In this document: piece after piece, positions 1 through 64,000 of the stretch
Layout: each line of letters opens with the position of its first letter
Numbering within the stretch: the first letter of the stretch is position 1
NCBI RefSeq assembly: GCF_009734425.1
Contig: NZ_CP046455.1
Location: 1,488,001-1,552,000, forward strand
Direction: 5' to 3'
Length of the DNA: 64,000 bases
From: Corynebacterium occultum
GTDB taxonomy: Bacteria; Actinomycetota; Actinomycetes; Mycobacteriales; Mycobacteriaceae
Notes under the pieces: model-generated
Seen by the model: the letters and a program-made list of their open reading frames with translations, nothing else
Databases searched by the model: none
What the model was told of the DNA's origin: nothing
Translations under genes and position numbers: made by a program

Positions 1-2
1 CC

Positions 3-278
3 CACCCGGATTGTCCGGCGGGGGAAAACCAACCGCTGAGCATCCCCGACAACTCCGTGGCAGAACGGTTGTGGCCCTGGTTGGAACGCTCCGCTTCCCA
101 GGGCGCACCCTCGATTCAGAGACGGTCCGCAGAGCTGGCCCACGACGTGACAACCCTATGGAAGCTAGCCGCACCCACCGGCGCCACCCTTCTGGACAAC
201 CTCGGCCACACCCCTCAACAACTGGACACCCTCCTGTCGCTGGGTATCTACCTCACGGCAATGGAACACCCCAGCTGA
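3..278 (+). CDS. 3' end of an unidentified protein (partial, runs off left edge)
   Basis: The reading frame is open from the window edge and ends at TGA 276-278, giving about 91 C-terminal residues. It is rich in Leu and Ala with probable helices (ERLWPWLERSAS, LLDNLGHTPQQLDTLLSLG). I do not recognise the family. It lies on the same strand as the DUF4132/large-protein cluster, 105 bases before it, so it is probably an upstream member of the same locus. The GTG at 57 could be read as an internal start, but the upstream codons are equally coding-like, so a truncated longer gene is more likely. The full gene would need sequence from outside the window. Confidence 0.6.
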   Translation, partial: HPDCPAGENQPLSIPDNSVAERLWPWLERSASQGAPSIQRRSAELAHDVTTLWKLAAPTGATLLDNLGHTPQQLDTLLSLGIYLTAMEHPS

Positions 279-383
279 CAACACCACAGCATTCATCCGG
301 CGCCACCCCGGCCGGAGAACTATCCTCGAACAAGTGCTCCCAGCCCCGGGACACAGACCACGGAAGAAAAGGAAGACCCCTCG

Positions 384-1247
384 GTGACAACCCGCCTCGA
401 CGACCCCTGGATCCAGGCCGGTGACCACCTCCTCCGGCTGGAGGGCACCGACATCATCGCCCGCAACGCCCAAGGCGCCCTGCTCACCACAGTCCCAACC
501 ACGGTGAAAAAACACCAGGCCTACGAACAACTCGACGCCCAACGCAGCTTCCTCGCCCAGCATGCCGACACCTGCCGGACCACCACCCGCACCTGGTTCC
601 TCACCGGCCTGCCCGTGCCCGTCAGCGTGCTCACCGCCGTATGGCCCGATGAAACCTGGCGGACGGTGCTCACCGACCTGGTCATCACCGACGGCACCAT
701 CACCGGTTTACTGCGGGATGCCGACGACCACGCCCTGCACCTGATCGACCTCGATGGGGAAAGCATCCAGATCATCCGCACCGATGAAGCGACCATCAAC
801 ATCCCACACCCGGTGACCCTGGATGACCTGGTGGACTGGCGGGAATTCGCCGTCCAACTCGGGATCCACCAGAACCTGGACCAACTCTTCCGCCATACCG
901 TGGCCAAACCCGCCGATGAGCAAGCAAGAAAAGATGCACTGAACACCTACCGCAAGGGATCCTATGAGCGCGCCGGGCACCTCATCGGGCGGGCCCGGGG
1001 TGCCGGATTTGCCGCTTCCTTCACCGGTGTCAGTCTCCGGGTGGAGGAAGCCGGGCGCAGCGTCAGTGTGGAACTTGCGGTCACTGCCTATCTTCCGGAG
1101 GAACCCGCTGAGCTGGGGGCACTGTCCTTCACCGTGGACGGCGCCCACCTTGATCCGGCGGATATCGGTCCCATCGCCTGGTCCGAGGGTATCCGCATGG
1201 CCGACTTTGTCTGGGCCGGTCGCACCGTCCAGGAGGAGAACCAGTGA
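384..1247 (+). CDS. DUF4132-type protein, copy A
   Basis: 287 aa starting at GTG 384, with a purine-rich ribosome site (aaaaggaag, 368-376). The N-terminal part (IIARNAQG, VPTTVKKH) and the core (IPHPV at about residue 140, DWREFAVQLGIHQNLDQLFR at about 150-170, IAWSEGIRMADF near the C-terminus) resemble the DUF4132 domain found in MolR/YehI-like proteins. The domain has no known enzymatic activity. No signal peptide or membrane segment is visible, so it should be cytoplasmic. Its stop overlaps the GTG start of the next gene by four bases, so the two are translationally coupled. A clear paralogue (copy A') lies at 7530-8405. The family assignment rests on remembered motif patterns. That A and A' are paralogues is seen directly. 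Confidence 0.7.
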   Translation: MTTRLDDPWIQAGDHLLRLEGTDIIARNAQGALLTTVPTTVKKHQAYEQLDAQRSFLAQHADTCRTTTRTWFLTGLPVPVSVLTAVWPDETWRTVLTDLVITDGTITGLLRDADDHALHLIDLDGESIQIIRTDEATINIPHPVTLDDLVDWREFAVQLGIHQNLDQLFRHTVAKPADEQARKDALNTYRKGSYERAGHLIGRARGAGFAASFTGVSLRVEEAGRSVSVELAVTAYLPEEPAELGALSFTVDGAHLDPADIGPIAWSEGIRMADFVWAGRTVQEENQ

Positions 1248-4200
1248 CACGCGTCCTTGAACTCGGCGGCATTGAACCCCTGAGCATGCAGCCAGGGGAG
1301 CGTTCCCAGCCGCTGACCGCCGCCGGTTATCTCCTCGGGGGGAGAAGGATCGTCCGGCTGGTGCCGGAGCCCCTCGTGGCGGCTGAGGATCTCAGCCTGG
1401 CCACGATCGGGGCGGAACCTGCCTATCGCACCACTGTCGGGGTCACCGCGCAGCGGGCGATCGGTTTCCCTGCTTGGCCAATCATTTCGGACCCGGCCAA
1501 CGCCCGGCACGCCCTGAACCTGGTCAGCGATCTGGAGTGGGCCCGTCGGCGGGCTGGCAGCGAGAAGAAGAAGGTCAAGGACCGTTTCGACCAGTTGGCC
1601 GCCGACCTGAGTTCCGCTGCCCCGCACTTTGTGCCCACGCTGCTGGAGGAGGCCGCCCGGATTTTCGCAGCGGTGGACAACCCCACCTTCGCCAGGCAGA
1701 TGTTCAACAAGGCGCGGGAGACGGAACGCTCCCATAACCTGCCGGTGGACATCGACCGCCACCGCGCCATGTTCGAGGAGTTCACCTCCCTCGGCATCGT
1801 CGGAATCAAGGAGCTGCGTGCTGAGGCCAAAGCCGTGTCCTCCCGTTTCCATGACCGGGTTGAGGCTTTCACCTATCTGCTGGAGATCAACGCCATCCGG
1901 CTCCGGGCGGGTGAGGAGCCCTATAACGGGCTGCTCAAGGATCTACGGACCGTCGGTGCCGCGGTCGGACTCAGCGCCGCAGAAGCTGACGACAGGTTCT
2001 TCGACGCGGTGTTGGACTCCCCAGGTTTCCTTCATGTGTCGGCGGTGGTGTTCAAGACGCTACGTGGATCCCTGGTGCGCTACGCAGGTGAACGGCCCGG
2101 GGCGCGGCGTCTCCTCCTGTCGGCGGCGCCGACAGAGCTGAACACCGATGATTACCTTTCCCTGCTCGAGGACTGCGGTGCGCTCCCGGAACTCCGGTTG
2201 AACCCCGCGGCCTGGGGTGACTGGTTGCTTGATCTGATCGCGAAGGCGCCCACCCGGGCCGATCGACAGCAGTTGCTGGTGCCGGAGATCCTCACCGCCA
2301 AGGACACTCTCGCCGGCCGCCAGGTCGAGATCTACCTGGGCTACCTGAACCCGGATGTGATTGATGCCCTGACTGAAGCGGGTGTAACCGTGACCGCGGC
2401 TGCCGGTGGAAGCTGGCGGGACCTCTTCAACTGGAGAAGGTGGTTGGACCGGCCCGAGGGTGCTCCTGCGCGTCCGCTGGAGCACGTGGCCGCAAACCCC
2501 CTCCTGGCGGAGCAGGCGAGGCAGACACTAAGTGTTGACCTCATCAAAGAACACGCGGGGACCCTGCTCGCAGCTTCGGGGGCCCGCCGGATCGTCGCGG
2601 CCCAGCTCGAAGAGTATCTGACCCAGCGGGACGGGGAAGCGCAGAGCGTGGCTGGGCTGCGGGAGTTTCTCTTCACCGCCCGCGCCCTGGCCCAGCCCGA
2701 GTTAGCCCGGCAGGTGCCGGATCTGCTCCGCCCGATCTTAAGCTTTGATGCCCCAGAGCTGCTGCAGCGAAGTGTGCGGGGTGGAGTGCTGGCGGAGCTT
2801 GCCTGGCCCGCCCTGGAGGAATCGATCAGGCGGTTGTGTGCGAAGGCCGAGACCGGAACCTACCGACTGTTTGAGTCCTACCCGGCGGTGGCCGTCCTGG
2901 CGGGTGAGCATGTGGAGATCATCGACGGTGACCGGGTGGTGCTCGCCGGTGAAATACCAGGAGGAGTCGACTGGGTCTTCGGGATCCGCCAGGTCGGCGA
3001 GGCCGCGGTGATCTATTTCCGTGGTCAGACCGGGGGCTACTTCGCCCACTGGTTGCCCCAGGGGGAAACCTCCCAGGTCCAGGACTGGGGTGGCGGCCAC
3101 GGCAACGTCAGCTACTCCCTGCCTGTCCCAGGCGGTCGTCTGACCGCGCAAGGCCACCTGGCCGTGGGGGACACGGAACTGTTCGCAGACCGGGGCAATA
3201 TCTCTGCTCAACTGATCAAGGAACTGGGGTGGCACACGCTGGGGCTGGATATCCCGGAGGGTGATCCGCGGACCCAGGTGAAAAGCGAGCACTCCACTTT
3301 CGTGCCCTGCCAACCCGGCACCGAGAACAGCCCCCTGGGCATGGTCAACGGCATGCACGCCCAGATCCACCTCACCCGTGACGGGGAGCAGAAGATCACC
3401 ACCCCCTTCGGCACCTTCGGTGCCCGGGAGTGTCTGGCGGTAGTGCGCCGCCCCGGCGGTGGCTTCTGGCTGCGTGATCACCACCGGCTCATTGACTCCG
3501 CGACCGGCCGGGATCTCGACCTCACCGGCCGCAATGCCACCCCGATGCGCATGGTTGAACACCTCCCGGTGGCCGGCCTGCACCAAACGAGACCCCGGGA
3601 TGAGTCCGCCAGCCTCCGGATGCGTTCCTACAGCCGGGAGCAAGCAGCGGTGCTGCTGGATGCCGTCAACGCAGACGATGACACCGCCGCACAGCTGCTG
3701 ACCGACCACCTGGACACCAGGGAACCCGAGCTCATTGACGCGATCCTCGTACTGGCCCGTGCCGTGGCCACGCTCGCCGATGAGTACGCGGAGCTGCGCA
3801 TGACCGCAGGACTGGACACCGCCCCCGAGGCTCCGGCTGGCCCGGAATATGCTCTCTCCGCTGCCCTCGCCCAGATGATCAACCCCCATGCCGATGTCGA
3901 GACCACCGATCAGGTTAATCAGCAGGTGGCAGAGGGAATCGCCGGAATTATCCAGCTCCTGCAGAACCCGGACTCGCTCAGCGACGGCCCGCACGGGCTC
4001 GACGTCAACGGCTGGATCCGGATCGTCGGAGATGAAACGCTCCTGGTCGCCCGGACCTTCGGCCCCCTGACCCGCCGGTTCTGGGACACCACCGCGCTCC
4101 ACGAGCTCACGGACCTCATCCGTCGCCTGATCGACATCGGCCTACTCTGTGGTGAATGGCGGACCGCCTTCCTCATCGACCCCCGCCGGTACAATCGGGC

Positions 4201-5626
4201 ATCCACTGCACCCACATCAGCGGTGGTCGACGGAGCGCTCACCTTCGGCTGGCACGGATACTGGTCCGCCGGCAATATCCAGAATTATCCCGTCCTCCTC
4301 CGGGACAACCGCGCACAGCTGGAGGGAGTGGAGCTGAGACATCCACGACGGACCCCCTTATCCGGGCCGGAGCTCAGGAAAGTACTCGACGCCCTCGATA
4401 CCATGGCTGACCCGATAGACACCGCAGTCGAGGAGGTGGACATGGCAGCCGTGGCGAAAGTGGCGGAACACACCGGACTACTGCCGGAGACCCTGCTGTA
4501 CCTGTTGAGCCGCACCCCCGGCTATCACGCCCATGAACCGCTGGACAAGACCACCCGCGAACTCTGTGGTTTCACCACCACCCAGGCCAAGGCGGTCCAC
4601 GAACAGGTGACCGAACTACGTGGCCACTGGGAAGACATCGTCTCCGCCGCGGTGCCCGCCGGTGATCCGGTGACCTTCCTCCACGGCGCCATCGACGCCG
4701 ATGCGCTCATCACCTGGTGGCGCCAGGAATTCGGTACGCCCACCCTGAGAATGACCGCCGAGGACCACGCCTGCCTCAAAACCAGATGGAACGACTCACC
4801 ACACCTGATCATCGACGTCCTCACCCCGGTGGAACAGTCCACCCTGCCTGACACCTGGCGCTGGGAAACCCTGGCATTCTATCTGTCGACCCTGCTGCAG
4901 ATCACCCAACTGAAAACCTGGGGGACCACGGAACGCATCTTCCTGGCCACCAAACTGCGGTGGCTGAAAAACCAGGTGGAACACCGACCCGACGCCCACC
5001 ACCACCTCTCGGACGCAGAGCTCGGAGCCCCGTACACAGATCCCCGACTCACCGGCGCAACCGAGCCCAACAAGCAAGGTATCCGCGTGCTGCTGGAAGG
5101 ACACCTCGACGGACTCATCGAGGACCTGCAGCAGGAACAGCCCAGCACCGGCTGCCCCTGGGACCCCCGAAACAGTGCCCCGGATACTGTCCGGGCCGTC
5201 GCCAAGCAACACGAGCTGCCTGAGGACGCGGCCGCCTACTACCTCCAGATCCTGGCACTGGCCGAACCCACGGACCGCAATATCCGCACCTGGAACAGGT
5301 GGCGCAAGAAAGACATCGACACCGCCGCCACACCACTGGTGGACCGAGGACTGCTGCTGGAGGCCACACGGCCGGGAGCCGGCCGCACCCGTTTCCTCCC
5401 CGGCGGATGGCTCCCCGCCGCCTCAGGCACCAAAGCCATGGAGGCGTGGAAGGCCCCGCTGTACCTGCTCTGGCAGGACGCCAAGGCACGACCGGTTCTC
5501 CCCTTCAATCCATTGCTGTCCACCCACCGGCAGGTCTTCACCGACGTCTGGCACCGCATCAATGATGACGACGCGCCGGGCTATGAGGAGCTGGACACCA
5601 CCCCATACCCGCGTCGCCGTCGTTGA
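1244..5626 (+). CDS. Large unassigned protein B of the DUF4132 cluster (1460 aa)
   Basis: The GTG start at 1244 overlaps the previous stop (GTGA). Residues 1-540 are mostly helical and match the following gene's product closely: RRIVRLVPEPLV, SDLEWARRRAGS followed by a Lys run, and the LLKDLR region. Residues about 545-790 are Gly- and aromatic-rich with recurring strand-like units (DWVFGIRQ, AAVIYFRGQTGGYFAHW), suggesting a beta-repeat domain. Residues about 795-855 (RSYSREQAAVLLDAV) again match the paralogue. The last 600 residues are helical, with several Trp-rich motifs, and end in a short Arg run. No ATPase, nuclease or membrane motif is visible. I do not recognise the family. Similar large proteins seem to accompany short DUF4132 proteins in other actinobacteria, but that is memory only. 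A partner role with the DUF4132 proteins is inferred from coupling and co-duplication. Confidence 0.7.
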   Translation: MTRVLELGGIEPLSMQPGERSQPLTAAGYLLGGRRIVRLVPEPLVAAEDLSLATIGAEPAYRTTVGVTAQRAIGFPAWPIISDPANARHALNLVSDLEWARRRAGSEKKKVKDRFDQLAADLSSAAPHFVPTLLEEAARIFAAVDNPTFARQMFNKARETERSHNLPVDIDRHRAMFEEFTSLGIVGIKELRAEAKAVSSRFHDRVEAFTYLLEINAIRLRAGEEPYNGLLKDLRTVGAAVGLSAAEADDRFFDAVLDSPGFLHVSAVVFKTLRGSLVRYAGERPGARRLLLSAAPTELNTDDYLSLLEDCGALPELRLNPAAWGDWLLDLIAKAPTRADRQQLLVPEILTAKDTLAGRQVEIYLGYLNPDVIDALTEAGVTVTAAAGGSWRDLFNWRRWLDRPEGAPARPLEHVAANPLLAEQARQTLSVDLIKEHAGTLLAASGARRIVAAQLEEYLTQRDGEAQSVAGLREFLFTARALAQPELARQVPDLLRPILSFDAPELLQRSVRGGVLAELAWPALEESIRRLCAKAETGTYRLFESYPAVAVLAGEHVEIIDGDRVVLAGEIPGGVDWVFGIRQVGEAAVIYFRGQTGGYFAHWLPQGETSQVQDWGGGHGNVSYSLPVPGGRLTAQGHLAVGDTELFADRGNISAQLIKELGWHTLGLDIPEGDPRTQVKSEHSTFVPCQPGTENSPLGMVNGMHAQIHLTRDGEQKITTPFGTFGARECLAVVRRPGGGFWLRDHHRLIDSATGRDLDLTGRNATPMRMVEHLPVAGLHQTRPRDESASLRMRSYSREQAAVLLDAVNADDDTAAQLLTDHLDTREPELIDAILVLARAVATLADEYAELRMTAGLDTAPEAPAGPEYALSAALAQMINPHADVETTDQVNQQVAEGIAGIIQLLQNPDSLSDGPHGLDVNGWIRIVGDETLLVARTFGPLTRRFWDTTALHELTDLIRRLIDIGLLCGEWRTAFLIDPRRYNRASTAPTSAVVDGALTFGWHGYWSAGNIQNYPVLLRDNRAQLEGVELRHPRRTPLSGPELRKVLDALDTMADPIDTAVEEVDMAAVAKVAEHTGLLPETLLYLLSRTPGYHAHEPLDKTTRELCGFTTTQAKAVHEQVTELRGHWEDIVSAAVPAGDPVTFLHGAIDADALITWWRQEFGTPTLRMTAEDHACLKTRWNDSPHLIIDVLTPVEQSTLPDTWRWETLAFYLSTLLQITQLKTWGTTERIFLATKLRWLKNQVEHRPDAHHHLSDAELGAPYTDPRLTGATEPNKQGIRVLLEGHLDGLIEDLQQEQPSTGCPWDPRNSAPDTVRAVAKQHELPEDAAAYYLQILALAEPTDRNIRTWNRWRKKDIDTAATPLVDRGLLLEATRPGAGRTRFLPGGWLPAASGTKAMEAWKAPLYLLWQDAKARPVLPFNPLLSTHRQVFTDVWHRINDDDAPGYEELDTTPYPRRRR

Positions 5627-5717
5627 AGACCTGCCGCTGAAGTCAGGGTGGGTTATCGTCAGCGGAACAGACTTACGCCAGTGTCCGACCAGCACAAGAG
5701 GAGAGGAACACGCCCAC

Positions 5718-7469
5718 ATGATCACCACCCTGGACGACGAACGTCCTCCGAAGACCCAGACCCTGCACGCCGTCGAATACGACGCTGCAGGGCGTACCAT
5801 CGTCCGCCTGGTGCCGGAAACACTTGTCGAGGCGGAAAACCTCATGCTGACGGAATTGGGTGTTCTGCCCCGCGACCGGACACCGGTGGGGATCACCACC
5901 TCCCGGGCAATCGGTTTCCCCGCCTGGGTCATCATGACCGACCCGGACAACGCGGCTCGTGCCCTGAGCCTGGTTGAAGAGCTGGAGTGGGCCCGCCGCC
6001 GTGCCGGAAAAAAGAAGAAACAGGTCAAGGACCGGTTCGATGAGCTGGCCATTGAGTTGGCGGAGTCGGTCCCGCATTTTCTGCCCTCCTTCCTGGAGGA
6101 AGGGGCACGCATCTTCGCCCGCGAGGAGGTGGACAGCTATGCCAAGCAGCTTTTCGGCAAAGCCAGAGAAGCCGAGAAAACCCATGGCCTGGAAATCGAC
6201 GCCGAACGCCACCGCGCCGCCTTCGAGGAGTTCGGGGCGATGGGAGTGGTCGGAAACAAGGAATTAACCGCGGAGGCCAAGTCCGCCATGGACCGTTACG
6301 CGGATCCCGCCGATGCTTTCGATCATGTGGTGGGCATCAACGCTGAGCGGTGCCGCGGGGGTGCCGAACCCTACCTTAACCTGCTCAAAGACCTGCGCAG
6401 AGCAGGAAAGATGGCGGGTCTGAGTGCCCCGGAGGCAGATGACCGCGTCTTCGAAGCGGTGCTGGGTACCCACGGATTCCACCACACGCCGCGTGGGACG
6501 CTGGAGGAACTGAGACCCTCTCTGGTGCGCCACTGCCGTACGAGACCGGCCACCCAGGACATTCTGCTGGCCACACCACTCCAGGCAGTGCCTGCAGATT
6601 ACAGTCTGGCGCTGCTTGCCGACGCCGGGGCACTGGACCGGGTGCGGGAGGACCCTCAGAGATGGGCTGCGTGGTTACTCAACTTCCTCGTCGGTCTCCA
6701 GCAGGGGCCTCGGGGCCAGGGCCTGCTCCTCCAGGAGATTGTGGCGGCCGGGGAGCGCCTCAGGGGCGCTGAGCTGCAGCTCAACTTGGCCACTTTCTCC
6801 CTGAACGTGCTTGACGCCCTCCTGGAGTTCGGTGTCCAGCTCAAAGATCCAACACCCTGGTCCCCCCGGACGTTCAAAATCGGCTGGGAGGAATGGGCCC
6901 GGACCAGGGATTCCCGTCGGCCGTTGCGTTTCCTGGCCCAGGATCCAGAGCTTGGTGCGCGGATGGTCGATTACCTTCCGGTGTCCTTCTTCAGCGGCCC
7001 GCCCGGCACCGACCCGGACTACCAGGCCCTGAAGAATCTCTTCCGGCAGCGGATCACCATCCCGAAAACATTCAACGACCCCGATGACATTCGGAGAGTG
7101 GTCCGCCTCATCCGTGAGACCGCCCGGGTGGGTGGCCGGCACGTGGTCGACTATTTCCCCGAGGAGGTGGCGGTGATGATGGATCTGGAACCGGCGGTGG
7201 TATTGACGGAGGTGATCCGCGCACCGACCTCCGGGCTCTCCGGGGCGCAGGCACGTGCCTACACCGCTGCGCAGGCGCAGGCACTGCTGGACAGCAGCCA
7301 CCTCATCGAGGGGACAGCGACCCGAGACCATGACCGTGACCTGGCGGCCAGTCAATTAGGTGACGGTCACCCCCACGGCCTGCCCGAGATCCTCGCCCCG
7401 CTGCTGTCGGCGGTTCATCAGCTCAGCGTCAGCCAGGCGACGCTACGGCGCAGCATCAACCGGACCTGA
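5718..7469 (+). CDS. Protein B', shortened paralogue of B (583 aa)
   Basis: ATG 5718 follows a strong ribosome site (gaggagagga, 5698-5707). Upstream in-frame codons belong to an antisense-like extension and are not used. Residues 1-about 540 parallel protein B: RTIVRLVPETLV, AIGFPAWVIMTDPDNAARAL, ELEWARRRAGKKKKQVKDRF, LNLLKDLRRAGK. The last about 70 residues (ARAYTAAQAQALLDSS onward) correspond to B residues about 793-855. B' therefore lacks the central strand-rich segment and the whole 600-residue C-terminal part. The frame is intact and coding quality is even, so it looks like a functional short form and not a pseudogene. It has its own promoter-sized gap (91 bases) after B and is followed by A'. 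Confidence 0.7.
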   Translation: MITTLDDERPPKTQTLHAVEYDAAGRTIVRLVPETLVEAENLMLTELGVLPRDRTPVGITTSRAIGFPAWVIMTDPDNAARALSLVEELEWARRRAGKKKKQVKDRFDELAIELAESVPHFLPSFLEEGARIFAREEVDSYAKQLFGKAREAEKTHGLEIDAERHRAAFEEFGAMGVVGNKELTAEAKSAMDRYADPADAFDHVVGINAERCRGGAEPYLNLLKDLRRAGKMAGLSAPEADDRVFEAVLGTHGFHHTPRGTLEELRPSLVRHCRTRPATQDILLATPLQAVPADYSLALLADAGALDRVREDPQRWAAWLLNFLVGLQQGPRGQGLLLQEIVAAGERLRGAELQLNLATFSLNVLDALLEFGVQLKDPTPWSPRTFKIGWEEWARTRDSRRPLRFLAQDPELGARMVDYLPVSFFSGPPGTDPDYQALKNLFRQRITIPKTFNDPDDIRRVVRLIRETARVGGRHVVDYFPEEVAVMMDLEPAVVLTEVIRAPTSGLSGAQARAYTAAQAQALLDSSHLIEGTATRDHDRDLAASQLGDGHPHGLPEILAPLLSAVHQLSVSQATLRRSINRT

Positions 7470-7529
7470 TTTCGCCGGTGATGAGCACAACACACCACAA
7501 TTCTCAGAGATAAGGGGACCACTCCCGTC

Positions 7530-8405
7530 ATGACCACCGCTGTGGAACAGACAGGAACCACCTGGCGTGAGGCCGGCGACTATCACCTGCGTCTGGACGG
7601 CAACCAGATCATCGCCCGCAACGTAAAGGGACGGGTGCTCAAGTCAGTACCGGCGAAGGTGAAGAAACACGAAGCTTTCGAGCAACTTGAGGCCCTGCGT
7701 AACTTTTTCATCCAGCACGAAGCGACCTGCCGGGGGACCGTGGAGAACTGGTTTCTCACCGGCCGGTCGGTGCCCGTGACGGTGGTCTGCGGGGTGTGGC
7801 GTGACGATGCCTGGCGTCGGACACTGCAGGACCTGGTGGTCACCGACGGCACAGTGGGCGGGTTGCTCCGCGGCGCCGACGAGTCGGGGCTGCATCTGGT
7901 CGATCTGGAGGGGGAGAGCGTGATAATCCCGCGGACGGGGGCAGCCACGATAACACTCCCGCACCCCGCGCTGATGTCCGATCTGGCGGACTGGCGGGAG
8001 TTCGCCGTCGAACTGGGTGTGCATCAGGGATTGGATCAGCTCTACCGCCACACGACCGAGAAACCTGGGGATCCGCAGGAACGGCAGCGGGCACTGGACA
8101 CCTACCGGTCCGGGCATTATGAATCGGGTGGGTACCTGAGGAACCGCGCCAGGGACTTCGGCTGCACCTACACCTCCGACGGCATCTCGTTGAAGGTGGC
8201 GGAGGGAGGCCACACGGTGACTGCCCATCTCGACCTCTTCGGCCACGGCCCGCAGACGCCGGCTGACCTCGGCCGGTTGTATTTTCTCGCCGAGGGCACC
8301 CGTCTCGACCCGGCCGAGATCGGGCCCGTCGCCTGGTCCGAGGGAATCCGCATGGCCGAGCACATCTGGGCGGGACGCACCATCGCCGAAGACGAAGACA
8401 GCTGA
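7530..8405 (+). CDS. DUF4132-type protein, copy A'
   Basis: 291 aa from ATG 7530, with gataagggg just upstream as ribosome site. It aligns with copy A along its whole length; by eye about half the positions are identical (IIARN, VKKHEAFEQLEALR, NWFLTG, LVVTDGT, DLADWREFAVELGVHQGLDQLYR, DPAEIGPVAWSEGIRMAE, IWAGRTIAED). The acidic C-terminal tail is shared. Function is unknown. In this half of the locus the DUF4132 gene follows its large partner, whereas copy A precedes its partner, so the order is A-B-B'-A'. It is the last gene before the terminator facing gnd. Confidence 0.7.
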   Translation: MTTAVEQTGTTWREAGDYHLRLDGNQIIARNVKGRVLKSVPAKVKKHEAFEQLEALRNFFIQHEATCRGTVENWFLTGRSVPVTVVCGVWRDDAWRRTLQDLVVTDGTVGGLLRGADESGLHLVDLEGESVIIPRTGAATITLPHPALMSDLADWREFAVELGVHQGLDQLYRHTTEKPGDPQERQRALDTYRSGHYESGGYLRNRARDFGCTYTSDGISLKVAEGGHTVTAHLDLFGHGPQTPADLGRLYFLAEGTRLDPAEIGPVAWSEGIRMAEHIWAGRTIAEDEDS

Positions 8406-8439
8406 ACGCCCCCTCTGCCCACGTGGGCAGAGGGGGCGT
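8406..8439. terminator. Perfect palindromic bidirectional terminator
   Basis: A 34-base perfect palindrome (arms acgccccctctgccca / tgggcagagggggcgt) lies between copy A' and the convergent gnd gene. It sits 1 base after the A' stop and 17 bases before the gnd stop, so it can end transcription from both sides. Confidence 0.85.
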
Positions 8440-8456
8440 CGAGAAGCCGGGGAGGT

Positions 8457-9917
8457 TTAGGACTCGATCTCGGAGCGGTCACCGGACCACAGGGTGTGGA
8501 AGGTGCCTTCCTTGTCGATGCGCTGATAGGTGTGGGCACCGAAGAAGTCACGCTGCCCCTGGATGATGGCGGCCGGGAGGCGCTCGGCGCGCAGGGAATC
8601 GTAGTAGGACAGTGAGGAAGTGAACACCGGTGCCGGAAGGCCCAGCTGGGTGGCGTAGATGACAACCTTGCGCCATGGGTCGATCAGGCCTTCGAGCTCA
8701 CCCTTGAAGTAGGGGTCCAGCAGCAGGGAGGGCAGCTCGGCGTTGTTGTCGTAGGCCTCGACGATGCGGTTGAGGAACTTCGCGCGGATGATGCAGCCAC
8801 CCCGCCAGATGGTGGCCAGGTCGCGGGGATCCACATCCCACTGGTGCTCATCGGAGCCGGCCTTGATCTCGTCGAAGCCCTGGGAGTAGGCGACCAGCTT
8901 GGAGGCGTAGAGGGCACGGCGGACATCCTCGATGAACTCTGCCTTGTCCAGGCCGAGCTCCCCGAAGGTCTTCAGCGAACCGGTCGGCAGGTTGCCCTGG
9001 GCGGCGGCGCGCTGGCCGAGGGAGGAGGAGAGTGCACGGGCGAAGACCGCCTCGCCTATGGCGGTGGTGGGCACGCCCAGATCCAGGGCCTCCTTGACGG
9101 TCCAGCGGCCGGTGCCCTTCTGCCCGGCGGCGTCCAGGATGACGTCGACCAGCGGCTTGCCGGTCTCGGCATCCACCTGGCGCAGCACCTCGGCGGTGAT
9201 CTCGATGAGGTAGGAGTCCAGATCGCCCTTGTTCCATTCGGCGAAGACATCCGCGATCTCGGCCGGGCTCATGTCCGCACCGAAGCGCAGCAGCTGGTAG
9301 GCCTCGCCGATGACCTGCATGTCGGCGTACTCGATGCCGTTGTGGACCATCTTGACGAAGTGGCCGGCGCCGTCCGGGCCGATGTGGGTGACACAGGGGG
9401 TGCCGTCGACGACGGCGGCGATGGATTCGAGCAGCGGGCCCAGGGCATCCCAGGACTCCTTGGGGCCACCCGGCATGATGGAGGGGCCGTTGAGGGCACC
9501 TTCCTCACCACCGGAGATACCGGCACCGACGAAGTGCAGACCGCGGGCGGCGATCTCCCTCTCACGGCGGACGGTGTCGGTGTAGAGGGCGTTGCCGCCG
9601 TCGATGATGATGTCACCTTCCTCCATGACCTCCGCGAGCTGGTTGATCACCGCGTCGGTGGCGTGACCTGCCTGGACCATGATGATCGCGCGGCGGGGCT
9701 TCTCCAGAGAGGCGACGAAGTCCTCGATGGTCTTCGAGGGAATGAAATTGCCGTCGGTGGCGTAGTCGCTGATCAGCTTGTCCGTTTTATCGGTGCTGCG
9801 GTTGTAGACGGCGACGGTGTTGCCATTGCGGGCGAAGTTACGGGCCAGGTTGGAACCCATGACGGCAAGTCCGACGACGCCGATCTGGGCGAGGGAAGTC
9901 TCAGTGCTCATGGGCAT
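8457..9917 (-). CDS. gnd: 6-phosphogluconate dehydrogenase, decarboxylating
   Basis: Converts 6-phosphogluconate to ribulose-5-phosphate and CO2, making NADPH, in the oxidative pentose phosphate pathway. 486 aa, near-identical in layout to the corynebacterial enzyme: Rossmann motif GVVGLAVMGSNLARN at the N-terminus, substrate-binding GAGISGGEEGALNGPSIMPGG (about 125-145), catalytic Lys in GHFVKMVHNGIEY, and the C-terminal RAERLPAAIIQGQRDFFGAHTY. ATG 9917 and ATG 9911 are both possible (MPMSTET or MSTET); homologues favour the shorter form. The thioesterase gene on the other strand is its usual corynebacterial neighbour. Confidence 0.97.
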   Translation of the reverse strand: MPMSTETSLAQIGVVGLAVMGSNLARNFARNGNTVAVYNRSTDKTDKLISDYATDGNFIPSKTIEDFVASLEKPRRAIIMVQAGHATDAVINQLAEVMEEGDIIIDGGNALYTDTVRREREIAARGLHFVGAGISGGEEGALNGPSIMPGGPKESWDALGPLLESIAAVVDGTPCVTHIGPDGAGHFVKMVHNGIEYADMQVIGEAYQLLRFGADMSPAEIADVFAEWNKGDLDSYLIEITAEVLRQVDAETGKPLVDVILDAAGQKGTGRWTVKEALDLGVPTTAIGEAVFARALSSSLGQRAAAQGNLPTGSLKTFGELGLDKAEFIEDVRRALYASKLVAYSQGFDEIKAGSDEHQWDVDPRDLATIWRGGCIIRAKFLNRIVEAYDNNAELPSLLLDPYFKGELEGLIDPWRKVVIYATQLGLPAPVFTSSLSYYDSLRAERLPAAIIQGQRDFFGAHTYQRIDKEGTFHTLWSGDRSEIES

Positions 9918-10010
9918 AACAATAACTCATATCCTGATCGGAACGCGGCAAAAGCACCCAAAAAGATAGCACCAATTATGGTGGGGGATTCCGGGGCTAG
10001 GCTGGAACCC

Positions 10011-10451
10011 ATGAAATTGCTGGAATTAGCGGCGTTGGCGGCCACAAGAGATCTGGACAGCGAAGAACTGACGAAGCTCAATGGGCACCGTTCGGGGGCG
10101 GACGCAGCACTGGGAATCCACTACACCCGGGTTGGCCCAGAAGGTGTGGCAGCGGAACTCCGGGTCGGTGGGCATCTCCTGCAGCCGGTCGGCCTGGTCC
10201 ACGGCGGGATGTACGCCGCCCTGGCGGAATCCCTCGGCTCCCTGGCGGGCCTGGTTCACGCCGGAGGAAACCCGGTGGTGGGGGTCAACAACAACACCGA
10301 CCTGATCTCCTCGGTGCGCAGTGGGGTGATCACCGCCGTAGCTGAACCCATCCAGCTGGGGCGCAACACCCAGCTTCTGCAGATCAACATGCATCATGAA
10401 GACACGCTGGTGGCCCGGACCACGTTGCGGACCATGGTGCTGCGCCGCTAA
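10011..10451 (+). CDS. PaaI-type hot-dog thioesterase
   Basis: 146 aa. The hot-dog core is visible: LQPVGLVHGGMYAALAESLGS with the HGG helix start, then GVNNNTDLISSVRSGVITAVAEPI. Such proteins hydrolyse acyl-CoA thioesters; the substrate is not predictable here. The chosen ATG follows a -10-like TAGGCT (9997-10002) by eight bases, so the message is probably leaderless. The frame is open for a long way upstream, but that part is the antisense strand of gnd. It is divergent from gnd, as in relatives. Confidence 0.85.
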   Translation: MKLLELAALAATRDLDSEELTKLNGHRSGADAALGIHYTRVGPEGVAAELRVGGHLLQPVGLVHGGMYAALAESLGSLAGLVHAGGNPVVGVNNNTDLISSVRSGVITAVAEPIQLGRNTQLLQINMHHEDTLVARTTLRTMVLRR

Positions 10452-10493
10452 TGCCAGGATGAGGCGGTAGATGACACGGGGTGAGCGAGGGAC

Positions 10494-11591
10494 TTAAAGC
10501 CAGTCGTTGCGGCGGAACCACCACCACATCACCAGCACCGCCAACACGATGAAGGCCAGGGTGATGAAGTACGCGTAGCGGTAGTGCAGCTCCGGCATGT
10601 AGTCGAAGTTCATGCCGTAGATACCGGCGATCAGAGTGGGCACCGCCGCCATGCCAACCACCGCTGAAATGGTGCGCATGTCCCGGTTCTGCCGGAGCGA
10701 CACCATCGCCACACCGGCGTTGATCAGGGCGGAAAGTCGCTCATCATAGGAGTCGACCTGATCGGCTGCGATGATGGCGTGGTCGAGCACATCTCGGAAA
10801 TAGGATCGTGCCTCCTTGCGCACCAGGTCCTTATTGTCCTGGATCAGGGCGCGCAGAGCCGGGATCAGCGGATCCACGGCATGCCGCATCTCCAGGATCT
10901 CCCTTTTGAGGGTGTAGATCTGCTCGATGTCGAATTTGGAGCCCGGGGTGAAGACCTCCTCCTCCAGACGGTCGACCTCCATCTCGAGCAGCGCGGCGAT
11001 GCGCACATATTCATCGACCAGGTGGTCAGCGGTGGCCCAAGCGATCGCCGCCGGACCCTCCCCCCTGATGTCCGGGTCTTCCTCGATCTTGGGTTGGGGA
11101 TCCGGAAGCTCGGTGTCATGACGGATGGTGATGATGAAATTCTGTCCCATCAACAGCTGAACTTCTGCGGTGTCGATGATCTCGCGGCGGTCAGCGACCT
11201 TATTCCGGTCGGAGTACTGCACCGAACGGATCACCATGAACAGTTGCCGTTCATAACGTTCCAGCTTGGGGCGCTGGTGGGCGGTCACCGCATCCTCGAC
11301 GATCAACTCATCAATGTCGAAGACCTCAGCGATCTTGAGCATGTGCTCCTCACTGGGCTCATTGAGACTGAGCCAGACAAAACCCCGGCCCTCATGCTGC
11401 TCCACCTCACGCAGTGCGGAGGAGTAGCTGTACTGTCCCTTACGCTGCACCCCGTCCAGATAGACCCGGCACTGCTCGATGACCCTTTCCACCGGCACCC
11501 GCAGCCGCCCCCGAGAGGGATGGCCAGCTGAGTTACCAGGACGCCCCCGGCCATTATTTCCGGCGAGGAAACGCTCACTTCCGTAGGGCAT
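10494..11591 (-). CDS. corA: CorA-family magnesium/cobalt channel
   Basis: 365 aa inner-membrane divalent-cation channel. The C-terminus holds the two CorA transmembrane helices: the first ends with the signature YGMNF and is followed by the short MPEL loop, the second is FITLAFIVLAVLVMWWWF. The large N-terminal domain (acidic, LYERQLFMVIR-like strands, long helix EEEVFTPGSKFDIEQIYTLKREI) is cytoplasmic. The start at ATG 11591 is preceded by AAGGAG. A longer frame from 11744 exists but overlaps the next promoter and is unsupported. A -10-like TAAGAT about 100 bases upstream suggests a leader of about 95 bases; I see no M-box-like structure in it. Confidence 0.93.
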   Translation of the reverse strand: MPYGSERFLAGNNGRGRPGNSAGHPSRGRLRVPVERVIEQCRVYLDGVQRKGQYSYSSALREVEQHEGRGFVWLSLNEPSEEHMLKIAEVFDIDELIVEDAVTAHQRPKLERYERQLFMVIRSVQYSDRNKVADRREIIDTAEVQLLMGQNFIITIRHDTELPDPQPKIEEDPDIRGEGPAAIAWATADHLVDEYVRIAALLEMEVDRLEEEVFTPGSKFDIEQIYTLKREILEMRHAVDPLIPALRALIQDNKDLVRKEARSYFRDVLDHAIIAADQVDSYDERLSALINAGVAMVSLRQNRDMRTISAVVGMAAVPTLIAGIYGMNFDYMPELHYRYAYFITLAFIVLAVLVMWWWFRRNDWL

Positions 11592-11729
11592 ATGATCGCG
11601 CTCCTTCTGACTTGATGAGGGGAGGGTGGGAACTACCTGGAAAAAATTGACGGGACCCCGGAAAGAGTGCCGCTGACCATCCAGCCATCTTAGACCCCGA
11701 GCCCGAACCGGGCGGGGCTGAGCTGAACC

Positions 11730-11735
11730 TATACT
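11730..11735 (+). promoter_or_regulatory. -10 element (TATACT) of a leaderless transcript
   Basis: TATACT ends seven bases before ATG 11743, placing the expected transcription start at or next to the start codon. There is no ribosome site between them. Confidence 0.6.
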
Positions 11736-11742
11736 CGAAGCC

Positions 11743-12327
11743 ATGGCTACCTGGAGAGAAATTGTCGCGACCGACCCCTCACACTCGGAGAACTACGCCG
11801 CCCGCTGGAAGCGGATGGCAGCCGAAGGCATGGACATCAACGGCGAGGCCCGGCTTATCGACGCCATGGTCGACCGGGGGGCACGCATCCTCGACGCCGG
11901 CTGCGGCACCGGCCGCCTCGGGGGTTACCTGGCACGCCAGGGACACACCGTCATCGGCACCGACCTGGACCCGATCCTGATCAGACACGCCCGGAACGAT
12001 TATCCCGAAGCCCGGTGGGAGGTTGGGGACCTGGGCCGGGATGAACTGCCGGAGGGCAACTTCGACATGATCGTCTCCGCCGGAAATGTGATGGGTTTCC
12101 TCGCCGAAGAGGACCGGGAATCGGCGCTGGCCAATATCCAGCGTGCCCTGGGGGAGGAAGGCCGCGTGGTCATCGGTTTCGGTGCGGGCCGCGGCTGGGG
12201 TTTCGATGACTTCATCGCCACCGCCCGAACGGTGGGCATGGAACTGGAGAACGTCTTTGAGTCCTGGGACCTCAAACCCTTCCGGGAGGGTTCCCAGTTC
12301 CTGGTGGCCTTCTTCTCCCGCGTCTGA
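11743..12327 (+). CDS. SAM-dependent class I methyltransferase
   Basis: 194 aa. Motif I ILDAGCGTGRLGGYLA (about 49-64), the acidic end of strand 2 (VIGTDLD, about 70-76) and the motif IV region NFDMIVSAGNVMGFL form a standard SAM-binding Rossmann fold. The substrate is unknown; the protein is short and has no extra domain. It is probably translated from a leaderless message. A GNAT acetyltransferase gene starts four bases after its stop, so the two form a small operon. Confidence 0.85.
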   Translation: MATWREIVATDPSHSENYAARWKRMAAEGMDINGEARLIDAMVDRGARILDAGCGTGRLGGYLARQGHTVIGTDLDPILIRHARNDYPEARWEVGDLGRDELPEGNFDMIVSAGNVMGFLAEEDRESALANIQRALGEEGRVVIGFGAGRGWGFDDFIATARTVGMELENVFESWDLKPFREGSQFLVAFFSRV

Positions 12328-12331
12328 ATTC

Positions 12332-12934
12332 ATGTCTTCCCCCACACTGATCCACGCGCGTCTCGACGCCCCCGAGACCACACCCATGATCGAGGCATTG
12401 ATCAGCGAATACTCCCGGCGCTACCCGGATGACTCCGCCTTCAACGTCGCCGAGGAGATGGCCCTTTATCCACCGCTGCTCTTCACTCCTCCCCACGGGG
12501 ATTTCCTCCTGATCCGTCAAGCAGGGGAGACCATCGCCGGGGGTGGCTTCATGTACCTCGATGAAGAGACCGCAGAGATCAAGAGGATGTGGACCTCCCC
12601 TGACCACCGCCGTCAGGGCCTGGCCCGCACACTGGTCAGTGCCCTGGAGGCGGAGATCGGAGCCCGGGGCTACCGCCGCATCTATCTGACCACCGGGGCC
12701 CGTCAACCCGAGGCCCAGCAGATGTACCGCCATCTGGGCTACACCCCACTCTTCGATGAGACGGCGGACCCGGAGTCCCTGGGGATCCTGGCCTTCGAAA
12801 AGGAGATCACACCTGGGCGTGAAGGTCTTCTGATCGGGGACCCGGAACTAGCCGAGCAACAGAAGAGGACTCTGGAGGAGCTGCTGGCGGTACACCCTCT
12901 GCCGGAGATCCGGTTGAAAGACCTTGACCGGTGA
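12332..12934 (+). CDS. GNAT-family N-acetyltransferase
   Basis: 200 aa. The acetyl-CoA site is in TSPDHRRQGLARTLVSALE (R/Q-x-x-G-x-A motif, about residues 86-105), followed by GYRRIYLTTGARQPEAQQMYRHLGYTP, the usual GNAT beta5-alpha4 region. About 30 C-terminal residues after the fold are helical and charged. The start is ATG 12332; a longer frame runs back into the methyltransferase in another frame and is rejected. Substrate unknown. Co-transcribed with the preceding methyltransferase. Confidence 0.85.
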   Translation: MSSPTLIHARLDAPETTPMIEALISEYSRRYPDDSAFNVAEEMALYPPLLFTPPHGDFLLIRQAGETIAGGGFMYLDEETAEIKRMWTSPDHRRQGLARTLVSALEAEIGARGYRRIYLTTGARQPEAQQMYRHLGYTPLFDETADPESLGILAFEKEITPGREGLLIGDPELAEQQKRTLEELLAVHPLPEIRLKDLDR

Positions 12935-13048
12935 ATGATCCCGGAGGGGTACCGCTAATCCGATCTTGGGGAAAACGCCGATGAAGCCAGTGGAACTGGA
13001 CTAGGGTCACCTACCTAGAGCAACTTCCCAGGCTAGGAGATTCACGGC

Positions 13049-14287
13049 ATGACCACGGTTTCACAGCCGTCCATCCCCGCTCGTCAACATACGGGGAACG
13101 CGACCTGGATCGTCGTGGTGATCTGTGGCGTCATCGCAGCGATGCACGTATGGAAACTGCCCAGTGCACTCACCGAGGTCCAGGCCGATCTCACCATCAA
13201 CCTGGTCCAGGCCGGCCTCCTCCTGGGGCTGGTGCAGCTGGCGGGGATGCTGGGCGGAATTCCGGCGTCCATCCTGGGGGAGCGCGTGGGGCTGCGCCGA
13301 ACCATGGTCCTCGGCCTGGCTCTGCTGGTAGGGGGCACCGTGATCAGTGCTTTGGCGACCACCTCAGAGGTGATGATGTCCGCCCGCATCCTGGAAGGCA
13401 TCGGGTACCTCGCAGTCACCGTGATGGCCCCGGCGTTGATCCGTCGCGACACCCCGACTGGCCGGTTGACCAGGGCGATGGGAGCCTGGGCAGGGTTTCA
13501 GGGGATGGCGACCTTCATTGCGGTGCTGGGCAGCTCGCTGCTTCTGCAGGTCACTGATTGGCGCATGTGGTACTGGATCATGGCTGCCGTGACCGCCGTC
13601 GGAATTCCACTGTTGCTGAAGTACGCGGCCCCAGATCCCCGGCGGAAGGGCGGAGTCGGAGCCGCCTTCCACCGCGTCTGGGTGACTGTGCGTAGCTGGA
13701 AGCCCTGGGTCGCGGGTGCAGTGTTTTCCTGCTACACCATCCAATGGACCGCTGTGATCGGGTTTCTGCCCACCGTCTACCAGGAGTACGGAGTTGGCCT
13801 TGTGCTGGGTGGAGCCCTCTCGTCGGTCGCTGGCGGCGTCAATGCCGTGGGCGCGGTCATGGCGGGGTTCCTGTTGCAGCGCGGATTTTCTGTTCGCGCG
13901 CTGGTCATCACCGCCTTTGCGGTCATGGGGATCACCTCCTTTGGGGTCTACGCCGTGGACTGGTCTGTCCTGCCCGGCACCTTCATCCCGCAGTTTGTTC
14001 TGGTCTGTGTCTTTTCGATGGTCGGTGCCCTGATCCCGACCTCCATGTTTCGGATTGCCGTGGACCTGGCTCCGCCCGGGGGTTCGCCGCCCGGTGTGGT
14101 CGGGCTGATGCAGCAGATGCAGAACACCGGCAATTTCCTAGGCCCCATCCTGTTGGCGTGGTTGGCCTCCCAGGCGCAGGGCTGGCACACCTCCTGGTGG
14201 CTCACCGCTGCGGCGGGCACCCTCGGTGTCGTATTGATCATGCTCTTCTCCGAGAAAAGGCTGGGCTTTTCCCTGCGGGAGAGTTAA
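13049..14287 (+). CDS. MFS transporter (CynX/NimT-like)
   Basis: 412 aa with 12 predicted hydrophobic segments. The MFS loop 2-3 motif is present as GGIPASILGERVGLRRTM (about residues 70-87). The overall pattern matches cyanate/nitroimidazole-type permeases, whose substrates are mostly unknown. The ribosome site taggaga precedes ATG 13049. It stands alone; downstream lies a decayed transposase and then an ABC exporter. Confidence 0.85.
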   Translation: MTTVSQPSIPARQHTGNATWIVVVICGVIAAMHVWKLPSALTEVQADLTINLVQAGLLLGLVQLAGMLGGIPASILGERVGLRRTMVLGLALLVGGTVISALATTSEVMMSARILEGIGYLAVTVMAPALIRRDTPTGRLTRAMGAWAGFQGMATFIAVLGSSLLLQVTDWRMWYWIMAAVTAVGIPLLLKYAAPDPRRKGGVGAAFHRVWVTVRSWKPWVAGAVFSCYTIQWTAVIGFLPTVYQEYGVGLVLGGALSSVAGGVNAVGAVMAGFLLQRGFSVRALVITAFAVMGITSFGVYAVDWSVLPGTFIPQFVLVCVFSMVGALIPTSMFRIAVDLAPPGGSPPGVVGLMQQMQNTGNFLGPILLAWLASQAQGWHTSWWLTAAAGTLGVVLIMLFSEKRLGFSLRES

Positions 14288-14309
14288 ACGTTGAGATGCT
14301 GTTGCAACG

Positions 14310-14490
14310 TCGGGGGCATCTGCCGTCCATAACGAGTGCACCGCTTCCACCCCCTTCAAGGCCCGGTTATTCAGGCATTTCACCTGACGATGCTCGACAG
14401 TAGGTGGGCAGATTCGACAACCCCACTTCCCCCTGATTCGGAGGTAGGTTTCATCCACCCGCCAGGAACTGGCCTGCCAGATGGGACTGA
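14310..14490 (-). pseudogene. Decayed IS6-family transposase fragment
   Basis: On the minus strand, in one frame, the sequence reads WRVDETYLRIRGKW (14423-14464), which is the DDE catalytic segment of IS6/IS26-type transposases. It then jumps to EHRQVKCLNN, and then to RALKGVEAVHSLWTADAP, all of which occur in that order in IS6 transposases but separated by much longer stretches. At least two internal deletions have removed most of the gene while keeping frame. No terminal inverted repeats were found. Not functional. Confidence 0.7.
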
Positions 14491-14552
14491 TCCGGCACCC
14501 AAATATCGTTGCCCCCGTTGTGCCGACCAGCTTCCTGAAGCATGCTCGAGAC

Positions 14553-15287
14553 ATGAGCGAAGAAACCATGGTGCTCCGGGCCCGGGGTCTGCATATCTCT
14601 CTGGGGCGGGGTCGCCACCGCCAGCGCATTCTCCGCGACCTCAACTTCGAGATCCCGGCGGGTCGGATCACCGGCCTGCTCGGCCCCTCGGGAAGTGGGA
14701 AAACCACCTTGATGAGGGCGATCGTCGGGGTGCAGCGTTTCGAGGGAGAACTGAAGGTACTCGGCCACACTGCCGGGGCAACCATCCTCCGCGGTCACAT
14801 CGGCTATGTCACCCAGTCCGCGGCCGTCTACCCGGACTTGAGTATCCGCCGGAACCTGGAGTACTTCCATGCGATCGCCGGAACAGGCCGGGACCCGGCT
14901 GAGATCATGGCCGAACTCGAGATCGGCGAGCTGGCTGATCACCGCGTCGCAGACCTCTCCGGGGGACAGCGCAGCCGCGCCTCCTTGGGTTGTGCCCTGG
15001 TCGGGGAACCGAAACTGCTGGTGATGGATGAACCCACCGTCGGCTTGGACCCCCTGACCCGGATTGCACTCTGGGAACAGTTCCACAAGCTCAGTCGTCA
15101 AGGCACCAGCCTGATCTTGAGCAGTCATGTCCTGGATGAGGCGGCCCGCTGTGATCATCTCCTGCTGTTGCGGGAGGGCCACATCATCTGGCGGGGCAGC
15201 CCCACCCAGCTGCTGGAGGAGACCGAGACCTCAAACTTCGATGAGGCCTTCCTGGTGATCATCAGCAGGAAGGGAGAGCCAGCATGA
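14553..15287 (+). CDS. ABC transporter ATP-binding protein (DrrA-like)
   Basis: 244 aa. Walker A GPSGSGKTT (about residues 45-53), Q-loop YVTQSAAVYPDLS, signature LSGGQRSR (about 135), Walker B LLVMDEPTVGLDP and H-loop SSHVLDEA are all intact. It pairs with the ABC-2 permease that starts inside its stop codon, forming an exporter of the drug/lipid type. The start at ATG 14553 was chosen because the longer frame runs into the transposase remnant. No clear promoter is visible. Confidence 0.9.
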   Translation: MSEETMVLRARGLHISLGRGRHRQRILRDLNFEIPAGRITGLLGPSGSGKTTLMRAIVGVQRFEGELKVLGHTAGATILRGHIGYVTQSAAVYPDLSIRRNLEYFHAIAGTGRDPAEIMAELEIGELADHRVADLSGGQRSRASLGCALVGEPKLLVMDEPTVGLDPLTRIALWEQFHKLSRQGTSLILSSHVLDEAARCDHLLLLREGHIIWRGSPTQLLEETETSNFDEAFLVIISRKGEPA

Positions 15288-16027
15288 ATCCGGGATTGAC
15301 CATCGCCACCATGCGCCGCGTCCTGGCCCAGTTACGCGCAGACCCACGCTCCGTGGCACTGATCCTGCTGGTGCCCCTGGGGCTGATGGTGTTGCTCTAC
15401 TACCTCTACTCCGGGGACCCCGGCCGAGAGCAGCTCTTCCACATGATCGCCACCGTCATGGTCGCTGTCTTCCCGCTGACCCTGATGTTCTCCATCACCT
15501 CGGTGACGATGCAACGCGAAAGAGCCGGAGGAACCCTGGAGCGGCTCTGGACCACCCGGATCCACCGCATCGACCTGATCCTGGGCTACGCCCTGGCCTT
15601 TGGCCTGATGGTGGTGGCACAGGCCATCCCTCTGTTCATCCTCTCCCGCCACATCCTGGATGTGGACAGCGAAGCCCCCTGGTGGATCACCCTGCTGATC
15701 TCGGTGGCTACCGGATTGATCGGAGTGGCACTCGGCCTGCTCAGCTCCGCCTTCGCCCGCACCGAATTCCAGGCCGTGCAGTCCCTCTCCCTGTTGATCA
15801 TCCCGCAGGTGCTGCTCTGCGGACTCCTGGTGCCCCGGGAAGAAATGCACCAGGTCCTGCAGGGGATCTCCGACCTCATGCCGCTGTCCTATTCGGTGGA
15901 TGCGGCACTGGTCTCCTCCCGGGAGGGGGCCACCGCAGAGGTGCTCACCAAAACCCTGATCTGTCTGGGCTTCGTCGCCGCTTTCCTGGGGTTGGCGGCA
16001 GCGACCATGCCGCGGCGCGCACACTAA
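15284..16027 (+). CDS. ABC-2 type permease of an exporter
   Basis: 247 aa with six hydrophobic segments and the ABC-2 conserved block GGTLERLWTTRIHRIDLILGY (about residues 85-105). Its ATG overlaps the ATPase stop (ATGA), so translation is coupled. Together they should export a hydrophobic compound; the substrate is unknown. It ends 26 bases before the convergent metal ATPase gene. Confidence 0.87.
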   Translation: MNPGLTIATMRRVLAQLRADPRSVALILLVPLGLMVLLYYLYSGDPGREQLFHMIATVMVAVFPLTLMFSITSVTMQRERAGGTLERLWTTRIHRIDLILGYALAFGLMVVAQAIPLFILSRHILDVDSEAPWWITLLISVATGLIGVALGLLSSAFARTEFQAVQSLSLLIIPQVLLCGLLVPREEMHQVLQGISDLMPLSYSVDAALVSSREGATAEVLTKTLICLGFVAAFLGLAAATMPRRAH

Positions 16028-16053
16028 CACAGGAGGCGGCTTCCCCTCGATAT

Positions 16054-17961
16054 TCAGGCCACCGGGGTATCTGCTCTCACCCTGGCAGCACGAAGACCAT
16101 TGAGGATGACGATCACCTCGGCCACCTCATGAACCAGGACCACGGTTGCCAGGCCGAGCACACCAGTGATCGACAGGGGCAGCAGGACGATGATGATCAG
16201 CAGAGATAAGATGATGTTCTGGTTGATGATCGCCCGGCCCCGCCGGGCATGATCCAGGGCCTGGGGAATCAGCCGCAGATCATGGCCGGTGAAGGCGATG
16301 TCCGCGGACTCGATGGCTGCATCCGAGCCGGCGGCCCCCATTGCGATGCCGATATCGGCGGCTGCAAGTGCCGGGGCATCGTTGATTCCGTCACCGATCA
16401 TGGCGGTGGGATAGGAGCGGGAGAGCTCCATGACGGCAGCGGACTTGTCCTCCGGGCGAAGCCCGGCGCGAACATCCCTGATGCCGGCCTGGACCGCAAT
16501 GGCCCAGGCGGTCCGAATATTATCCCCGGTCAGCATGGTGACGGCGATGTCCCGGTCAGCGAGGGCGGCGATTGTTGCGGGGGTCTCCGGACGCAGCTCA
16601 TCGCGAACCCCGACCGCCCCGATGGGAAGGTGGTCACGGTGGACGATGACCATCGTGACACCCTCGCGTTCCAGGGCAGTCACCTCATCGGTGAGGATGT
16701 CCGGCGCCAGCCAGCGGGGACTGCCCAGGGTGATGCGCACACCGTCGACCAGTCCGGTGATGCCCTGGCCAGCACTTTCCTTCAGGTTCTCTGCCGGGCG
16801 GGGTTCCGGGGCGGCGGTGGTGATCGCCGCGGCCAGTGGGTGGGTGCTGTGCTGCTCCAGGCTGGCTGCATAGCTGAGCACCTGCTGCCGGGTGATCCCC
16901 TCGGTGGTGAGAACCTGGACCACGGTGGGCTGATTGCGGGTCAGGGTGCCGGTTTTGTCCACCGCTACATGTCGGATATCCCCGAATCGTTCGAAGGCCG
17001 CCCCAGACTTGATGATCACCCCGAATCTACTGGCAGCTCCGATCCCCGAGACCACGGTGACCGGCACGGAAATTGCCAGGGCGCAGGGGGAGGCCGCCAC
17101 CAGGACGACCAGAGCGCGGGTGATCCACAGTTCCGGATCCCCGAGCAGGGAGCCGATCAGTGCGACGGCTACGGCCAGGATGAGGACTCCGGGTACCAGG
17201 GGGCGGGCGATCTGGTCCGCCAGCCGCGCGCGTTGCCCTTTCTTGGCCTGGGCTTTTTCAACCAATTCCACGATCGTGGTCAGGGAGTTGTCGGTACCGG
17301 TGGCTGTCGTCTCGATGAGCAGCACACCGGAGGTGTTGATCGAGCCGGCAGTGACCTCATCGCCACCGGTGACCTCCACCGGAATGGATTCACCCGTGAT
17401 TGCGGAAGTGTCCAGGCTGCTGCGCCCCTTCCTTACGATGCCATCGGTGGCCACCCGCTCACCGGGGCGGATCACCAGTAGAGCCCCGACCTGGAGTTCT
17501 GTCACCGGGATCTCTGTGGTGGTGTCATCGTGTTGAATTCTCGCGGTCTGGGGGACGAGCTTGAGCAGGGCACGTAGCCCGCTGCGGGCCCGGTTCATGG
17601 CTTTGTCCTCCAGGGCCTCGGCAAGCGAGTAGAGGAATGCCAGGGCGGCGGCTTCCTCCATATAGCCCAGGATTACCGCACCGACGGCACTGATCGTCAT
17701 GAGCAGGCTGATCCCCAGGCGGCCGGAGGTGAATAATCCACGCAGGGCATCAGGGATAAATGTGGATCCGCCCACCAGCAGGCCGATCCAGAACAGCACC
17801 TGGGCAAAAGTCTCCGCACCGGACCATTCGCTGGCTAGACCGACCAATAGTGCCACCCCGGAGAAGACGGGCATCATCATCTCCCTGTCACGCCACCAGG
17901 GTGTCGGCTGTTCTGCCGTCACAGGTTCGGGGACGGCGCAACCGCAGGAGGAGGCGGTCAC
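16054..17961 (-). CDS. P1B-type heavy-metal exporting ATPase
   Basis: 635 aa. P-type motifs in order: TGES in the actuator domain, the transmembrane metal site SPCAL, the phosphorylation site DKTGTLT, the nucleotide-binding HP (STHPLAAAI) and GDGINDAPAL. The metal site is SPC where Zn/Cd/Cu exporters have CPC, as in the P1B-4 group (Co-type). The last helices carry HEVAEVIVILNGLR. There is no N-terminal HMA domain; instead the N-terminus has a CGC motif (SSCGCAVPE). Its start overlaps the stop of the CmtR-type sensor gene, so the pair forms a metal-inducible detoxification operon. The exact metal cannot be fixed from sequence. Confidence 0.92.
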   Translation of the reverse strand: MTASSCGCAVPEPVTAEQPTPWWRDREMMMPVFSGVALLVGLASEWSGAETFAQVLFWIGLLVGGSTFIPDALRGLFTSGRLGISLLMTISAVGAVILGYMEEAAALAFLYSLAEALEDKAMNRARSGLRALLKLVPQTARIQHDDTTTEIPVTELQVGALLVIRPGERVATDGIVRKGRSSLDTSAITGESIPVEVTGGDEVTAGSINTSGVLLIETTATGTDNSLTTIVELVEKAQAKKGQRARLADQIARPLVPGVLILAVAVALIGSLLGDPELWITRALVVLVAASPCALAISVPVTVVSGIGAASRFGVIIKSGAAFERFGDIRHVAVDKTGTLTRNQPTVVQVLTTEGITRQQVLSYAASLEQHSTHPLAAAITTAAPEPRPAENLKESAGQGITGLVDGVRITLGSPRWLAPDILTDEVTALEREGVTMVIVHRDHLPIGAVGVRDELRPETPATIAALADRDIAVTMLTGDNIRTAWAIAVQAGIRDVRAGLRPEDKSAAVMELSRSYPTAMIGDGINDAPALAAADIGIAMGAAGSDAAIESADIAFTGHDLRLIPQALDHARRGRAIINQNIILSLLIIIVLLPLSITGVLGLATVVLVHEVAEVIVILNGLRAARVRADTPVA

Positions 17962-18320
17962 GGGTGGTTCTTTTCATGGGTGCCGCAGCCCTCGGCCGGA
18001 CATTGGGGATCCAGGCAGGGGGCGTCCTCGTCAATGGCGAGGGTGATGTCCACCAGGGCGGTCAGGGACTGAGCCAGGTGGGGGTCGGAGATTTCGTAGC
18101 GGGTTTTGCGCCCCTCGAGGTGGGCTGTCACGATCCCGCAGTCCCGGAGACAAGCCAGATGGTTCGACACATTCGACCTGCTCAACTCCAGGTCACGGGC
18201 CAGGTCACCGGGGTAGGCGGGGGCATCCAGGAGAGTCAGTAGAATTCGGGACCGGGTGGGATCAGCCAGAGCCCGGCCCAGTCGGTTCATCACCTCAAGA
18301 CGTGAATTGATGGTCAGCAT
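17958..18320 (-). CDS. cmtR: CmtR-type ArsR/SmtB metal sensor
   Basis: 120 aa winged-helix repressor. It matches Mycobacterium CmtR through LGRALADPTRSRILLTLLD, the DNA-recognition region SRSNVSNHL and the metal-binding pair in LACLRDCG. It also has a later Cys (DAPCL) corresponding to the third ligand that CmtR uses for Cd(II)/Pb(II). Extra C-terminal Cys and His residues (CLDPQCPAEGCGTHEKNH) could add binding sites. The start ATG 18320 is chosen because it matches the family; an in-frame extension upstream would run through the operator. Probably autorepressed, with the ATPase gene downstream. Confidence 0.85.
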   Translation of the reverse strand: MLTINSRLEVMNRLGRALADPTRSRILLTLLDAPAYPGDLARDLELSRSNVSNHLACLRDCGIVTAHLEGRKTRYEISDPHLAQSLTALVDITLAIDEDAPCLDPQCPAEGCGTHEKNHP

Positions 18321-18356
18321 ATGCTGAATAGTACAGCAGTTGCTGAACTGTTCAGC
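18315..18356. promoter_or_regulatory. Probable CmtR operator and promoter
   Basis: Upstream of cmtR are two dyads: cagcatatgctg (18315-18326, over the start codon) and gctgaac-t-gttcagc (18342-18356, perfect 7-base arms). TGCTG/CAGCA half-sites recur between them (18322-18338). A minus-strand -10-like TACTAT lies between the dyads, so a repressor bound there would block the polymerase. That CmtR is the binder is inferred from position. Confidence 0.65.
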
Positions 18357-18411
18357 TTTTCTGCTCGCGGGCCCCCTGGGAACGGGGAGATTAAGGATCC
18401 GCCACGCTTTG

Positions 18412-20661
18412 TCAGATACCTCGGGCGAGCCCCATGCGGCTGGCCTGATCGAAAAACTCCCGCTCATGCACCGAAGCGCTCAGGAAAGCCCGGGCGGCCC
18501 GCACCCGCTGCTGCGGGGCAGCCGATTCCAGAGCCTTTTCCACCCGCTGGATCGCCACCCGGGTCCCGGCCAGGAAGTCCTCCCCGGCGTAGGTGGCCAA
18601 CCAGTCATGGAAAGGATGGTCGGGATGGTTCTGCTCCGCCAGCATCAATCCGACTTCGGCGTAGAGCCAGTAGCAGGGCAGTACCGCGGCAGCCCCGACC
18701 ACATAGTCATCGACTGCGGTCCGGGCCAGCAGGAAATCGGTGTAGGCGGCGGTGGCGGGGGAGGGGGCGGCGATGGTCTTTACCGCCAGGCCTGCCGTAC
18801 CCAGATGGGTGCGGTGCAGTTCCGCTTCCGCCACCAGGCATTCGGCGGCACTTTCCGCCCAAGCCACCTGGTCAACGGCATCAGGTGCCTTGGCCCCCAA
18901 CAGCGCCAGGGAGCGGGAATATTCCCGCAGGTAGTGGGCATCCTGGCTCAGGTAGGTGAGGAACTGGGTGGGGGAGAGGGTGCCGTCACCCAGGCCGCGG
19001 ATGAAGGGAGAGGCGGTGATCTCGGCGATGATCTCGGCACAACCCTCCCAGAGCGCCTGAGTGTAGGGGCCGGCAGGTGCGATCCGGGGCAGGGGTGCCA
19101 CCGCGGTAGCGGGTAACAGCTGATTGGCATCCGCCCCATTCAAGGGCTCGGCCTGGAGGTGTGCCCAGGGGGTGGGGTCCCCGGCCCGTGCCAGGCGTCG
19201 GGAGAGATGGGAGTGATCGACGGGACCATTTCCCTTACCCACCTGGAGGGCATCCGCCCCGCGCAGGGACTCATTGAGCCAGGCGGTGGACCATTCCAGG
19301 GCATCCTCCACACTCTGACCGGCAGCGATCCGGGTCGCCAGTGCGGCGGAGAGGGAACAACCCGTGCCGTGGGTGTTTGAGGTGTTCACCCGGGGGTTGG
19401 GCACATGGTGGACAAAACCATGGGGATGCACCACGGCATTATCGGCTGCCGGGCCCCTGAGGTGGCCACCCTTGACTATTACGACCGTATTAGTCGCGGC
19501 GGCAAAGACCTGGGCCTGTTCAATTGCGGCGGTCAGATCCTCGGCCTCGGGCTGCTCACAGAGCACGGCCAGCTCGGGCAAGTTCGGGGTGACCACGTCC
19601 ACCTTGGCGGCCAATTCCCGGATCGCGGATTCAGCATCGGCATCCAGCAGGCGGTCACCGCTGGTGGCGATCATCACCGGGTCCAGGACCACAGGCCCAT
19701 GGGGCTGTTCCTCCAGCCAGCGACTGACCACCGCGGTGATGTCGGCGGAACCCAGCATGCCGATCTTGATCGCGTCAACCTCAACGTCCTCGAAGACAGC
19801 GGCCAGTTGCTCTTCCAAAAAATCCAGGGGCGGGGTGTGGATGCTGCGCACCCCGCGGGTGTTCTGGGCGACCAGGGAGGTGACCACCGCCATGCCGTAA
19901 CCGCCAGCCGCGGTGAAGGATTTCAGGTCTGCCTGCAGGCCGGCCCCACCGGAGGGGTCGGTGCCGGCGATGGAGAGCACCCTCGGGCAGGAAGGTGCGG
20001 GGCGCTGATGGTGCTTTTCCCAGGTGGCGCGCAGCTCTGCGGCCGCAGCACGGGGGTTTTCGACGGCCATCACGGCAGAGACAACACAGAGCCCGTCGGT
20101 GGCGGTGGCCGCCAGCTCGATGGCATTATGCGCTCCCACGCCACCGATGGCCACCGATGCCATGCCCTGAGCGGCTGCGATCGGGGCCAGCTCAGCCACA
20201 CCTTCCACCCCGACTGCAGCCGGGGCATTCGGCTTGGTGGGGGTATCAAGTACCGGGCCGAGACCAACCACGTCCGGCAGTCGTACCCCCTGCTCCCGGC
20301 ACTGCCGGATGCACTCCTCCAATTGCTGACCGTTTTCAATGGTCAACCCAAGTTTCAGCGGTTCCGGCAGCAGTCGACGGGCCTCGGGATAAGACATGTC
20401 ACCCTGCCCGATGTGGAGATGCAGCCCCAGTTCCACGGCAACCTCCACGCGGTCATTGACAAAGAGCGGAACCCCCTGGGCGTCGGTCACGGCCTTCAGT
20501 TCCAGGGCACGCTCCAGGAACTCAGCGGCAGTAGCTTCCTTATCCCGCAGCTGTACCACGCTGACCCCACCGGCAATGGCACGTTCGACGATGTCGGCGA
20601 CTTTGCCCGGGCCACCACCCAGCTGCGGGTCGGTGACCAGGTAGAGAGAGTAGTCGATCAT
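18412..20661 (-). CDS. theD: Triple fusion ThiE-ThiD-TenA (thiamine synthesis and salvage)
   Basis: 749 aa. Residues 1-about 215 are thiamine-phosphate synthase ([27 protein letters not shown]). About 220-490 are HMP/HMP-phosphate kinase ThiD ([41 protein letters not shown]). About 520-749 are TenA, aminopyrimidine hydrolase, with the catalytic Cys in [11 protein letters not shown] and the late Glu in HEREFF. One polypeptide thus salvages pyrimidine, phosphorylates it and couples it to the thiazole phosphate made by ThiM. It starts inside the thiM stop codon (ATGA overlap), so both are under the TPP riboswitch. The same fusion is known in C. glutamicum. Confidence 0.95.
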
Positions 20662-21470
20662 CCCAGATCCTCCTGAATGGTGCTGAGTGTCCGGATGTCC
20701 TCGACATCGACCCCGTGGAGGGCGTCGATCAGAGCCACCGCGAAAGTACCCGGGCCCTGGCTGCGGTCGGCGGCGATTTGGCCGGCGACACCCATGTGGG
20801 CGTGGGCAGCGAGCACGGCGTCGTGAAGCGAGAGACCGCTGCCCCGGCAGGCCCCCAGGTAAGCGGCGGTCAATGCTCCCAGGGAACAGCCGGTGCCGAT
20901 CACCAGCTGCAGCATCGGGTCCCCGGAATGCAGCCTGGTCACCCGATCAGGGGAGACAATCAGATCCTCCGGCCCGGATACCGCAACCACCCCGCCGGTA
21001 CGTGAAGCCAACCGGCGGGCGGCCTCAAGGGCGGAGTCCACCGAATCGGTGGCATCCACCCCACGCCCTCCGGCACCCAGCCCGGCCAGGGCGGTGACCT
21101 CGGAGGCATTACCGCGGATCGCGGTGGGTCGCTTATCGACGACCCCGCGGGCGAAGTCGGTGCGCATCTTCAACCCACCCACCGCCACCGGGTCCAGCAC
21201 CCAGGGGGTGCCGGCGGCAGTCGCACCCCGGATGGCTTCGGCCATGCCACGGTACTGCTCGGAGCTGGGGGTGCCGGCATTGATGAGCACACCATTGGCC
21301 ACCGCGGCGAAGTCAGCCGATTCCTCCGGGGTGTCGCACATCGCGGGTGAGGCCCCGGCGGCGAGAAGGACATTGGCGGTGAACTGCATGACCACGGAAT
21401 TGGTCAGGCACTGGACCAGGGGAGTGTGCTGCCGCAGCAGCTCCACGGCCTGAAAATATGGATATGCCAC
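20658..21470 (-). CDS. thiM: Hydroxyethylthiazole kinase
   Basis: 270 aa. Phosphorylates the thiazole moiety for thiamine salvage. The ThiM pattern is clear: [21 protein letters not shown] at the N-terminus, the ATP-binding region and the catalytic [15 protein letters not shown] near residue 195. First gene of an operon with the ThiE-ThiD-TenA fusion and directly downstream of a TPP riboswitch. Product and substrate are cytoplasmic. Confidence 0.95.
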
Positions 21471-21479
21471 GTGGGGACA

Positions 21480-21552
21480 TCCCTTCGCTAGTACGACCTA
21501 GAGCAGGTTCAACGGGTTTACTCTCAGCCCTCTTCCGGCACCCCGTGTCTCT
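21480..21552 (-). promoter_or_regulatory. TPP riboswitch (THI element)
   Basis: Read on the minus strand, the leader contains acacggggtgcc, then gggctgaga, then acccg-ttgaacctg, then gcgaaggga, which are the conserved parts of the thiamine pyrophosphate aptamer in the right order. It ends about ten bases before ATG of thiM, so it probably controls translation by hiding the ribosome site. No long terminator stem follows. Confidence 0.95.
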
Positions 21553-21709
21553 TGCCCCCAAACTAGCAGAGCCCTAATTCAGGTTGCGGCAGGGGGCTGT
21601 GAGGTCCCGGATCGTTGATCCGCGGGGATGCTAACGGTTCTTGATCTTGTCGACCTGGGCACGCCAGGCCGTCGATACCAGGGACGTCCTGGCGACTGTG
21701 AAACCCAGG

Positions 21710-21853
21710 CATGTCTTCGAGCGGTTCTACCGCGGGGATTCCGCTCGAAACCGCAACCACGGTGGAGCACTCACCGCCACCTCACCGGGGGCCGGCGCCA
21801 GGCCGGTCTTCATCATCACTCTTCCCTGCTCCCGGATAGAACTGAGCCAGTGA
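21710..21853 (+). pseudogene. C-terminal remnant of a sensor histidine kinase
   Basis: The frame reads HVFERFYRGDSARNRNHGG and then, after a jump, LTATSPGAGARPVFIITLP. These are the F-box/G2 region and the last strand of a HATPase_c domain; the glycine-rich piece normally between them is missing. A stop follows. There is no upstream kinase domain, so this is a dead fragment. The remaining bases between the riboswitch and 22061 show nothing else I can support. Confidence 0.65.
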
Positions 21854-22061
21854 TCACGAAGCACCCCGATGAGGACAACCAGCCTTGCTGCATGCCCCAT
21901 GGGCCTGTTATCTCCTGTTCACACCATCAGGAGCACCGCTCATCTTCACTCCCGCAGCCACCGTCTCCCGGGAAAACCGCCTACCCCCCTTAATTGGCGG
22001 GATCATTCAATATAGGGAGAATTGATAGGTTATATTTCCTTTTTCAATCTTGAGGACTTCG

Positions 22062-22838
22062 ATGCATCCCACCCCAACCCTGTCTCTGCGTCAGGTCATC
22101 TCAGTGATCTGGTTTCCATTTTTTCTCGCGACCGCCATGTCCCTCTTGTTCGTGGCGACTCTTGCCAACCCCGCACCGCAGGGAATGGCCATCCGGATAG
22201 AAGGCGATTTACTCGCGGCCGAGCGACTTCAGAGCCAGCTTGATGAGGCGCAGGCAGGCGGGTTCGAGGTTCAACCGCTCGCCGCAGGCAGCTCTCGGGA
22301 AGCGGTCATCGCTAATGAGATTGCTGCGGCAGTTCCCGCGGGGGAGAACCCGGAAACCTTCGTGGCCTCTGCGGCGAACACCATGAGAGCGAACTACCTC
22401 TCGCAGTTCCTTCCCGAAACGCTCAACCTGCCGGTACGCGACATCCTGGTGCACGCTCCCGGTGACGCCATGGGAACCGGTGTTTTCTTCTATGCACTGC
22501 CCATCGCCATCACAGGGATGGTGTCCGCGATCATTTTATTACAGCTCGGGGCATGGTCCTTCCGGCGGAAGCAGGCCGCAATTGCCCTGATCGGGGCATT
22601 TACCGCAGTGATCACCTACCTGATCGCGGTGTGGCAGCAGGTGATCCCCGCGAGCGGGAAATCCGCACTGCTTCTGTTCGGCACCTTCGCATTGGTCACC
22701 GGCATCGGTTGGACTCTCACGGGCCTGTCTAAATTTGTGAAGCATTATTTCGTTCCCATTGCTCTGACCTGGATCCTTATCCTCGGGATCCCCACCGCCG
22801 GTGTCCCCAGCTCGGTGGACGCCTTGAAACCAGCATGA
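22062..22838 (+). CDS. Membrane protein of unknown role, probably truncated at its C-terminus
   Basis: 258 aa from ATG 22062 with a tgagga ribosome site. One N-terminal membrane helix (ISVIWFPFFLATAMSLLFVA), an extracytoplasmic segment of about 110 residues, then four hydrophobic segments. This layout resembles YhgE/ABC-2-like efflux membrane proteins with a large external loop. The reading frame stops (PTAGVPSSVDALKPA) right after the fourth segment, where such proteins usually have another external loop and helix, and the DNA beyond is an IS3 remnant. Truncation by that element is therefore likely but inferred. An AT-rich -10-like TATATT lies near 22031. Confidence 0.6.
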   Translation: MHPTPTLSLRQVISVIWFPFFLATAMSLLFVATLANPAPQGMAIRIEGDLLAAERLQSQLDEAQAGGFEVQPLAAGSSREAVIANEIAAAVPAGENPETFVASAANTMRANYLSQFLPETLNLPVRDILVHAPGDAMGTGVFFYALPIAITGMVSAIILLQLGAWSFRRKQAAIALIGAFTAVITYLIAVWQQVIPASGKSALLLFGTFALVTGIGWTLTGLSKFVKHYFVPIALTWILILGIPTAGVPSSVDALKPA

Positions 22839-22959
22839 TGCTGTGACAACAACGGCCTCTATCTGGACGCTGACGCAGCCGTCTGCGGACTCTAAAAAAT
22901 ATAGACAAGATCAAGGGGTTCATTATGGGGATCTGTTTGAACCCAAGCTTTTTCAACCC

Positions 22960-23075
22960 AGAAACCAGCCATGTTTTGTCGATGTTCGATCGAGGAATGT
23001 CGGCGCCGCCGGTTGTAGGAGGTCTCAATCCAGCGGGCGACCTCACGACGCGCCTCATCTCTCGTGCTGGAGGAA
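22960..23075 (-). pseudogene. IS3-family transposase tail
   Basis: On the minus strand, DEARREVARWIETSYNRRRRHSSIEH (given here only as key residues W, YN, RRRRHSS at 22982-23060) is the end of the integrase core of IS3 OrfB. Nothing upstream continues the transposase: the preceding codons are unrelated and contain no DDE residues. The surrounding gap (22839-23328) otherwise shows no gene. Confidence 0.75.
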
Positions 23076-23328
23076 CAGCAGCTCAGTGGGTGGGATCCAC
23101 CTGCGGTGATGCTCGGCGGGTCGGAGTGCTCCCTCGGGCCCCATCCCGCGGAACCGTCGATGCTCTCCGGCACCCGACGGTACCGATGACCCAGGGGGAT
23201 GGGGGGTCTGAAAGGGCGGCCATCATATTTCCCGAAACGGGCACAGAAAAACCGCACCTGCCCTTTTCCGGATCATCCCGGGGATGGGGGGGAGGCGCGG
23301 CTTTGCAAGACCCGTGGAAGTGGGGTGA

Positions 23329-24741
23329 CTACTTCTTTTTGGCGACCTTGGCCTTGAGCTGGCGGGCGATGTCGATCGGGGCATCCGCGGCGATCTGGTC
23401 GACCTCTGCCACCCGGGCCAGTGCGGTGCGGGCCAACAGCTGCTCGCGGGTGGTGGCCAGGTTGTAGCGCTTCGGGGAGAGCGCGTTGAGACCCCAGTTG
23501 AGGGCTGAGATCAGGCGGTTACGGAAACCGACCAGGAACATCACGTGGACACCGAGCCAGAGGATCCAGCCGATGAAACCGGTGACCTCGACATTGCCCA
23601 TCTTCACCACGGCGGAGAAGCGGGAGACGGTGGCCATGGAGCCCTTGTCGAAGTAGTCGAAGTCCTCGCGCTCCTCGATGCTGCGGCCCTCAACCTCCTC
23701 GGCGATGAGCTCGGCGACGTATTCGCCACCCTGGATGGCGGTCTGGGCGACACCCGGCAGGCCCTTCAGGGCGATCATGTCACCGAGGACGAAGATATTG
23801 CGGTGCTCACCCAGGGAGAGGTCATTGTTGACCAGGACGCGGCCGGCGCGGTCAACCTCGACACCGGCCTGGTCGGCGACCATCTTGCCCAGCGGGGATG
23901 CCTGGACACCGGCGGACCAGATCTTGCAGAAGGCCTCGATGGTGTGCTCGGAGTCATCCAGGGTGGACTTGTAGGTCACGGCGTTCTCATCGACGTTGGT
24001 GACCAGTGCGTTGAGCTTGACGGTCACCCCCAGCTTCTCCAGCTGGCGCTGGGCATTGCGACCCAGGCGCTTGCCGAAGGGCGGCAGCACCTGCGGGGCA
24101 CCGTCGAGCAGGATGATCTTGGCGGCGGAGGGATTGAAGTTGGTGTACTCCCCGGCGAGGGTGCGGTGGGCCATCTCAGCCAGCTGGCCGGCCAGCTCCA
24201 CACCGGTGGGGCCGGCGCCGACGACAACGAACGTCAGCAGGCGTTCCCGCTCCGCCGGGTCCTCGGTGATCTCGGCACGTTCGAAAGCCTCGACGATACG
24301 TGCCCGCAGGCCCAGGGCATCGTCGATGCTCTTCATTCCGGGGGCGTGCTGGGCGAAGTGGTCATTGCCGAAGTAGGACTGGCTGGCGCCGGCGGCGATG
24401 ATCAGGGAGTCGTACTCGTAGTTGCGGCTGATGTCATCGAGCTGGGTGGTGACCCGCTTGGTGTCGATGTTGATGTCGACGACCTCACCCTTGACCACGT
24501 TCAGGTTGTCCTGGCCGGAGAGCACCTGGCGAATGGAGGGGGCGATCTCACCGGCGGAGAGAATGCCGGTGGCCACCTGGTACAGCAGCGGCTGGAAGAG
24601 GTGGTGGTTGGTGCGGTCGATGAGCGTGATGTCGACATCAGCGTTCTTCAGGTCTTTGGCGGCGAAGAGGCCGCCGAACCCGGAACCGATGATGACTACG
24701 TGATGGCGGCCGCCCTCGGGACGGATGGGAGCATCGGACAT
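23329..24741 (-). CDS. ndh: Type II NADH dehydrogenase
   Basis: 470 aa single-subunit, non-proton-pumping NADH:menaquinone oxidoreductase on the inner face of the membrane. Two dinucleotide folds are visible: FAD site VVIIGSGFGGLFAAKDL near the N-terminus and NADH site FVVVGAGPTGVELAGQLAE (about residue 170). The second FAD contact is IFVLGDM, and a hydrophobic C-terminal stretch (FIGWILWLGVHVMFLVGFRNRL) is the membrane anchor. A lysine-rich tail ends the protein. The gene stands alone, which is usual in corynebacteria, where it is a main entry point to the respiratory chain. Confidence 0.96.
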   Translation of the reverse strand: MSDAPIRPEGGRHHVVIIGSGFGGLFAAKDLKNADVDITLIDRTNHHLFQPLLYQVATGILSAGEIAPSIRQVLSGQDNLNVVKGEVVDINIDTKRVTTQLDDISRNYEYDSLIIAAGASQSYFGNDHFAQHAPGMKSIDDALGLRARIVEAFERAEITEDPAERERLLTFVVVGAGPTGVELAGQLAEMAHRTLAGEYTNFNPSAAKIILLDGAPQVLPPFGKRLGRNAQRQLEKLGVTVKLNALVTNVDENAVTYKSTLDDSEHTIEAFCKIWSAGVQASPLGKMVADQAGVEVDRAGRVLVNNDLSLGEHRNIFVLGDMIALKGLPGVAQTAIQGGEYVAELIAEEVEGRSIEEREDFDYFDKGSMATVSRFSAVVKMGNVEVTGFIGWILWLGVHVMFLVGFRNRLISALNWGLNALSPKRYNLATTREQLLARTALARVAEVDQIAADAPIDIARQLKAKVAKKK

Positions 24742-24943
24742 GGGTGAGTTGATCTCCTGTGATTGGAATTGAATGCGCTAGGACTCAATAGTAGACGGGT
24801 AGGCAAACCAAATCAGGCTGGGGAATGGGCATTTTGCTTCAGTCCCCCCGGAAATCATGATTCCATTCGGCCGGGTTGATCAGTTCTGGCGCCTAAAAGG
24901 GTTAGAATTTCACCCGCAGTGTGTAATCCGGTGGGGAAGGGCG

Positions 24944-26248
24944 GTGTCGGGAGTGAACTCATCCCATCTACAGGGGATTGATGCGCAACGCTGGCCCGGC
25001 GTCGTCCAGGTCCCCGCCGGCCCCCTCATGCGGGTCAGGGCGCGGAAAGCGGAGGCGGATTTCGCCAAGCTCTGTGAAAAAGCGGAACTGAGCCTGGACC
25101 CGGGGCATGATCCGGATCTGATCGTCGACCATGAGGAACTTTTTCCCCGCCTGGCAGATTCCGGCTGGCTGGGACTGGCGGAAAGCTACCTGGCCGGCGA
25201 GTGGCGGGCCTGGGAGCTGCATGAGGTCCTGGTCAAGCTCTTAGGGGCCGACTACAAGGCTGGCCGTCGAGCCCGGAAACCGGAGTTCGATGACTATGAG
25301 GGCGGGGAGTTACCACCCGAACTGGTGCGTCTGAACTCCGCGGACGGGATGTCGATCTTCGGGGCGGTGTTCTCCGCCCCGGCCACCACAGAACGCACCG
25401 CGGTGATCTCCCATGTCCCGGGAGCCGGTCGCAACCGGGAACCAGGCAGCCACTTCGTGGACGTCACCACCCTGGCGGATCCCACCCTGGTGGAACGTGA
25501 AGACCTCGGTGGGGCACAGGAACGGGCGGTGGAGATGCTTCTCGACGCCGCGGAGGTCGGCCCCGGCACCCACCTGCTGGAGGTGCCCAGCGCGGGTGGG
25601 GCGGTACCGATCGCGGCGGCGCACCGTCGCGCCACCGTCGATACGCTGACTGCGGACCCCGATCATTTCGCGGCGCTGGGAGAACGACTCACCCTGGCCG
25701 GAGTAGATGATTTCGTCCATGCCGCCGAGATCCCCGGCGCGGTGCCGGGACCAAAGGACTGGCGGGGTCGTTATGACGCGATCATCAGTGTGGAACGCCT
25801 GGAGGGGCTCAGTGCGAAGCAACGCCCTGCGTTCGCCGCGGCCCTGGATCGACTACTGGTGCCCGGGGGCCGGGTGGCGATGCAGACGGTGGTGGCCAGG
25901 GACTCCATGACCCCGGCGATCCGGGAGTCGCTGGGACTGCTGCGTGCCTATATCTGGCCGGGCCTGGCATATCCCACGGTGACGGAGGTACATCAACTCT
26001 TTGACCGGCATTCTGGGTTGCGGATCATCGGGCAGACGCATGTGGGTTCCCACTATGCGAAGACCCTGGAGCTGCAGAGTCTGTTGTTCCAGGGTCAGCA
26101 GCGGGAGGCGGCGGCCGATGGTTTCGACGTGGTCTTCCGCCGCATGTGGCAGTTCCAGTACGCCCTGCGGGAGGCACTCTTTGAGCTGGGCCATCTGGAT
26201 GCGGTGCAGTTCACCCTGACCTCGAGGAATCGTCGGGGCCAACGCTGA
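24944..26248 (+). CDS. Cyclopropane-fatty-acyl-phospholipid synthase-like protein (UfaA type)
   Basis: 434 aa from GTG 24944, with GGGGAAGGG just before it and a -10-like TAGAAT at 24903-24908. The order and C-terminal half (YDAIISVERLEGLS, YIWPGLAYPTVTEVHQLFDRHSG, HVGSHYAKTLELQ, FRRMWQFQYALREA) match CFA synthases and mycobacterial UfaA1. The usual SAM motif I (about E-x-G-x-G-x-G) is replaced by LEVPSAGGAVPIAAA, and the CFA catalytic bicarbonate region is not evident. It may have lost methyltransferase activity. It is divergent from ndh, as in C. glutamicum. Confidence 0.8.
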   Translation: MSGVNSSHLQGIDAQRWPGVVQVPAGPLMRVRARKAEADFAKLCEKAELSLDPGHDPDLIVDHEELFPRLADSGWLGLAESYLAGEWRAWELHEVLVKLLGADYKAGRRARKPEFDDYEGGELPPELVRLNSADGMSIFGAVFSAPATTERTAVISHVPGAGRNREPGSHFVDVTTLADPTLVEREDLGGAQERAVEMLLDAAEVGPGTHLLEVPSAGGAVPIAAAHRRATVDTLTADPDHFAALGERLTLAGVDDFVHAAEIPGAVPGPKDWRGRYDAIISVERLEGLSAKQRPAFAAALDRLLVPGGRVAMQTVVARDSMTPAIRESLGLLRAYIWPGLAYPTVTEVHQLFDRHSGLRIIGQTHVGSHYAKTLELQSLLFQGQQREAAADGFDVVFRRMWQFQYALREALFELGHLDAVQFTLTSRNRRGQR

Positions 26249-26261
26249 TGACCTTGGTGGC

Positions 26262-26678
26262 TCAGCCGCCGATATTGATCAGCCAATGAGTGCCGAAGCG
26301 GTCTTTGAGCGAGCCGTAGAACCCACCCCAGGGAACTTCCTGGAGAGGCATCGACACCTCCCCACCTTCGGCGAGTTTCTCCCAGTAGCCGCGCAGTTCC
26401 GCCTCGATGTCCCCGCCACCGGTCAGGGATAAGGGGGTGTCCTCGCCCTTGATGGGTTCCATGCCCGGCGGGATATCCGAGGCAAAGAGCAGGGTGCGGC
26501 CGTCCACGGTGAGGGCGGCGTGCATGACCTCCTCGGACATCTCGCCTACTTCCTCAGGTGGGTGGACGGAGCTGAACGGGGTGAGCTGGAGATCACCGTC
26601 GAAAAGATCCCGGTAGAACTCCATGGCTGCTTGGGCGGTGCCGGGGAAGTGGCGGTAGGGGGTCAGATCAGCCTGCAT
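26262..26678 (-). CDS. VOC/PhnB-like protein
   Basis: 138 aa of the glyoxalase/bleomycin-resistance/PhnB fold. It starts with the typical LTPYRHFPGTAQAAMEFYRDLF, has HAALTVDGRTLLFASD in the middle and ends with the diagnostic WGGFYGSLKDRFGTHWLIN. These proteins are mostly of unknown substrate. ATG 26678 is preceded by AAGGAGA. Convergent with the UfaA-type gene, 13 bases away. Confidence 0.88.
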   Translation of the reverse strand: MQADLTPYRHFPGTAQAAMEFYRDLFDGDLQLTPFSSVHPPEEVGEMSEEVMHAALTVDGRTLLFASDIPPGMEPIKGEDTPLSLTGGGDIEAELRGYWEKLAEGGEVSMPLQEVPWGGFYGSLKDRFGTHWLINIGG

Positions 26679-26833
26679 GGCCGAGTCTCCTTCTTCTCGC
26701 GGGGTAGACACCACCCAACCTACCCGGCGCGAATGGACAGCCCACAGCCTCCACTATGGCCTGTCTCACAGGAAGGGCCTAAGCTGGGGTAAAGAGCCAT
26801 TCGGGAGTGTCATCCAGTGAAGGGACCGTGGCC

Positions 26834-28069
26834 ATGTCGACACCCAGAGACAGCTATCACCATCTGATCATCGGGGGTGGGGTGGCCGCGGACAAGGCAG
26901 CCCGGGCCATCCGCAAGGCTGATCCGGAGACCAGCATCGGCATCCTCTCAGCCGATGGGGACGGTCCGGTCTACCGCCCGGCCCTGACCAAGGACCTCTG
27001 GCACGGGGAGGACGAGGACCCCGCCTCCCAGGACCTGCACACCGTGGCTGACACCGGTGCGGAACTTTTCACCGGGGTGGAGGTCACAGCCCTTGATCCG
27101 GCCGCGCACACCGTCACCACCACCCAGGGGCACACCGTGAGCTACGGCCAGCTGCTGCTGGCGACAGGTTCCACCGCCCGACGTTTCGGGGCCTTCGAGG
27201 ATGAACGCCTGATCTACCTGCGCGGGGTGTCCGACTACCGCCGCCTACGGGAACTGGCGCGGCCCGGCAAGAAGATCGCCGTGGTCGGGGGAGGTTATAT
27301 CGGCTCCGAGATCGCCGCCGGGTTATCCACCACCGGCGCTGAGGTCAGCACCTATTTCATGAATGAGACACTGCTGGACAACATGTTCCCACCCTCCATC
27401 ACCACCCACCTGGAGAAGGTGTTTGCAGCACACGGCATCAGACTCTTCCCCGGCTTCCAACTGGACTCCCTGGAACTCGGTGAGCAGATCACCCTCCACG
27501 ATAAAACCGGTCAACAGGCCACCGCGGATGTGGTGGTCCTCGGCCTGGGGGCGGTACTCAACACCCGACTTGCCGAAGCTGCCGGCCTGGAACTGCGCGC
27601 CGGGGCGGTGGCCGTGGACGCACGGTTGCGCACCAGTGCGGAAGATATCTTCGCCGCCGGTGACATCGCACATTTCGAGGACCCGATCTTCGGGCCACGC
27701 CATATCGAGCACATGGACATGGCGGAACGTTCCGGGCGCACCGCGGGACGCAACATGGCAGGTGGGAAAGAAGACTTCCACTACACCCCGCTGTTCTACT
27801 CCGATCTTTTCGAGGACGGCTATGAGGCCCTCGGCAGGCTCTCCACCCACTTCGAGCTGATCGAGGTCTGGGATGAGGCAAAGTCAGCTGCGGTGATCTG
27901 GTACCTGGAGGACGACAAGGTCACCGGTGTACTGCTGTGGAACACCTGGCGCAGCGTGCCCAAGGCCCGTGAGGTGGCTGCCGCTTCCCGCGCCGGGACG
28001 TTGGCTCCGGCGGAGTTGGGTGGGCAGATCACCCCGGGTGGGACGGCGCCCTGGCAGGAGAAAACCTGA
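26834..28069 (+). CDS. FAD-dependent pyridine nucleotide-disulphide-type oxidoreductase (ferredoxin/rubredoxin reductase-like)
   Basis: 411 aa. FAD fold HLIIGGGVAADKAARAI at the N-terminus, a NAD(P)H fold IAVVGGGYIGSEIAAGL at about residue 155, and the second FAD motif DIFAAGDIAHFED at about 275. The C-terminal part resembles the dimer domain of AIF/ferredoxin-reductase-like enzymes. There are no redox-active Cys pairs, so it should pass electrons to a separate carrier, which is not encoded nearby. Start ATG 26834 has gaaggga in front. The phosphoketolase gene follows after 72 bases on the same strand. Confidence 0.88.
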   Translation: MSTPRDSYHHLIIGGGVAADKAARAIRKADPETSIGILSADGDGPVYRPALTKDLWHGEDEDPASQDLHTVADTGAELFTGVEVTALDPAAHTVTTTQGHTVSYGQLLLATGSTARRFGAFEDERLIYLRGVSDYRRLRELARPGKKIAVVGGGYIGSEIAAGLSTTGAEVSTYFMNETLLDNMFPPSITTHLEKVFAAHGIRLFPGFQLDSLELGEQITLHDKTGQQATADVVVLGLGAVLNTRLAEAAGLELRAGAVAVDARLRTSAEDIFAAGDIAHFEDPIFGPRHIEHMDMAERSGRTAGRNMAGGKEDFHYTPLFYSDLFEDGYEALGRLSTHFELIEVWDEAKSAAVIWYLEDDKVTGVLLWNTWRSVPKAREVAAASRAGTLAPAELGGQITPGGTAPWQEKT

Positions 28070-28141
28070 TTTCCGGTATCTTCCGGGGCCATCGTGACCG
28101 TCCCCCCTGAGGGACCTCAACCGAAAGAGAGCGACCCCCTG

Positions 28142-30553
28142 ATGACCTTCCCGACCAAGACCACCTCTCCGCTTGACCCGGAGGAACTTGCCCTCATTGA
28201 TGCCTGGTGGCGTGCCGCCAATTATCTGTCGGTGGGCCAGATCTACCTGTTGGACAACCCCCTGCTCCGGCGGCCCCTGCAACCAGAGGACATCAAGCCG
28301 CGGTTGCTGGGGCACTGGGGTACCACCCCGGGTCTCAATCTCATCTACGCACACCTGAATCGGGTGATCAGGCAGGGGGAGCTGTCGGCGATCTATGTCA
28401 CCGGGCCGGGTCACGGTGGTCCGGGAATCGTGGCGAACACCTACCTGGAGGGCACCTATAGCGAGGTGTATCCCCGGGTCGGGCGGGATGAGGAGGGGTT
28501 ACGGCGGTTGTTCCGTCAGTTCTCCTTCCCCGGTGGGATCCCCAGCCATGTGGCCCCGGAAACCCCGGGGTCGATCAATGAGGGCGGTGAGCTGGGTTAT
28601 TCCCTGATGCACGCCTATGGTGCGGCCTTCGACAACCCTGATCTGCTGGTGGCCTGTGTGATCGGTGACGGGGAGGCAGAGAGTGGTCCGTTGGCCGCCA
28701 GCTGGCACTCCAATAAATTCCTGGACCCGGTGCATGATGGTGCGGTCCTGCCGATCCTGCATCTCAACGGCTATAAGATCGCCAACCCCACGATTCTGGC
28801 CCGGATACCGGAAGATGAGCTGCGCAGCCTGATGGAGGGCTATGGGCACACCCCTTATTTCGTCGGCGGGGATGATCCGGAGCAGGTGCACCAGGACCTG
28901 GCCGGGGTGCTGGATGAGGTGGTGGCTGAAATCAGGCGGATCCAGGACGCTGCCCGGGAGGGTGGGGAAACCCGGCGGGGGAAGTGGCCGATGATCGTGT
29001 TGCGCACCCCCAAAGGCTGGACCGGCCCCGGGGAGGTGGATGGGGTGGCGGTGGAGGGTACCTGGCGTTCCCACCAGGTCCCGCTTTCCGGTGTCCACGA
29101 CAACCCGGAGCATCTACTTCAGCTGGAGCGGTGGCTGCGCTCCTACCGCCCCGGGGAACTTTTTGATGAGCACGGTGCCCTCAACCCTGAGATTGCGGCG
29201 TTGGCACCGGTCGGGGAGCAGCGGATGAGCGCGCACCCCGCCACCAACGGTGGGAGCATCCTGATTCCGCTGGACCTGCCTGATTTCCGGGACTACGCAG
29301 TTCCGGTCAGCTCCCCGGCCACCACCTCCCATGAGGCGACCCGGGTGTTGGGTTCCTACCTGCGGGATGTGATCAGGGCCAATCCGGATAATTTCCGGCT
29401 GATGGGCCCGGATGAGACGGCCAGCAACCGGTTGAGTGCGGTTTTTGAGGACACCGACCGGGTGTGGCAGGGTGAGATCTTTTCCTCCGATGAGGATCTG
29501 GCACCGACGGGCCGGGTCATGGAGGTGCTTTCCGAGCATCTGTGCCAGGGATGGTTGGAGGGTTATCTGCTGACTGGTCGGCACGGGCTCTTCTCCTCTT
29601 ATGAGGCCTTCATCTACATTGTCGATTCCATGGTCAACCAGCATGCGAAATGGCTCAAGGTCAGCCGCGGAATTTCCTGGCGGGCCCCTGTCGCCTCCCT
29701 GAACTATCTGCTGACCTCCCATGTCTGGCGGCAGGACCACAACGGTTTCTCCCACCAGGATCCGGGGTTCATTGATCATCTGGTGAACAAGAAGGCGGAG
29801 ATCGTGCGGGTGTACCTGCCGGCGGATGCCAATACCCTGCTCTCGGTGGCTGATCATTGTCTGCGCAGCCGGGACTACATCAACCTGATCGTGGCGGGTA
29901 AACAACCGGGTCTGTCCTACCTCTCCATGGAGGAGGCGGTGCGGCATGCGACCCGTGGCATCGGGATCTGGGACTGGGCGGGAACTGAAAGGCTCGCCCT
30001 CGAACGTGGGGAGGAGGCGACGCTTCCCGACGTCGTGCTGGCCTGTGCGGGGGACATCCCCACGCTTGAGACCCTGGCTGCGGCTGATCTGTTGCGTCAG
30101 CATCTGCCGACACTGAAGGTTCGGGTGGTCAATGTGGTTGACCTGATGCGATTGCAGTCCGAGAAGGAGCATCCCCACGGTCTGTCCGACGCCGGGTTTG
30201 ATGCGATCTTCACCCCGGATCGGCCGGTGGTCTTCGCCTATCACGGTTATCCCAGCCTGATCCACCGGCTGACCTACCGGCGTCGCAACCACGCCAATAT
30301 CCATGTCCGGGGTTTCCGGGAGGAGGGGACCACCACCACCCCCTTCGACATGGTGATGCTCAATGAGCTGGATCGTTTCAGCCTGGTGATGGAGGTCATC
30401 GACCGGGTTCCCGGCCTGCAGGGGGCGGTGGTCTCGCTGCGCCAGGAGATGGAGGATAACCGATTGCGGGCCCGGGCATACACCCGCCAGCATGGGGAGG
30501 ATGATCCGGAGATCAGTGGGTGGAGCTGGCCGCATGCCACGGGGGAGAAGTAA
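28142..30553 (+). CDS. xfp: Phosphoketolase (xylulose-5-phosphate/fructose-6-phosphate)
   Basis: 803 aa TPP-dependent enzyme. It splits xylulose-5-P (and often fructose-6-P) with phosphate to acetyl-phosphate plus glyceraldehyde-3-P or erythrose-4-P. Family motifs: [15 protein letters not shown], the TPP-binding [37 protein letters not shown], and in the last third [20 protein letters not shown] and [18 protein letters not shown]. The length fits the family. ATG 28142 is preferred over GTG 28094 because it has gaaagagag upstream and the family N-terminus begins there. No acetate kinase is adjacent; acetyl-phosphate would enter the cell's pool. Confidence 0.95.
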
Positions 30554-30575
30554 CCACCACCGGGGGGTTTCCCGC

Positions 30576-31628
30576 TCATCCGGAATCATGAATACGCCCC
30601 TTCGTCTGGTTCAGCGGCCGGTTTGACCCACCCCGGCGCGCGGAGATGATCTCCGCGAGCATGGACACCGCGGTTTCCGTGGGGGTGTGGGCACCTAGGT
30701 CCAGGCCGAGGGGTGCGTGAAGTCTGGCCAGGTCCGCCTCGCTGACACCCAGGTGTCGCAGGCGGGTGAAGCGCTGTTGGCTGGTGTGGCGTGATCCCAT
30801 GGCGCCGATGAACTGGGCCGGGGTTTGCAGCGCCGCACTCAGGAGCGGATCATCGAATTTCGGGTCATGGGTCAGGGCACAGAGTATGGTGCGTTGATTA
30901 ACCTCAAGTTCGGCGAGGTATTTATGGGGTTGTTGCACCACGATGTCATCGGCATCGGGAAAACGTTCCGGGGTGGTGAATGTTGCCCGGGCATCACAGA
31001 TGGTGACCCTGTAGCCGGTGATCTTGGCCAGGCGGCACAGTGCAGCGGCGAAGGCGTTGGACCCGAAGATGACCAGGTGTTCGGGCCCGCTGTAGCTGCG
31101 GATGAAGTGTGCTCCGCTCAGGGCGGAGTGTTGGCGCCCCAGCATGTCTCTGGCCTGTTGCTGGAGGGTTTCCCCGAAAACCTGCCCGGGGTGGGGGCTC
31201 AGTAGTTCGCGCTGACCACGCTGCGGGCCACCCAGTGCGGTGATGGTGGCCACCGGGATACCTGCCCCCACGTAGGCCGCCAGGTCCCGGTAGAACCCCA
31301 GTTCATTTTCCCTGATCTGTTCCAGCAGTACCCGGATGGACCCACCACAGGTCAGGCCGACCCCGAAGGCGGTGTCCTCGCTGTAGCCATAGTCCCGGAG
31401 CAGGGACTCCCCGGTGGCGGCGACCTCTTCCGCGCAGGCCACCACATCCGCTTCCACACATCCCCCGGATAGGCTGCCGATGACCAGGCCATCCCCGAGG
31501 ACGGCCATGTGGGCACCGGGTGGTCGGGGTGCGCTGGAGGAGGTGGCCACCACCGTGGCCAGCACAAAACTCTGGCCGGCCATCAGGGCAGGGGTCATCT
31601 CCGCCCAGAAATCATCATCATCTGCCAT
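30576..31628 (-). CDS. XdhC/CoxI-type molybdenum-cofactor insertion protein
   Basis: 350 aa. The XdhC N-terminal domain is shown by FVLATVVATSSSAPRPPGAHM and GSLSGGCVEADV. The C-terminal Rossmann domain shows HLVIFGSNAFAAALCRLAKITGY and FIGAMGSRHTSQQR with LHAPLGLDLGAHTPTETAVS. Such proteins bind and insert the sulphurated Mo cofactor into the large subunit. Strong ribosome site (gaaaggagggg) before ATG 31628. Last gene of the operon that starts with the 2Fe-2S subunit; it overlaps the previous gene by 11 bases. Confidence 0.9.
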   Translation of the reverse strand: MADDDDFWAEMTPALMAGQSFVLATVVATSSSAPRPPGAHMAVLGDGLVIGSLSGGCVEADVVACAEEVAATGESLLRDYGYSEDTAFGVGLTCGGSIRVLLEQIRENELGFYRDLAAYVGAGIPVATITALGGPQRGQRELLSPHPGQVFGETLQQQARDMLGRQHSALSGAHFIRSYSGPEHLVIFGSNAFAAALCRLAKITGYRVTICDARATFTTPERFPDADDIVVQQPHKYLAELEVNQRTILCALTHDPKFDDPLLSAALQTPAQFIGAMGSRHTSQQRFTRLRHLGVSEADLARLHAPLGLDLGAHTPTETAVSMLAEIISARRGGSNRPLNQTKGRIHDSG

Positions 31629-32268
31629 GGAAGGTTCCCCTCCTTTCCTGCCAGGCCCGCAGATCCTCGGGGGTGTCCAGGTCCCGCCCATCAGCCAGGT
31701 GGCTGACATCGACCAGGTCAACCAGTTCCGGGTGGGTGCCCAACCAGGCCCGCCCGGCGCTGTCCCCGGCTGCCAGGGCAGCGGCCTGCACCCCCAGGTC
31801 ACGGGGGAAGATGATGGGATGCCCCCGCCGGAGTCCACCGGTTTTATCGGGGTAGGCGGCTGCGGTGACCCGGTGGGAGGTGGCCTGAGACCGCAGGAAG
31901 GAGACCACCCCGGCACTGAGGTCAGGCTGATCCACCAGGGCCACCATCACCATCCCTGCGGACGTTGCGGGCAGAATCCTGGCAGCTCTCCCCATGCCCA
32001 GGGCGAAGGAGGAACCCATCCCTTCCGCCCAGTCCTGGTTGACCACCACCTGATGCTCACCAGGGCCCAATACGCGACGTACTTCCCCGGCCGCGGCTCC
32101 GAGCACCACAATCACCTCCGTACACCCACCCTCCCGCAGGACCCGGGCCAGGCGCACCACCTGGGGCTCGGGGGCGTCGCCAAGCTGCAGCAGTGCCTTG
32201 GGCCCCAGCCCCAGGCGGCTCCCGGAACCTGCGGCCAACAACACCCCCACCAGGGGAGTGGCGCTCAT
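31618..32268 (-). CDS. MocA/MobA-like molybdopterin nucleotidyltransferase
   Basis: 216 aa. The nucleotidyltransferase start VGVLLAAGSGSRLGLGPKALL (first 30 residues), the Mg-binding area VALVDQPDL and RGHPIIFPRD match MocA/MobA-like enzymes. In an operon with a Mo-hydroxylase the likely job is making molybdopterin cytosine dinucleotide, as MocA does for E. coli PaoABC. It overlaps the Mo-subunit gene by four bases upstream and the XdhC gene by 11 bases downstream. The nucleotide choice (CTP or GTP) cannot be told from sequence alone. Confidence 0.85.
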   Translation of the reverse strand: MSATPLVGVLLAAGSGSRLGLGPKALLQLGDAPEPQVVRLARVLREGGCTEVIVVLGAAAGEVRRVLGPGEHQVVVNQDWAEGMGSSFALGMGRAARILPATSAGMVMVALVDQPDLSAGVVSFLRSQATSHRVTAAAYPDKTGGLRRGHPIIFPRDLGVQAAALAAGDSAGRAWLGTHPELVDLVDVSHLADGRDLDTPEDLRAWQERRGTFHGR

Positions 32269-34358
32269 GGCCGGAGGAACTTCGCCGGGGTGGCCGGCAG
32301 ATCCCGAACCCGGATACCGGTGGCGTGATAGGCGGCGTTGATGATCGCCGCGGAGGTACCCACAATCCCGATCTCACCGATCCCCCGGGAACCCATCGGG
32401 GTGGCCCGCTCATCCACATCATCAAGCCACTCCACCTGCAGATTCCCCACATCGGCATGGGTGGGAACATGATAGGAAGCCAGATCCTGGGTGATGAAAT
32501 GCCCATGACGGGAATCCCGGACCGCCTCCTCCAACAAGGCAGCCGACTGGCCCATGATCAACCCACCCAGGAACTGGGAACGCGCCGTGAGCGGATTGAT
32601 CACCCGGCCCACCGAATACACCCCCAGCATCCGCGGCACCCGCACCTCACCGGTGAGACGGTGCACCCTGGTTTCAGCAAACACCGCACCAAAGGAATGG
32701 AAGGCGAACTTCTTCTTCTCCGGATACGCCTTCGAGGTAGCGGTGGTTTCCGCGCCGGGGGCAGGATGTGCCCCGTGTTCGGCGCGGAACTGCTGTGCCG
32801 CCTGGACGATGGCGGTACCCCAGGACCCGGTGCCGGCGGAACCACCTGCCACCGTGGCCTTCGGCAGGTCGGTGTCAGCGATCTCCAGCTTCACCCGGGA
32901 CACCGGCACCCCTAAAGCATCGGCTGCGATCTGCAGCAACGCGGTCCGAGATCCGGTGCCGATGTCGACGGCACCAATGGCCACACTCAGCCGGCCATCC
33001 GCCAGCACCCGGATCCGGGCGGCGTTGCCGGGCATGAAATTAGCCGGGTAGGTGGCCGCCGCCACCCCGGTACCCACCCACCACTCACCCTCCAGGGTGG
33101 AGCGAGGCGCCGGTGGCCGCTGCGCCCAACCAAAACGCTCCGCACCCCGCTGGAGACAGTCCACCAGGCGGCGGCCACTGAAGGGTTTAGCACTGTGCGG
33201 CTCCACCTCCGGCTCATTGCGGATACGCAACTCCACCGGATCCACCCCGCTGGCCTCGGCGAGTTCATCCATGGCCACCTCAATGGCGAACATGCCGGGC
33301 ATCTCCCCGGGTGCCCGCATCCAGGAGGGCACAGCCACATCCAACGGAACCACACGGTGACTGCTGAGACGGTTCTTCCCGGCATACATGACCCTCCCCG
33401 GGACTGCGGCATGCTCCACGAATTCCTTCACCACCGAGGACTGGACGGTCACCTCATGGGAGAAAGCACTAATCCGACCCGCCCGGTCCGCACCCAACCG
33501 GATACGCGAGTGGGTCTGGGGCCGGTAACCGGCGAGTGCAAAGAGCTGCTGCCTGCTCACCGCAAGCTTCACCGCCCGCCCCTCCGCCCATCTGGCAGCC
33601 AGGGCGACCGCCACCTCCGGGCCATGAGGCAGACCCTTGCTACCGAAACCCCCACCAACATAGGGCGCCTGAACCCGAACCTGCTCCTTCTCCAACCCCA
33701 ACAAAGGGGCAAGGGTCTCCGCCACGGGATGCACCCCCTGGGTGGAGTCCCACATCCGCAAAACACCGTTTCGCCAGACCGCCGTCGCCGCATGAGGTTC
33801 CATCGCAGCATTCTGCTCATTCGGGGTGGAATAGGTCTGCTCCACCACCACCTCAGCCACCGCCAACGCCGACTCCACATCACCCTGCACCAGCTCCGGC
33901 TCGGATCCCACCGCCTTCTTCGACGGCAGATAACTCACCCCCTCCGCCATCGACAAGACAGCCTCATCCTCCCGGTAGGAAACCTTCACCAGACGCGCCC
34001 CCTCCCGGGCAGCCTCGCTGCTTTCAGCCAACACCAGCGCCACAATCTGCCCCCGGAAACCCACCCGCGCATCCTGCAGCACCCCCAACTCACGATCCCC
34101 GGTACCCACCAACCTCGGAGCACTATCATGATCCAGCACAATCACCACCCCAGGATGCGCCGAGGCAACCACCGCATCCACCTTCACCACCTCACCCCTG
34201 GCAATGGTGGAGGTCACCAACCAGGCATACAGGGGCGACTGCACCAACTCATGGTCAACCTCCACGGCATAGGACGCCAAACCGGTGACCTTCTCACGAC
34301 CGTCGACACGCACCAGGCCGGTACCCATCGACACCGCCCGAATCGGGGTGGCATTCAT
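32265..34358 (-). CDS. Molybdenum-binding subunit of an aldehyde/xanthine oxidoreductase
   Basis: 697 aa cytoplasmic catalytic subunit. Conserved parts: the GTGLVRVDGREKVTG start, EPHAATAVW, the Mo-cofactor segments (YVGGGFGSKGLPHGPEVAVALA, MRAPGEMPGMFAIE, GTGSRTALLQIAADAL) and the catalytic Glu region RGIGEIGIVGTSAAI near the C-terminus. The length fits PaoC/YagR-type subunits, which are shorter than eukaryotic xanthine dehydrogenase. Its substrate could be an aldehyde or a purine/N-heterocycle. It overlaps the FAD subunit gene by four bases. Confidence 0.92.
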   Translation of the reverse strand: MNATPIRAVSMGTGLVRVDGREKVTGLASYAVEVDHELVQSPLYAWLVTSTIARGEVVKVDAVVASAHPGVVIVLDHDSAPRLVGTGDRELGVLQDARVGFRGQIVALVLAESSEAAREGARLVKVSYREDEAVLSMAEGVSYLPSKKAVGSEPELVQGDVESALAVAEVVVEQTYSTPNEQNAAMEPHAATAVWRNGVLRMWDSTQGVHPVAETLAPLLGLEKEQVRVQAPYVGGGFGSKGLPHGPEVAVALAARWAEGRAVKLAVSRQQLFALAGYRPQTHSRIRLGADRAGRISAFSHEVTVQSSVVKEFVEHAAVPGRVMYAGKNRLSSHRVVPLDVAVPSWMRAPGEMPGMFAIEVAMDELAEASGVDPVELRIRNEPEVEPHSAKPFSGRRLVDCLQRGAERFGWAQRPPAPRSTLEGEWWVGTGVAAATYPANFMPGNAARIRVLADGRLSVAIGAVDIGTGSRTALLQIAADALGVPVSRVKLEIADTDLPKATVAGGSAGTGSWGTAIVQAAQQFRAEHGAHPAPGAETTATSKAYPEKKKFAFHSFGAVFAETRVHRLTGEVRVPRMLGVYSVGRVINPLTARSQFLGGLIMGQSAALLEEAVRDSRHGHFITQDLASYHVPTHADVGNLQVEWLDDVDERATPMGSRGIGEIGIVGTSAAIINAAYHATGIRVRDLPATPAKFLRP

Positions 34359-35344
34359 CGCTGCTCCTCCGCGATCAGCTGATTCAGGGCATGCATCATC
34401 GCACCCCGCAACAAAGGACGCTTATACGCGGTCTCCGCACCAAAACTCGCCACCTCAAGCTGCTTATCGACGGCCCCACCCACCATCGCCTCATCAAGAC
34501 CCCGCCCCAACAGAGCATCCTCCACCACACTCGCCCGCCACGGCTTATGCGCCACCCCACCCCAGGCGATCGCCACCTCAGCAACCACCCCATCCTTCAC
34601 CTGAAGCGCCGCAGCCACAGACACCAACGCAAAAGCAAAAGACGCCCGATCCCGGGTCTTGACATAGGTAGAAGACCGCGCCAACCCACTGGCCGGCACC
34701 TCCACCGCGGTGATCAACTCACCAGGAGCCAACACATGATCGACCTCAGGGTGCGCGCCGGGCAGGGTGTGCAGATCCTGGATGGGGATGCGGCGTTCAC
34801 CCTCCGGGCCAAGGGTCAGTATCTCCGCGTCCAGGGCGGTCAGTGCCACGGCCAGATCAGAGGGGTGGGTGGCCACACACTGCTCACTGGCCCCCAGAAT
34901 CGCGTTGTAGTGGCCATAGCCCTCCACCGCGGAACAGCCACTACCGGGTTCACGTTTATTACAGGGGGTTGTGATGTCCTGGAAGTACAGGCAGCGGGTG
35001 CGCTGCAGAAGGTTACCTGCGGTGGTGGCCATGTTCCGGATCTGGCCACTGGCACCCGAGAGCAGGGCACGACTGATCACCGGCCAGCCTGCCCGCACCA
35101 CAGGGTGGGCGGCTAAGTCACTGTTGCGGACATTCGCCCCGATTCTTAAGCCCCGCCCGGTGTGCTCGATGTCATTGAGGGGGAGCCGACGAACATCCAC
35201 CAGGTGCTCCGGGGTGCGGACACCGAGTTTGAGATGGTCAATCACGTTCGTGCCCCCACCCAGGAAACAAGCCTGGGGGTTGGCCTGGACTGCCGTGATG
35301 GCCTCCTCCAGGGTGGAAGGGGAGTGGTAGTGCAGTGGCTTCAT
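34355..35344 (-). CDS. FAD (and probable 4Fe-4S) subunit of the Mo oxidoreductase
   Basis: 329 aa. FAD-binding PCMH fold: CFLGGGTNVIDHLKLG and the GNLLQRTRC region. A cluster of four cysteines in RTRCLYFQDITTPCNKREPGSGC plus a further Cys at ASEQC is an insert seen in the 4-hydroxybenzoyl-CoA reductase/PaoB branch, where it holds a 4Fe-4S cluster. This favours a PaoABC-like aldehyde oxidoreductase over classical xanthine dehydrogenase. ATG 35344 overlaps the stop of the 2Fe-2S gene. Confidence 0.9.
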   Translation of the reverse strand: MKPLHYHSPSTLEEAITAVQANPQACFLGGGTNVIDHLKLGVRTPEHLVDVRRLPLNDIEHTGRGLRIGANVRNSDLAAHPVVRAGWPVISRALLSGASGQIRNMATTAGNLLQRTRCLYFQDITTPCNKREPGSGCSAVEGYGHYNAILGASEQCVATHPSDLAVALTALDAEILTLGPEGERRIPIQDLHTLPGAHPEVDHVLAPGELITAVEVPASGLARSSTYVKTRDRASFAFALVSVAAALQVKDGVVAEVAIAWGGVAHKPWRASVVEDALLGRGLDEAMVGGAVDKQLEVASFGAETAYKRPLLRGAMMHALNQLIAEEQR

Positions 35345-35850
35345 CGCCCAGCCACCTCCCTGATCGCCGCAAGAATACCCAGGTAGGCACCACACCGGCA
35401 GAGATTCCCGCTCATCCGCTCCCGGATCTCCGCATCACTGAACTGCACCTCTGTTGCCGCCAGGTCCTCAGTGACATGACTGGGATGACCATCGGCGACT
35501 TCCTGCAACATCCCGATGGTGGAACAGACCTGCCCGGGAGTGCAATAACCACACTGAAACCCGTCATGATCAATGAAAGCCTGCTGCACGGGATGAAGAT
35601 CCTCTCCCTCAACAAGGCCCGCGGCGGTGATGACCTCCGAACTCTCATGGGCCACCGCGAGGCAGAGACAGCTTAACTGACGACGGCCGTCAAGAAGCAC
35701 CGTGCAGGAACCACACTGCCCATGATCACACCCCTTCTTCGGCGAGGTGTTGCCCAATCTTTCACGTAGCGCATCCAGCAGCGTGGTGCGGGTGTCCACA
35801 TACACCTCCCGCTCCCGGCCATCTATCCGCAGGGTGATGACATGTTCCAT
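35341..35850 (-). CDS. 2Fe-2S subunit of the Mo oxidoreductase
   Basis: 169 aa with two 2Fe-2S clusters: the plant-ferredoxin type (GCDHGQCGSCTVLLDG plus LSCLCLA) and the C-terminal helical type (FQCGYCTPGQ and GNLCRCGAY). Passes electrons from the Mo site to FAD. E. coli PaoA has a Tat signal peptide; here ATG 35850 gives a protein that begins directly with MEHVITLRIDG, so the complex should be cytoplasmic. It heads the five-gene operon (2Fe-2S, FAD, Mo, MocA-like, XdhC-like). Upstream lies the terminator of the MHS transporter gene. Confidence 0.92.
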   Translation of the reverse strand: MEHVITLRIDGREREVYVDTRTTLLDALRERLGNTSPKKGCDHGQCGSCTVLLDGRRQLSCLCLAVAHESSEVITAAGLVEGEDLHPVQQAFIDHDGFQCGYCTPGQVCSTIGMLQEVADGHPSHVTEDLAATEVQFSDAEIRERMSGNLCRCGAYLGILAAIREVAGR

Positions 35851-35965
35851 GGGTTGCCTCCTGAGGGGCGTTCCGGGCCGGGTCCGTGCTGAATTGCCGG
35901 GGGACTGGCCGCCAGAATAGACGCAGGTCACATTTTCCGCCAGGTTCCAATTCCCCCGAGGCAAC

Positions 35966-36008
35966 AAAAAACCCGCCCACACCACCTGGTGATCAGGTGA
36001 GGGGCGGG
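35966..36008 (-). terminator. Rho-independent terminator of the MHS transporter gene
   Basis: On the minus strand: a GC-rich stem (cccgccc/gggcggg outside, cacct/aggtg inside) followed by a run of T (complement of 35966-35971). Confidence 0.85.
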
Positions 36009-36022
36009 ACGGGGTGCTGGAA

Positions 36023-37384
36023 CTAGATGGTGCTCAGGTCCTGATCCCTCGTCTCCTTCATGGTCACGATCGCGATCAGCGAAATGCAGGCCACGACGAT
36101 CAGGTAGAAGCCCACCGACTGCACACCGAACTTCGCGTTGAGGGCAGTGGCGATGAAAGGTGCGATGGCGGCACCCAGGATGGAGGAGACATTATAGGAG
36201 ATCCCCGAACCGGTGTAACGAACATTGGTGGGGAAGAGCTCCGGCAGGACCGAAGACATGGGGCCGAAGATCAGACCCATCAGGAACATACCGATGGTCA
36301 AGAAGGCCAGGACAGAACCCTCGGTGGCGGTCGCCGGATCCAGGAAGAACTTGAAGCTGAAGCCGAAGGCGATAATCGCGATGGTCGTCCAGAACAACGT
36401 CGGCTTACGCCCCCGGGTATCTGCCAGACGACCGGCGATCGGGATGCCGACGATGAAAGCGAAGATGGAAACCAGCTGAATCACCAGGAAGTCGGTGTAG
36501 GGGATACCCAGACCGATACCGGCCTCCTTATCACCGATGCCATAGGAAAGGATCCAGGTGGTGACCAGGTAAAAGATGGTGTAGCAACCGACCATGATGA
36601 AGGTACCCGCCAGCATCGGCCCCTTCGCGGTGCGGAAGACCTCCTTGAGCGGGGAATCAACCTTCTTACCGGCATCCACCGCCTGCCGAAAGACCGGGGT
36701 CTCCTCCAGGCGCAGCCGAACATACAACCCGATGATCACCATGACCGCAGAAGCCAGGAAGGGCAGGCGCCAACCCCAGGACATGAAGGCACCCTCCACA
36801 TCACCATTATCGTGCCCGAGGAAGGTGACCAGAATCAGGAAGAAACCATTGGCGAGGAAAAAACCGAAAGGAGCACCAAACTGCGGCCACATGGCAGCCC
36901 TGGCCCGCTTACCCTCCACCGCGGTCTCAGAAGCCAACAGAGCGGCACCAGACCACTCACCACCCAGGCCCAGCCCCTGACAGAAACGCATCAACGCCAG
37001 CAACGCCGGCGCAATAATACCGATCTGACTGTAGGTGGGCAGCAAACCAATGATGAAAGTGGCGATACCCATGGTCAACAGCGCACCAACCAGGGTGGCC
37101 TTACGCCCGATACGGTCACCGAAATGGCCGAAAATGACAGAACCGAGCGGACGAGCCACGAAAGCAAGACCAAAGGTGGCGAAAGAAGCCAGCAACGCGA
37201 CGGTGGGATTATCCGATTCCGGGAAGAACAGGAAGGGGAAGACCGCGACCGCCGCAGTGGCATAAGCATAGAAATCATAGAACTCGATCGTGGTTCCGAT
37301 GGTGGAGGCGAACGCCACCCGGCGTCGCTCCTTGGGCGTCAGCTCCGGTTTGACTGAGGATGCCTGATCGACTGTCGTCGACAT
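36023..37384 (-). CDS. MHS-family MFS transporter (metabolite:H+ symporter)
   Basis: 453 aa with 12 membrane segments. The MHS signatures are present: TIGTTIEFYDFYAYATAAV in helix 1, FGHFGDRIGRKATL in loop 2-3, and RFCQGLGLGGEWSGAALLASE in helix 4. Members include ShiA, ProP and KgtP and move organic acids or osmolytes with protons. Ribosome site AAAGGTGG before ATG 37384. It faces the same way as the Mo-oxidoreductase operon but is separated by a strong terminator. It may import the substrate of that enzyme; this is inference from position only. Confidence 0.9.
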   Translation of the reverse strand: MSTTVDQASSVKPELTPKERRRVAFASTIGTTIEFYDFYAYATAAVAVFPFLFFPESDNPTVALLASFATFGLAFVARPLGSVIFGHFGDRIGRKATLVGALLTMGIATFIIGLLPTYSQIGIIAPALLALMRFCQGLGLGGEWSGAALLASETAVEGKRARAAMWPQFGAPFGFFLANGFFLILVTFLGHDNGDVEGAFMSWGWRLPFLASAVMVIIGLYVRLRLEETPVFRQAVDAGKKVDSPLKEVFRTAKGPMLAGTFIMVGCYTIFYLVTTWILSYGIGDKEAGIGLGIPYTDFLVIQLVSIFAFIVGIPIAGRLADTRGRKPTLFWTTIAIIAFGFSFKFFLDPATATEGSVLAFLTIGMFLMGLIFGPMSSVLPELFPTNVRYTGSGISYNVSSILGAAIAPFIATALNAKFGVQSVGFYLIVVACISLIAIVTMKETRDQDLSTI

Positions 37385-37427
37385 AAGACACCACCTTTCT
37401 CATGGCCAATAAACATTACCCAAAAAG

Positions 37428-37491
37428 AATATCTTCTCACTAGATGGGATGCAAAATCTCATATAATAAGATATTCCACCACGTGAGATTA
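37428..37491. promoter_or_regulatory. AT-rich promoter/operator region of the MHS transporter
   Basis: This is an AT-rich island in GC-rich DNA. It holds two nested inverted repeats: AATATCTT (37428-37435) with AAGATATT (37468-37475), and AATCTCAT (from 37456) with GTGAGATT (to 37491). The spacing suits a regulator dimer or tetramer. No regulator gene is adjacent, so the controlling protein is unknown. Confidence 0.5.
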
Positions 37492-37554
37492 TAAGACAAA
37501 AAAGAAAAGTGTTCCCCCGAAAATTTCGAGACCCATTCCCACACCATGAGATAA

Positions 37555-37764
37555 ACACACCCACCCGCACCGAAAACCACCACAATCGCGCCGGGTGAGG
37601 TGGGGGAGTCTCGTCGAGTGGCCGCCCTGGTAGCGCTGATGGACATTGCGCCTGGCTGGATGCTGCTGGGCGCAGTGAATTCGGGGGGGCGGATCTGCAA
37701 TCTCGGGGTCGCGTCCGGTGGGGTGGACTATTTGATGCCGTGGGTTCTGATGGTATGGGAATGA
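37555..37764 (+). other. Short coding-like open frame of unknown nature
   Basis: A frame open from 37555 to TGA 37762-37764, with possible GTG start 37600, reads with ordinary amino acid composition (VAALVALMDIAPGWMLLG, then ICNLGVASGGVDYLMPW). No ribosome site is visible. It may be a gene fragment, since it has the look of conserved protein but no recognisable complete domain. The rest of 37500-38078 shows nothing else. Confidence 0.25.
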
Positions 37765-38078
37765 GGCAATCAAACTTTGCGACTCTTCTTGGGGCATCAT
37801 TTCCCTCGCGGGGATCATTCCACGACGATCTCCATCCCGCCCCGACTGTGCAACTTTATTTTGAAACACTCATTCCCATTGGCCCAGCACCGGCCCGTCC
37901 ATTCACCGAAACTCAGGCATCGAGCTCTATTCTCGACCGATTCAACAGCCATAGATTAAGTGGCGGAAGGAAACCTCAACGCCACCGTCGGCACGCCTGA
38001 AGTGATGTGGATCACCAATTTTAGGGCTATCCTGGGATATGGACCTAAACCATGCAATGGGGTTGAAAGAAGGTGCAC

Positions 38079-38570
38079 ATGGGTGCAGTTGAACCCACCG
38101 GCACTATCATCGCCGGTGCAGAAGGGCCGGAGTTGCTGATCTCTCGGGACTTCACGGAGAACATCAAGGAGGTTTGGGCTCATGTGGTCGAATCTGATCG
38201 CCTCGCGCAGTGGTACGGCACTTGGGCGGGTGATCCTATAACAGGAAAAGTCTGGCTCACCATGATTGAGGACCCAGACTCTCCAAGGGAGTGTCACATC
38301 CACCAATGCGAAGCGCCCCACCTGCTTGCAGTGAGTATCTCGGATTCCGAGGGTGAGTGGCAGATCGAACTCAACCTGAGTGTCGAGAAAGAAGGAACCA
38401 GGTTGACCTTCCGGCAGCCACTGAGAGGCTTCGAGATGGCGGCAACAGAGGTGGGCCCGGGTTGGGAGTACTATCTCGATCGGCTCCGAGCTTCCTTGGC
38501 CGGCGGGAACGTGGAAGAGATCGACTTCAGCTCCTACTATCCCCACCAGATAGAGCACTACCGCGCTTAG
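38079..38570 (+). CDS. SRPBCC/AHSA1-like ligand-binding protein
   Basis: 163 aa. N-terminal LLISRDFTENIKEVWAHVVESDRLAQWYGTW is the typical start of an activator-of-Hsp90-homologue/polyketide-cyclase-like (SRPBCC) domain. The end GPGWEYYLDRLRASLAG is also typical. Its function is usually unknown or stress related. ATG 38079 has gaaagaagg upstream at proper distance; GTG 38073 is too close to that site. Single gene with no operon partner. Confidence 0.85.
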   Translation: MGAVEPTGTIIAGAEGPELLISRDFTENIKEVWAHVVESDRLAQWYGTWAGDPITGKVWLTMIEDPDSPRECHIHQCEAPHLLAVSISDSEGEWQIELNLSVEKEGTRLTFRQPLRGFEMAATEVGPGWEYYLDRLRASLAGGNVEEIDFSSYYPHQIEHYRA

Positions 38571-38946
38571 GTTCGACACGTCGCTTTCCTAGAGAGCTCT
38601 CGAATCAGACTTCGCTTCTCCCGTTGAACATGGCCGGGTGATTAAATCTCCCTGCCACACAGGTGGGTTGCCCGTTTCAGCGGGAGATTGGTCCGGACGG
38701 CTGGCGGAGAGAATCCGCTCAGCTGTCAGGTACTGGAGCGGGCGGTGGTGCAGACTCTGCTCCAGGGCACGGCGAAGCTTATCGCTGCCCATCTGTCCGG
38801 TGGGCCGGGGATTTTGAACGGGATGATCGGGACTGCGAGGGCGGAAGGATATCCGGACGTGGCCAGTCGCGTTGATGATGTCTATGCTGGGCCGCAACCA
38901 GACGCAGCAGCGTGCTGCGGCTTCTCTGGCATAGGAGGAAATTGAC
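38571..38946. other. Intergenic stretch with one open but unrecognised frame
   Basis: 376 bases between the SRPBCC gene and the next. One plus-strand frame is open from about 38660 to the TGA at 38943-38945 (contains LLQGTAKLIAAHLSGG and ARAEGYPDVASRVDDVY) but has no good start or ribosome site and matches nothing I know. It could be the tail of a lost gene. A ribosome site (ggaggaaa) for the following gene lies at its end. Confidence 0.3.
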
Positions 38947-39423
38947 ATGGCTGAGGAAATCACCAAGGAAGATATCGTAAGCAAACTGCGCGATGCGAAC
39001 TGGGTCATGATGACCACGGCAGGTGCGGACGGCAAGCTGGTGTCCCACCCGATGGTTCCGCAACAGGTCACTGATGACGCAGACGTATGGTTCTTCGTCT
39101 CACTCACAGGCGGGCACGCTGAGGCGCTCAAGGCCAGCCCGGAGGTGAACCTATCCGTGGCTGAAGCTGGCTCCTGGCTATCGGTGGCCGCAGACATCGA
39201 ATTCATCGAAAACCGCGCGAAGATTGACGAGCTGTGGAACAAGGATGTGGAGGGCTGGTTTAAGGGCAAGGACGACCCTACGATCGGTCTGATCAAGGCT
39301 ACTTCTGAGTCCGCTCAGTTCTGGGGTCTGCCGGGAGGGAAGATATCCGCACTGGCCCGCATCGTGAAGTCGCGTGTCTCTGGCGATCGCACCGGCGGCG
39401 GCTCCGAGGCCATGGAACTCTAG
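38947..39423 (+). CDS. Pyridoxamine 5'-phosphate oxidase-fold general stress protein
   Basis: 158 aa. The split-barrel flavin-binding fold of the general stress protein 26 group: NWVMMTTAGADGKLVSHPM at the start, DVWFFVSLTGGHAEALKASPEVNLSVAE in the middle and ELWNKDVEGWFKGKDDPTIGLIK afterwards, all typical. Probably binds FMN or F420; reaction unknown. Strong ribosome site ggaggaaat before ATG 38947. Confidence 0.9.
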   Translation: MAEEITKEDIVSKLRDANWVMMTTAGADGKLVSHPMVPQQVTDDADVWFFVSLTGGHAEALKASPEVNLSVAEAGSWLSVAADIEFIENRAKIDELWNKDVEGWFKGKDDPTIGLIKATSESAQFWGLPGGKISALARIVKSRVSGDRTGGGSEAMEL

Positions 39424-39496
39424 GCCTGTTGCCTAAGTAGCGGCCGCGGTGGATGTGACGGTGTCACCTGCACAGCGGCCCTCCATCAGCTACAGG

Positions 39497-39865
39497 TCAG
39501 TGATAGGAGAGCGTTTTGACCATCACGTTATCGTCGGCCCCTCCAAAGTCTGTAGGAATGTCACTGACCATAATGTTCTGATCAGGATCAAGCTGGCAGA
39601 GAAAGTACTCGGATTCAGGACAAGCATTAAGATCCTTAGGCTGGAACCATTCAACCCGTGAATCCGTTCCATCCGCGAATATTAATCCAATTCCGGTATT
39701 CGTTTCCCATGCATCAAAGCCCCGTGTTTCCACCTCCCGCAGGATTGGTGTATTGGCAGAACACATAGGCCGATCTTTGATCGGCTCGTCGACCACCGCG
39801 GCCAGACTCAACGCCGCTCGCTCATGAACAGCACGGGTAATCCCATCTTCAGAGTCCGAGGTGCA
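39497..39865 (-). pseudogene. Probable lipoprotein fragment lacking its signal-peptide start
   Basis: The frame reads a lipobox-like TFSGC (Cys codon 39863-39865) followed by TSDSEDG and about 120 residues of a small soluble domain with two further Cys (MCSAN, NACPESEYFLCQ). Upstream of the lipobox the same frame has only a short hydrophobic stretch (QLACCAVTFS) and then proline-rich noise without a Met or a Lys/Arg start. The only in-frame start downstream is TTG 39811. It is therefore likely a lipoprotein gene with a damaged 5' end. Family unknown. Confidence 0.45.
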
Positions 39866-39972
39866 ACCGCTGAAGGTTACAGCGCAGCAAGCGAGCTGAG
39901 TGCTGCCGCCTGGGGGTACAGGTGGCGCAGTTGCCCGGTGGGCTTATTTTCCCACCGTACGCAGAATCCCGC

Positions 39973-40536
39973 TCAATGCCTTGTCTCGTACCTGGCCAGA
40001 ACCACGCCACCGGGAAACGTCCGTGTCTCCACGAGGTTCAGGTTCACCCAGCTATCTAGCGCGGTGAAAAACGGTGTGCCACCACCCACCAGGACCGGAT
40101 GGGTGGCCAGCACATACTCGTCGATCAACCCGGCCCGCATGGCCGCCGCGGCGAGCGTGGCACCGCCGATACTCATCGGCCCGCCGCCGTCAGCCTTGAG
40201 CCGGGTGATCTCGGCGATCGCGTCGCCGGTGACCAGGCGGGTGTTCCAGTCGACCTTGTCGATCGTCGAGGAGAACACCACCTTCGGTGTGTCCCGCCAG
40301 TGTCGGGCGAACTCGATCTCCGCCGGGGTGGCATCGGGCTGCTGATCACCGGTGGGCCAGTAGGAACTCATTGTCTCCCAGAGTTTGCGTCCATATAAGG
40401 TCAGGCTGCTCGCTCGTTCCTGGTCGAGCCACCATTGGAACAGCTCGTCACTGGGCGCGCTCCAGCTAATGTCGTCGCCGGCCGCGGCGATGTAACCGTC
40501 CAGGGTCACGTTCATGCCATAGATCAGTGTCCGCAT
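39973..40536 (-). CDS. Dihydrofolate reductase-like (RibD C-terminal fold) protein
   Basis: 187 aa. Begins MRTLIYGMNVTLDGYIAA and contains LTLYGRKLWETMSSYWP, KVVFSSTIDKVDWNTRL and ADGGGPMSIGGATLAAAAM, the standard pattern of the small YyaP/RibD-C dihydrofolate-reductase-like family. These bind NADPH; the natural substrate is unknown. True folate DHFR is not implied. A single gene among unrelated small genes near dif. Confidence 0.88.
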   Translation of the reverse strand: MRTLIYGMNVTLDGYIAAAGDDISWSAPSDELFQWWLDQERASSLTLYGRKLWETMSSYWPTGDQQPDATPAEIEFARHWRDTPKVVFSSTIDKVDWNTRLVTGDAIAEITRLKADGGGPMSIGGATLAAAAMRAGLIDEYVLATHPVLVGGGTPFFTALDSWVNLNLVETRTFPGGVVLARYETRH

Positions 40537-40863
40537 GGTGCCAGCCTTCCGTGAGGTGGTTTTTAGCCTCTACGCCGTGGGTGGAAGTTATAAGGAGGTG
40601 CAGATGATGTGGGTGTTGGTGCAAAGTTGAGTGAGCAGTCGAGAGGGACTCAGGTTCTCACCGTCTGATGAGTGCGCAATACCAGTGTTATCAACCGGGT
40701 CTTCGAGACCTCCTGATAACGCCCGCACGCAGCGAGCATCAGAGTCAGAAAGACTGAGTCTTCATGGCCCCCGGCCCGGAGTTTGCGACAACACCCTTAT
40801 TCTCACGATAGTCAACCTCACAGTGCGGAACGGCCGGGCCCGGTCGGAGTGTTCCGAGTGGTT
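40537..40863. other. Intergenic stretch with a nested hairpin
   Basis: No gene seen. A nested dyad lies at 40687-40720: outer arms GTTATCA/TGATAAC and inner arms GGTCT/AGACC around tcg. There is no T-run on either side, so it is not a standard terminator. Nothing else supported. Confidence 0.3.
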
Positions 40864-41205
40864 TTATGCCGCGGGGCCGAGTGCTCCGTCCGCCTGCCCG
40901 CCTGCTGCTCCCTTGAGTTCAATGAGGATCGAGTGGGTCGGTGTATCACCGGTGTTCTCGCCGGAGTGACGTTGCGCGGGTATCCACACCGCCTGCCCAG
41001 CCTCGAGCCTCGTATCGAATACGCGATCGCCCGCTGAGAGCTTGCGTGAAAAGGAGCTCAGCGTGACCATCACGCTGTTCGGGTGATCGTGAGGAGTGGT
41101 TCGATCGCCCGGCTTGTCGACGTACTCAAGGACGCGAACGAATTCATTTTCCCAGAGCGTGCGGTAGTGATCGGGGTTCGTCAGTGTCGGATCGTCAGCG
41201 ACCAT
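40864..41205 (-). CDS. Small cupin-domain protein
   Basis: 113 aa. The cupin metal-site pattern is visible as TTPHDHPNSVMVTLSSF and later GQAVWIPAQRHSGEN; the start MVADDPTLTNPDHYRTLWENEFVRVLEY is the common one for this short family. Function is unknown. ATG 41268 would add 21 residues, and an in-frame stretch further up even starts MKSVRLFDSLDDTTWEKAL (from 41421) before a TGA. The homologous start at 41205 is the most likely, although no strong ribosome site precedes it. Confidence 0.75.
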   Translation of the reverse strand: MVADDPTLTNPDHYRTLWENEFVRVLEYVDKPGDRTTPHDHPNSVMVTLSSFSRKLSAGDRVFDTRLEAGQAVWIPAQRHSGENTGDTPTHSILIELKGAAGGQADGALGPAA

Positions 41206-41433
41206 ATGCTGATCGTACTCCCGCGGAAGTGACTGAAACAAGAGGTAGGCGTAGAAAATCGGACGCATCCAATTCCCCTGCAGTGGAGAGGAAATGTGGC
41301 CTGGCCAGGTAAGTGGTGAGGGGGGAGTTCCGTCCACGATCTCGTAGATACGGCGATACCGTCAGAGGGCCTTTTCCCAGGTCGTGTCGTCGAGAGAGTC
41401 GAATAACCGGACGGATTTCATGCGGTGCTCACC

Positions 41434-41676
41434 TCATCGGCACAGCGAACTCCGGTCTCCAAAGCGGTGGGCGGTGTAAACGCGTCGAGCAGCGCAAGGG
41501 ATACGGTTCGATGCAGGGGAGTAGCGGTCGATGTCATAGATCTGCATATACAGCTGCATACCGAACTGGAAGTTCCTCTTCAAAAAGTCGGTGTACGCGG
41601 GATCATTCAGGCTGTAGGGCAGCTCGGCCGGAACGAAGAGGACAATAGGTCGGGAGAAATCCCACGTTGGTTGATA
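41434..41676 (-). pseudogene. C-terminal fragment of an unidentified gene
   Basis: A minus-strand frame opens after TAG (41677-41679) and reads about 80 residues with strong protein character: TWDFSRPIVLFVPAELPYS, then DPAYTDFLKRNFQFGMQLY, then MQIYDIDRYS, ending at TGA 41434-41436. There is no start codon with a ribosome site at its beginning, and the last 25 residues (Arg/Cys-rich) look like frameshifted or foreign sequence. I do not know the family. Confidence 0.4.
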
Positions 41677-41929
41677 CTACCGGTGGAATCTGACTTGAGA
41701 AGGCGGTGAGATTGGGTGTGGTGGTCCAAGAATCATCCCGGCCGTTCTGTGAAGTGGCGACAATACAAAGCTGCCAGACGAAGCTGTGTGGGTGTGGTCC
41801 GCATGGAGGTGGTCGCGGTGGCCTGGTACCTCTGGATAGGTGTGATCGCGTTCTGGTCCAATTTTCATTGGCCAACTTTCATGTCAACGGACACCAGCAG
41901 CACCAGAGGGGGATGACCCCATCCCGTTA

Positions 41930-41957
41930 AAATGACATAATGTACATTATCGGACAA
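41930..41957 (-). other. dif: dif site (XerC/XerD chromosome dimer resolution)
   Basis: On the minus strand: TTGTCCGATAA (XerC arm), TGTACA (central six bases), TTATGTCATTT (XerD arm). The 11-6-11 layout, the inner palindrome ATAATGTACATTAT and the TTATGT.A XerD arm match bacterial dif sites, including the actinobacterial form with CGATAAT and ACATTATGTCA. It lies in a gap with no gene, in the map region where C. glutamicum has its terminus. XerC/XerD and FtsK would act here to resolve chromosome dimers. Confidence 0.88.
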
Positions 41958-42674
41958 TTGGGGATATCTGGCTGAAAACTGGATCATGTCCACCTGGCCA
42001 GCTTTTGTGGCCCGGCCGGCGTTCACCAGCATCCCACACAGACGCCCCAGGACTTTAGCGCTGAACCCTCAAGCCTGCCCGGCCGTCCAACTCCGGCGCC
42101 CCCAACCTTTCCTGCTGACCCGTCTTCACATCTTTATCATCGCCCCCAGCAATGCTCAGGGCGTGCCAGCCTCCAGGGATCGGTCCCGCGGGATTCCTCG
42201 CGCCAAGTAAAGCCCCCAGGTCGGCCTCGGATGCAGGTTTATGGTGTCACGATGTGGGGCCAGGATAATGTTGCGGCCCCAGGGCTTCATGAACCCTGCA
42301 CGGGGTCCGAGGCAGCTATCTGGGAGGAAAATCCCCAGAAAAGTCCCGAGGCCCTGTCTGAACCCCAACCCCTGAACCTCATTATATTTCGTCACAGTGA
42401 CGTTTTTAATAATGTTGCCCGAGGGTTGATGTTCATCCGTCCGAACTTCTTGGGTCCGGGCAATTCGCATAACTGAGATACAAACCCCCCAACATTTCCT
42501 TACCCAGTCCACGCTGGATCGGGCAATCCAAAAAATCAAGCTTGGGAGCTTATGTGCATTTCCTCCCACTACTTAGCGAACATACCAACCGCCTGGTTCA
42601 GGGGCTGCCCAGGAGGGCTTCCCAAAACTACCCAAGATCCAAGTCCCCTATCCACCTGGACACATAAATAACAA
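41958..42674. other. Gene-free stretch next to dif
   Basis: About 720 bases without a gene I can support; the frames present lack ribosome sites and protein-like composition. It holds a perfect 13-base dyad CGTCACAGTGACG (42391-42403) preceded by a TATATT-like hexamer. The sequence before dif (41855-41900) and just after it (41968-41995) has phrases such as ggtccaattttcattggcc that resemble ends of IS21-type elements, but this is weak. Confidence 0.4.
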
Positions 42675-42713
42675 CACCCCTAGCTAACGTAACGGTGACG
42701 TTAATCAGGGGTG
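42675..42713 (-). terminator. Terminator of the YceI operon
   Basis: Stem CACCCCT (42675-42681) with AGGGGTG (42707-42713), and inner TAACGT with ACGTTA. On the minus strand it is followed by ttgttatttatg. It lies 24 bases after the small membrane gene's stop. Confidence 0.7.
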
Positions 42714-42736
42714 CTGCTCTGCTCATCAATATCGGA

Positions 42737-42916
42737 TCAGGATTCTAAACTATTCTTTTCCTGATATCCCCGGACCAGTTGCCAGATGGTGATCAGCATC
42801 AGTACGACCGCAATGCCGAGAACCCACCAGGTTCCCTGCCAGCCAACAAAGATGGCGAAGGCAATCAGAACAGCCAGGCGGAACCAGATCATCGGGATCA
42901 TGCGTGATGCCAGCAT
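42737..42916 (-). CDS. Small membrane protein (59 aa)
   Basis: ATG 42914-42916 directly follows the YceI gene's TAG with no spacer, so it is read by translational coupling. The product is MLASRMIPMIWFRLA followed by two hydrophobic segments (VLIAFAIFVGWQGTWWVLG and IAVVLMLITIWQLV) and a charged tail (RGYQEKNSLES). Function unknown; it is probably an inner-membrane protein with both ends inside. Too short for most gene callers, but composition, coupling and the following terminator support it. Confidence 0.7.
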   Translation of the reverse strand: MLASRMIPMIWFRLAVLIAFAIFVGWQGTWWVLGIAVVLMLITIWQLVRGYQEKNSLES

Positions 42917-43612
42917 CTACTGTTCCTTACCCAGGGAGATACGAATGTTCAGTTCTCCCTCTTCGGCGATCTTTGCGGCAACGAACTCCGGCGATTCAAG
43001 ACCGAAGTCAATACGGTTGACGGGAAGATTCCCGGCGATGACGACCTTGTCCTCATCACGGAGCACATCGAAGGTACCGCTGACTTCATTGGTGGCGCCG
43101 TGGATCTCCAGGTCGCCGACCAGTTCGACCTGGCCGGGGGTGCCGTCATCAGGGACGGTTGAAAGATCAACCGGCTCGGTGATGGTGAAGGTCGAGGTCG
43201 GGTAATCATCGGTGTGGAAAATACTCATCCGCACATTGATGTCGCGACGCTCATTGTCACTGCTCAGCTCACGCATGTCCACGGTGATCTCACCGGCATT
43301 CAGGGTGTCATTGCTGATATTGACCGTGCCCTCGACTGCCTGGGTGGAGCCTGAGGTGATGCGATGCTCGACCGGCAGGATCTCGGCGAAAGTGTAGCCC
43401 ACGGAGGTCAGGTTATTCTGGTCGCCCCGGACGACCTCCCAATCGCCATTCACCTCCACAGTGGCAGGTTCCGCAGACGAGGTGTTGAGCCCCTCAGTCT
43501 TCACACCCGGCCCCATGATGAGCCCGTAGATCACCGGTCCCACGACGACCACACTGAGGAGCAAAACGAGCACCACGACGATAGAGACAATGGTCTTCTG
43601 ACGTTTGAGCAT
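42917..43612 (-). CDS. YceI-family protein with N-terminal membrane anchor
   Basis: 231 aa. An N-terminal helix (IVSIVVVLVLLLSVVVVGPVIYGLIM) anchors or exports it; the rest is the YceI lipocalin-like barrel with GDWEVVRG, VGYTFAEI, VEGTVNISNDTLNAGEITVDMREL, FHTDDYPTSTFTITEP, VVIAGNLPVNRIDFGL. YceI proteins bind isoprenoid/quinone-like lipids in the cell envelope. Ligand unknown here. It is co-transcribed with the downstream 59-aa membrane protein and probably with the zinc-ribbon gene just upstream. Confidence 0.9.
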   Translation of the reverse strand: MLKRQKTIVSIVVVLVLLLSVVVVGPVIYGLIMGPGVKTEGLNTSSAEPATVEVNGDWEVVRGDQNNLTSVGYTFAEILPVEHRITSGSTQAVEGTVNISNDTLNAGEITVDMRELSSDNERRDINVRMSIFHTDDYPTSTFTITEPVDLSTVPDDGTPGQVELVGDLEIHGATNEVSGTFDVLRDEDKVVIAGNLPVNRIDFGLESPEFVAAKIAEEGELNIRISLGKEQ

Positions 43613-43614
43613 TT

Positions 43615-43974
43615 CTACCTTAACTTCTCAATTGTTCGCGCCAATCCGACAAGTTCACGGCATAATTCCCGGATCTCAGCGGACTCAGCACCTTCTTCCG
43701 CAGCGGTGGCGATGTCCTCTGCGGCGCACCTCAGTTCGAAGAGGGAATCCTTAAGGACTGCGAGGCGCTCTGGCTGAATAATAACCGCTTCAGCTGGAAT
43801 TCCGGTACCCGAAACCTTATTGCGCTGCTCATAGGCCCGCTGTTTACAGGATTGTCGGCAGTACTTCCGGGGTCTCCCCCGGGGATGATTATGGATATCC
43901 TTGCCACACCAGGCGCAGGTTGCGGGCGGCGTTGGGCGGTTCGGAGTCACCTGATCAACATTAGTCCATCCCAT
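43615..43974 (-). CDS. Zinc-ribbon protein with helical tail, function unknown
   Basis: 119 aa. A four-Cys zinc ribbon (CAWCGKDI ... RKYCRQSCKQRAYEQR, about residues 20-50) resembles the zinc-binding heads of small regulators. The rest is a helical region (LAVLKDSLFELRCAAEDIATAAEEG). ATG 43974 follows a -10-like TACTTT by six bases, so it is probably leaderless. It is divergent from rbpA with overlapping promoters. It precedes YceI by two bases, suggesting one operon. DNA or RNA binding is a guess. Confidence 0.8.
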   Translation of the reverse strand: MGWTNVDQVTPNRPTPPATCAWCGKDIHNHPRGRPRKYCRQSCKQRAYEQRNKVSGTGIPAEAVIIQPERLAVLKDSLFELRCAAEDIATAAEEGAESAEIRELCRELVGLARTIEKLR

Positions 43975-44000
43975 GGGAACAAAGTAGCTGACTTGTCCGT

Positions 44001-44006
44001 TATACT
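44001..44006 (+). promoter_or_regulatory. -10 element of rbpA
   Basis: TATACT at 44001-44006, in the gap shared with the divergent zinc-ribbon gene; it predicts a leader of about 57 bases before ATG 44070. Confidence 0.55.
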
Positions 44007-44069
44007 GATTAGTTGACTACAGAGCCATCTATCTTGGTGGCACTGACCAGGGAAAGGACTGATTTCGGA

Positions 44070-44456
44070 ATGGCAGATCGCGTTCTCCGCGGCAGCCGAA
44101 TGGGTGCTGTGAGCTATGAAACCGACCGTGACCACGATCTGGCTCCCCGCCAGATGGTGAAGTACCGGACCGATGCCGGTGAGATCTACGAGGTTCCCTT
44201 TGCCGAGGACGCTGAGATCCCCGGCACCTGGATGTGTAAGAACGGCCAGCTCGGCACCCTGATGGAGGGTGAGGGTGTTGAGGCTAAGCCCGTTAAGCCT
44301 GCACGTACCCACTGGGACATGCTGCGTGAACGTCGTTCCCTGGAGGAACTTGATGTCCTCCTTGAGGAGCGTGTCGAGCATCTTCGTAAGCGCCGTCGTA
44401 ACGCCGCTCGCCTGCTGAAGCAGCAGCGCGAGGAAGAGGCGGACCAGCAGGCCTAA
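44070..44456 (+). CDS. rbpA: RNA polymerase-binding protein RbpA
   Basis: 128 aa actinobacterial transcription activator that binds RNA polymerase and group I/II sigma factors and stabilises the open complex. The start MADRVLRGSRMGAVSYETDR (N-terminal tail and basic linker), core DAEIPGTWMCKNGQLGTLM and the sigma-interacting HWDMLRERRSLEELDVLLEERVEHLR match the family. Ribosome site gggaaagg before ATG 44070. TTG 44013 in the same frame lies in the leader and is not used in relatives. A strong terminator follows. Confidence 0.96.
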   Translation: MADRVLRGSRMGAVSYETDRDHDLAPRQMVKYRTDAGEIYEVPFAEDAEIPGTWMCKNGQLGTLMEGEGVEAKPVKPARTHWDMLRERRSLEELDVLLEERVEHLRKRRRNAARLLKQQREEEADQQA

Positions 44457-44493
44457 AGCGCCTGAGGTTTCCTCATATCAGCTCAAAGAAAAC

Positions 44494-44530
44494 CTATGGC
44501 CCTCACCCCGAAACGGGGTGAGGGCCATAG
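44494..44530. terminator. Bidirectional terminator between rbpA and ppm1
   Basis: 17-base perfect arms CTATGGCCCTCACCCCG (44494-44510) and the complement (44514-44530) around AAA. It serves both convergent genes. Confidence 0.9.
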
Positions 44531-44580
44531 TCCTTCCCGGGGGAGGTGTTTTCCGGCCACCCCGGGGAAACCTGGAACCG

Positions 44581-45384
44581 TTAGAAGTTGTACTTACGGC
44601 GCTTCTTGTTCAGCTCATAGCCGACCAGTTTGCCCATCTCCACGGACAGATCCTTGACCTGCTTGCCGCGGTGCTTCAGTCCCCAGCGGGTGACCTCCAT
44701 CAGGGAGTCCTTCACGAAGCTGCCGTCCAGCTTGGATTCACCGATCTCACGCTCGGTGAAGGTGATCGGAACCTCCCGGACGTCATAACCGCTGCGGACC
44801 GCACGCCAGGCCAGGTCGACCTGGAAGATATAGCCGGCCTTGGAGAGCTCGCGGAAATCGAGCTCCTTGAGGAAGTTGCGACGGTAGGCGCGGTAACCGG
44901 CAGTCATGTCGGTCAGACCGGCACCCAGTGCCATGGAGATGTAGACATTACCGCCCTTGGACAGCACCAAGCGTTCCTTCGGCCAGTTGACCACACGGCC
45001 ACCCTCGACGTAGCGGGAACCGATGACCACATCCGCGCCCTGGTCGATCTGCTCGAGCAGCAGGTGCAGCTGCTCCGGGGCGTGGGAACCATCAGCATCC
45101 ATCTCGCAGAGCACACCATAGGCACGCTCCAGGCCCCACTCGAAACCTGCGACATAGGCGGCGCAGAGCCCCTCCTTGCCCTTACGGTGCAGAACATTGA
45201 TCTGCTTATCCTCGGCAGCCAGTTCATCGGCACGCTTGCCGGTGCCGTCCGGGCTGTTGTCGTCGACGATGAGGATGTCGACCTGCGGGGTGGCCTTGCG
45301 TACCCGACCGACGATCAGGGGCAGGTTCTCCAGCTCGTTGTAGGTGGGGATGATCACCAGAGTTCTGTCGCTGGGTTTATCCAT
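44581..45384 (-). CDS. ppm1: Polyprenol monophosphomannose synthase
   Basis: 267 aa GT2 glycosyltransferase. It transfers mannose from GDP-mannose to polyprenyl phosphate, giving the mannose donor for lipomannan/lipoarabinomannan and protein mannosylation. GT-A signs: IIPTYNELENLP, ILIVDDNSPDGTG and the metal-binding MDADGSH; QVDLAWRAVRSG in the acceptor region. It has no C-terminal membrane domain, as in corynebacteria where the partner Lnt-like membrane protein is separate. ATG 45384 has AAGGAG. Downstream of lnt by 52 bases, same strand. Confidence 0.95.
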   Translation of the reverse strand: MDKPSDRTLVIIPTYNELENLPLIVGRVRKATPQVDILIVDDNSPDGTGKRADELAAEDKQINVLHRKGKEGLCAAYVAGFEWGLERAYGVLCEMDADGSHAPEQLHLLLEQIDQGADVVIGSRYVEGGRVVNWPKERLVLSKGGNVYISMALGAGLTDMTAGYRAYRRNFLKELDFRELSKAGYIFQVDLAWRAVRSGYDVREVPITFTEREIGESKLDGSFVKDSLMEVTRWGLKHRGKQVKDLSVEMGKLVGYELNKKRRKYNF

Positions 45385-45436
45385 CAGGTGGGCTCCTTGT
45401 AGTCGGTACTTGTTCTGGGGCAGGCGCTGCATCTTA

Positions 45437-47077
45437 TCAGCGGCGCGGGTTACGCCCAGTTCGGACAGGGGTCTTGTTGGAGGTGGACTTGCCGTTGCCC
45501 TTCCGAGCCTTGGCGGATGCCTTGGTCCTGGCAGTGTTCTGCTTTCCGGGGCCGGAACCCCGGGATGCAGACCTGACCGGTTGGAAAGAGGACTTTCGCT
45601 GGGTCCACAATGCCACGATCACACAGACGACTCCGATAATAACCAAGAAGATTTGAACCGCCGAACCATAACGTGCGGAAAGGGTCAGGGAATTTCGCAA
45701 CGGCAGCTCCTCCACCAGCGTATCGGCGGTGAAGATCCTGGTTTGCTGGCTGATGGAACCATCCGGATGGACGATCGCGGACACCCCCGAAGTGGCGGGG
45801 ACAACCACAGCGCGGTCCAGCTCAATGGCCCGCATCCGGCTCATCGCCAACTGCTGGTAGGTCATGTCGGTGAAACCGAAGGTGGCGTTATTGGTCGGCG
45901 TGGTCAGGATCTGCGCCCCATTGAGGACGGCATCCCGGGCTGCCGCGTCGAAAGCAACCTCGTAGCAGGTGGCAATTCCGACGGTGATGCCGTCCATGTT
46001 CACCACCCCGCTGCCCTCACCGGGCTTGAAATCTCCGGCGGCATCCACCCAGGGGGAGAAATTCCGGAAGAATTCGCGGTAGGGCATGTACTCCCCGAAG
46101 GGCTGCAGGTAGATCTTGTGGTGGTACTCCCCCGCCCCGGTTTCCGGGTCGAACACAACCATGGTGTTGCGGTCACCGACATCATCGCGGGTGATGGTGC
46201 CCACCAGAATGGGTGCCTGTGCGGACTGGACCGCGGCGTCGATAAGCGCCCCGGCCTGCGGGTCATTGAAGGGGTTGACGTCGGAGGAGTTCTCCGGCCA
46301 GAAAATCAGGTCCACCTCATCATCGAGTGCCTGGGTCTCCCGAACGTGATTCGCCAGGACGGCACGGCGCTGGGCGTTGAAATCCAGACCCATGCGCGGC
46401 ACATTGCCCTGGATCGCGGCAACCTCGACCGTGTCAGTGGTCTTGAGCGGATCATTGACCGGGATGCCCGCCAACAGGCCCGCCATCAGCATCACCACAG
46501 CGGTGGCGGTGCCCGGAATCCAGGCCAGGGGCGCCCGCTGCTTCTGTGAAAGATAGATCACCAGGGCAGCCAGGCTAGTGCCGGTCAGGGCCGCAGCCAG
46601 GGAGACCAGTGCCGGGCCCCCGAGATGTGCCAGATTGGCCAGAGGGCCGTTGATCTGGCCCCAGGCCAGGCGGACCCAGGCGAAGCCACCGAAGGGCCAG
46701 GAACTGCGGAGGAACTCGACTGAGACGTAGAAAAAGGGGAAGGCGAGGAAACCATAGCGCCAACGGGCGATCGCTGCTCCGCCGCAGCCGGTGGCCAGGG
46801 CGTAGAGGGAGAGCACCCCCGCCAGGGCGATATAGGGCATATTGCCCACAAACTCCCCGATCCACGGCAAGAGCAGCAGATAGAGCGTGAGGGCATGGAT
46901 GAACCCGATCAGGGTGCCCCAGCGCAATGTGATCTCATGGCCTCTGTGGGGGCTGAGACTCAGATAGAGCAACGCCAGGCCGAGGATCCCGGAGATCCAC
47001 CAGCCCAGCGGTTCAAAGCTTGCGAAAACAAGCAGTCCTGAGGCGGCCGCACCCAGGACCCGAAGATTCTTGATCAC
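45437..47077 (-). CDS. lnt: Apolipoprotein N-acyltransferase
   Basis: 546 aa inner-membrane enzyme that N-acylates lipoproteins. Six to eight hydrophobic segments in the first 200 residues are followed by the nitrilase domain. Its catalytic triad is Glu in FWPENSSDVNPF, Lys in YHHKIYLQPFGEYMPYRE and Cys in GIATCYEVAFD. A basic, low-complexity tail of about 50 residues (KARKGNGKSTSNKTPVRTGR) is extra. In mycobacteria this domain is fused to Ppm1; here the two are neighbouring separate genes. It starts inside the end of the FxsA-type gene (4-base overlap). Confidence 0.94.
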   Translation of the reverse strand: MIKNLRVLGAAASGLLVFASFEPLGWWISGILGLALLYLSLSPHRGHEITLRWGTLIGFIHALTLYLLLLPWIGEFVGNMPYIALAGVLSLYALATGCGGAAIARWRYGFLAFPFFYVSVEFLRSSWPFGGFAWVRLAWGQINGPLANLAHLGGPALVSLAAALTGTSLAALVIYLSQKQRAPLAWIPGTATAVVMLMAGLLAGIPVNDPLKTTDTVEVAAIQGNVPRMGLDFNAQRRAVLANHVRETQALDDEVDLIFWPENSSDVNPFNDPQAGALIDAAVQSAQAPILVGTITRDDVGDRNTMVVFDPETGAGEYHHKIYLQPFGEYMPYREFFRNFSPWVDAAGDFKPGEGSGVVNMDGITVGIATCYEVAFDAAARDAVLNGAQILTTPTNNATFGFTDMTYQQLAMSRMRAIELDRAVVVPATSGVSAIVHPDGSISQQTRIFTADTLVEELPLRNSLTLSARYGSAVQIFLVIIGVVCVIVALWTQRKSSFQPVRSASRGSGPGKQNTARTKASAKARKGNGKSTSNKTPVRTGRNPRR

Positions 47078-47649
47078 TTCTCCGGCTTCCCCTTGCCCGA
47101 ATCTCCCTCATCACGCAGGAAGTCCTCAGGATCAAGGTTGGAGGTCCATTCCTGGATCTCCGCCTCATCGATGACCTCATGGTTCGGCTGCCCCTGGGAG
47201 GGATGCCCCGCCTGGGATGCCTGGGTATTCGGATCCCGGAAATTTCCGTAGCTGGCGCGCTCACGGTACATGTTGGTGGCCTCGAAACTACGCACCCCTA
47301 AGTTCTCGATGGAGGTGCGGAGCTTACGGGCCAGAATCTTACGGATCACCATCCGGGTCGGCGGAATGATCAGCAACAGGCCCAGCAGGGTGGTGGCGAT
47401 ACCCGGCAGGGCCACCAAAACGGCGCCGGCAGCCAGCAGGCCGGTGTCGCCGGCAGCCTGGCCGGGATCGATCTTCTGGGTGGCGGCAGCCTGGCTGATA
47501 CTGCGCATTTGAGCGGCAGCCAACCACAGACCACCGAAGAAAGCGACAATGATCGCCAGGATCGCCCAGCCGAGACCGAGCCAGGAGGCCAGGGCCCAGA
47601 AAGTGAGAATCTCGAGGATGAAGTACGGAAGAGCTATCAGTAATGGCAC
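47074..47649 (-). CDS. FxsA-family membrane protein
   Basis: 191 aa from GTG 47649. The FxsA core of about 120 residues has hydrophobic segments LIALPYFILEILTFWAL, WAILAIIVAFFGG and AAGAVLVALPGIATTLLGLLLIIPPTR, the last being the typical FxsA ending. A hydrophilic acidic tail (NLDPEDFLRDEGDSGKGKPEK) follows. E. coli FxsA is a minor membrane protein that counters phage F exclusion; in actinobacteria its role is unclear. Leads the fxsA-lnt-ppm1 group. Confidence 0.85.
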   Translation of the reverse strand: MPLLIALPYFILEILTFWALASWLGLGWAILAIIVAFFGGLWLAAAQMRSISQAAATQKIDPGQAAGDTGLLAAGAVLVALPGIATTLLGLLLIIPPTRMVIRKILARKLRTSIENLGVRSFEATNMYRERASYGNFRDPNTQASQAGHPSQGQPNHEVIDEAEIQEWTSNLDPEDFLRDEGDSGKGKPEK

Positions 47650-47776
47650 ACCCCCAGCCTACCGGTGCCCCTGGCCAGCGGATAATCTTCCCGCAGCCTG
47701 TTCGCGGAGAGCTTTGAAACCTTCATGACTCTGTGATTTTCGGGAACTTGAGGACCTTCCGATAACATGTCCTCAC

Positions 47777-48808
47777 ATGCAGGAACATGCCTTGAATACC
47801 CCCGCAGACCTCACCTACCAGGCGGCTGATGGCCATGTCGGACGGCTCCGGCTGGCCGGGGGCCAGGTGGCACCCGGCACCTGGGCACGTATTGCCGAAC
47901 TCGCTGAGCTTGGCGACGGCCGGATACACCTCACCACCCGAGGCAACCTCCGGGTCCGTGGGATCCGGAACCCCGAGGCCTTCAACACTGCCGCCCAGGC
48001 AGCGGGTTTCCGCTCTGGTGCTTCCCTGATCGCCTCTCCCCTGGCCCGCCTGCAGAATGTCATCGGACAGGTCGAAGAGATCGCCACCACCGCCGCCCTG
48101 GCTGGGATACTGCTCGGCATTGATGATGGTGGCGGTGACATTCTCTCCCAGCGTCCTGATCTGGGACTGCAACTTGATCAGCCTCGCGAGAATGCCCGGT
48201 TGATCCGCCAGGGTGAGGTCTCGGAAGTGTCACTTCCCTTGGCACAGGCCTTGGTGGCCTTGCGGAATGCCTGCGGTGAAGTGGATGGGCGACAGCTTCC
48301 CACCACGGCGGGAAGCCTCCCGGAACCACCGGTCGGCTGGACCCCGAAACCACCTTCTGGCTGGACCCCGGAACCGCTGGTCGGTTGGATCCCGGAAACA
48401 GATGGCAGCGTCACCCTGGCCGCCGGTCTCAAGTTCGGGGTACTCGAAGCGAGAGTGGCGCAGATGCTTGATGTGATTGAGGCCGACACCACGGTAACCC
48501 CGTGGCAGGGGTTGCTGATCCACGGCCTCAGCGAATCAATCGCCGATCAGGTACTCCGCGTGCTGGCTCCGCTGGGCCTGATCTTCAATGCCGAGTCCCC
48601 CTGGCTACGGGTTTCCGCCTGCATCGCCGCCCCCGGCTGCCGCCATGCACTCTCTGAGGTACGTAGCGATGCGGCACAGGCCGCCGCCTCCGGAATCCCG
48701 GCGCGTCTCCATTTCGTCGGTTGCTCCCGCAATTGCGGTCGACCCAAGGGCCCTCACACCCTCTACCAGGCAACTGGTGAGGGCGAATATGAGGTTATTG
48801 AGGGTTAG
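47777..48808 (+). CDS. cobG: CobG-like precorrin-3B synthase / sirohaem ferredoxin-like protein
   Basis: 343 aa. Begins with a nitrite/sulphite reductase ferredoxin-like half domain (IHLTTRGNLRVRGI). The C-terminal domain contains the cysteines of a 4Fe-4S/sirohaem site: CIAAPGCRHA followed by VGCSRNCGRPKG. CobG converts precorrin-3A to precorrin-3B in aerobic cobalamin synthesis. It is shorter than the usual CobG, and a Pro/Gly/Trp octapeptide repeat sits in the middle (about residues 182-205). No other cob gene except cobK is near, so whether the pathway is complete is unknown. Confidence 0.8.
   Translation: MQEHALNTPADLTYQAADGHVGRLRLAGGQVAPGTWARIAELAELGDGRIHLTTRGNLRVRGIRNPEAFNTAAQAAGFRSGASLIASPLARLQNVIGQVEEIATTAALAGILLGIDDGGGDILSQRPDLGLQLDQPRENARLIRQGEVSEVSLPLAQALVALRNACGEVDGRQLPTTAGSLPEPPVGWTPKPPSGWTPEPLVGWIPETDGSVTLAAGLKFGVLEARVAQMLDVIEADTTVTPWQGLLIHGLSESIADQVLRVLAPLGLIFNAESPWLRVSACIAAPGCRHALSEVRSDAAQAAASGIPARLHFVGCSRNCGRPKGPHTLYQATGEGEYEVIEG
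48320..48391 (+). repeat. Three 24-base in-frame repeats in cobG
   Basis: Copies at 48320-48343, 48344-48367 and 48368-48391 encode PEPPVGWT, PKPPSGWT and PEPLVGWI. They form a flexible Pro-rich linker between the two CobG domains. The copies differ at several third positions, so expansion is not very recent. Confidence 0.85.
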
Positions 48809-48821
48809 AGCTTTTTTCTGT

Positions 48822-49178
48822 TTATCTGGTTTTTGAGGCGCGGCGATAAAGCTGGATGGTTCCCACTGCCAGGATCATCCCTGCCCCGAGCGGTATGAGC
48901 GCTGGGGTGAGAATTCCCTCGGGTTCTTCAATCAGGAAATAACTGCCCGCCACGACAGCGAAAACGCCGAGGAGTATGAGGGTTGCCAGCAGCCAAGCTG
49001 GGGCCCGGAAGATTAAGACGCTGAAAAGTGTCGCGCTTGCGAACAGTAAGATGCAGCGGAGCGTCAGGGAGAGCGTCATGGGGGAAATGAGCCCGAAAGT
49101 GTAGGTCCAGGCGAGCATGATCATTGCCAGGCAGAGCCAGGCGGAAATCCGGGCAGGTAGATTCTTCATCGGATTCAT
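48822..49178 (-). CDS. Small four-helix membrane protein, function unknown
   Basis: 118 aa with four hydrophobic segments (WLCLAMIMLAWTYTFGLI, LTLRCILLFASATLFSVLIF, WLLATLILLGVFAVVAGSYFL, LIPLGAGMILAVGTIQLY) and a basic C-terminal tail. No family recognised. It lies 15 bases downstream of cobK on the same strand and convergent with cobG (13 bases). It could be co-transcribed with cobK; a link with cobalamin is not shown. Confidence 0.65.
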   Translation of the reverse strand: MNPMKNLPARISAWLCLAMIMLAWTYTFGLISPMTLSLTLRCILLFASATLFSVLIFRAPAWLLATLILLGVFAVVAGSYFLIEEPEGILTPALIPLGAGMILAVGTIQLYRRASKTR

Positions 49179-49193
49179 CCTCTGCCAGTTGGA

Positions 49194-49931
49194 TTAGTTA
49201 TCCGGATCTGGGCGGCGGCGGGCGATTAAAACGGAGATCGCTTCTTCCACTGAATGAACTCGCCCCCAGGCCCTTGGTTGGCGGGGTCGGGCGATCATCG
49301 CTACCGGGATCCGCAGTTCCCGGGCTGCCTCCAGGGTGAGTTTGCCGACTTGGTCTCCGACATGGCGGATGACGATGCCGTCGATCTGGTTATCTCGTAG
49401 CATTTTCTTTTCTTCCTCGACCGTGGTGGGACGGGAGCCGTTCAACATTCGGTAACGGCGTGGGGTGCGCGCGGGGCGAGGGCCACGGATCACATAGAGA
49501 TTTTGTGAATCTGAAGCAAAGTCAAGAGTGGGGGCTTTTCCCAGATCCAGCAGGATATGTCGGAAATTGCGGGCCGCATGAGAGGCTGCTTCCCGGGTGT
49601 CCGTCACTTCGGTCCACTGGTCCTCCGGCTGCTTCTCCCAGGGCTCCTGGGTGATTGCCAGTACGGGGATGCCGGTGGCCCGGGAAGCTTCAGCCGCATC
49701 TTCGGTGGCTTCCTCATTGAAGGGGTGTGAGGTATCGATGATGATCTGGATCCGGTTCTGGATCAGGTAGGCTGCCAGTCCTGCGGCGCCGCCGAAACCA
49801 CCGATCCGCACCATCCCGGGTGGATAGGTGGAACCTTCAGGCATGGATGTGGTGATACGCCAGCCGCGGTCATCAAGCTCAGCGGCCAGGTGGTGGGCAA
49901 CTTCAGTGCCCCCCAGAATTAGTGCGCGCAT
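49194..49931 (-). CDS. cobK: Precorrin-6A reductase
   Basis: 245 aa. Reduces precorrin-6A to dihydroprecorrin-6 with NADPH in cobalamin synthesis. Pattern: LILGGTEVAHHLAAEL at the start, IIIDTSHPFNEEATEDAAEA, and GIVIRHVGDQVGKLTLEAARELRIPVAMIARP near the end. ATG 49931 with GAGGAGG is chosen over TTG 49934. The upstream SDR gene ends seven bases before the ribosome site, so the two share a transcript. Confidence 0.88.
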   Translation of the reverse strand: MRALILGGTEVAHHLAAELDDRGWRITTSMPEGSTYPPGMVRIGGFGGAAGLAAYLIQNRIQIIIDTSHPFNEEATEDAAEASRATGIPVLAITQEPWEKQPEDQWTEVTDTREAASHAARNFRHILLDLGKAPTLDFASDSQNLYVIRGPRPARTPRRYRMLNGSRPTTVEEEKKMLRDNQIDGIVIRHVGDQVGKLTLEAARELRIPVAMIARPRQPRAWGRVHSVEEAISVLIARRRPDPDN

Positions 49932-49941
49932 CAATCCTCCT

Positions 49942-50685
49942 CTACCTGGGCATGTTACGCCATAGCGGCCGGGGTACGAGCTTCATGATCCAGGCCAGCG
50001 GTTGTAAGCGGGCGGGAATCCAGAGGGTGGCGCTGCGCTTCTTCCTGACCTGCGCTGCCACCGCTTCCGCCACCTGTTCCGGGGTCACCGACATGGGGGC
50101 GGGTTTCATTCCTTCGGTCATTGCTCCAATGACGAAACCGGGGCGCGCGGTCACCACCGAAACCCGGGTGCCGTGCAGGGCGTCAGTCAGCCCCTGGCAG
50201 AAGGTGTCAAGGCCGGCCTTGGTGGAACCGTAGACATAGTTGGCACGTCTCCCCCGCCAGCCGGCGATGGAGGAGAAGGCCACCAGGCTTGAATGTCCTG
50301 TCTGTGTCTTCATCACATCGGCCAGCACGGTGAGCATGGTGATCTGGGCGCTGTAGTCCACGGTGGTGATCTCCAGGGCGTGCTGTTCATCTTTTTCGGC
50401 ATGTTCCTGGTCTCCGAGGATGCCGAAAGCCACGATGGCTACCGCGATCTCTCCCTGGGCGCGCACTTCCTCCACCAGGCTGCGGTGGGAGGTGAATTCA
50501 GTGGCGTCGAAATGGTGGCGGTGTACTGCGGTGGCTCCCGCCTGACGCAGGCGCTTCTCCACCCCTTCCAGCTCGGCTGGGCGACGTGCTGCCAGGTGGA
50601 CCTCCCTCCCGGCACAGAGTCGGGCAGCCAGTTCCCCGCCGATGTCGCTGTTACCGCCGAGCAGAAGTACCGATCCTGAGTTCAT
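49942..50685 (-). CDS. DprE2-like short-chain dehydrogenase
   Basis: 247 aa SDR. NAD(P)-binding VLLLGGNSDIGGELAARL, VAIVAFGILGD, and the active-site Tyr/Lys in NYVYGSTKAGLD. The ending VPRPLWRNMPR is almost that of mycobacterial DprE2, the decaprenylphosphoryl-2-keto-ribose reductase that makes the arabinose donor for cell-wall arabinan. No DprE1 is adjacent, so this may be a paralogue with another sugar or lipid substrate. Located upstream of cobK on the same strand. Confidence 0.8.
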   Translation of the reverse strand: MNSGSVLLLGGNSDIGGELAARLCAGREVHLAARRPAELEGVEKRLRQAGATAVHRHHFDATEFTSHRSLVEEVRAQGEIAVAIVAFGILGDQEHAEKDEQHALEITTVDYSAQITMLTVLADVMKTQTGHSSLVAFSSIAGWRGRRANYVYGSTKAGLDTFCQGLTDALHGTRVSVVTARPGFVIGAMTEGMKPAPMSVTPEQVAEAVAAQVRKKRSATLWIPARLQPLAWIMKLVPRPLWRNMPR

Positions 50686-51100
50686 GGATCATGAGGATAC
50701 CTGGTTCCCCAGCCGGGTTTCGTGCTGGTGCCAGCATCCAGGAAATGTGAGGAGAAGGCAGGAGGGACATGAAAAGGGATTTCCGCTTCGGTGCGCGAGC
50801 TGTGTCTGCCGATCCGTGAATGGGTGCCCTGGGTTGATGAACTCTATCTGGTCTTTGGGCCGCAGGCTAAGGTTTCTCGGAATCATCCCGGCGCGGGGAG
50901 GGTTGGCAGATGTCTTTCCGTTCTTCGGGCCGGGAAGGCAGCCGGTTTCCGCTCTGGAATTTTTCGCCTTCCTTGATTCTTTCCGGTGCAGCGTCGCTTG
51001 GTGGGGGTGTGTGCGCTATTCTCAAGAGGCATGAGGGCCATGATGCATCTCACAAAGGGGTGTGGGCGGCGTGTAACTACTTCCATCTACGGGGAGAACC
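50686..51100. other. Gap of 415 bases between divergent genes
   Basis: No convincing gene. A 16-codon frame with a fine ribosome site (aggagggac, then ATG 50770) ends at TGA, and an overlapping frame reads ELCLPIREWVPWVDELYLVFG before losing character. These could be the remains of one frameshifted gene. The right end holds the promoter of the DUF2243 gene. Confidence 0.3.
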
Positions 51101-51598
51101 ATGTCCACCTCAGAAACCAATGTCGGCCAGGGTGCGGAATCCGTTGTTTATCTTGATCGGCGGATAGTGTGGTCCGGGTTGTTCTTCGGTGCTGGGATCG
51201 CCGCCGCGATGATTGACTTGTTCATCTTTCATCTGGGTCTGCAGTGGCATCATTTCTATGATTTATCCACCCATGCGGTCGCATTGACCACGGATGGCTT
51301 CTTCCATGCCTTCAGTTGGTTCATCACGGTCTGGGGATTGTTCCTGTTGGCGGATATCCGTCGGCGTCGGGGAGTTCCCTGGTGGCGGTGGGTTGGGGCG
51401 GTGATCGCCGGGATAGGGTTCTTTCAGCTCTTGGATGGGACCATTAACCATAAGGTGCTGCGTATCCATCAGATTCGCTATGGGGTGGATAATCTTCTGC
51501 TTTATGACGTGGTGTGGATTGGTTCGGCCATCCTGATTGCGCTGGTGGGACTTTTTATTCTGTGGCGCACTCGCCCAGCCAAAACTTCTTCGGGGTGA
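51101..51598 (+). CDS. DUF2243 membrane protein
   Basis: 165 aa with four hydrophobic segments. The family shows as VWSGLFFGAGIAAAMIDLFIFHLGLQWHHFYD, HAFSWFITVWGLFLL, and GFFQLLDGTINHKVLRIHQIRY (His-rich, possibly metal-binding). DUF2243 genes are commonly placed beside CtaG-type genes, as here (6 bases before the next). Function unknown, perhaps in copper handling. Confidence 0.85.
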   Translation: MSTSETNVGQGAESVVYLDRRIVWSGLFFGAGIAAAMIDLFIFHLGLQWHHFYDLSTHAVALTTDGFFHAFSWFITVWGLFLLADIRRRRGVPWWRWVGAVIAGIGFFQLLDGTINHKVLRIHQIRYGVDNLLLYDVVWIGSAILIALVGLFILWRTRPAKTSSG

Positions 51599-51604
51599 TG
51601 GGAA

Positions 51605-52438
51605 ATGCGTACCCATCATGAGCATGTGTCTTCAGTGCCCCACGGTCAGGGCTGGGTGGTGTGGGTGGTTTTTGAGTCACTCGCCCTTTTCCTTCTGTTT
51701 ATCGCCTCGGCAGGTTATGCCCTGGCACTGTATGTCTCGCGTGAGCGTAGTCCGTGGCCGTTTCGCCGTACTGTGCTGTGGTATGCGGGGGTTGTCTGCG
51801 CTGGTTTCGCTCTGGTGGGGCCGGTGGCTGAGGCTGCGCATTCCAGTTTCACCTTCCACATGGTCGGGCATCTGCTCCTGGGGATGGTTGCCCCGCTCCT
51901 GCTTGTGTTGGCTGGGCCCGTCTCACTGGTATTGCGTGCTCTACCGGTGTCTGCCGCGCGTCGGGTCAGTGGTTTTCTTCGCACTCCCGGGGTGCGTGTA
52001 TTCACCCATCCGGTGATCGTGGGACTGCTCAATGCCGGTGGGCTCTGGCTTCTCTACACCACGGATCTTTTCCATCTGATGCATTCCTCGGTGCTGATCT
52101 ATGTCCTGGTCCATCTCCATATTTTTCTGGCGGGTTATATCTTCACGGCTTCCCTGGTTGGGGTGGATCCTGATCCACATCGGGCTTCGATGCGGACGCG
52201 TTCGGTGGTGTTGGTCTTCTTCATCGCCGCTCATCAGATTCTGGCGAAATGGCTCTATGCCTACCCGCCGGCCGGGATAGCGGTCAGGGATGGGGAGGTT
52301 GGGGCGCAGTTGATGTACTACGGCGGGGATGTTGTTGATGTTGCCCTGATTGTGCTGCTCTTTTTGGGTTGGTACCGGGTGACCCGTCCTCGGGGTGGGG
52401 AGCTTGTTCGGAAGGGGAATCTGGCGGGGAGCGGGTGA
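51605..52438 (+). CDS. CtaG-type cytochrome c oxidase assembly membrane protein
   Basis: 277 aa with about seven hydrophobic segments and the caa3_CtaG pattern: FHMVGHLLLGMVAPLLLVLAGP, HSSVLIYVLVHLHIFLAGYIF and the final MYYGGDVVDVALIVLLFLGWYR. Conserved His residues in the helices could bind copper. Involved in CuA/CuB centre assembly in Bacillus; in actinobacteria the role is inferred. Operon with the DUF2243 gene. Confidence 0.87.
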   Translation: MRTHHEHVSSVPHGQGWVVWVVFESLALFLLFIASAGYALALYVSRERSPWPFRRTVLWYAGVVCAGFALVGPVAEAAHSSFTFHMVGHLLLGMVAPLLLVLAGPVSLVLRALPVSAARRVSGFLRTPGVRVFTHPVIVGLLNAGGLWLLYTTDLFHLMHSSVLIYVLVHLHIFLAGYIFTASLVGVDPDPHRASMRTRSVVLVFFIAAHQILAKWLYAYPPAGIAVRDGEVGAQLMYYGGDVVDVALIVLLFLGWYRVTRPRGGELVRKGNLAGSG

Positions 52439-52523
52439 GAACACGCTTTAAGGTCGACGATCTGAAGGGCGGGGGTGTCTTTTCCGGCGTCTCTCCAGCC
52501 ACATTGCTCCTCCGGCACAGGAA

Positions 52524-52565
52524 AAACCGGCCTGAACTGTGCTGTGGAGCAGTTCAGTCCGGTTT
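52524..52565. terminator. Terminator between convergent ctaG-type and dioxygenase genes
   Basis: Arms AAACCGGCCTGAACTG (52524-52539) and CAGTTCAGTCCGGTTT (52550-52565) with one mismatch. The A/T ends suit use from both sides. Confidence 0.8.
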
Positions 52566-52587
52566 GGTCGGCAGGGACCCCAGGGGG

Positions 52588-53370
52588 TTAAGCGTTCACC
52601 TGGTATCCGGTCATGGAGAGTGAGCCCATGGTGCGTTCATCATTGAAGACGGAGACTTCGGACTTTTCCAGGGCTGCGGTGGCGCCGGCGATATAGGCCA
52701 GGGGCAGGAAGTGGTCTGGGGTGGGGACTGCCTGGCGGAAGTTTTCGTGGTGCAGCAGGGACTCCGCGCGGTCCGGGTCGCCGAGCATGATTTCCTTGGC
52801 GGCGGCGTCGAAACGGTCTGCCCAGTCGAAGCCGGTGTTGCCGGCTTTCCACTGCACCATGGAGAGGTTGTGGACGACATTGCCGGAACCGACGATGAGC
52901 ACATTGTGCTCCTCGGCCAGACGTGCCAGTCGGTTGCCCAGCAAGACGTGTTCGGCGAAACCCTTGGTGCCGTCGATGCTCAGCTGCACCACCGGGATTT
53001 TTGCCTCGGGGAACATGTGCTTGAGCACGGACCAGGTGCCGTGGTCCAGGCCCCAGTTGTAGTCCTCCTGGACGAGGGTGGGTTTGGCGATGTCCTTGAC
53101 CAGCTCGGCGATTTCGGGGTCGCCGGGAGCGTCGTAGTGGACGGCGTTGAGCTCCGGGGGGAAGCCCCAGAAGTCGTGGATGGTCTTGGGGTTGGTCATG
53201 GCGGTGACGCCGGTGCCCCGGGTGTACCAGTGGGCGGAGACGGAAAGGATGGCGCGGGGGGCGCTGTCTGAGATCTTCTCCCCCAGGGACTTCCAGGTGT
53301 TGGTGTACTGGTTGTCCTCGATGGCGTTCATGGGGGTGCCGTGGCCGACGAAGAGTGCCTTGGTGTTCAT
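52588..53370 (-). CDS. ygiD: 4,5-DOPA dioxygenase-like class III extradiol oxygenase
   Basis: 260 aa. Metal-binding family motifs: FVGHGTPMNAIEDN at the start, LSVSAHWYTRGTGVTAM, GLDHGTWSVLKHMFPEAKIPV and GSGNVVHNLSMVQW, which carry the conserved His residues. E. coli YgiD opens DOPA in vitro; the natural substrate is unclear. ATG 53370 lies six bases after the stop of the M24 peptidase gene, so the two are likely co-transcribed. Confidence 0.9.
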   Translation of the reverse strand: MNTKALFVGHGTPMNAIEDNQYTNTWKSLGEKISDSAPRAILSVSAHWYTRGTGVTAMTNPKTIHDFWGFPPELNAVHYDAPGDPEIAELVKDIAKPTLVQEDYNWGLDHGTWSVLKHMFPEAKIPVVQLSIDGTKGFAEHVLLGNRLARLAEEHNVLIVGSGNVVHNLSMVQWKAGNTGFDWADRFDAAAKEIMLGDPDRAESLLHHENFRQAVPTPDHFLPLAYIAGATAALEKSEVSVFNDERTMGSLSMTGYQVNA

Positions 53371-53375
53371 GTCAA

Positions 53376-54494
53376 CTACTTTAGCACCCTTTGTTGCTGT
53401 GTCAAGCATTCGCGGCCCTCGGCGGTCACGGCCACAATATCCTCGATCCGGGCACCGAACCTACCGGACAGATAGATCCCCGGCTCCACCGAGAAAGCCA
53501 TCCCCTCCTCCAGAACCAGCTGATTTCCCGCCATGATGAAGGGCTCCTCATGGGTGGACAGTCCGATCCCGTGACCGGTGCGGTGGCTGAAGTACTCCCC
53601 GTAGCCGGCCTCGGTGATGATGTCCCGGGCCACCAGATCGATGGACTCGGCGGTGACCCCGGGGCGCACCGCCGCGACAGCCGCCTCCTGGGCACGGAAG
53701 AGCACCTCATAAAGCCTCCGGAACTCCTCCGGTGCCGCATCCACCTCACCCCCTGTCACATAGGTGCGGGTGGAGTCGGAGTGATAGCCCACCCCATAGG
53801 TGCCGCCGATGTCGAGGACCACCGGATCCCCCGCCTCCAGCACACGCTCAGAGAAGGAATGGTGGGGGTTCGCACCATTGGGACCCGAACCGACGATGAT
53901 GAAATCCACCACCTCATGTTCAGCCAGGATCAGCTGCTCCAGATCAGCCGCCACCTCAGCCTCGGTACGACCGGGTCGCAGCAGTCCCGGCACCTGGGCA
54001 TGAACCCGGTCAATGGCGTGGCTGGCCTCCCTCAGCTGCTCAATTTCTGCGGCATCCTTGCGCATGAAGAGTTCCTTCAGTGCGGCGGTGGCCAGCACAG
54101 TCCGGCGCTCTCCCAGCAGTTCCTGCAGGGCGAGGACATGATCAGCGGTCAGTGAACTTCCCAATGCCACCGGGCCCTGACCCTGCAGGGCTGCCACAGC
54201 GAGTTGATGGGCGGATTCCCCGTCCCGCCAACCCCGAACGTCGATGTCGAGTTCCGGCACCGCGGAAGCACCCAGATCAGCGGCATCAACCTCCGGGGCC
54301 ACCAGGAGTGGGCGACCCGAAACCGGGATCACCAGCGCCGTCAGTCGCTCATGGGAGCTGATCCAGGAACCGCTCAGATAGGCCAGCTCCGGCCCGGGGC
54401 CGATGATCAACCCGTCCAGACCAGCTGCTGCAGCCTGTTCGACAGCGGCAGCGATCCGGCGGGCATAAACCTTGGATTCAAATAATTCTGGCAT
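53376..54494 (-). CDS. M24 metallopeptidase (Xaa-Pro dipeptidase/aminopeptidase)
   Basis: 372 aa. N-terminal creatinase-like domain followed by the pita-bread domain. The five metal ligands are visible: two Asp in VVLDIGGTYGVGYHSDSTRTY, His in TGHGIGLSTHEEP, Glu in FSVEPGIYL and Glu in ARIEDIVAV. Cleaves Xaa-Pro bonds in the cytoplasm. A -10-like TACACT ends close before ATG 54494, so the message may be leaderless. Followed by the extradiol dioxygenase gene. Confidence 0.92.
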   Translation of the reverse strand: MPELFESKVYARRIAAAVEQAAAAGLDGLIIGPGPELAYLSGSWISSHERLTALVIPVSGRPLLVAPEVDAADLGASAVPELDIDVRGWRDGESAHQLAVAALQGQGPVALGSSLTADHVLALQELLGERRTVLATAALKELFMRKDAAEIEQLREASHAIDRVHAQVPGLLRPGRTEAEVAADLEQLILAEHEVVDFIIVGSGPNGANPHHSFSERVLEAGDPVVLDIGGTYGVGYHSDSTRTYVTGGEVDAAPEEFRRLYEVLFRAQEAAVAAVRPGVTAESIDLVARDIITEAGYGEYFSHRTGHGIGLSTHEEPFIMAGNQLVLEEGMAFSVEPGIYLSGRFGARIEDIVAVTAEGRECLTQQQRVLK

Positions 54495-54574
54495 GCCCCC
54501 AAGTGTAGGAGCCGCCGCCCCTCCCCCGCTGGCCCGGGGTGCTTATCGACGCCGCGGAGCTAGGCTGGGCAGAC

Positions 54575-55180
54575 ATGAACACCCCTCCCGCCATCCGCAT
54601 CGGCGGCAATGCAGGATACTGCTCCGGAGTGCTGATCGCCCCGCACCTGGGTGCCGCCCCGAAAACACGCAGCAATCTGGCCTTGAGCTGCGCACATTAC
54701 TTCCACCGGGACCGCGTGGGGGTTGCAGTGCGGGGCAGGGCCTTCCACACCACGGTGGAAGAAGTCATCAAGATCCCCTGGAGCGATATCGCGGTGGTGC
54801 GACTGGCCAAGGACTGCCCGGTGCAAGATCTACCAGCAGTGTCCCAGCGCCGGGCGGAATGGCTGAGCCAGGTCACCACCACCGGCTTCGGCGGCAGTCC
54901 CGCCACCCCCAATCAAAAGCAGGGCCGGGTGATCGCCCGGATACCACTCTCCCTGTCCCGGGACCTGGGAACCTTCGTCCGCTCCGGGGCGGTGCTCTAC
55001 AACACCCCGGCAGCAATCCGCGGCGACTCCGGTGGCCCGGTGATCAACCACGGCCAACTCATCGGCCTACAGTCCCTGATCCTGGATCCCTTCGGCCGGA
55101 ACCTGAAGATAGCCACCGTATCCCAGCTGGCCCCACACCTGCCCGCCATCCGCCAGGCGGTGGCGCAGCTGAAAAGCTGA
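54575..55180 (+). CDS. Trypsin-like serine protease without signal peptide
   Basis: 201 aa. The catalytic triad fits chymotrypsin fold order: His in ALSCAHYF, Asp in SDIAVVRL, Ser in AIRGDSGGPVIN. Start MNTPPAIRIGGNAGYCSGVLIAP is directly the first strand of the protease, so there is no export signal and no propeptide. ATG 54575 follows TAGGCT (54561-54566) by eight bases, so probably leaderless. A longer frame from 54539 would cover the promoter. The unusual cytoplasmic location is inferred. Confidence 0.82.
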   Translation: MNTPPAIRIGGNAGYCSGVLIAPHLGAAPKTRSNLALSCAHYFHRDRVGVAVRGRAFHTTVEEVIKIPWSDIAVVRLAKDCPVQDLPAVSQRRAEWLSQVTTTGFGGSPATPNQKQGRVIARIPLSLSRDLGTFVRSGAVLYNTPAAIRGDSGGPVINHGQLIGLQSLILDPFGRNLKIATVSQLAPHLPAIRQAVAQLKS

Positions 55181-55249
55181 GGAGCAAGGGGGGGCGTCGA
55201 TAAGCGAAGAAACCGATGCCCCCGCAATGCCAGAGGGGCCGTCGGCTCC

Positions 55250-55486
55250 TCACCGGATGATGCCGTTCTCACTGAGGATGCGCTGCACACCCCCAGGACA
55301 CATAGCGTGGGCCTGCGCCAAGGTGGTCCATCCGTTCTCGAGAATGAAACCGGTCGCCTGGGTGATATAGGACGTTTCTTTCCAGCTCAGGGGAAAATTC
55401 TGCTGCGCAAGAACTTTAATGCAACGAAAAAGTTCCTGTCCCTCCGGGGAATCAAACGGATCGGGATTGAGATCAGTTTTGTACAT
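55250..55486 (-). CDS. Small hypothetical protein (78 aa)
   Basis: The product starts MYKTDLNPDPFDSPEGQEL and is globular in composition with one Cys near the start and one near the end (FRCIKVLAQ, AMCPGGVQRIL). No family recognised. It lies downstream of the whiB-type gene on the same strand, 91 bases away, and could belong to the same transcript. No strong ribosome site, but the upstream aaagaaaag is acceptable. Confidence 0.55.
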   Translation of the reverse strand: MYKTDLNPDPFDSPEGQELFRCIKVLAQQNFPLSWKETSYITQATGFILENGWTTLAQAHAMCPGGVQRILSENGIIR

Positions 55487-55577
55487 GTATTCTTTTCTTT
55501 ATTTCTAAGCAACAAGGTTCTTCTCGCGCACCCCCCACCACCATGGTGGTGCCGCCGAGGGATCGGGGCGGCCAGGG

Positions 55578-55964
55578 TCAGATGCCGCTGAGACTGCCAC
55601 CGGCAGCAAGGTGATCTTCCCAGCTGTCAATATCGGTATGGGTGCGCAGCAGGGCGCGGCGCTCCCGCTCGGTTAATCCACCCCACACCCCGAACTCCTC
55701 CCGGTTGTCCAGGGCGGTGGCCAGACACCGCTGGCGCACCGGACAGGGCCGGCACACACTGGCAGCACTGCGCTGCTGCGCACCCCGGACAAACAACGCA
55801 TCAGGATCATTGTCACGACACCTGCCGTGGGCAACCCACCCCTCCGGTGTCAGGGTCTTCGCGGTTCCGGGGGTGCGGGCAGGTTCCCTCCTGATGACCT
55901 GGGCAGCCGGTCCCTGCCACACCGGGACGCCCCGCTGCTGATCAAAATATAGTGCTGTGGACAT
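55578..55964 (-). CDS. WhiB-family iron-sulphur transcription regulator
   Basis: 128 aa. The four Cys of the WhiB cluster are seen as GRCRDNDPDALF, then SVCRPCPVRQRC. The family turn GVWGGLTERERRALL follows and a basic DNA-binding helix is short. WhiB proteins bind a 4Fe-4S cluster and the sigma factor region 4. Which C. glutamicum Whc protein it matches I cannot say; it differs from the four usual ones in location. The acidic tail is short. Confidence 0.9.
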   Translation of the reverse strand: MSTALYFDQQRGVPVWQGPAAQVIRREPARTPGTAKTLTPEGWVAHGRCRDNDPDALFVRGAQQRSAASVCRPCPVRQRCLATALDNREEFGVWGGLTERERRALLRTHTDIDSWEDHLAAGGSLSGI

Positions 55965-56220
55965 TGAAATACTTTCTAACTAAAAACAATGTAGACAAAA
56001 TATGTTCCCATCAGGGAATGGCGCGACTGTTCTCCCCTACCTCAATCGCAGACCCGCTCCCGTGGCGCATCACGGCTGAGAGCGCACGCTAAGTGAGCCT
56101 TTCTGCGTCTAGCACAGAAAGGGGTCGGCATCGAGAGTTCAGAAGTGCACTCCCCGCTCCTGCCGACAGGTGCTGATGGTGCCGGAACGTGAGGCCGCCA
56201 GGAAAATTAAACGGTGCCCC
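55965..56220. other. Intergenic region upstream of the whiB-type gene
   Basis: AT-rich next to the whiB start (promoter area). Further right an inverted repeat CCTTTCTG (56098-56105) with CAGAAAGG (56115-56122) lies 100 bases after the amidase stop; there is no T-run, so it is only a possible terminator. Confidence 0.4.
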
Positions 56221-57690
56221 TTACTGAGGGTTGATGGGAGTGAAGGTGCCAGCCCGGGCTTCGATGATGGTCGCGGCATCCAGAAGGGTGTCCTCATCAA
56301 ACCGACGACCCAACAGCTGCACACCGGTGGGCAGACCATCGACAATGCCGGTGGGCACCGACATGGCGGGGAACCCCAGAACCGGGATCGCCATCATAGA
56401 AGCCTGGGCGTTCATCAACCGGCGCATGCTCTCCACGCTCTCGATGTCCGCATCCTGCTCGAAGGCCTGCTCCGCAGAAACCGGCAGGATGATGATCGGG
56501 TAGGTCTCGAGGATCATGGCCAGTTCCCTGATCAAGGTCCCCCGGCGGGAGTACCCCTTGATGAAGGTCTCAAGGTCAGGCTTATCCCCCCACCACTCCG
56601 CCGCAACCGCATAGTAGTGGGCGGCTGCTTTCTGCATGCCCTCATCACCAACTTCTTCCACCAGGGGCATGGCGAGACGGAATTCCTCCATGGCCAGCAG
56701 ATACCACAGCTTGTAGGCCTCACGGAGCACCGGCAGTTCGATCTCCTCGACGATATAGCCAAGATCCTGCAGCCAGTAGGCCGCCTGGTCCAACGCGGCA
56801 TTGACCGCGTCGGTGGATTCCGCCACGCCGAGGTCTCGCACGAGCCCGACCCGCAGGGGGTGTCGCGGCTTCGCAGCCACCCGGGCACCGGGGACGAAGG
56901 CAGGGTCTCGGGGGCTGAAATCATTAAGTGCACTCATCGTCAGCCGCACATCGGCCACACTCCGGGCCAGGGGTCCCTGGACGAGCATGGTCTGCACCGA
57001 CAGGCTGGCATCGACATCATCGGGGTGATAGGTCTGGGCGACCCGGCCGGCGGTGGGTCGCAGTCCCACCACACCACAGGCATAGGCCGGGTAGCGCACC
57101 GACCCGCCGATGTCGTTGCCACCGGCGATGGGCACCATGCCCGACGCCACCGCAGAGCTGGCACCACCACTGGAACCGCCCGGGGTGCGGGAATCATCCC
57201 ACGGGTTGAGCGTTCGCCCGTGCAGGTCGTTGTTGGTGAACCACCGGTAGGCGAACGCCGGGGAGTTGCTGCGCCCCATCAGCACAGCACCGGCACGACG
57301 CAGGCTGGCCACATGCGGACTATCCTCCGTTGCCACCGCATCCTTGAAGGCGACCACGCCCTGGGTGGTGGCATACCCGGCCTGATCCGAGTTGATCTTG
57401 ATCGACACCGGAACCCCGTGCAGCGGTCCGAGCTGCTCACCGGCTACCCGACGACGGTCCGCGTCATCAGCCAGGGACAGTGCCTCCTCGGGGCGGACCT
57501 CCACCAGGGCGTTGAGATGCGGGTTGACCTCATCGATGCGCTCCAGGCAACTTTCGACGATCTCCCGGCTGGAAACTACGCCGGTGGCCACCGCGGATGC
57601 CATCTCGGTGGCGGTCCACTGCCACAACTGCTCCTCTCCCACTTCGTTACTCCGGGTACGGGAACCGAGGATCGGATCTGTCTTCGCCAT
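56221..57690 (-). CDS. Amidase (amidase-signature family)
   Basis: 489 aa. The Ser-cisSer-Lys triad is visible: Lys in VSIKINSDQAG (about residue 90), the cisSer in GGSSGGASSAVASG and the nucleophile Ser in GGNDIGGSVRYPAY. C-terminal part GLPTGVQLLGRRFDEDTLLDAA is typical. Substrate unknown; such enzymes hydrolyse simple amides. ATG 57690 has AGAAGGTGG. The divergent TetR gene is likely its regulator. Confidence 0.93.
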   Translation of the reverse strand: MAKTDPILGSRTRSNEVGEEQLWQWTATEMASAVATGVVSSREIVESCLERIDEVNPHLNALVEVRPEEALSLADDADRRRVAGEQLGPLHGVPVSIKINSDQAGYATTQGVVAFKDAVATEDSPHVASLRRAGAVLMGRSNSPAFAYRWFTNNDLHGRTLNPWDDSRTPGGSSGGASSAVASGMVPIAGGNDIGGSVRYPAYACGVVGLRPTAGRVAQTYHPDDVDASLSVQTMLVQGPLARSVADVRLTMSALNDFSPRDPAFVPGARVAAKPRHPLRVGLVRDLGVAESTDAVNAALDQAAYWLQDLGYIVEEIELPVLREAYKLWYLLAMEEFRLAMPLVEEVGDEGMQKAAAHYYAVAAEWWGDKPDLETFIKGYSRRGTLIRELAMILETYPIIILPVSAEQAFEQDADIESVESMRRLMNAQASMMAIPVLGFPAMSVPTGIVDGLPTGVQLLGRRFDEDTLLDAATIIEARAGTFTPINPQ

Positions 57691-57793
57691 TGCGCCACCT
57701 TCTCGAGCTGAACCAAACATGAACCACACTTCATCACTTTTCCGATGTGGTGCGATGTGGTGCGATTCATATAACCTGAGCGACACCAAGCAA

Positions 57794-57808
57794 GTCAACG
57801 GTGTTGAC
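57794..57808. promoter_or_regulatory. Probable TetR operator
   Basis: Perfect inverted repeat GTCAAC-ggt-GTTGAC, 15 bases before the TetR start codon and overlapping its promoter. Next to it, gatgtggtgc is repeated in tandem (about 57738-57757), a second possible site for the divergent amidase promoter. Confidence 0.6.
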
Positions 57809-57822
57809 ATAAGGAGGGTCCG

Positions 57823-58527
57823 ATGACCGGGAGAATGACACCAGAGGAACGTCGGCGGCGACATAAGCCCACCAAAACAGGGGTTGTACTCGACGAGAAG
57901 AAAATCGTCATCACAGCCATGCGCATGCTGGAGGAGTATGGGCCAGCTGGCTTGTCGACCCGTCGTCTGGGTCGTGCGCTGGGGGCTGATCACACCGCCC
58001 TCTACCGCTATTTCCTCAACATGGACGATCTGGAACTGGCCATCACCGATGAGCTGATCACCCAGGTGACAAAAGACTGGCACCCCACGGGTGACTGGAA
58101 GGCAGACCTCCGACGCTGGGGTTTGAGTGCTCATGAGGAGTACATGAAACACCCCCAGGCGGCCAAGATCGCTGCCACCCGCATTTCGGGCCGGCCGGCT
58201 GAAATGGCGGGAGTAGAAGCAATTCTCGCCACCCTGCGCACCGCCGGTTTCTCTGATCTCCAGGCAGTGACCTACTACCAGTGTTTCATCACCCAGATGT
58301 TGTCCTATGCCGCCTGGGACGGTGCCAAGACACTCATGCCCCAGAAGGAACGGGAAGCAGACATCGCCCGCTGGCAAAACATATATGCCCGAGCATCCCC
58401 CGAGAAGTATCCCAACATCGCCGCCACCGCCGGGCTGATCGCACAGCTCGAAGGGCTGGATACCTACCCCATGGCTCTGCAGATCCTGCTCGCCAGCATG
58501 CAGGCCACCCTGGATCAGAGGGCGTGA
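57823..58527 (+). CDS. TetR-family transcriptional regulator
   Basis: 234 aa. Helix-turn-helix at about residues 25-70: VITAMRMLEEYGPAGLSTRRLGRALGADHTALYRYFLNMDDLELAITD. The C-terminal ligand-binding half is helical with a TetR_C-like layout. Ribosome site aaggagggt before ATG 57823. Divergent from the amidase gene with a palindrome between them, so it probably represses that gene and itself; the inducer would be an amide or its product. Confidence 0.88.
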   Translation: MTGRMTPEERRRRHKPTKTGVVLDEKKIVITAMRMLEEYGPAGLSTRRLGRALGADHTALYRYFLNMDDLELAITDELITQVTKDWHPTGDWKADLRRWGLSAHEEYMKHPQAAKIAATRISGRPAEMAGVEAILATLRTAGFSDLQAVTYYQCFITQMLSYAAWDGAKTLMPQKEREADIARWQNIYARASPEKYPNIAATAGLIAQLEGLDTYPMALQILLASMQATLDQRA

Positions 58528-58639
58528 ACAGTTTTCGATCCTCCCTGAAGTGCTTGATGGTCCCGCCGTTTCAGCCTGACTGGGCTGTGAGCTGCCTGGG
58601 GCCCGGGGCCCGGAAAGACTCACGCCGAGCAGGTAATCC

Positions 58640-58703
58640 AATAAAACATCCGCAGTCACTCGAACGGGTTACTGGCCGTTCGAGTGACTGCGGATGTTTT
58701 ATT
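58640..58703. terminator. 28-base perfect inverted repeat after the TetR gene
   Basis: Left arm 58640-58667 (aataaaacatccgcagtcac onward) and right arm 58676-58703 are perfect complements around gttactgg. The A-run at the left end and T-run (gttttatt) at the right end allow a terminator in both directions. Its length is far above a normal terminator stem; it could also be a small palindromic mobile relic. Confidence 0.75.
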
Positions 58704-58730
58704 GACCCCCGGGGCGGCTCCTCAGACGAT

Positions 58731-58776
58731 GACCCCCTGCCATGTCAGACGAAGACCCCCTGCCATGTCAGACGAA
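58731..58776 (+). repeat. Two 23-base tandem repeats
   Basis: The unit gaccccctgccatgtcagac+gaa occurs at 58731-58753 and exactly again at 58754-58776. It is 27 bases beyond the long inverted repeat, in gene-free DNA. No third copy is seen. The origin may be slippage or a relic of a mobile element end. Confidence 0.85.
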
Positions 58777-58866
58777 GATGCGCGGGCTCATCAGGGGAAG
58801 CCACCAGACATTCCGGCTGTGCAGGTGAGAGAAACCCCTGATGGCCCAGAGCTTTACTGGAGGAAA

Positions 58867-59976
58867 CTAGGGCTCCATGTCGAAGGCCCGGGCGAAGGTG
58901 GCCCAGGACTCGTGGATGTCATCCTGCCAGTAGCCCCAGGAGTGGGTGCCGGTGGAACGCAGGTTCCAGTCAGCGGGGATGCCCTGGGCATCCAGCTTGG
59001 TCTTCAGGTTATGGGTGCACCAGTTGGTGGCACCTTCAATGGCGCCGCCCTCAATGCCGGTGACCAGCAGGGCGGCCTGCTTCTCAATCTCGGAGAAACC
59101 TTCCAGACGCGGGCTGGAGGGCAGATCCCAGGAGCCGACCAGGCCGGAACCATTGGAGATGTAGAGCTCGGTGCCGCGCAGCTTCTCAGAGTTGATCAGC
59201 GCATCATTGTAGATCCAGGTGCCATTGCCACGGGGGCCCCACATCTGCTCCGGGGTGGCCTTGCCACGGTCCAGGGTCAGCTTGATGGACTCGTAGCCGA
59301 CGAGGTCGTTGGTGGCGGCACAACCGGAGTAGGAACCGGCGGCGTCGTAGAAGCCCGGGTTGTGCTGGGCGAAGAGCAGTGAGGTGGTGGCGGTCATCGA
59401 CATGCCGGCGATGGCACGACGGTTATCGGCACCGAGATAGTCCTCCAGCGGTCCGGGCAGCTCCTTGGTCAGGAAGGTCTCCCACTTCTGGACACCACCC
59501 AGGTCGGCATTCTCAGACTCCCAGTCAGTGTAGTAGGAGAACATGCCGGCCATGGGGATAACCAGGTTGACATCTTTGTCCATGTAGAAGTCGATGATGT
59601 CGGTCTGCTGGATCCAGTTCGCGCCACCTTGCTCGCCGCCATCGGCACCATTGAGCATGTAGATGGTCGGAGCGTTCTCGGACTCTGCCTTGAGAACCGC
59701 CAGCGGCACCTTACGGCCATTCATGGCCGGGGAGGTCGCGGTCAGCTCGATGAGACGGTCACTGTCGTCATTGCGCGCCAGGCGCCGCCAATAAGGGGCG
59801 GTGTCGGAGACGGTCCCGCTCTTCTCCTCCAGGGTGGCCGGCTGGGCATCACCGATCACATCTGCCGGAGTGAGCTCGGCAGCACCAGCGATGGGGGCGA
59901 TGACACCTCCACTGATGCAGGTGGCGGCCAGGGTCAGGGCGGCGGCCGGCGCGGCGATGCGACGAAGCAGGCTCAT
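58867..59976 (-). CDS. Secreted mycolyltransferase / antigen 85-like esterase
   Basis: 369 aa with a signal peptide (MSLLRRIAAPAAALTLAATC..., cut near GAAELTPA). The alpha/beta-hydrolase triad: Ser in GMSMTATTSLL, Asp/Glu in the middle and His in STGTHSWGYWQDDIHESW. The region PTIYMLNGADGG and VIPMAGMFSYYTDW are Ag85 signatures. It transfers mycolic acids to trehalose or arabinogalactan in the cell wall. Several such genes usually exist in corynebacteria. The 289 bases upstream to the helY stop hold its promoter and no other gene. Confidence 0.94.
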   Translation of the reverse strand: MSLLRRIAAPAAALTLAATCISGGVIAPIAGAAELTPADVIGDAQPATLEEKSGTVSDTAPYWRRLARNDDSDRLIELTATSPAMNGRKVPLAVLKAESENAPTIYMLNGADGGEQGGANWIQQTDIIDFYMDKDVNLVIPMAGMFSYYTDWESENADLGGVQKWETFLTKELPGPLEDYLGADNRRAIAGMSMTATTSLLFAQHNPGFYDAAGSYSGCAATNDLVGYESIKLTLDRGKATPEQMWGPRGNGTWIYNDALINSEKLRGTELYISNGSGLVGSWDLPSSPRLEGFSEIEKQAALLVTGIEGGAIEGATNWCTHNLKTKLDAQGIPADWNLRSTGTHSWGYWQDDIHESWATFARAFDMEP

Positions 59977-60265
59977 CGGTCCTCTTTCCTTAAGATTTTC
60001 CGGGGTTTTCCCGCTCTCACCTTAACCGTGCCATGAGCGCGGCGTGGGAAGAGCGGGGCTAGTTTCTTTCGAGAATATCAGCACCAAGGCAGGGGCACTC
60101 TCTACCGCGCCCCTGGGGGCCGTGATATTTCCTTGAGAAATTACCTTCTCATGGGGACTTATTGTCACCCGTTTGAAATTCGTTACGCGGGCCGCCAAGG
60201 GGGCACCCCCACTACCCGGCACCTTGGATCGGGTCGCCAGGGGGTGCCACTGAGTCCACAGGTTT

Positions 60266-63052
60266 TTAAGCGCCGATGGCCACCACACCACGACGGATCG
60301 CCTCAATCGCCTGGCGGGCGGTGCGCTGCAGGTCCTTGGTGTAACCGGTTTTGGCCACCTGTTCCAGCAGGTCAATAACCTGGAGACACCAGCGCACGAA
60401 ATCACCCGGGGTCAGCTCAGCACCTGACTCCGCTGCTGCAGCCAGGCAATAACCCAGCGGGGCGCCAGCCGCCCATTGGTGCACCGCGAGGGCGAAACCG
60501 GCCTCCGGGTAGCGGGTGATGGGCAGGCGGTGGCGCTGCTCATCAGCACTGAGCTCGGTCCACACCCGTACCGTCGCATTCATGGCATCCGCCATCCGGT
60601 CGGTGGCGGCTTCCGGCTCACCGCGGCCCTCCTTACGGTTTTCAAAGGTGCACAGGCTGACCGCACCGGAAAGTTCTGCCGGATCCAGCTCATCCCAGAT
60701 CCCGCGCTTGAGGCATTGGGCGACCAGCAGGTCGGAACCATTGTGGATCCGAGCCAGGCGCTCCCCCTCCTCCGTGATCCGGGGCTCATCCCCGGATTTG
60801 TCCACATAGTCCATCTCGGCGAGCAGGTTGATGATGCGTTCGAAGGTCCGACCGAGGGTGTCCGTGGCCTTGCTGACCTTGCCCTCCAGCCTTTCCAGAT
60901 CCCGTTCCCGACGTGTCAGCCGCTCCGCAATGCGGGCCAGCTGCTCCCGGTCGGTGGCGGGCCAATGGTGCACGGGGTGCTCGCGAATCGACTTCCGCAG
61001 CTCCACCACCTCGGCGGTGTCCTTGACGCGGGCCTCCAGCTTCAACTTGTTCGGCCGACCATAGTTATTGCGACGGAAAGCATCGATGATGAACTTGCTG
61101 TTCTTCCGCGGATGATGGGTGACATTGCGCGGCAGGCGCATATGCCCCAGCACCATCGGGGGGTTCGCAAAATCAGAGACGTCGATCCGCCCCGACCAAC
61201 CGGTCTCGGTGATCACCAGGGGGCGTGGATCCCGCTGCTGGCTGGCCGGCGTGACGACGACCGCGAGAACGGGACGTTTGCGGCCCGGCATGGCGATGAC
61301 TTCGCCCAGCTGCAGCTTGCCCAGCAGATGCAGGGTCTCCTGGGAGCGCTGCTCCAGGCCGTAGCGGCGGGCCTGTTTCTCCTCATCACTGAGCTGGCGA
61401 CGCAGGCGGATATAATCCACCAGCTGCTCCGCCACATCCGCTTCATCATCCCGGCGTGGCGGGTTGACCGCGGCGACCGCCTCATCGAGCTGATCGCGCA
61501 GCTGTTTCACGCGGTGCTCGGCACGCTCGATCTCCCGGACCTCATCCACCACTGAACCATCCGCCTGGAACTGGGCGAAGGACTTCTCCAGCAGCCGGAA
61601 GGAAGGTTCATAGCCGATGGTTCCCAGCAGGTTGATGGACATGTTGTAACCCGGCTGGAAGGTGGAGATCAAGGGGTAGGTACGTGCCGAAGCCAGGCCA
61701 GCCACCGAGCGGGGGTCCATGGCGGGTGCCCACTGCACCACCGCATTACCCAGTACGTCAATGCCACGACGCCCGGCCCTGCCGGTCAGCTGGGTGTACT
61801 GGCCGGGACTCAGTTCCACATGGGCCTCACCATTGAACTTGACCAACTTCTCCAGCACCACCGAACGAGCCGGCATATTGATGCCCATGGCCAGGGTCTC
61901 GGTGGCGAAGACCGTGCGGACCAGACCCTTGACGAAGAGTTCCTCCACGATATGACGAAAGGCGGGGAGCATGCCCGCGTGGTGGGCGGCGAAACCACGC
62001 TGCAGCGCCGCCTTCCACTGCCGGAAGTTCAGCACCTCCAGGTCCTCCTCCGGGATGCCTTCCACACCGGCATCGATGATCCGCCCGATCTCATCGGCTT
62101 CCGTCTGATCGGTGAGGATCAGCTGGGAACGCAGACACTGGTACAGGGCGCCGTCACAGCCCGCCCGGGAGAAAATAAAGACGATCGCCGGCAGCATATT
62201 GCGACCCTTGAGCACCTGCAGCACCTCGGGTCGACCCATCGCGCGGTGGCGGTCCCCGGTGCGGGGACGCCCCGAACGCAACGGGGGCCGCTCATCCCGG
62301 CCACCGCGGGATCTGGCCCGGAAACCCTGCCCGGAACGGTAGTCCTCCCGCCCCTCCTCCGCATCCCCGGACTCCAGGCGCTCAATGGTGCGCTGCAGTT
62401 CGCGGTTGACCTCATGGCTGCCCGGTTCAAAGAGCGGGAAGACCTTCTTGCCCACCATCATCCACTGGTCCAGGGGGACCGGGCGGTGCTCCGAGACAAT
62501 CACCTGGGTGTCACCCCGGACGGTGGAGAGCCATTCGCCGAATTCCTCGGAGTTCGAGACCGTGGCGGAAAGCCCGATGATGTTGATGGACTCATCCAGG
62601 TTGAGGATGACCTCCTCCCAGACTGAACCGCGGGAGGCGTCAGCCAGGAAGTGGATCTCATCCATCACCACATGGCTGAGGCGGTCTAAAGCACCGGATT
62701 GCGCATAGATCATGTTGCGCAGCACCTCGGTGGTCATCACCACGATCTCGGCGGAAGCATTGATGGAGACATCACCGGTGAGCAGACCCACCACATCCTC
62801 ACCATGGGCCGTCACCAGGTCGTGGTACTTCTGGTTGCTCAGCGCCTTGATCGGGGTGGTGTAGAAACACTTGGTTCCCCGGGAAAGCGCGAGGGAGACC
62901 GCGAACTCACCGACGATGGTCTTGCCGGCACCCGTGGGGGCGCAGACCAGCACCCCATGATCGGCCTCGACGGCATGGCAGCCCTCGATCTGAAAGTCAT
63001 CGAGGGGGAACCCCAGAGCAGCGGAAAAGCTGTCGAAGTGAGAATCGTTCAT
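60266..63052 (-). CDS. helY: DEAD/DEAH-box RNA helicase, Ski2/HelY type
   Basis: 928 aa. RecA-like domain 1: Walker A APTGAGKTIVGEF, DEIH box (MDEIHFLAD) and SAT motif (GLSATVS). Domain 2: FSRAGCDGALYQ, EELFVKGLVRTVFATETLAMGINMPARSV and QLTGRAGRRGID. The C-terminal DSHCT-like domain ends the protein. A basic low-complexity linker (about residues 240-280, RSRGGRDERPPLRSGRPRTGDR) is inserted between the domains. Likely RNA turnover with the ribonucleases. ATG 63052 is chosen; the longer frame to 63112 is unsupported. It is next to tatC as in other actinobacteria. Confidence 0.93.
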   Translation of the reverse strand: MNDSHFDSFSAALGFPLDDFQIEGCHAVEADHGVLVCAPTGAGKTIVGEFAVSLALSRGTKCFYTTPIKALSNQKYHDLVTAHGEDVVGLLTGDVSINASAEIVVMTTEVLRNMIYAQSGALDRLSHVVMDEIHFLADASRGSVWEEVILNLDESINIIGLSATVSNSEEFGEWLSTVRGDTQVIVSEHRPVPLDQWMMVGKKVFPLFEPGSHEVNRELQRTIERLESGDAEEGREDYRSGQGFRARSRGGRDERPPLRSGRPRTGDRHRAMGRPEVLQVLKGRNMLPAIVFIFSRAGCDGALYQCLRSQLILTDQTEADEIGRIIDAGVEGIPEEDLEVLNFRQWKAALQRGFAAHHAGMLPAFRHIVEELFVKGLVRTVFATETLAMGINMPARSVVLEKLVKFNGEAHVELSPGQYTQLTGRAGRRGIDVLGNAVVQWAPAMDPRSVAGLASARTYPLISTFQPGYNMSINLLGTIGYEPSFRLLEKSFAQFQADGSVVDEVREIERAEHRVKQLRDQLDEAVAAVNPPRRDDEADVAEQLVDYIRLRRQLSDEEKQARRYGLEQRSQETLHLLGKLQLGEVIAMPGRKRPVLAVVVTPASQQRDPRPLVITETGWSGRIDVSDFANPPMVLGHMRLPRNVTHHPRKNSKFIIDAFRRNNYGRPNKLKLEARVKDTAEVVELRKSIREHPVHHWPATDREQLARIAERLTRRERDLERLEGKVSKATDTLGRTFERIINLLAEMDYVDKSGDEPRITEEGERLARIHNGSDLLVAQCLKRGIWDELDPAELSGAVSLCTFENRKEGRGEPEAATDRMADAMNATVRVWTELSADEQRHRLPITRYPEAGFALAVHQWAAGAPLGYCLAAAAESGAELTPGDFVRWCLQVIDLLEQVAKTGYTKDLQRTARQAIEAIRRGVVAIGA

Positions 63053-63115
63053 AGCTTCCACGCTACCGGCTATGCCGGAACTGGTGTGGGGTCGGTCATG
63101 GTTTCCCAACACAAC

Positions 63116-63168
63116 AGAACCCCCTTCCCTGCGGTGATTGACTACATCACCGCAGGGAAGGGGGTTCT
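63116..63168. terminator. 23-base perfect terminator between tatC and helY
   Basis: Arms at 63116-63138 (agaacccccttccctgcggt onward) and 63146-63168 are exact complements around tgactac. It ends the tatC transcript before helY, which lies in the same direction. Confidence 0.85.
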
Positions 63169-63214
63169 ACGTCTTTGCTCGAAGACCGGGGGCAGGGTCC
63201 CCTCGATCTAGTTC

Positions 63215-64000
63215 CTAGAGAACATCATCGAAGTTTCCTCCCCCACCGAAACTTCCGGTCGGTCGCTGCGGAGCAGAGGTCGGGTTGACGGGGTGGGTCT
63301 GAACCTGGGTGTTGGTGGGTGCCGGGGCGATCGGCTCCGGGCGGTAGTCCAGGGCGGAGGCGGAGTCATCGTCCTGGTCGAGCCAGTCCGGACGCTGCCT
63401 GTTACGGCGCTTATCGTTCCACCGGCAGAACTGCAGGGAAAGCTCCACCAGGACATTCAGTGCGAAGGCCAGGATGAGCATGGAGAAAGGATCCTGACCC
63501 GGGGTCATCAGTGCCGCGAAGACGAAGAGCGCGATGACGATGACCCGACGCTTGTCCTTGATGGACTCATAGGTCAAGATGCCCACCACATTGAGCATGC
63601 CGATGATCAGGGGCACCTCAAAGCTGACACCGAAGATCAGCAGCAGGGCCAGCACGAAGTTGAAGTACTTCTCACCGGTGAGCGCCGCGGTCTGGAATTC
63701 ATCACCGATGCCCATCAGGAAAGCCAGTCCGTAGTCGACGACGAAATAGGCCATCACGGCACCGGAGACGAAGAGCAGGACTGCGAGGCTGACGAAGGTG
63801 AAGGTCGAACGACGCTCGGTCTTGTGCAGCCCCGGGGTGATGAAGGCCCAGATCTGATAGAGCCAGACCGGGGAGGACAGGACGATGCCCGCTAGGGCAC
63901 CCACCTTCATCCGGAGCAGGAACATCTCAAAGGGGCTGGTTGCCAGCAGTCGACATTCCCCGTCGAAGGAGAAGTCAGCCCGGCTCTCCTCCGGCAGTGA
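63215..64000 (-). CDS. tatC: Sec-independent protein translocase TatC (partial, 5' end outside)
   Basis: The frame is open to the right window edge; 261 residues are present. TatC features: SPFEMFLLRMKVGALAGIVLSSPVWLYQIWAFITPGL, then FVSGAVMAYFVVDYGLAFLM, GVSFEVPLIIGMLNVVG and the ending LTPGQDPFSMLILAFAL... Exports folded proteins with twin-arginine signals. A long hydrophilic C-terminal tail (PEPIAPAPTNTQVQTHPVNP, ending GGGGNFDDVL) is specific to actinobacteria. The missing start would be about 50 residues upstream. Confidence 0.95.
   Translation of the reverse strand, partial: SLPEESRADFSFDGECRLLATSPFEMFLLRMKVGALAGIVLSSPVWLYQIWAFITPGLHKTERRSTFTFVSLAVLLFVSGAVMAYFVVDYGLAFLMGIGDEFQTAALTGEKYFNFVLALLLIFGVSFEVPLIIGMLNVVGILTYESIKDKRRVIVIALFVFAALMTPGQDPFSMLILAFALNVLVELSLQFCRWNDKRRNRQRPDWLDQDDDSASALDYRPEPIAPAPTNTQVQTHPVNPTSAPQRPTGSFGGGGNFDDVL

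Follow-up and report, generated by a model that had tools for sequence, protein, structure and literature searches.

The DNA analysed here, called the window throughout, is a stretch of 64,000 bases of Corynebacterium occultum (C1:1488001-1552000), whose genome has 3,218,058 bases in two contigs, the first of them, C1, with 3,109,186 bases. As read directly from the sequence, AAATGACATAATGTACATTATCGGACAA occupies exactly positions 41930-41957 of the window on the plus strand, which is 1,529,930 in the coordinates of C1. It has an 11-6-11 layout in which two 11-bp inverted arms flank a 6-bp centre, in agreement with the consensus of the phylum, and a perfect 14-base palindrome, ATAATGTACATTAT, lies inside it at 41937-41950. 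With the site taken on the minus strand, 21 of the 28 positions are identical to the Frankia seed published for dif sites of Actinobacteria, and by comparison with the published orientation we infer that the left arm AAATGACATAA (41930-41940; minus strand, TTATGTCATTT) would be of the XerD type and the right arm TTATCGGACAA (41947-41957; minus strand, TTGTCCGATAA) of the XerC type, with the centre TGTACA (41941-41946) as the region of strand exchange predicted from the family.

The site is surrounded by about 1.58 kb of DNA with 55% G+C (41338-42916), a gap in which no gene is recognised. Three ORFs in this gap or reaching into it gave no family when scanned with Pfam and PHROGs, the two that were also scanned against NCBIfam gave no match, and five gap ORFs, compared by tblastn with 20 stretches that come from 18 relatives, found nothing. 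The sixth such ORF (42786-43205, plus strand) does have tblastn matches in 18; it is largely antisense to the adjoining YceI gene, so that its matches are read as the shadow of YceI. To the right of the gap follow the YceI-like gene (42917-43612; PF04264, E 4.7e-21), two small ORFs, a family 2 glycosyltransferase gene that is ppm-like (44581-45432), an apolipoprotein N-acyltransferase-like, or lnt-like, gene (45437-47077) and an FxsA-like gene (47074-47649), the four named genes being on the minus strand. To the left, the region 37385-41337 holds a RibD_C-like gene, a weak cupin match and ORFs without family, and beyond it lies an MFS transporter gene (36023-37384, minus strand).

A search of the whole 3.22-Mb genome with the 28-mer returned exactly one match at up to three mismatches, and the same threshold gave no match in any of 100 shuffled versions of the window. 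The core of the published actinobacterial seed likewise has one match in the genome, which is the site at 41930-41957, and a search of plasmid records with the site region gave no match. Across the genus, the site is present at up to two mismatches in 197 of 201 genomes, our own included, and the reversed control in none; 194 of the 197 have a single match and three a double one (G045, G052 and G178). As to the four misses, two genomes (G033 and G194) keep intact arms around another centre, one (G119) is only 53% complete, and in the last (G113, 95% complete) nothing matches well. A pattern made of the arms, at zero mismatches, matches 156 of the 201 genomes, twice only in G045 and G052, and its reversed control matches once each in three genomes. 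Moreover, at the level of the order, 91 of 101 genomes, again with our own among them, match at two mismatches and 10 do not, and the reversed control matches none.

The position of the site on the chromosome is also conserved. As dnaA lies at C1:754, the site is found at 0.492 of the chromosome from it, that is opposite to the replication origin, and for our genome and 18 relatives, in which dnaA was located and which were chosen from genomes whose long first contig carries dif, the position averages 0.499 with a standard deviation of 0.017 and a range of 0.460-0.535. On the second contig, a weak match to the DnaA ATPase family is seen at C2:25761-26036, which we take to be perhaps an IstB/DnaC-like ATPase. 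In the 830 kb of sequence examined, the GC skew is weak: nine of the ten 20-kb stretches to the left of the window are positive and six of the ten to the right negative, and in the contiguous 410-kb block 1,330,001-1,740,000 the cumulative skew has its maximum at 1,594,001, as far as 64 kb from the site. Raw GC skew, the check that the earlier note had put forward, was set aside as a proof of the terminus, being too weak.

The polar octamers provide a far sharper picture. The octamers published as AIMS, namely G(A/T/C)GGGGGA and (T/C)GGGGGAG, whose strand switch has served to locate dif in other corynebacteria (PMC2830990, PMC3022926, PMC3219685, PMC3164646), switch strand at the site, with counts of 87:9 on the left and 11:114 on the right within the 410-kb block. 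The change point of best likelihood falls at 1,532,538-1,534,127, or 2.6-4.2 kb to the right of the site, and the interval of 2 log units, 1,529,906-1,534,127, includes the site near its left edge; when ten octamers chosen from the arms are used instead, the interval becomes 1,532,539-1,534,127 and the site lies 2.6 kb outside. The nearest polar octamer on the left, the AIMS GAGGGGGA at 41906-41913 (plus strand; C1:1529906), points to dif. Over 420 kb of arm stretches the AIMS counts are 113:15 and 32:92. When divided by genes called with a simple longest-ORF rule, the leading to lagging counts are 99:11 in sense, 68:9 in antisense and 34:0 in intergenic positions, and since the bias is alike in all three, gene orientation is not the explanation. 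The data-derived TGGGGGAG behaves in the same manner, with 23:0 to the left and 1:32 to the right of the site. For the relatives, GGGGGAG within about 10 kb around dif (6.1 kb for the left of L101) counts 25:0 on the left and 2:26 on the right in 18 genomes, and [AG]GGGGAG in arm stretches of three relatives counts 9:0 and 1:10, 18:3 and 4:17, and 8:0 and 0:9. We had considered GGGGGAG as a motif not described before, an idea that was given up because the papers show it to be the published AIMS.

Two other guide octamers were tried and rejected. These are GGGNAGGG and GAGAAGGG, which we take to be the octamers guiding FtsK/SpoIIIE in E. coli and B. subtilis; the former has a weaker polarity here (83:55 and 61:107) as well as in the relatives (21:6 and 7:17), and the polarity of the latter is close to none in both.

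As for the neighbourhood, the conservation beside dif is one-sided, with a fixed right and a variable left. On the right, the group of YceI, two small ORFs, ppm-like, lnt-like and FxsA genes adjoins dif in all 18 relatives. A search with the ppm-like protein returned 25 loci, of which 24 are from Corynebacterium and one is a weak match in Gimesia, and dif is located 1.8-9.3 kb downstream of the ppm-like gene in 21 of the 24; in the other three (L164, L178 and L183) there is no dif in the downstream stretch examined. On the left, the MFS transporter is the only recurrent neighbour (7 of 18 relatives), the ORFs of 37385-41337 have one weak match (23%) in one relative, and for the remaining ORFs examined from 29114 up to the site nothing matches within about 10 kb in the 18 relatives. 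For ORFs of at least 120 amino acids within 6 kb of dif, compared between our genome and 17 relatives, the 85 on the left recur in a mean of 15% of the other genomes and 36 of them in none, against 42% for the 109 on the right, with 19 in none. This suggests the terminus as a hot spot of insertion and loss, by which the earlier note had explained the pile of fragments and small genes around the site; the explanation may hold for the variable left flank but not for the right, which is conserved in 18 of 18 relatives.

Such a variable left flank, low in G+C, together with the second dif-like sites that do occur in other genomes of the genus, might also be expected if the site were not the resident dif but a scar left where an element using XerCD (an IMEX) had integrated. 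Across 18 genomes, the left side is not consistently below the right in G+C. A scar of this kind is hard to reconcile with the same site standing beside the same right-hand neighbours in all 18 relatives, and in our own genome we found neither a second site with matching arms nor an element flanked by dif, with a loose search for a second site giving 50 matches compared with 74 for the reversed control. We therefore regard this explanation as very improbable.

The extent of the conserved unit was seen from a gapless alignment of our site with 30 loci out of the 197 matching genomes of the genus. Herein 17 of the 28 columns are invariant, a count that is partly built in because the loci were chosen by a pattern covering columns 4-26; outside the pattern, columns 1 and 27 are conserved at 97% and 94% and columns 2, 3 and 28 at 55-77%, and in the 12-base flanks every column is at most 71%. 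A variant, TGTCATAATGTATATTATCGG, is common among the genus sites and combines a change of the third base from A to T in the arm with a change of C to T in the centre; it is probably one lineage. The perfect 14-bp palindrome taken alone could be the operator of a regulator or some other DNA-binding motif that has nothing to do with Xer, but this is hardly credible for a motif that is usually in one copy per genome at the midpoint of the chromosome and at the octamer switch, that is conserved over a 28-bp unit and not in the flanks, and whose distance to the ppm-like gene ranges from 1.8 to 9.3 kb.

The recombination machinery is present in the genome as well, as XerD, a XerC-like recombinase and the FtsK gamma domain are all encoded. 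The XerD gene at C1:1443211 reaches 332.8 bits, above its cut-off of 329.6; the recombinase at C1:1896619 fits XerC (315.9 bits) better than XerD (286.3 bits), with the former score remaining below the XerC cut-off of 335.15 bits; and the gamma domain of FtsK is encoded at C1:1828416. Taking together the single copy, the midpoint position, the conservation in genus and order, the octamer switch and the Xer and FtsK genes, we conclude with a probability of roughly 0.97 that the 28-bp site is the chromosomal dif, of the XerCD type, of this Corynebacterium, and thus that the window spans the replication terminus. This is what the earlier note had proposed, and several of its particulars have been borne out, from the 28 bases in 11-6-11 layout and the gene-free gap to the sole match in the genome, equally good copies being absent, and the fixed point for the map. 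The last is a firm anchor, which puts the terminus near 1.53 Mb and makes the two replichores nearly equal.

By analogy with the family, the site would be bound by XerD on one arm and XerC on the other and cleaved by them under the control of FtsK. After sister chromosomes have been joined into a dimer by homologous recombination, FtsK would pump the DNA of the terminus at the septum, presumably oriented by the polar octamers directed at dif from both sides, until it unites the two copies of dif and triggers XerCD; strand exchange in the central 6 bp would then give two monomers.

Besides the resident dif, similar sites were observed elsewhere. Three genomes of the genus carry a second site in which the arms are intact but the centre is altered, at L099:8405 (G045:C1:1244405), L119:1830 (G052:C35) and L120:9999 (G033:C1:1809989). 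Each has a tyrosine integrase gene at a distance of up to about 6 kb and a tRNA or tmRNA gene in its vicinity; those of G045 and G052 stand at related HTH repressor-like genes, and both loci have primase-like genes. The three loci look like small integrative elements with a Xer site of their own. In G045, the 37.7 kb between the two sites was considered as one element integrated by XerCD, an idea that was dropped, for the interval contains ordinary metabolic genes as well as a tRNA-Pro with adjoining integrase and the MFS neighbour. If an element had integrated at this tRNA-Pro, its far end should show an exact repeat of at least 18 bases of the 3' end of the tRNA; a search of the 34 kb to the left of the tRNA found none. 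Nothing in annotated phage records matches a protein of the same locus (L099:8874-9371). In the order, five of 101 genomes (G250, G230, G251, G259 and G267; L158-L162) match the dif pattern twice, with altered centres.

In viral contigs, the arms with a free 6-bp centre are found in 19 stretches (L139-L157), compared with one for the reversed pattern, and 15 of the 19 are distinct after removing those with identical neighbouring proteins. The 6-bp centres vary among these contigs, and the site is outside the called ORFs in 14 of the 19 stretches. Two matches (L140 and L144), having TGG where dif has TGA or TGT, look like chance. Terminase genes neighbour the site in two stretches, L139 and L143, the match in L143 being the weaker, and most other neighbours tested have no family. 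Some contigs may contain host flanks, so that a phage origin is a candidate, not a certainty, for each of these sites. A tentative and rather doubtful idea is that tailed phages of Actinobacteria and small integrase-bearing elements carry Xer sites of their own, with intact arms and private, often non-palindromic centres, and rely on the host XerCD either for integration at dif or for the resolution of their multimers; if so, repeated integration restoring dif on the ppm-lnt side would explain the left-only variability in Corynebacterium. Among the papers listed by searches for Xer-using elements in Corynebacterium or Actinobacteria, PMC10023795, PMC5357621 and PMC11898615 included, no title or displayed abstract describes such sites. 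The one-sided conservation and the dif-like sites on mobile elements together could make Xer hijacking in Actinobacteria testable, and we consider this side lead more interesting than the dif finding itself.

Compared with known systems, the elements called IMEX, which include the CTX phi, VGJ phi and TLC phi types and the gonococcal genetic island, use dif and the host XerCD (PMC5357621), unlike our genome, which has neither a second site nor a dif-flanked element. For Actinobacteria, Kono, Arakawa and Tomita (2011) used a seed from Frankia alni and predicted dif in 66 of 66 single-chromosome genomes, and by their account no experimentally confirmed actinobacterial dif existed at that time (PMC3025954). 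Our site has in common with that seed the 28 bp, the 11-6-11 layout, the core CCGATAATGNACATTATGTCA and the location near the terminus, and differs from it in outer arm positions and one central base. Closer relatives are found within the genus: dif and AIMS have been described in C. aurimucosum, C. pseudotuberculosis, C. variabile and C. ulcerans (PMC2830990, PMC3022926, PMC3219685, PMC3164646), with the 28-bp site reported for three of the four and only the dif position for C. variabile, and for C. aurimucosum the octamers had already been used in this way to place dif in 2010 (PMC2830990). By description, not by letters, these species share with ours a dif about opposite to oriC and the same AIMS switch, and the published octamers locate the present terminus far better than GC skew. 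Since dif of Corynebacterium is already known in these relatives, the site fixes the map but is no surprise: it is an ordinary instance, in another species, of a dif already known.
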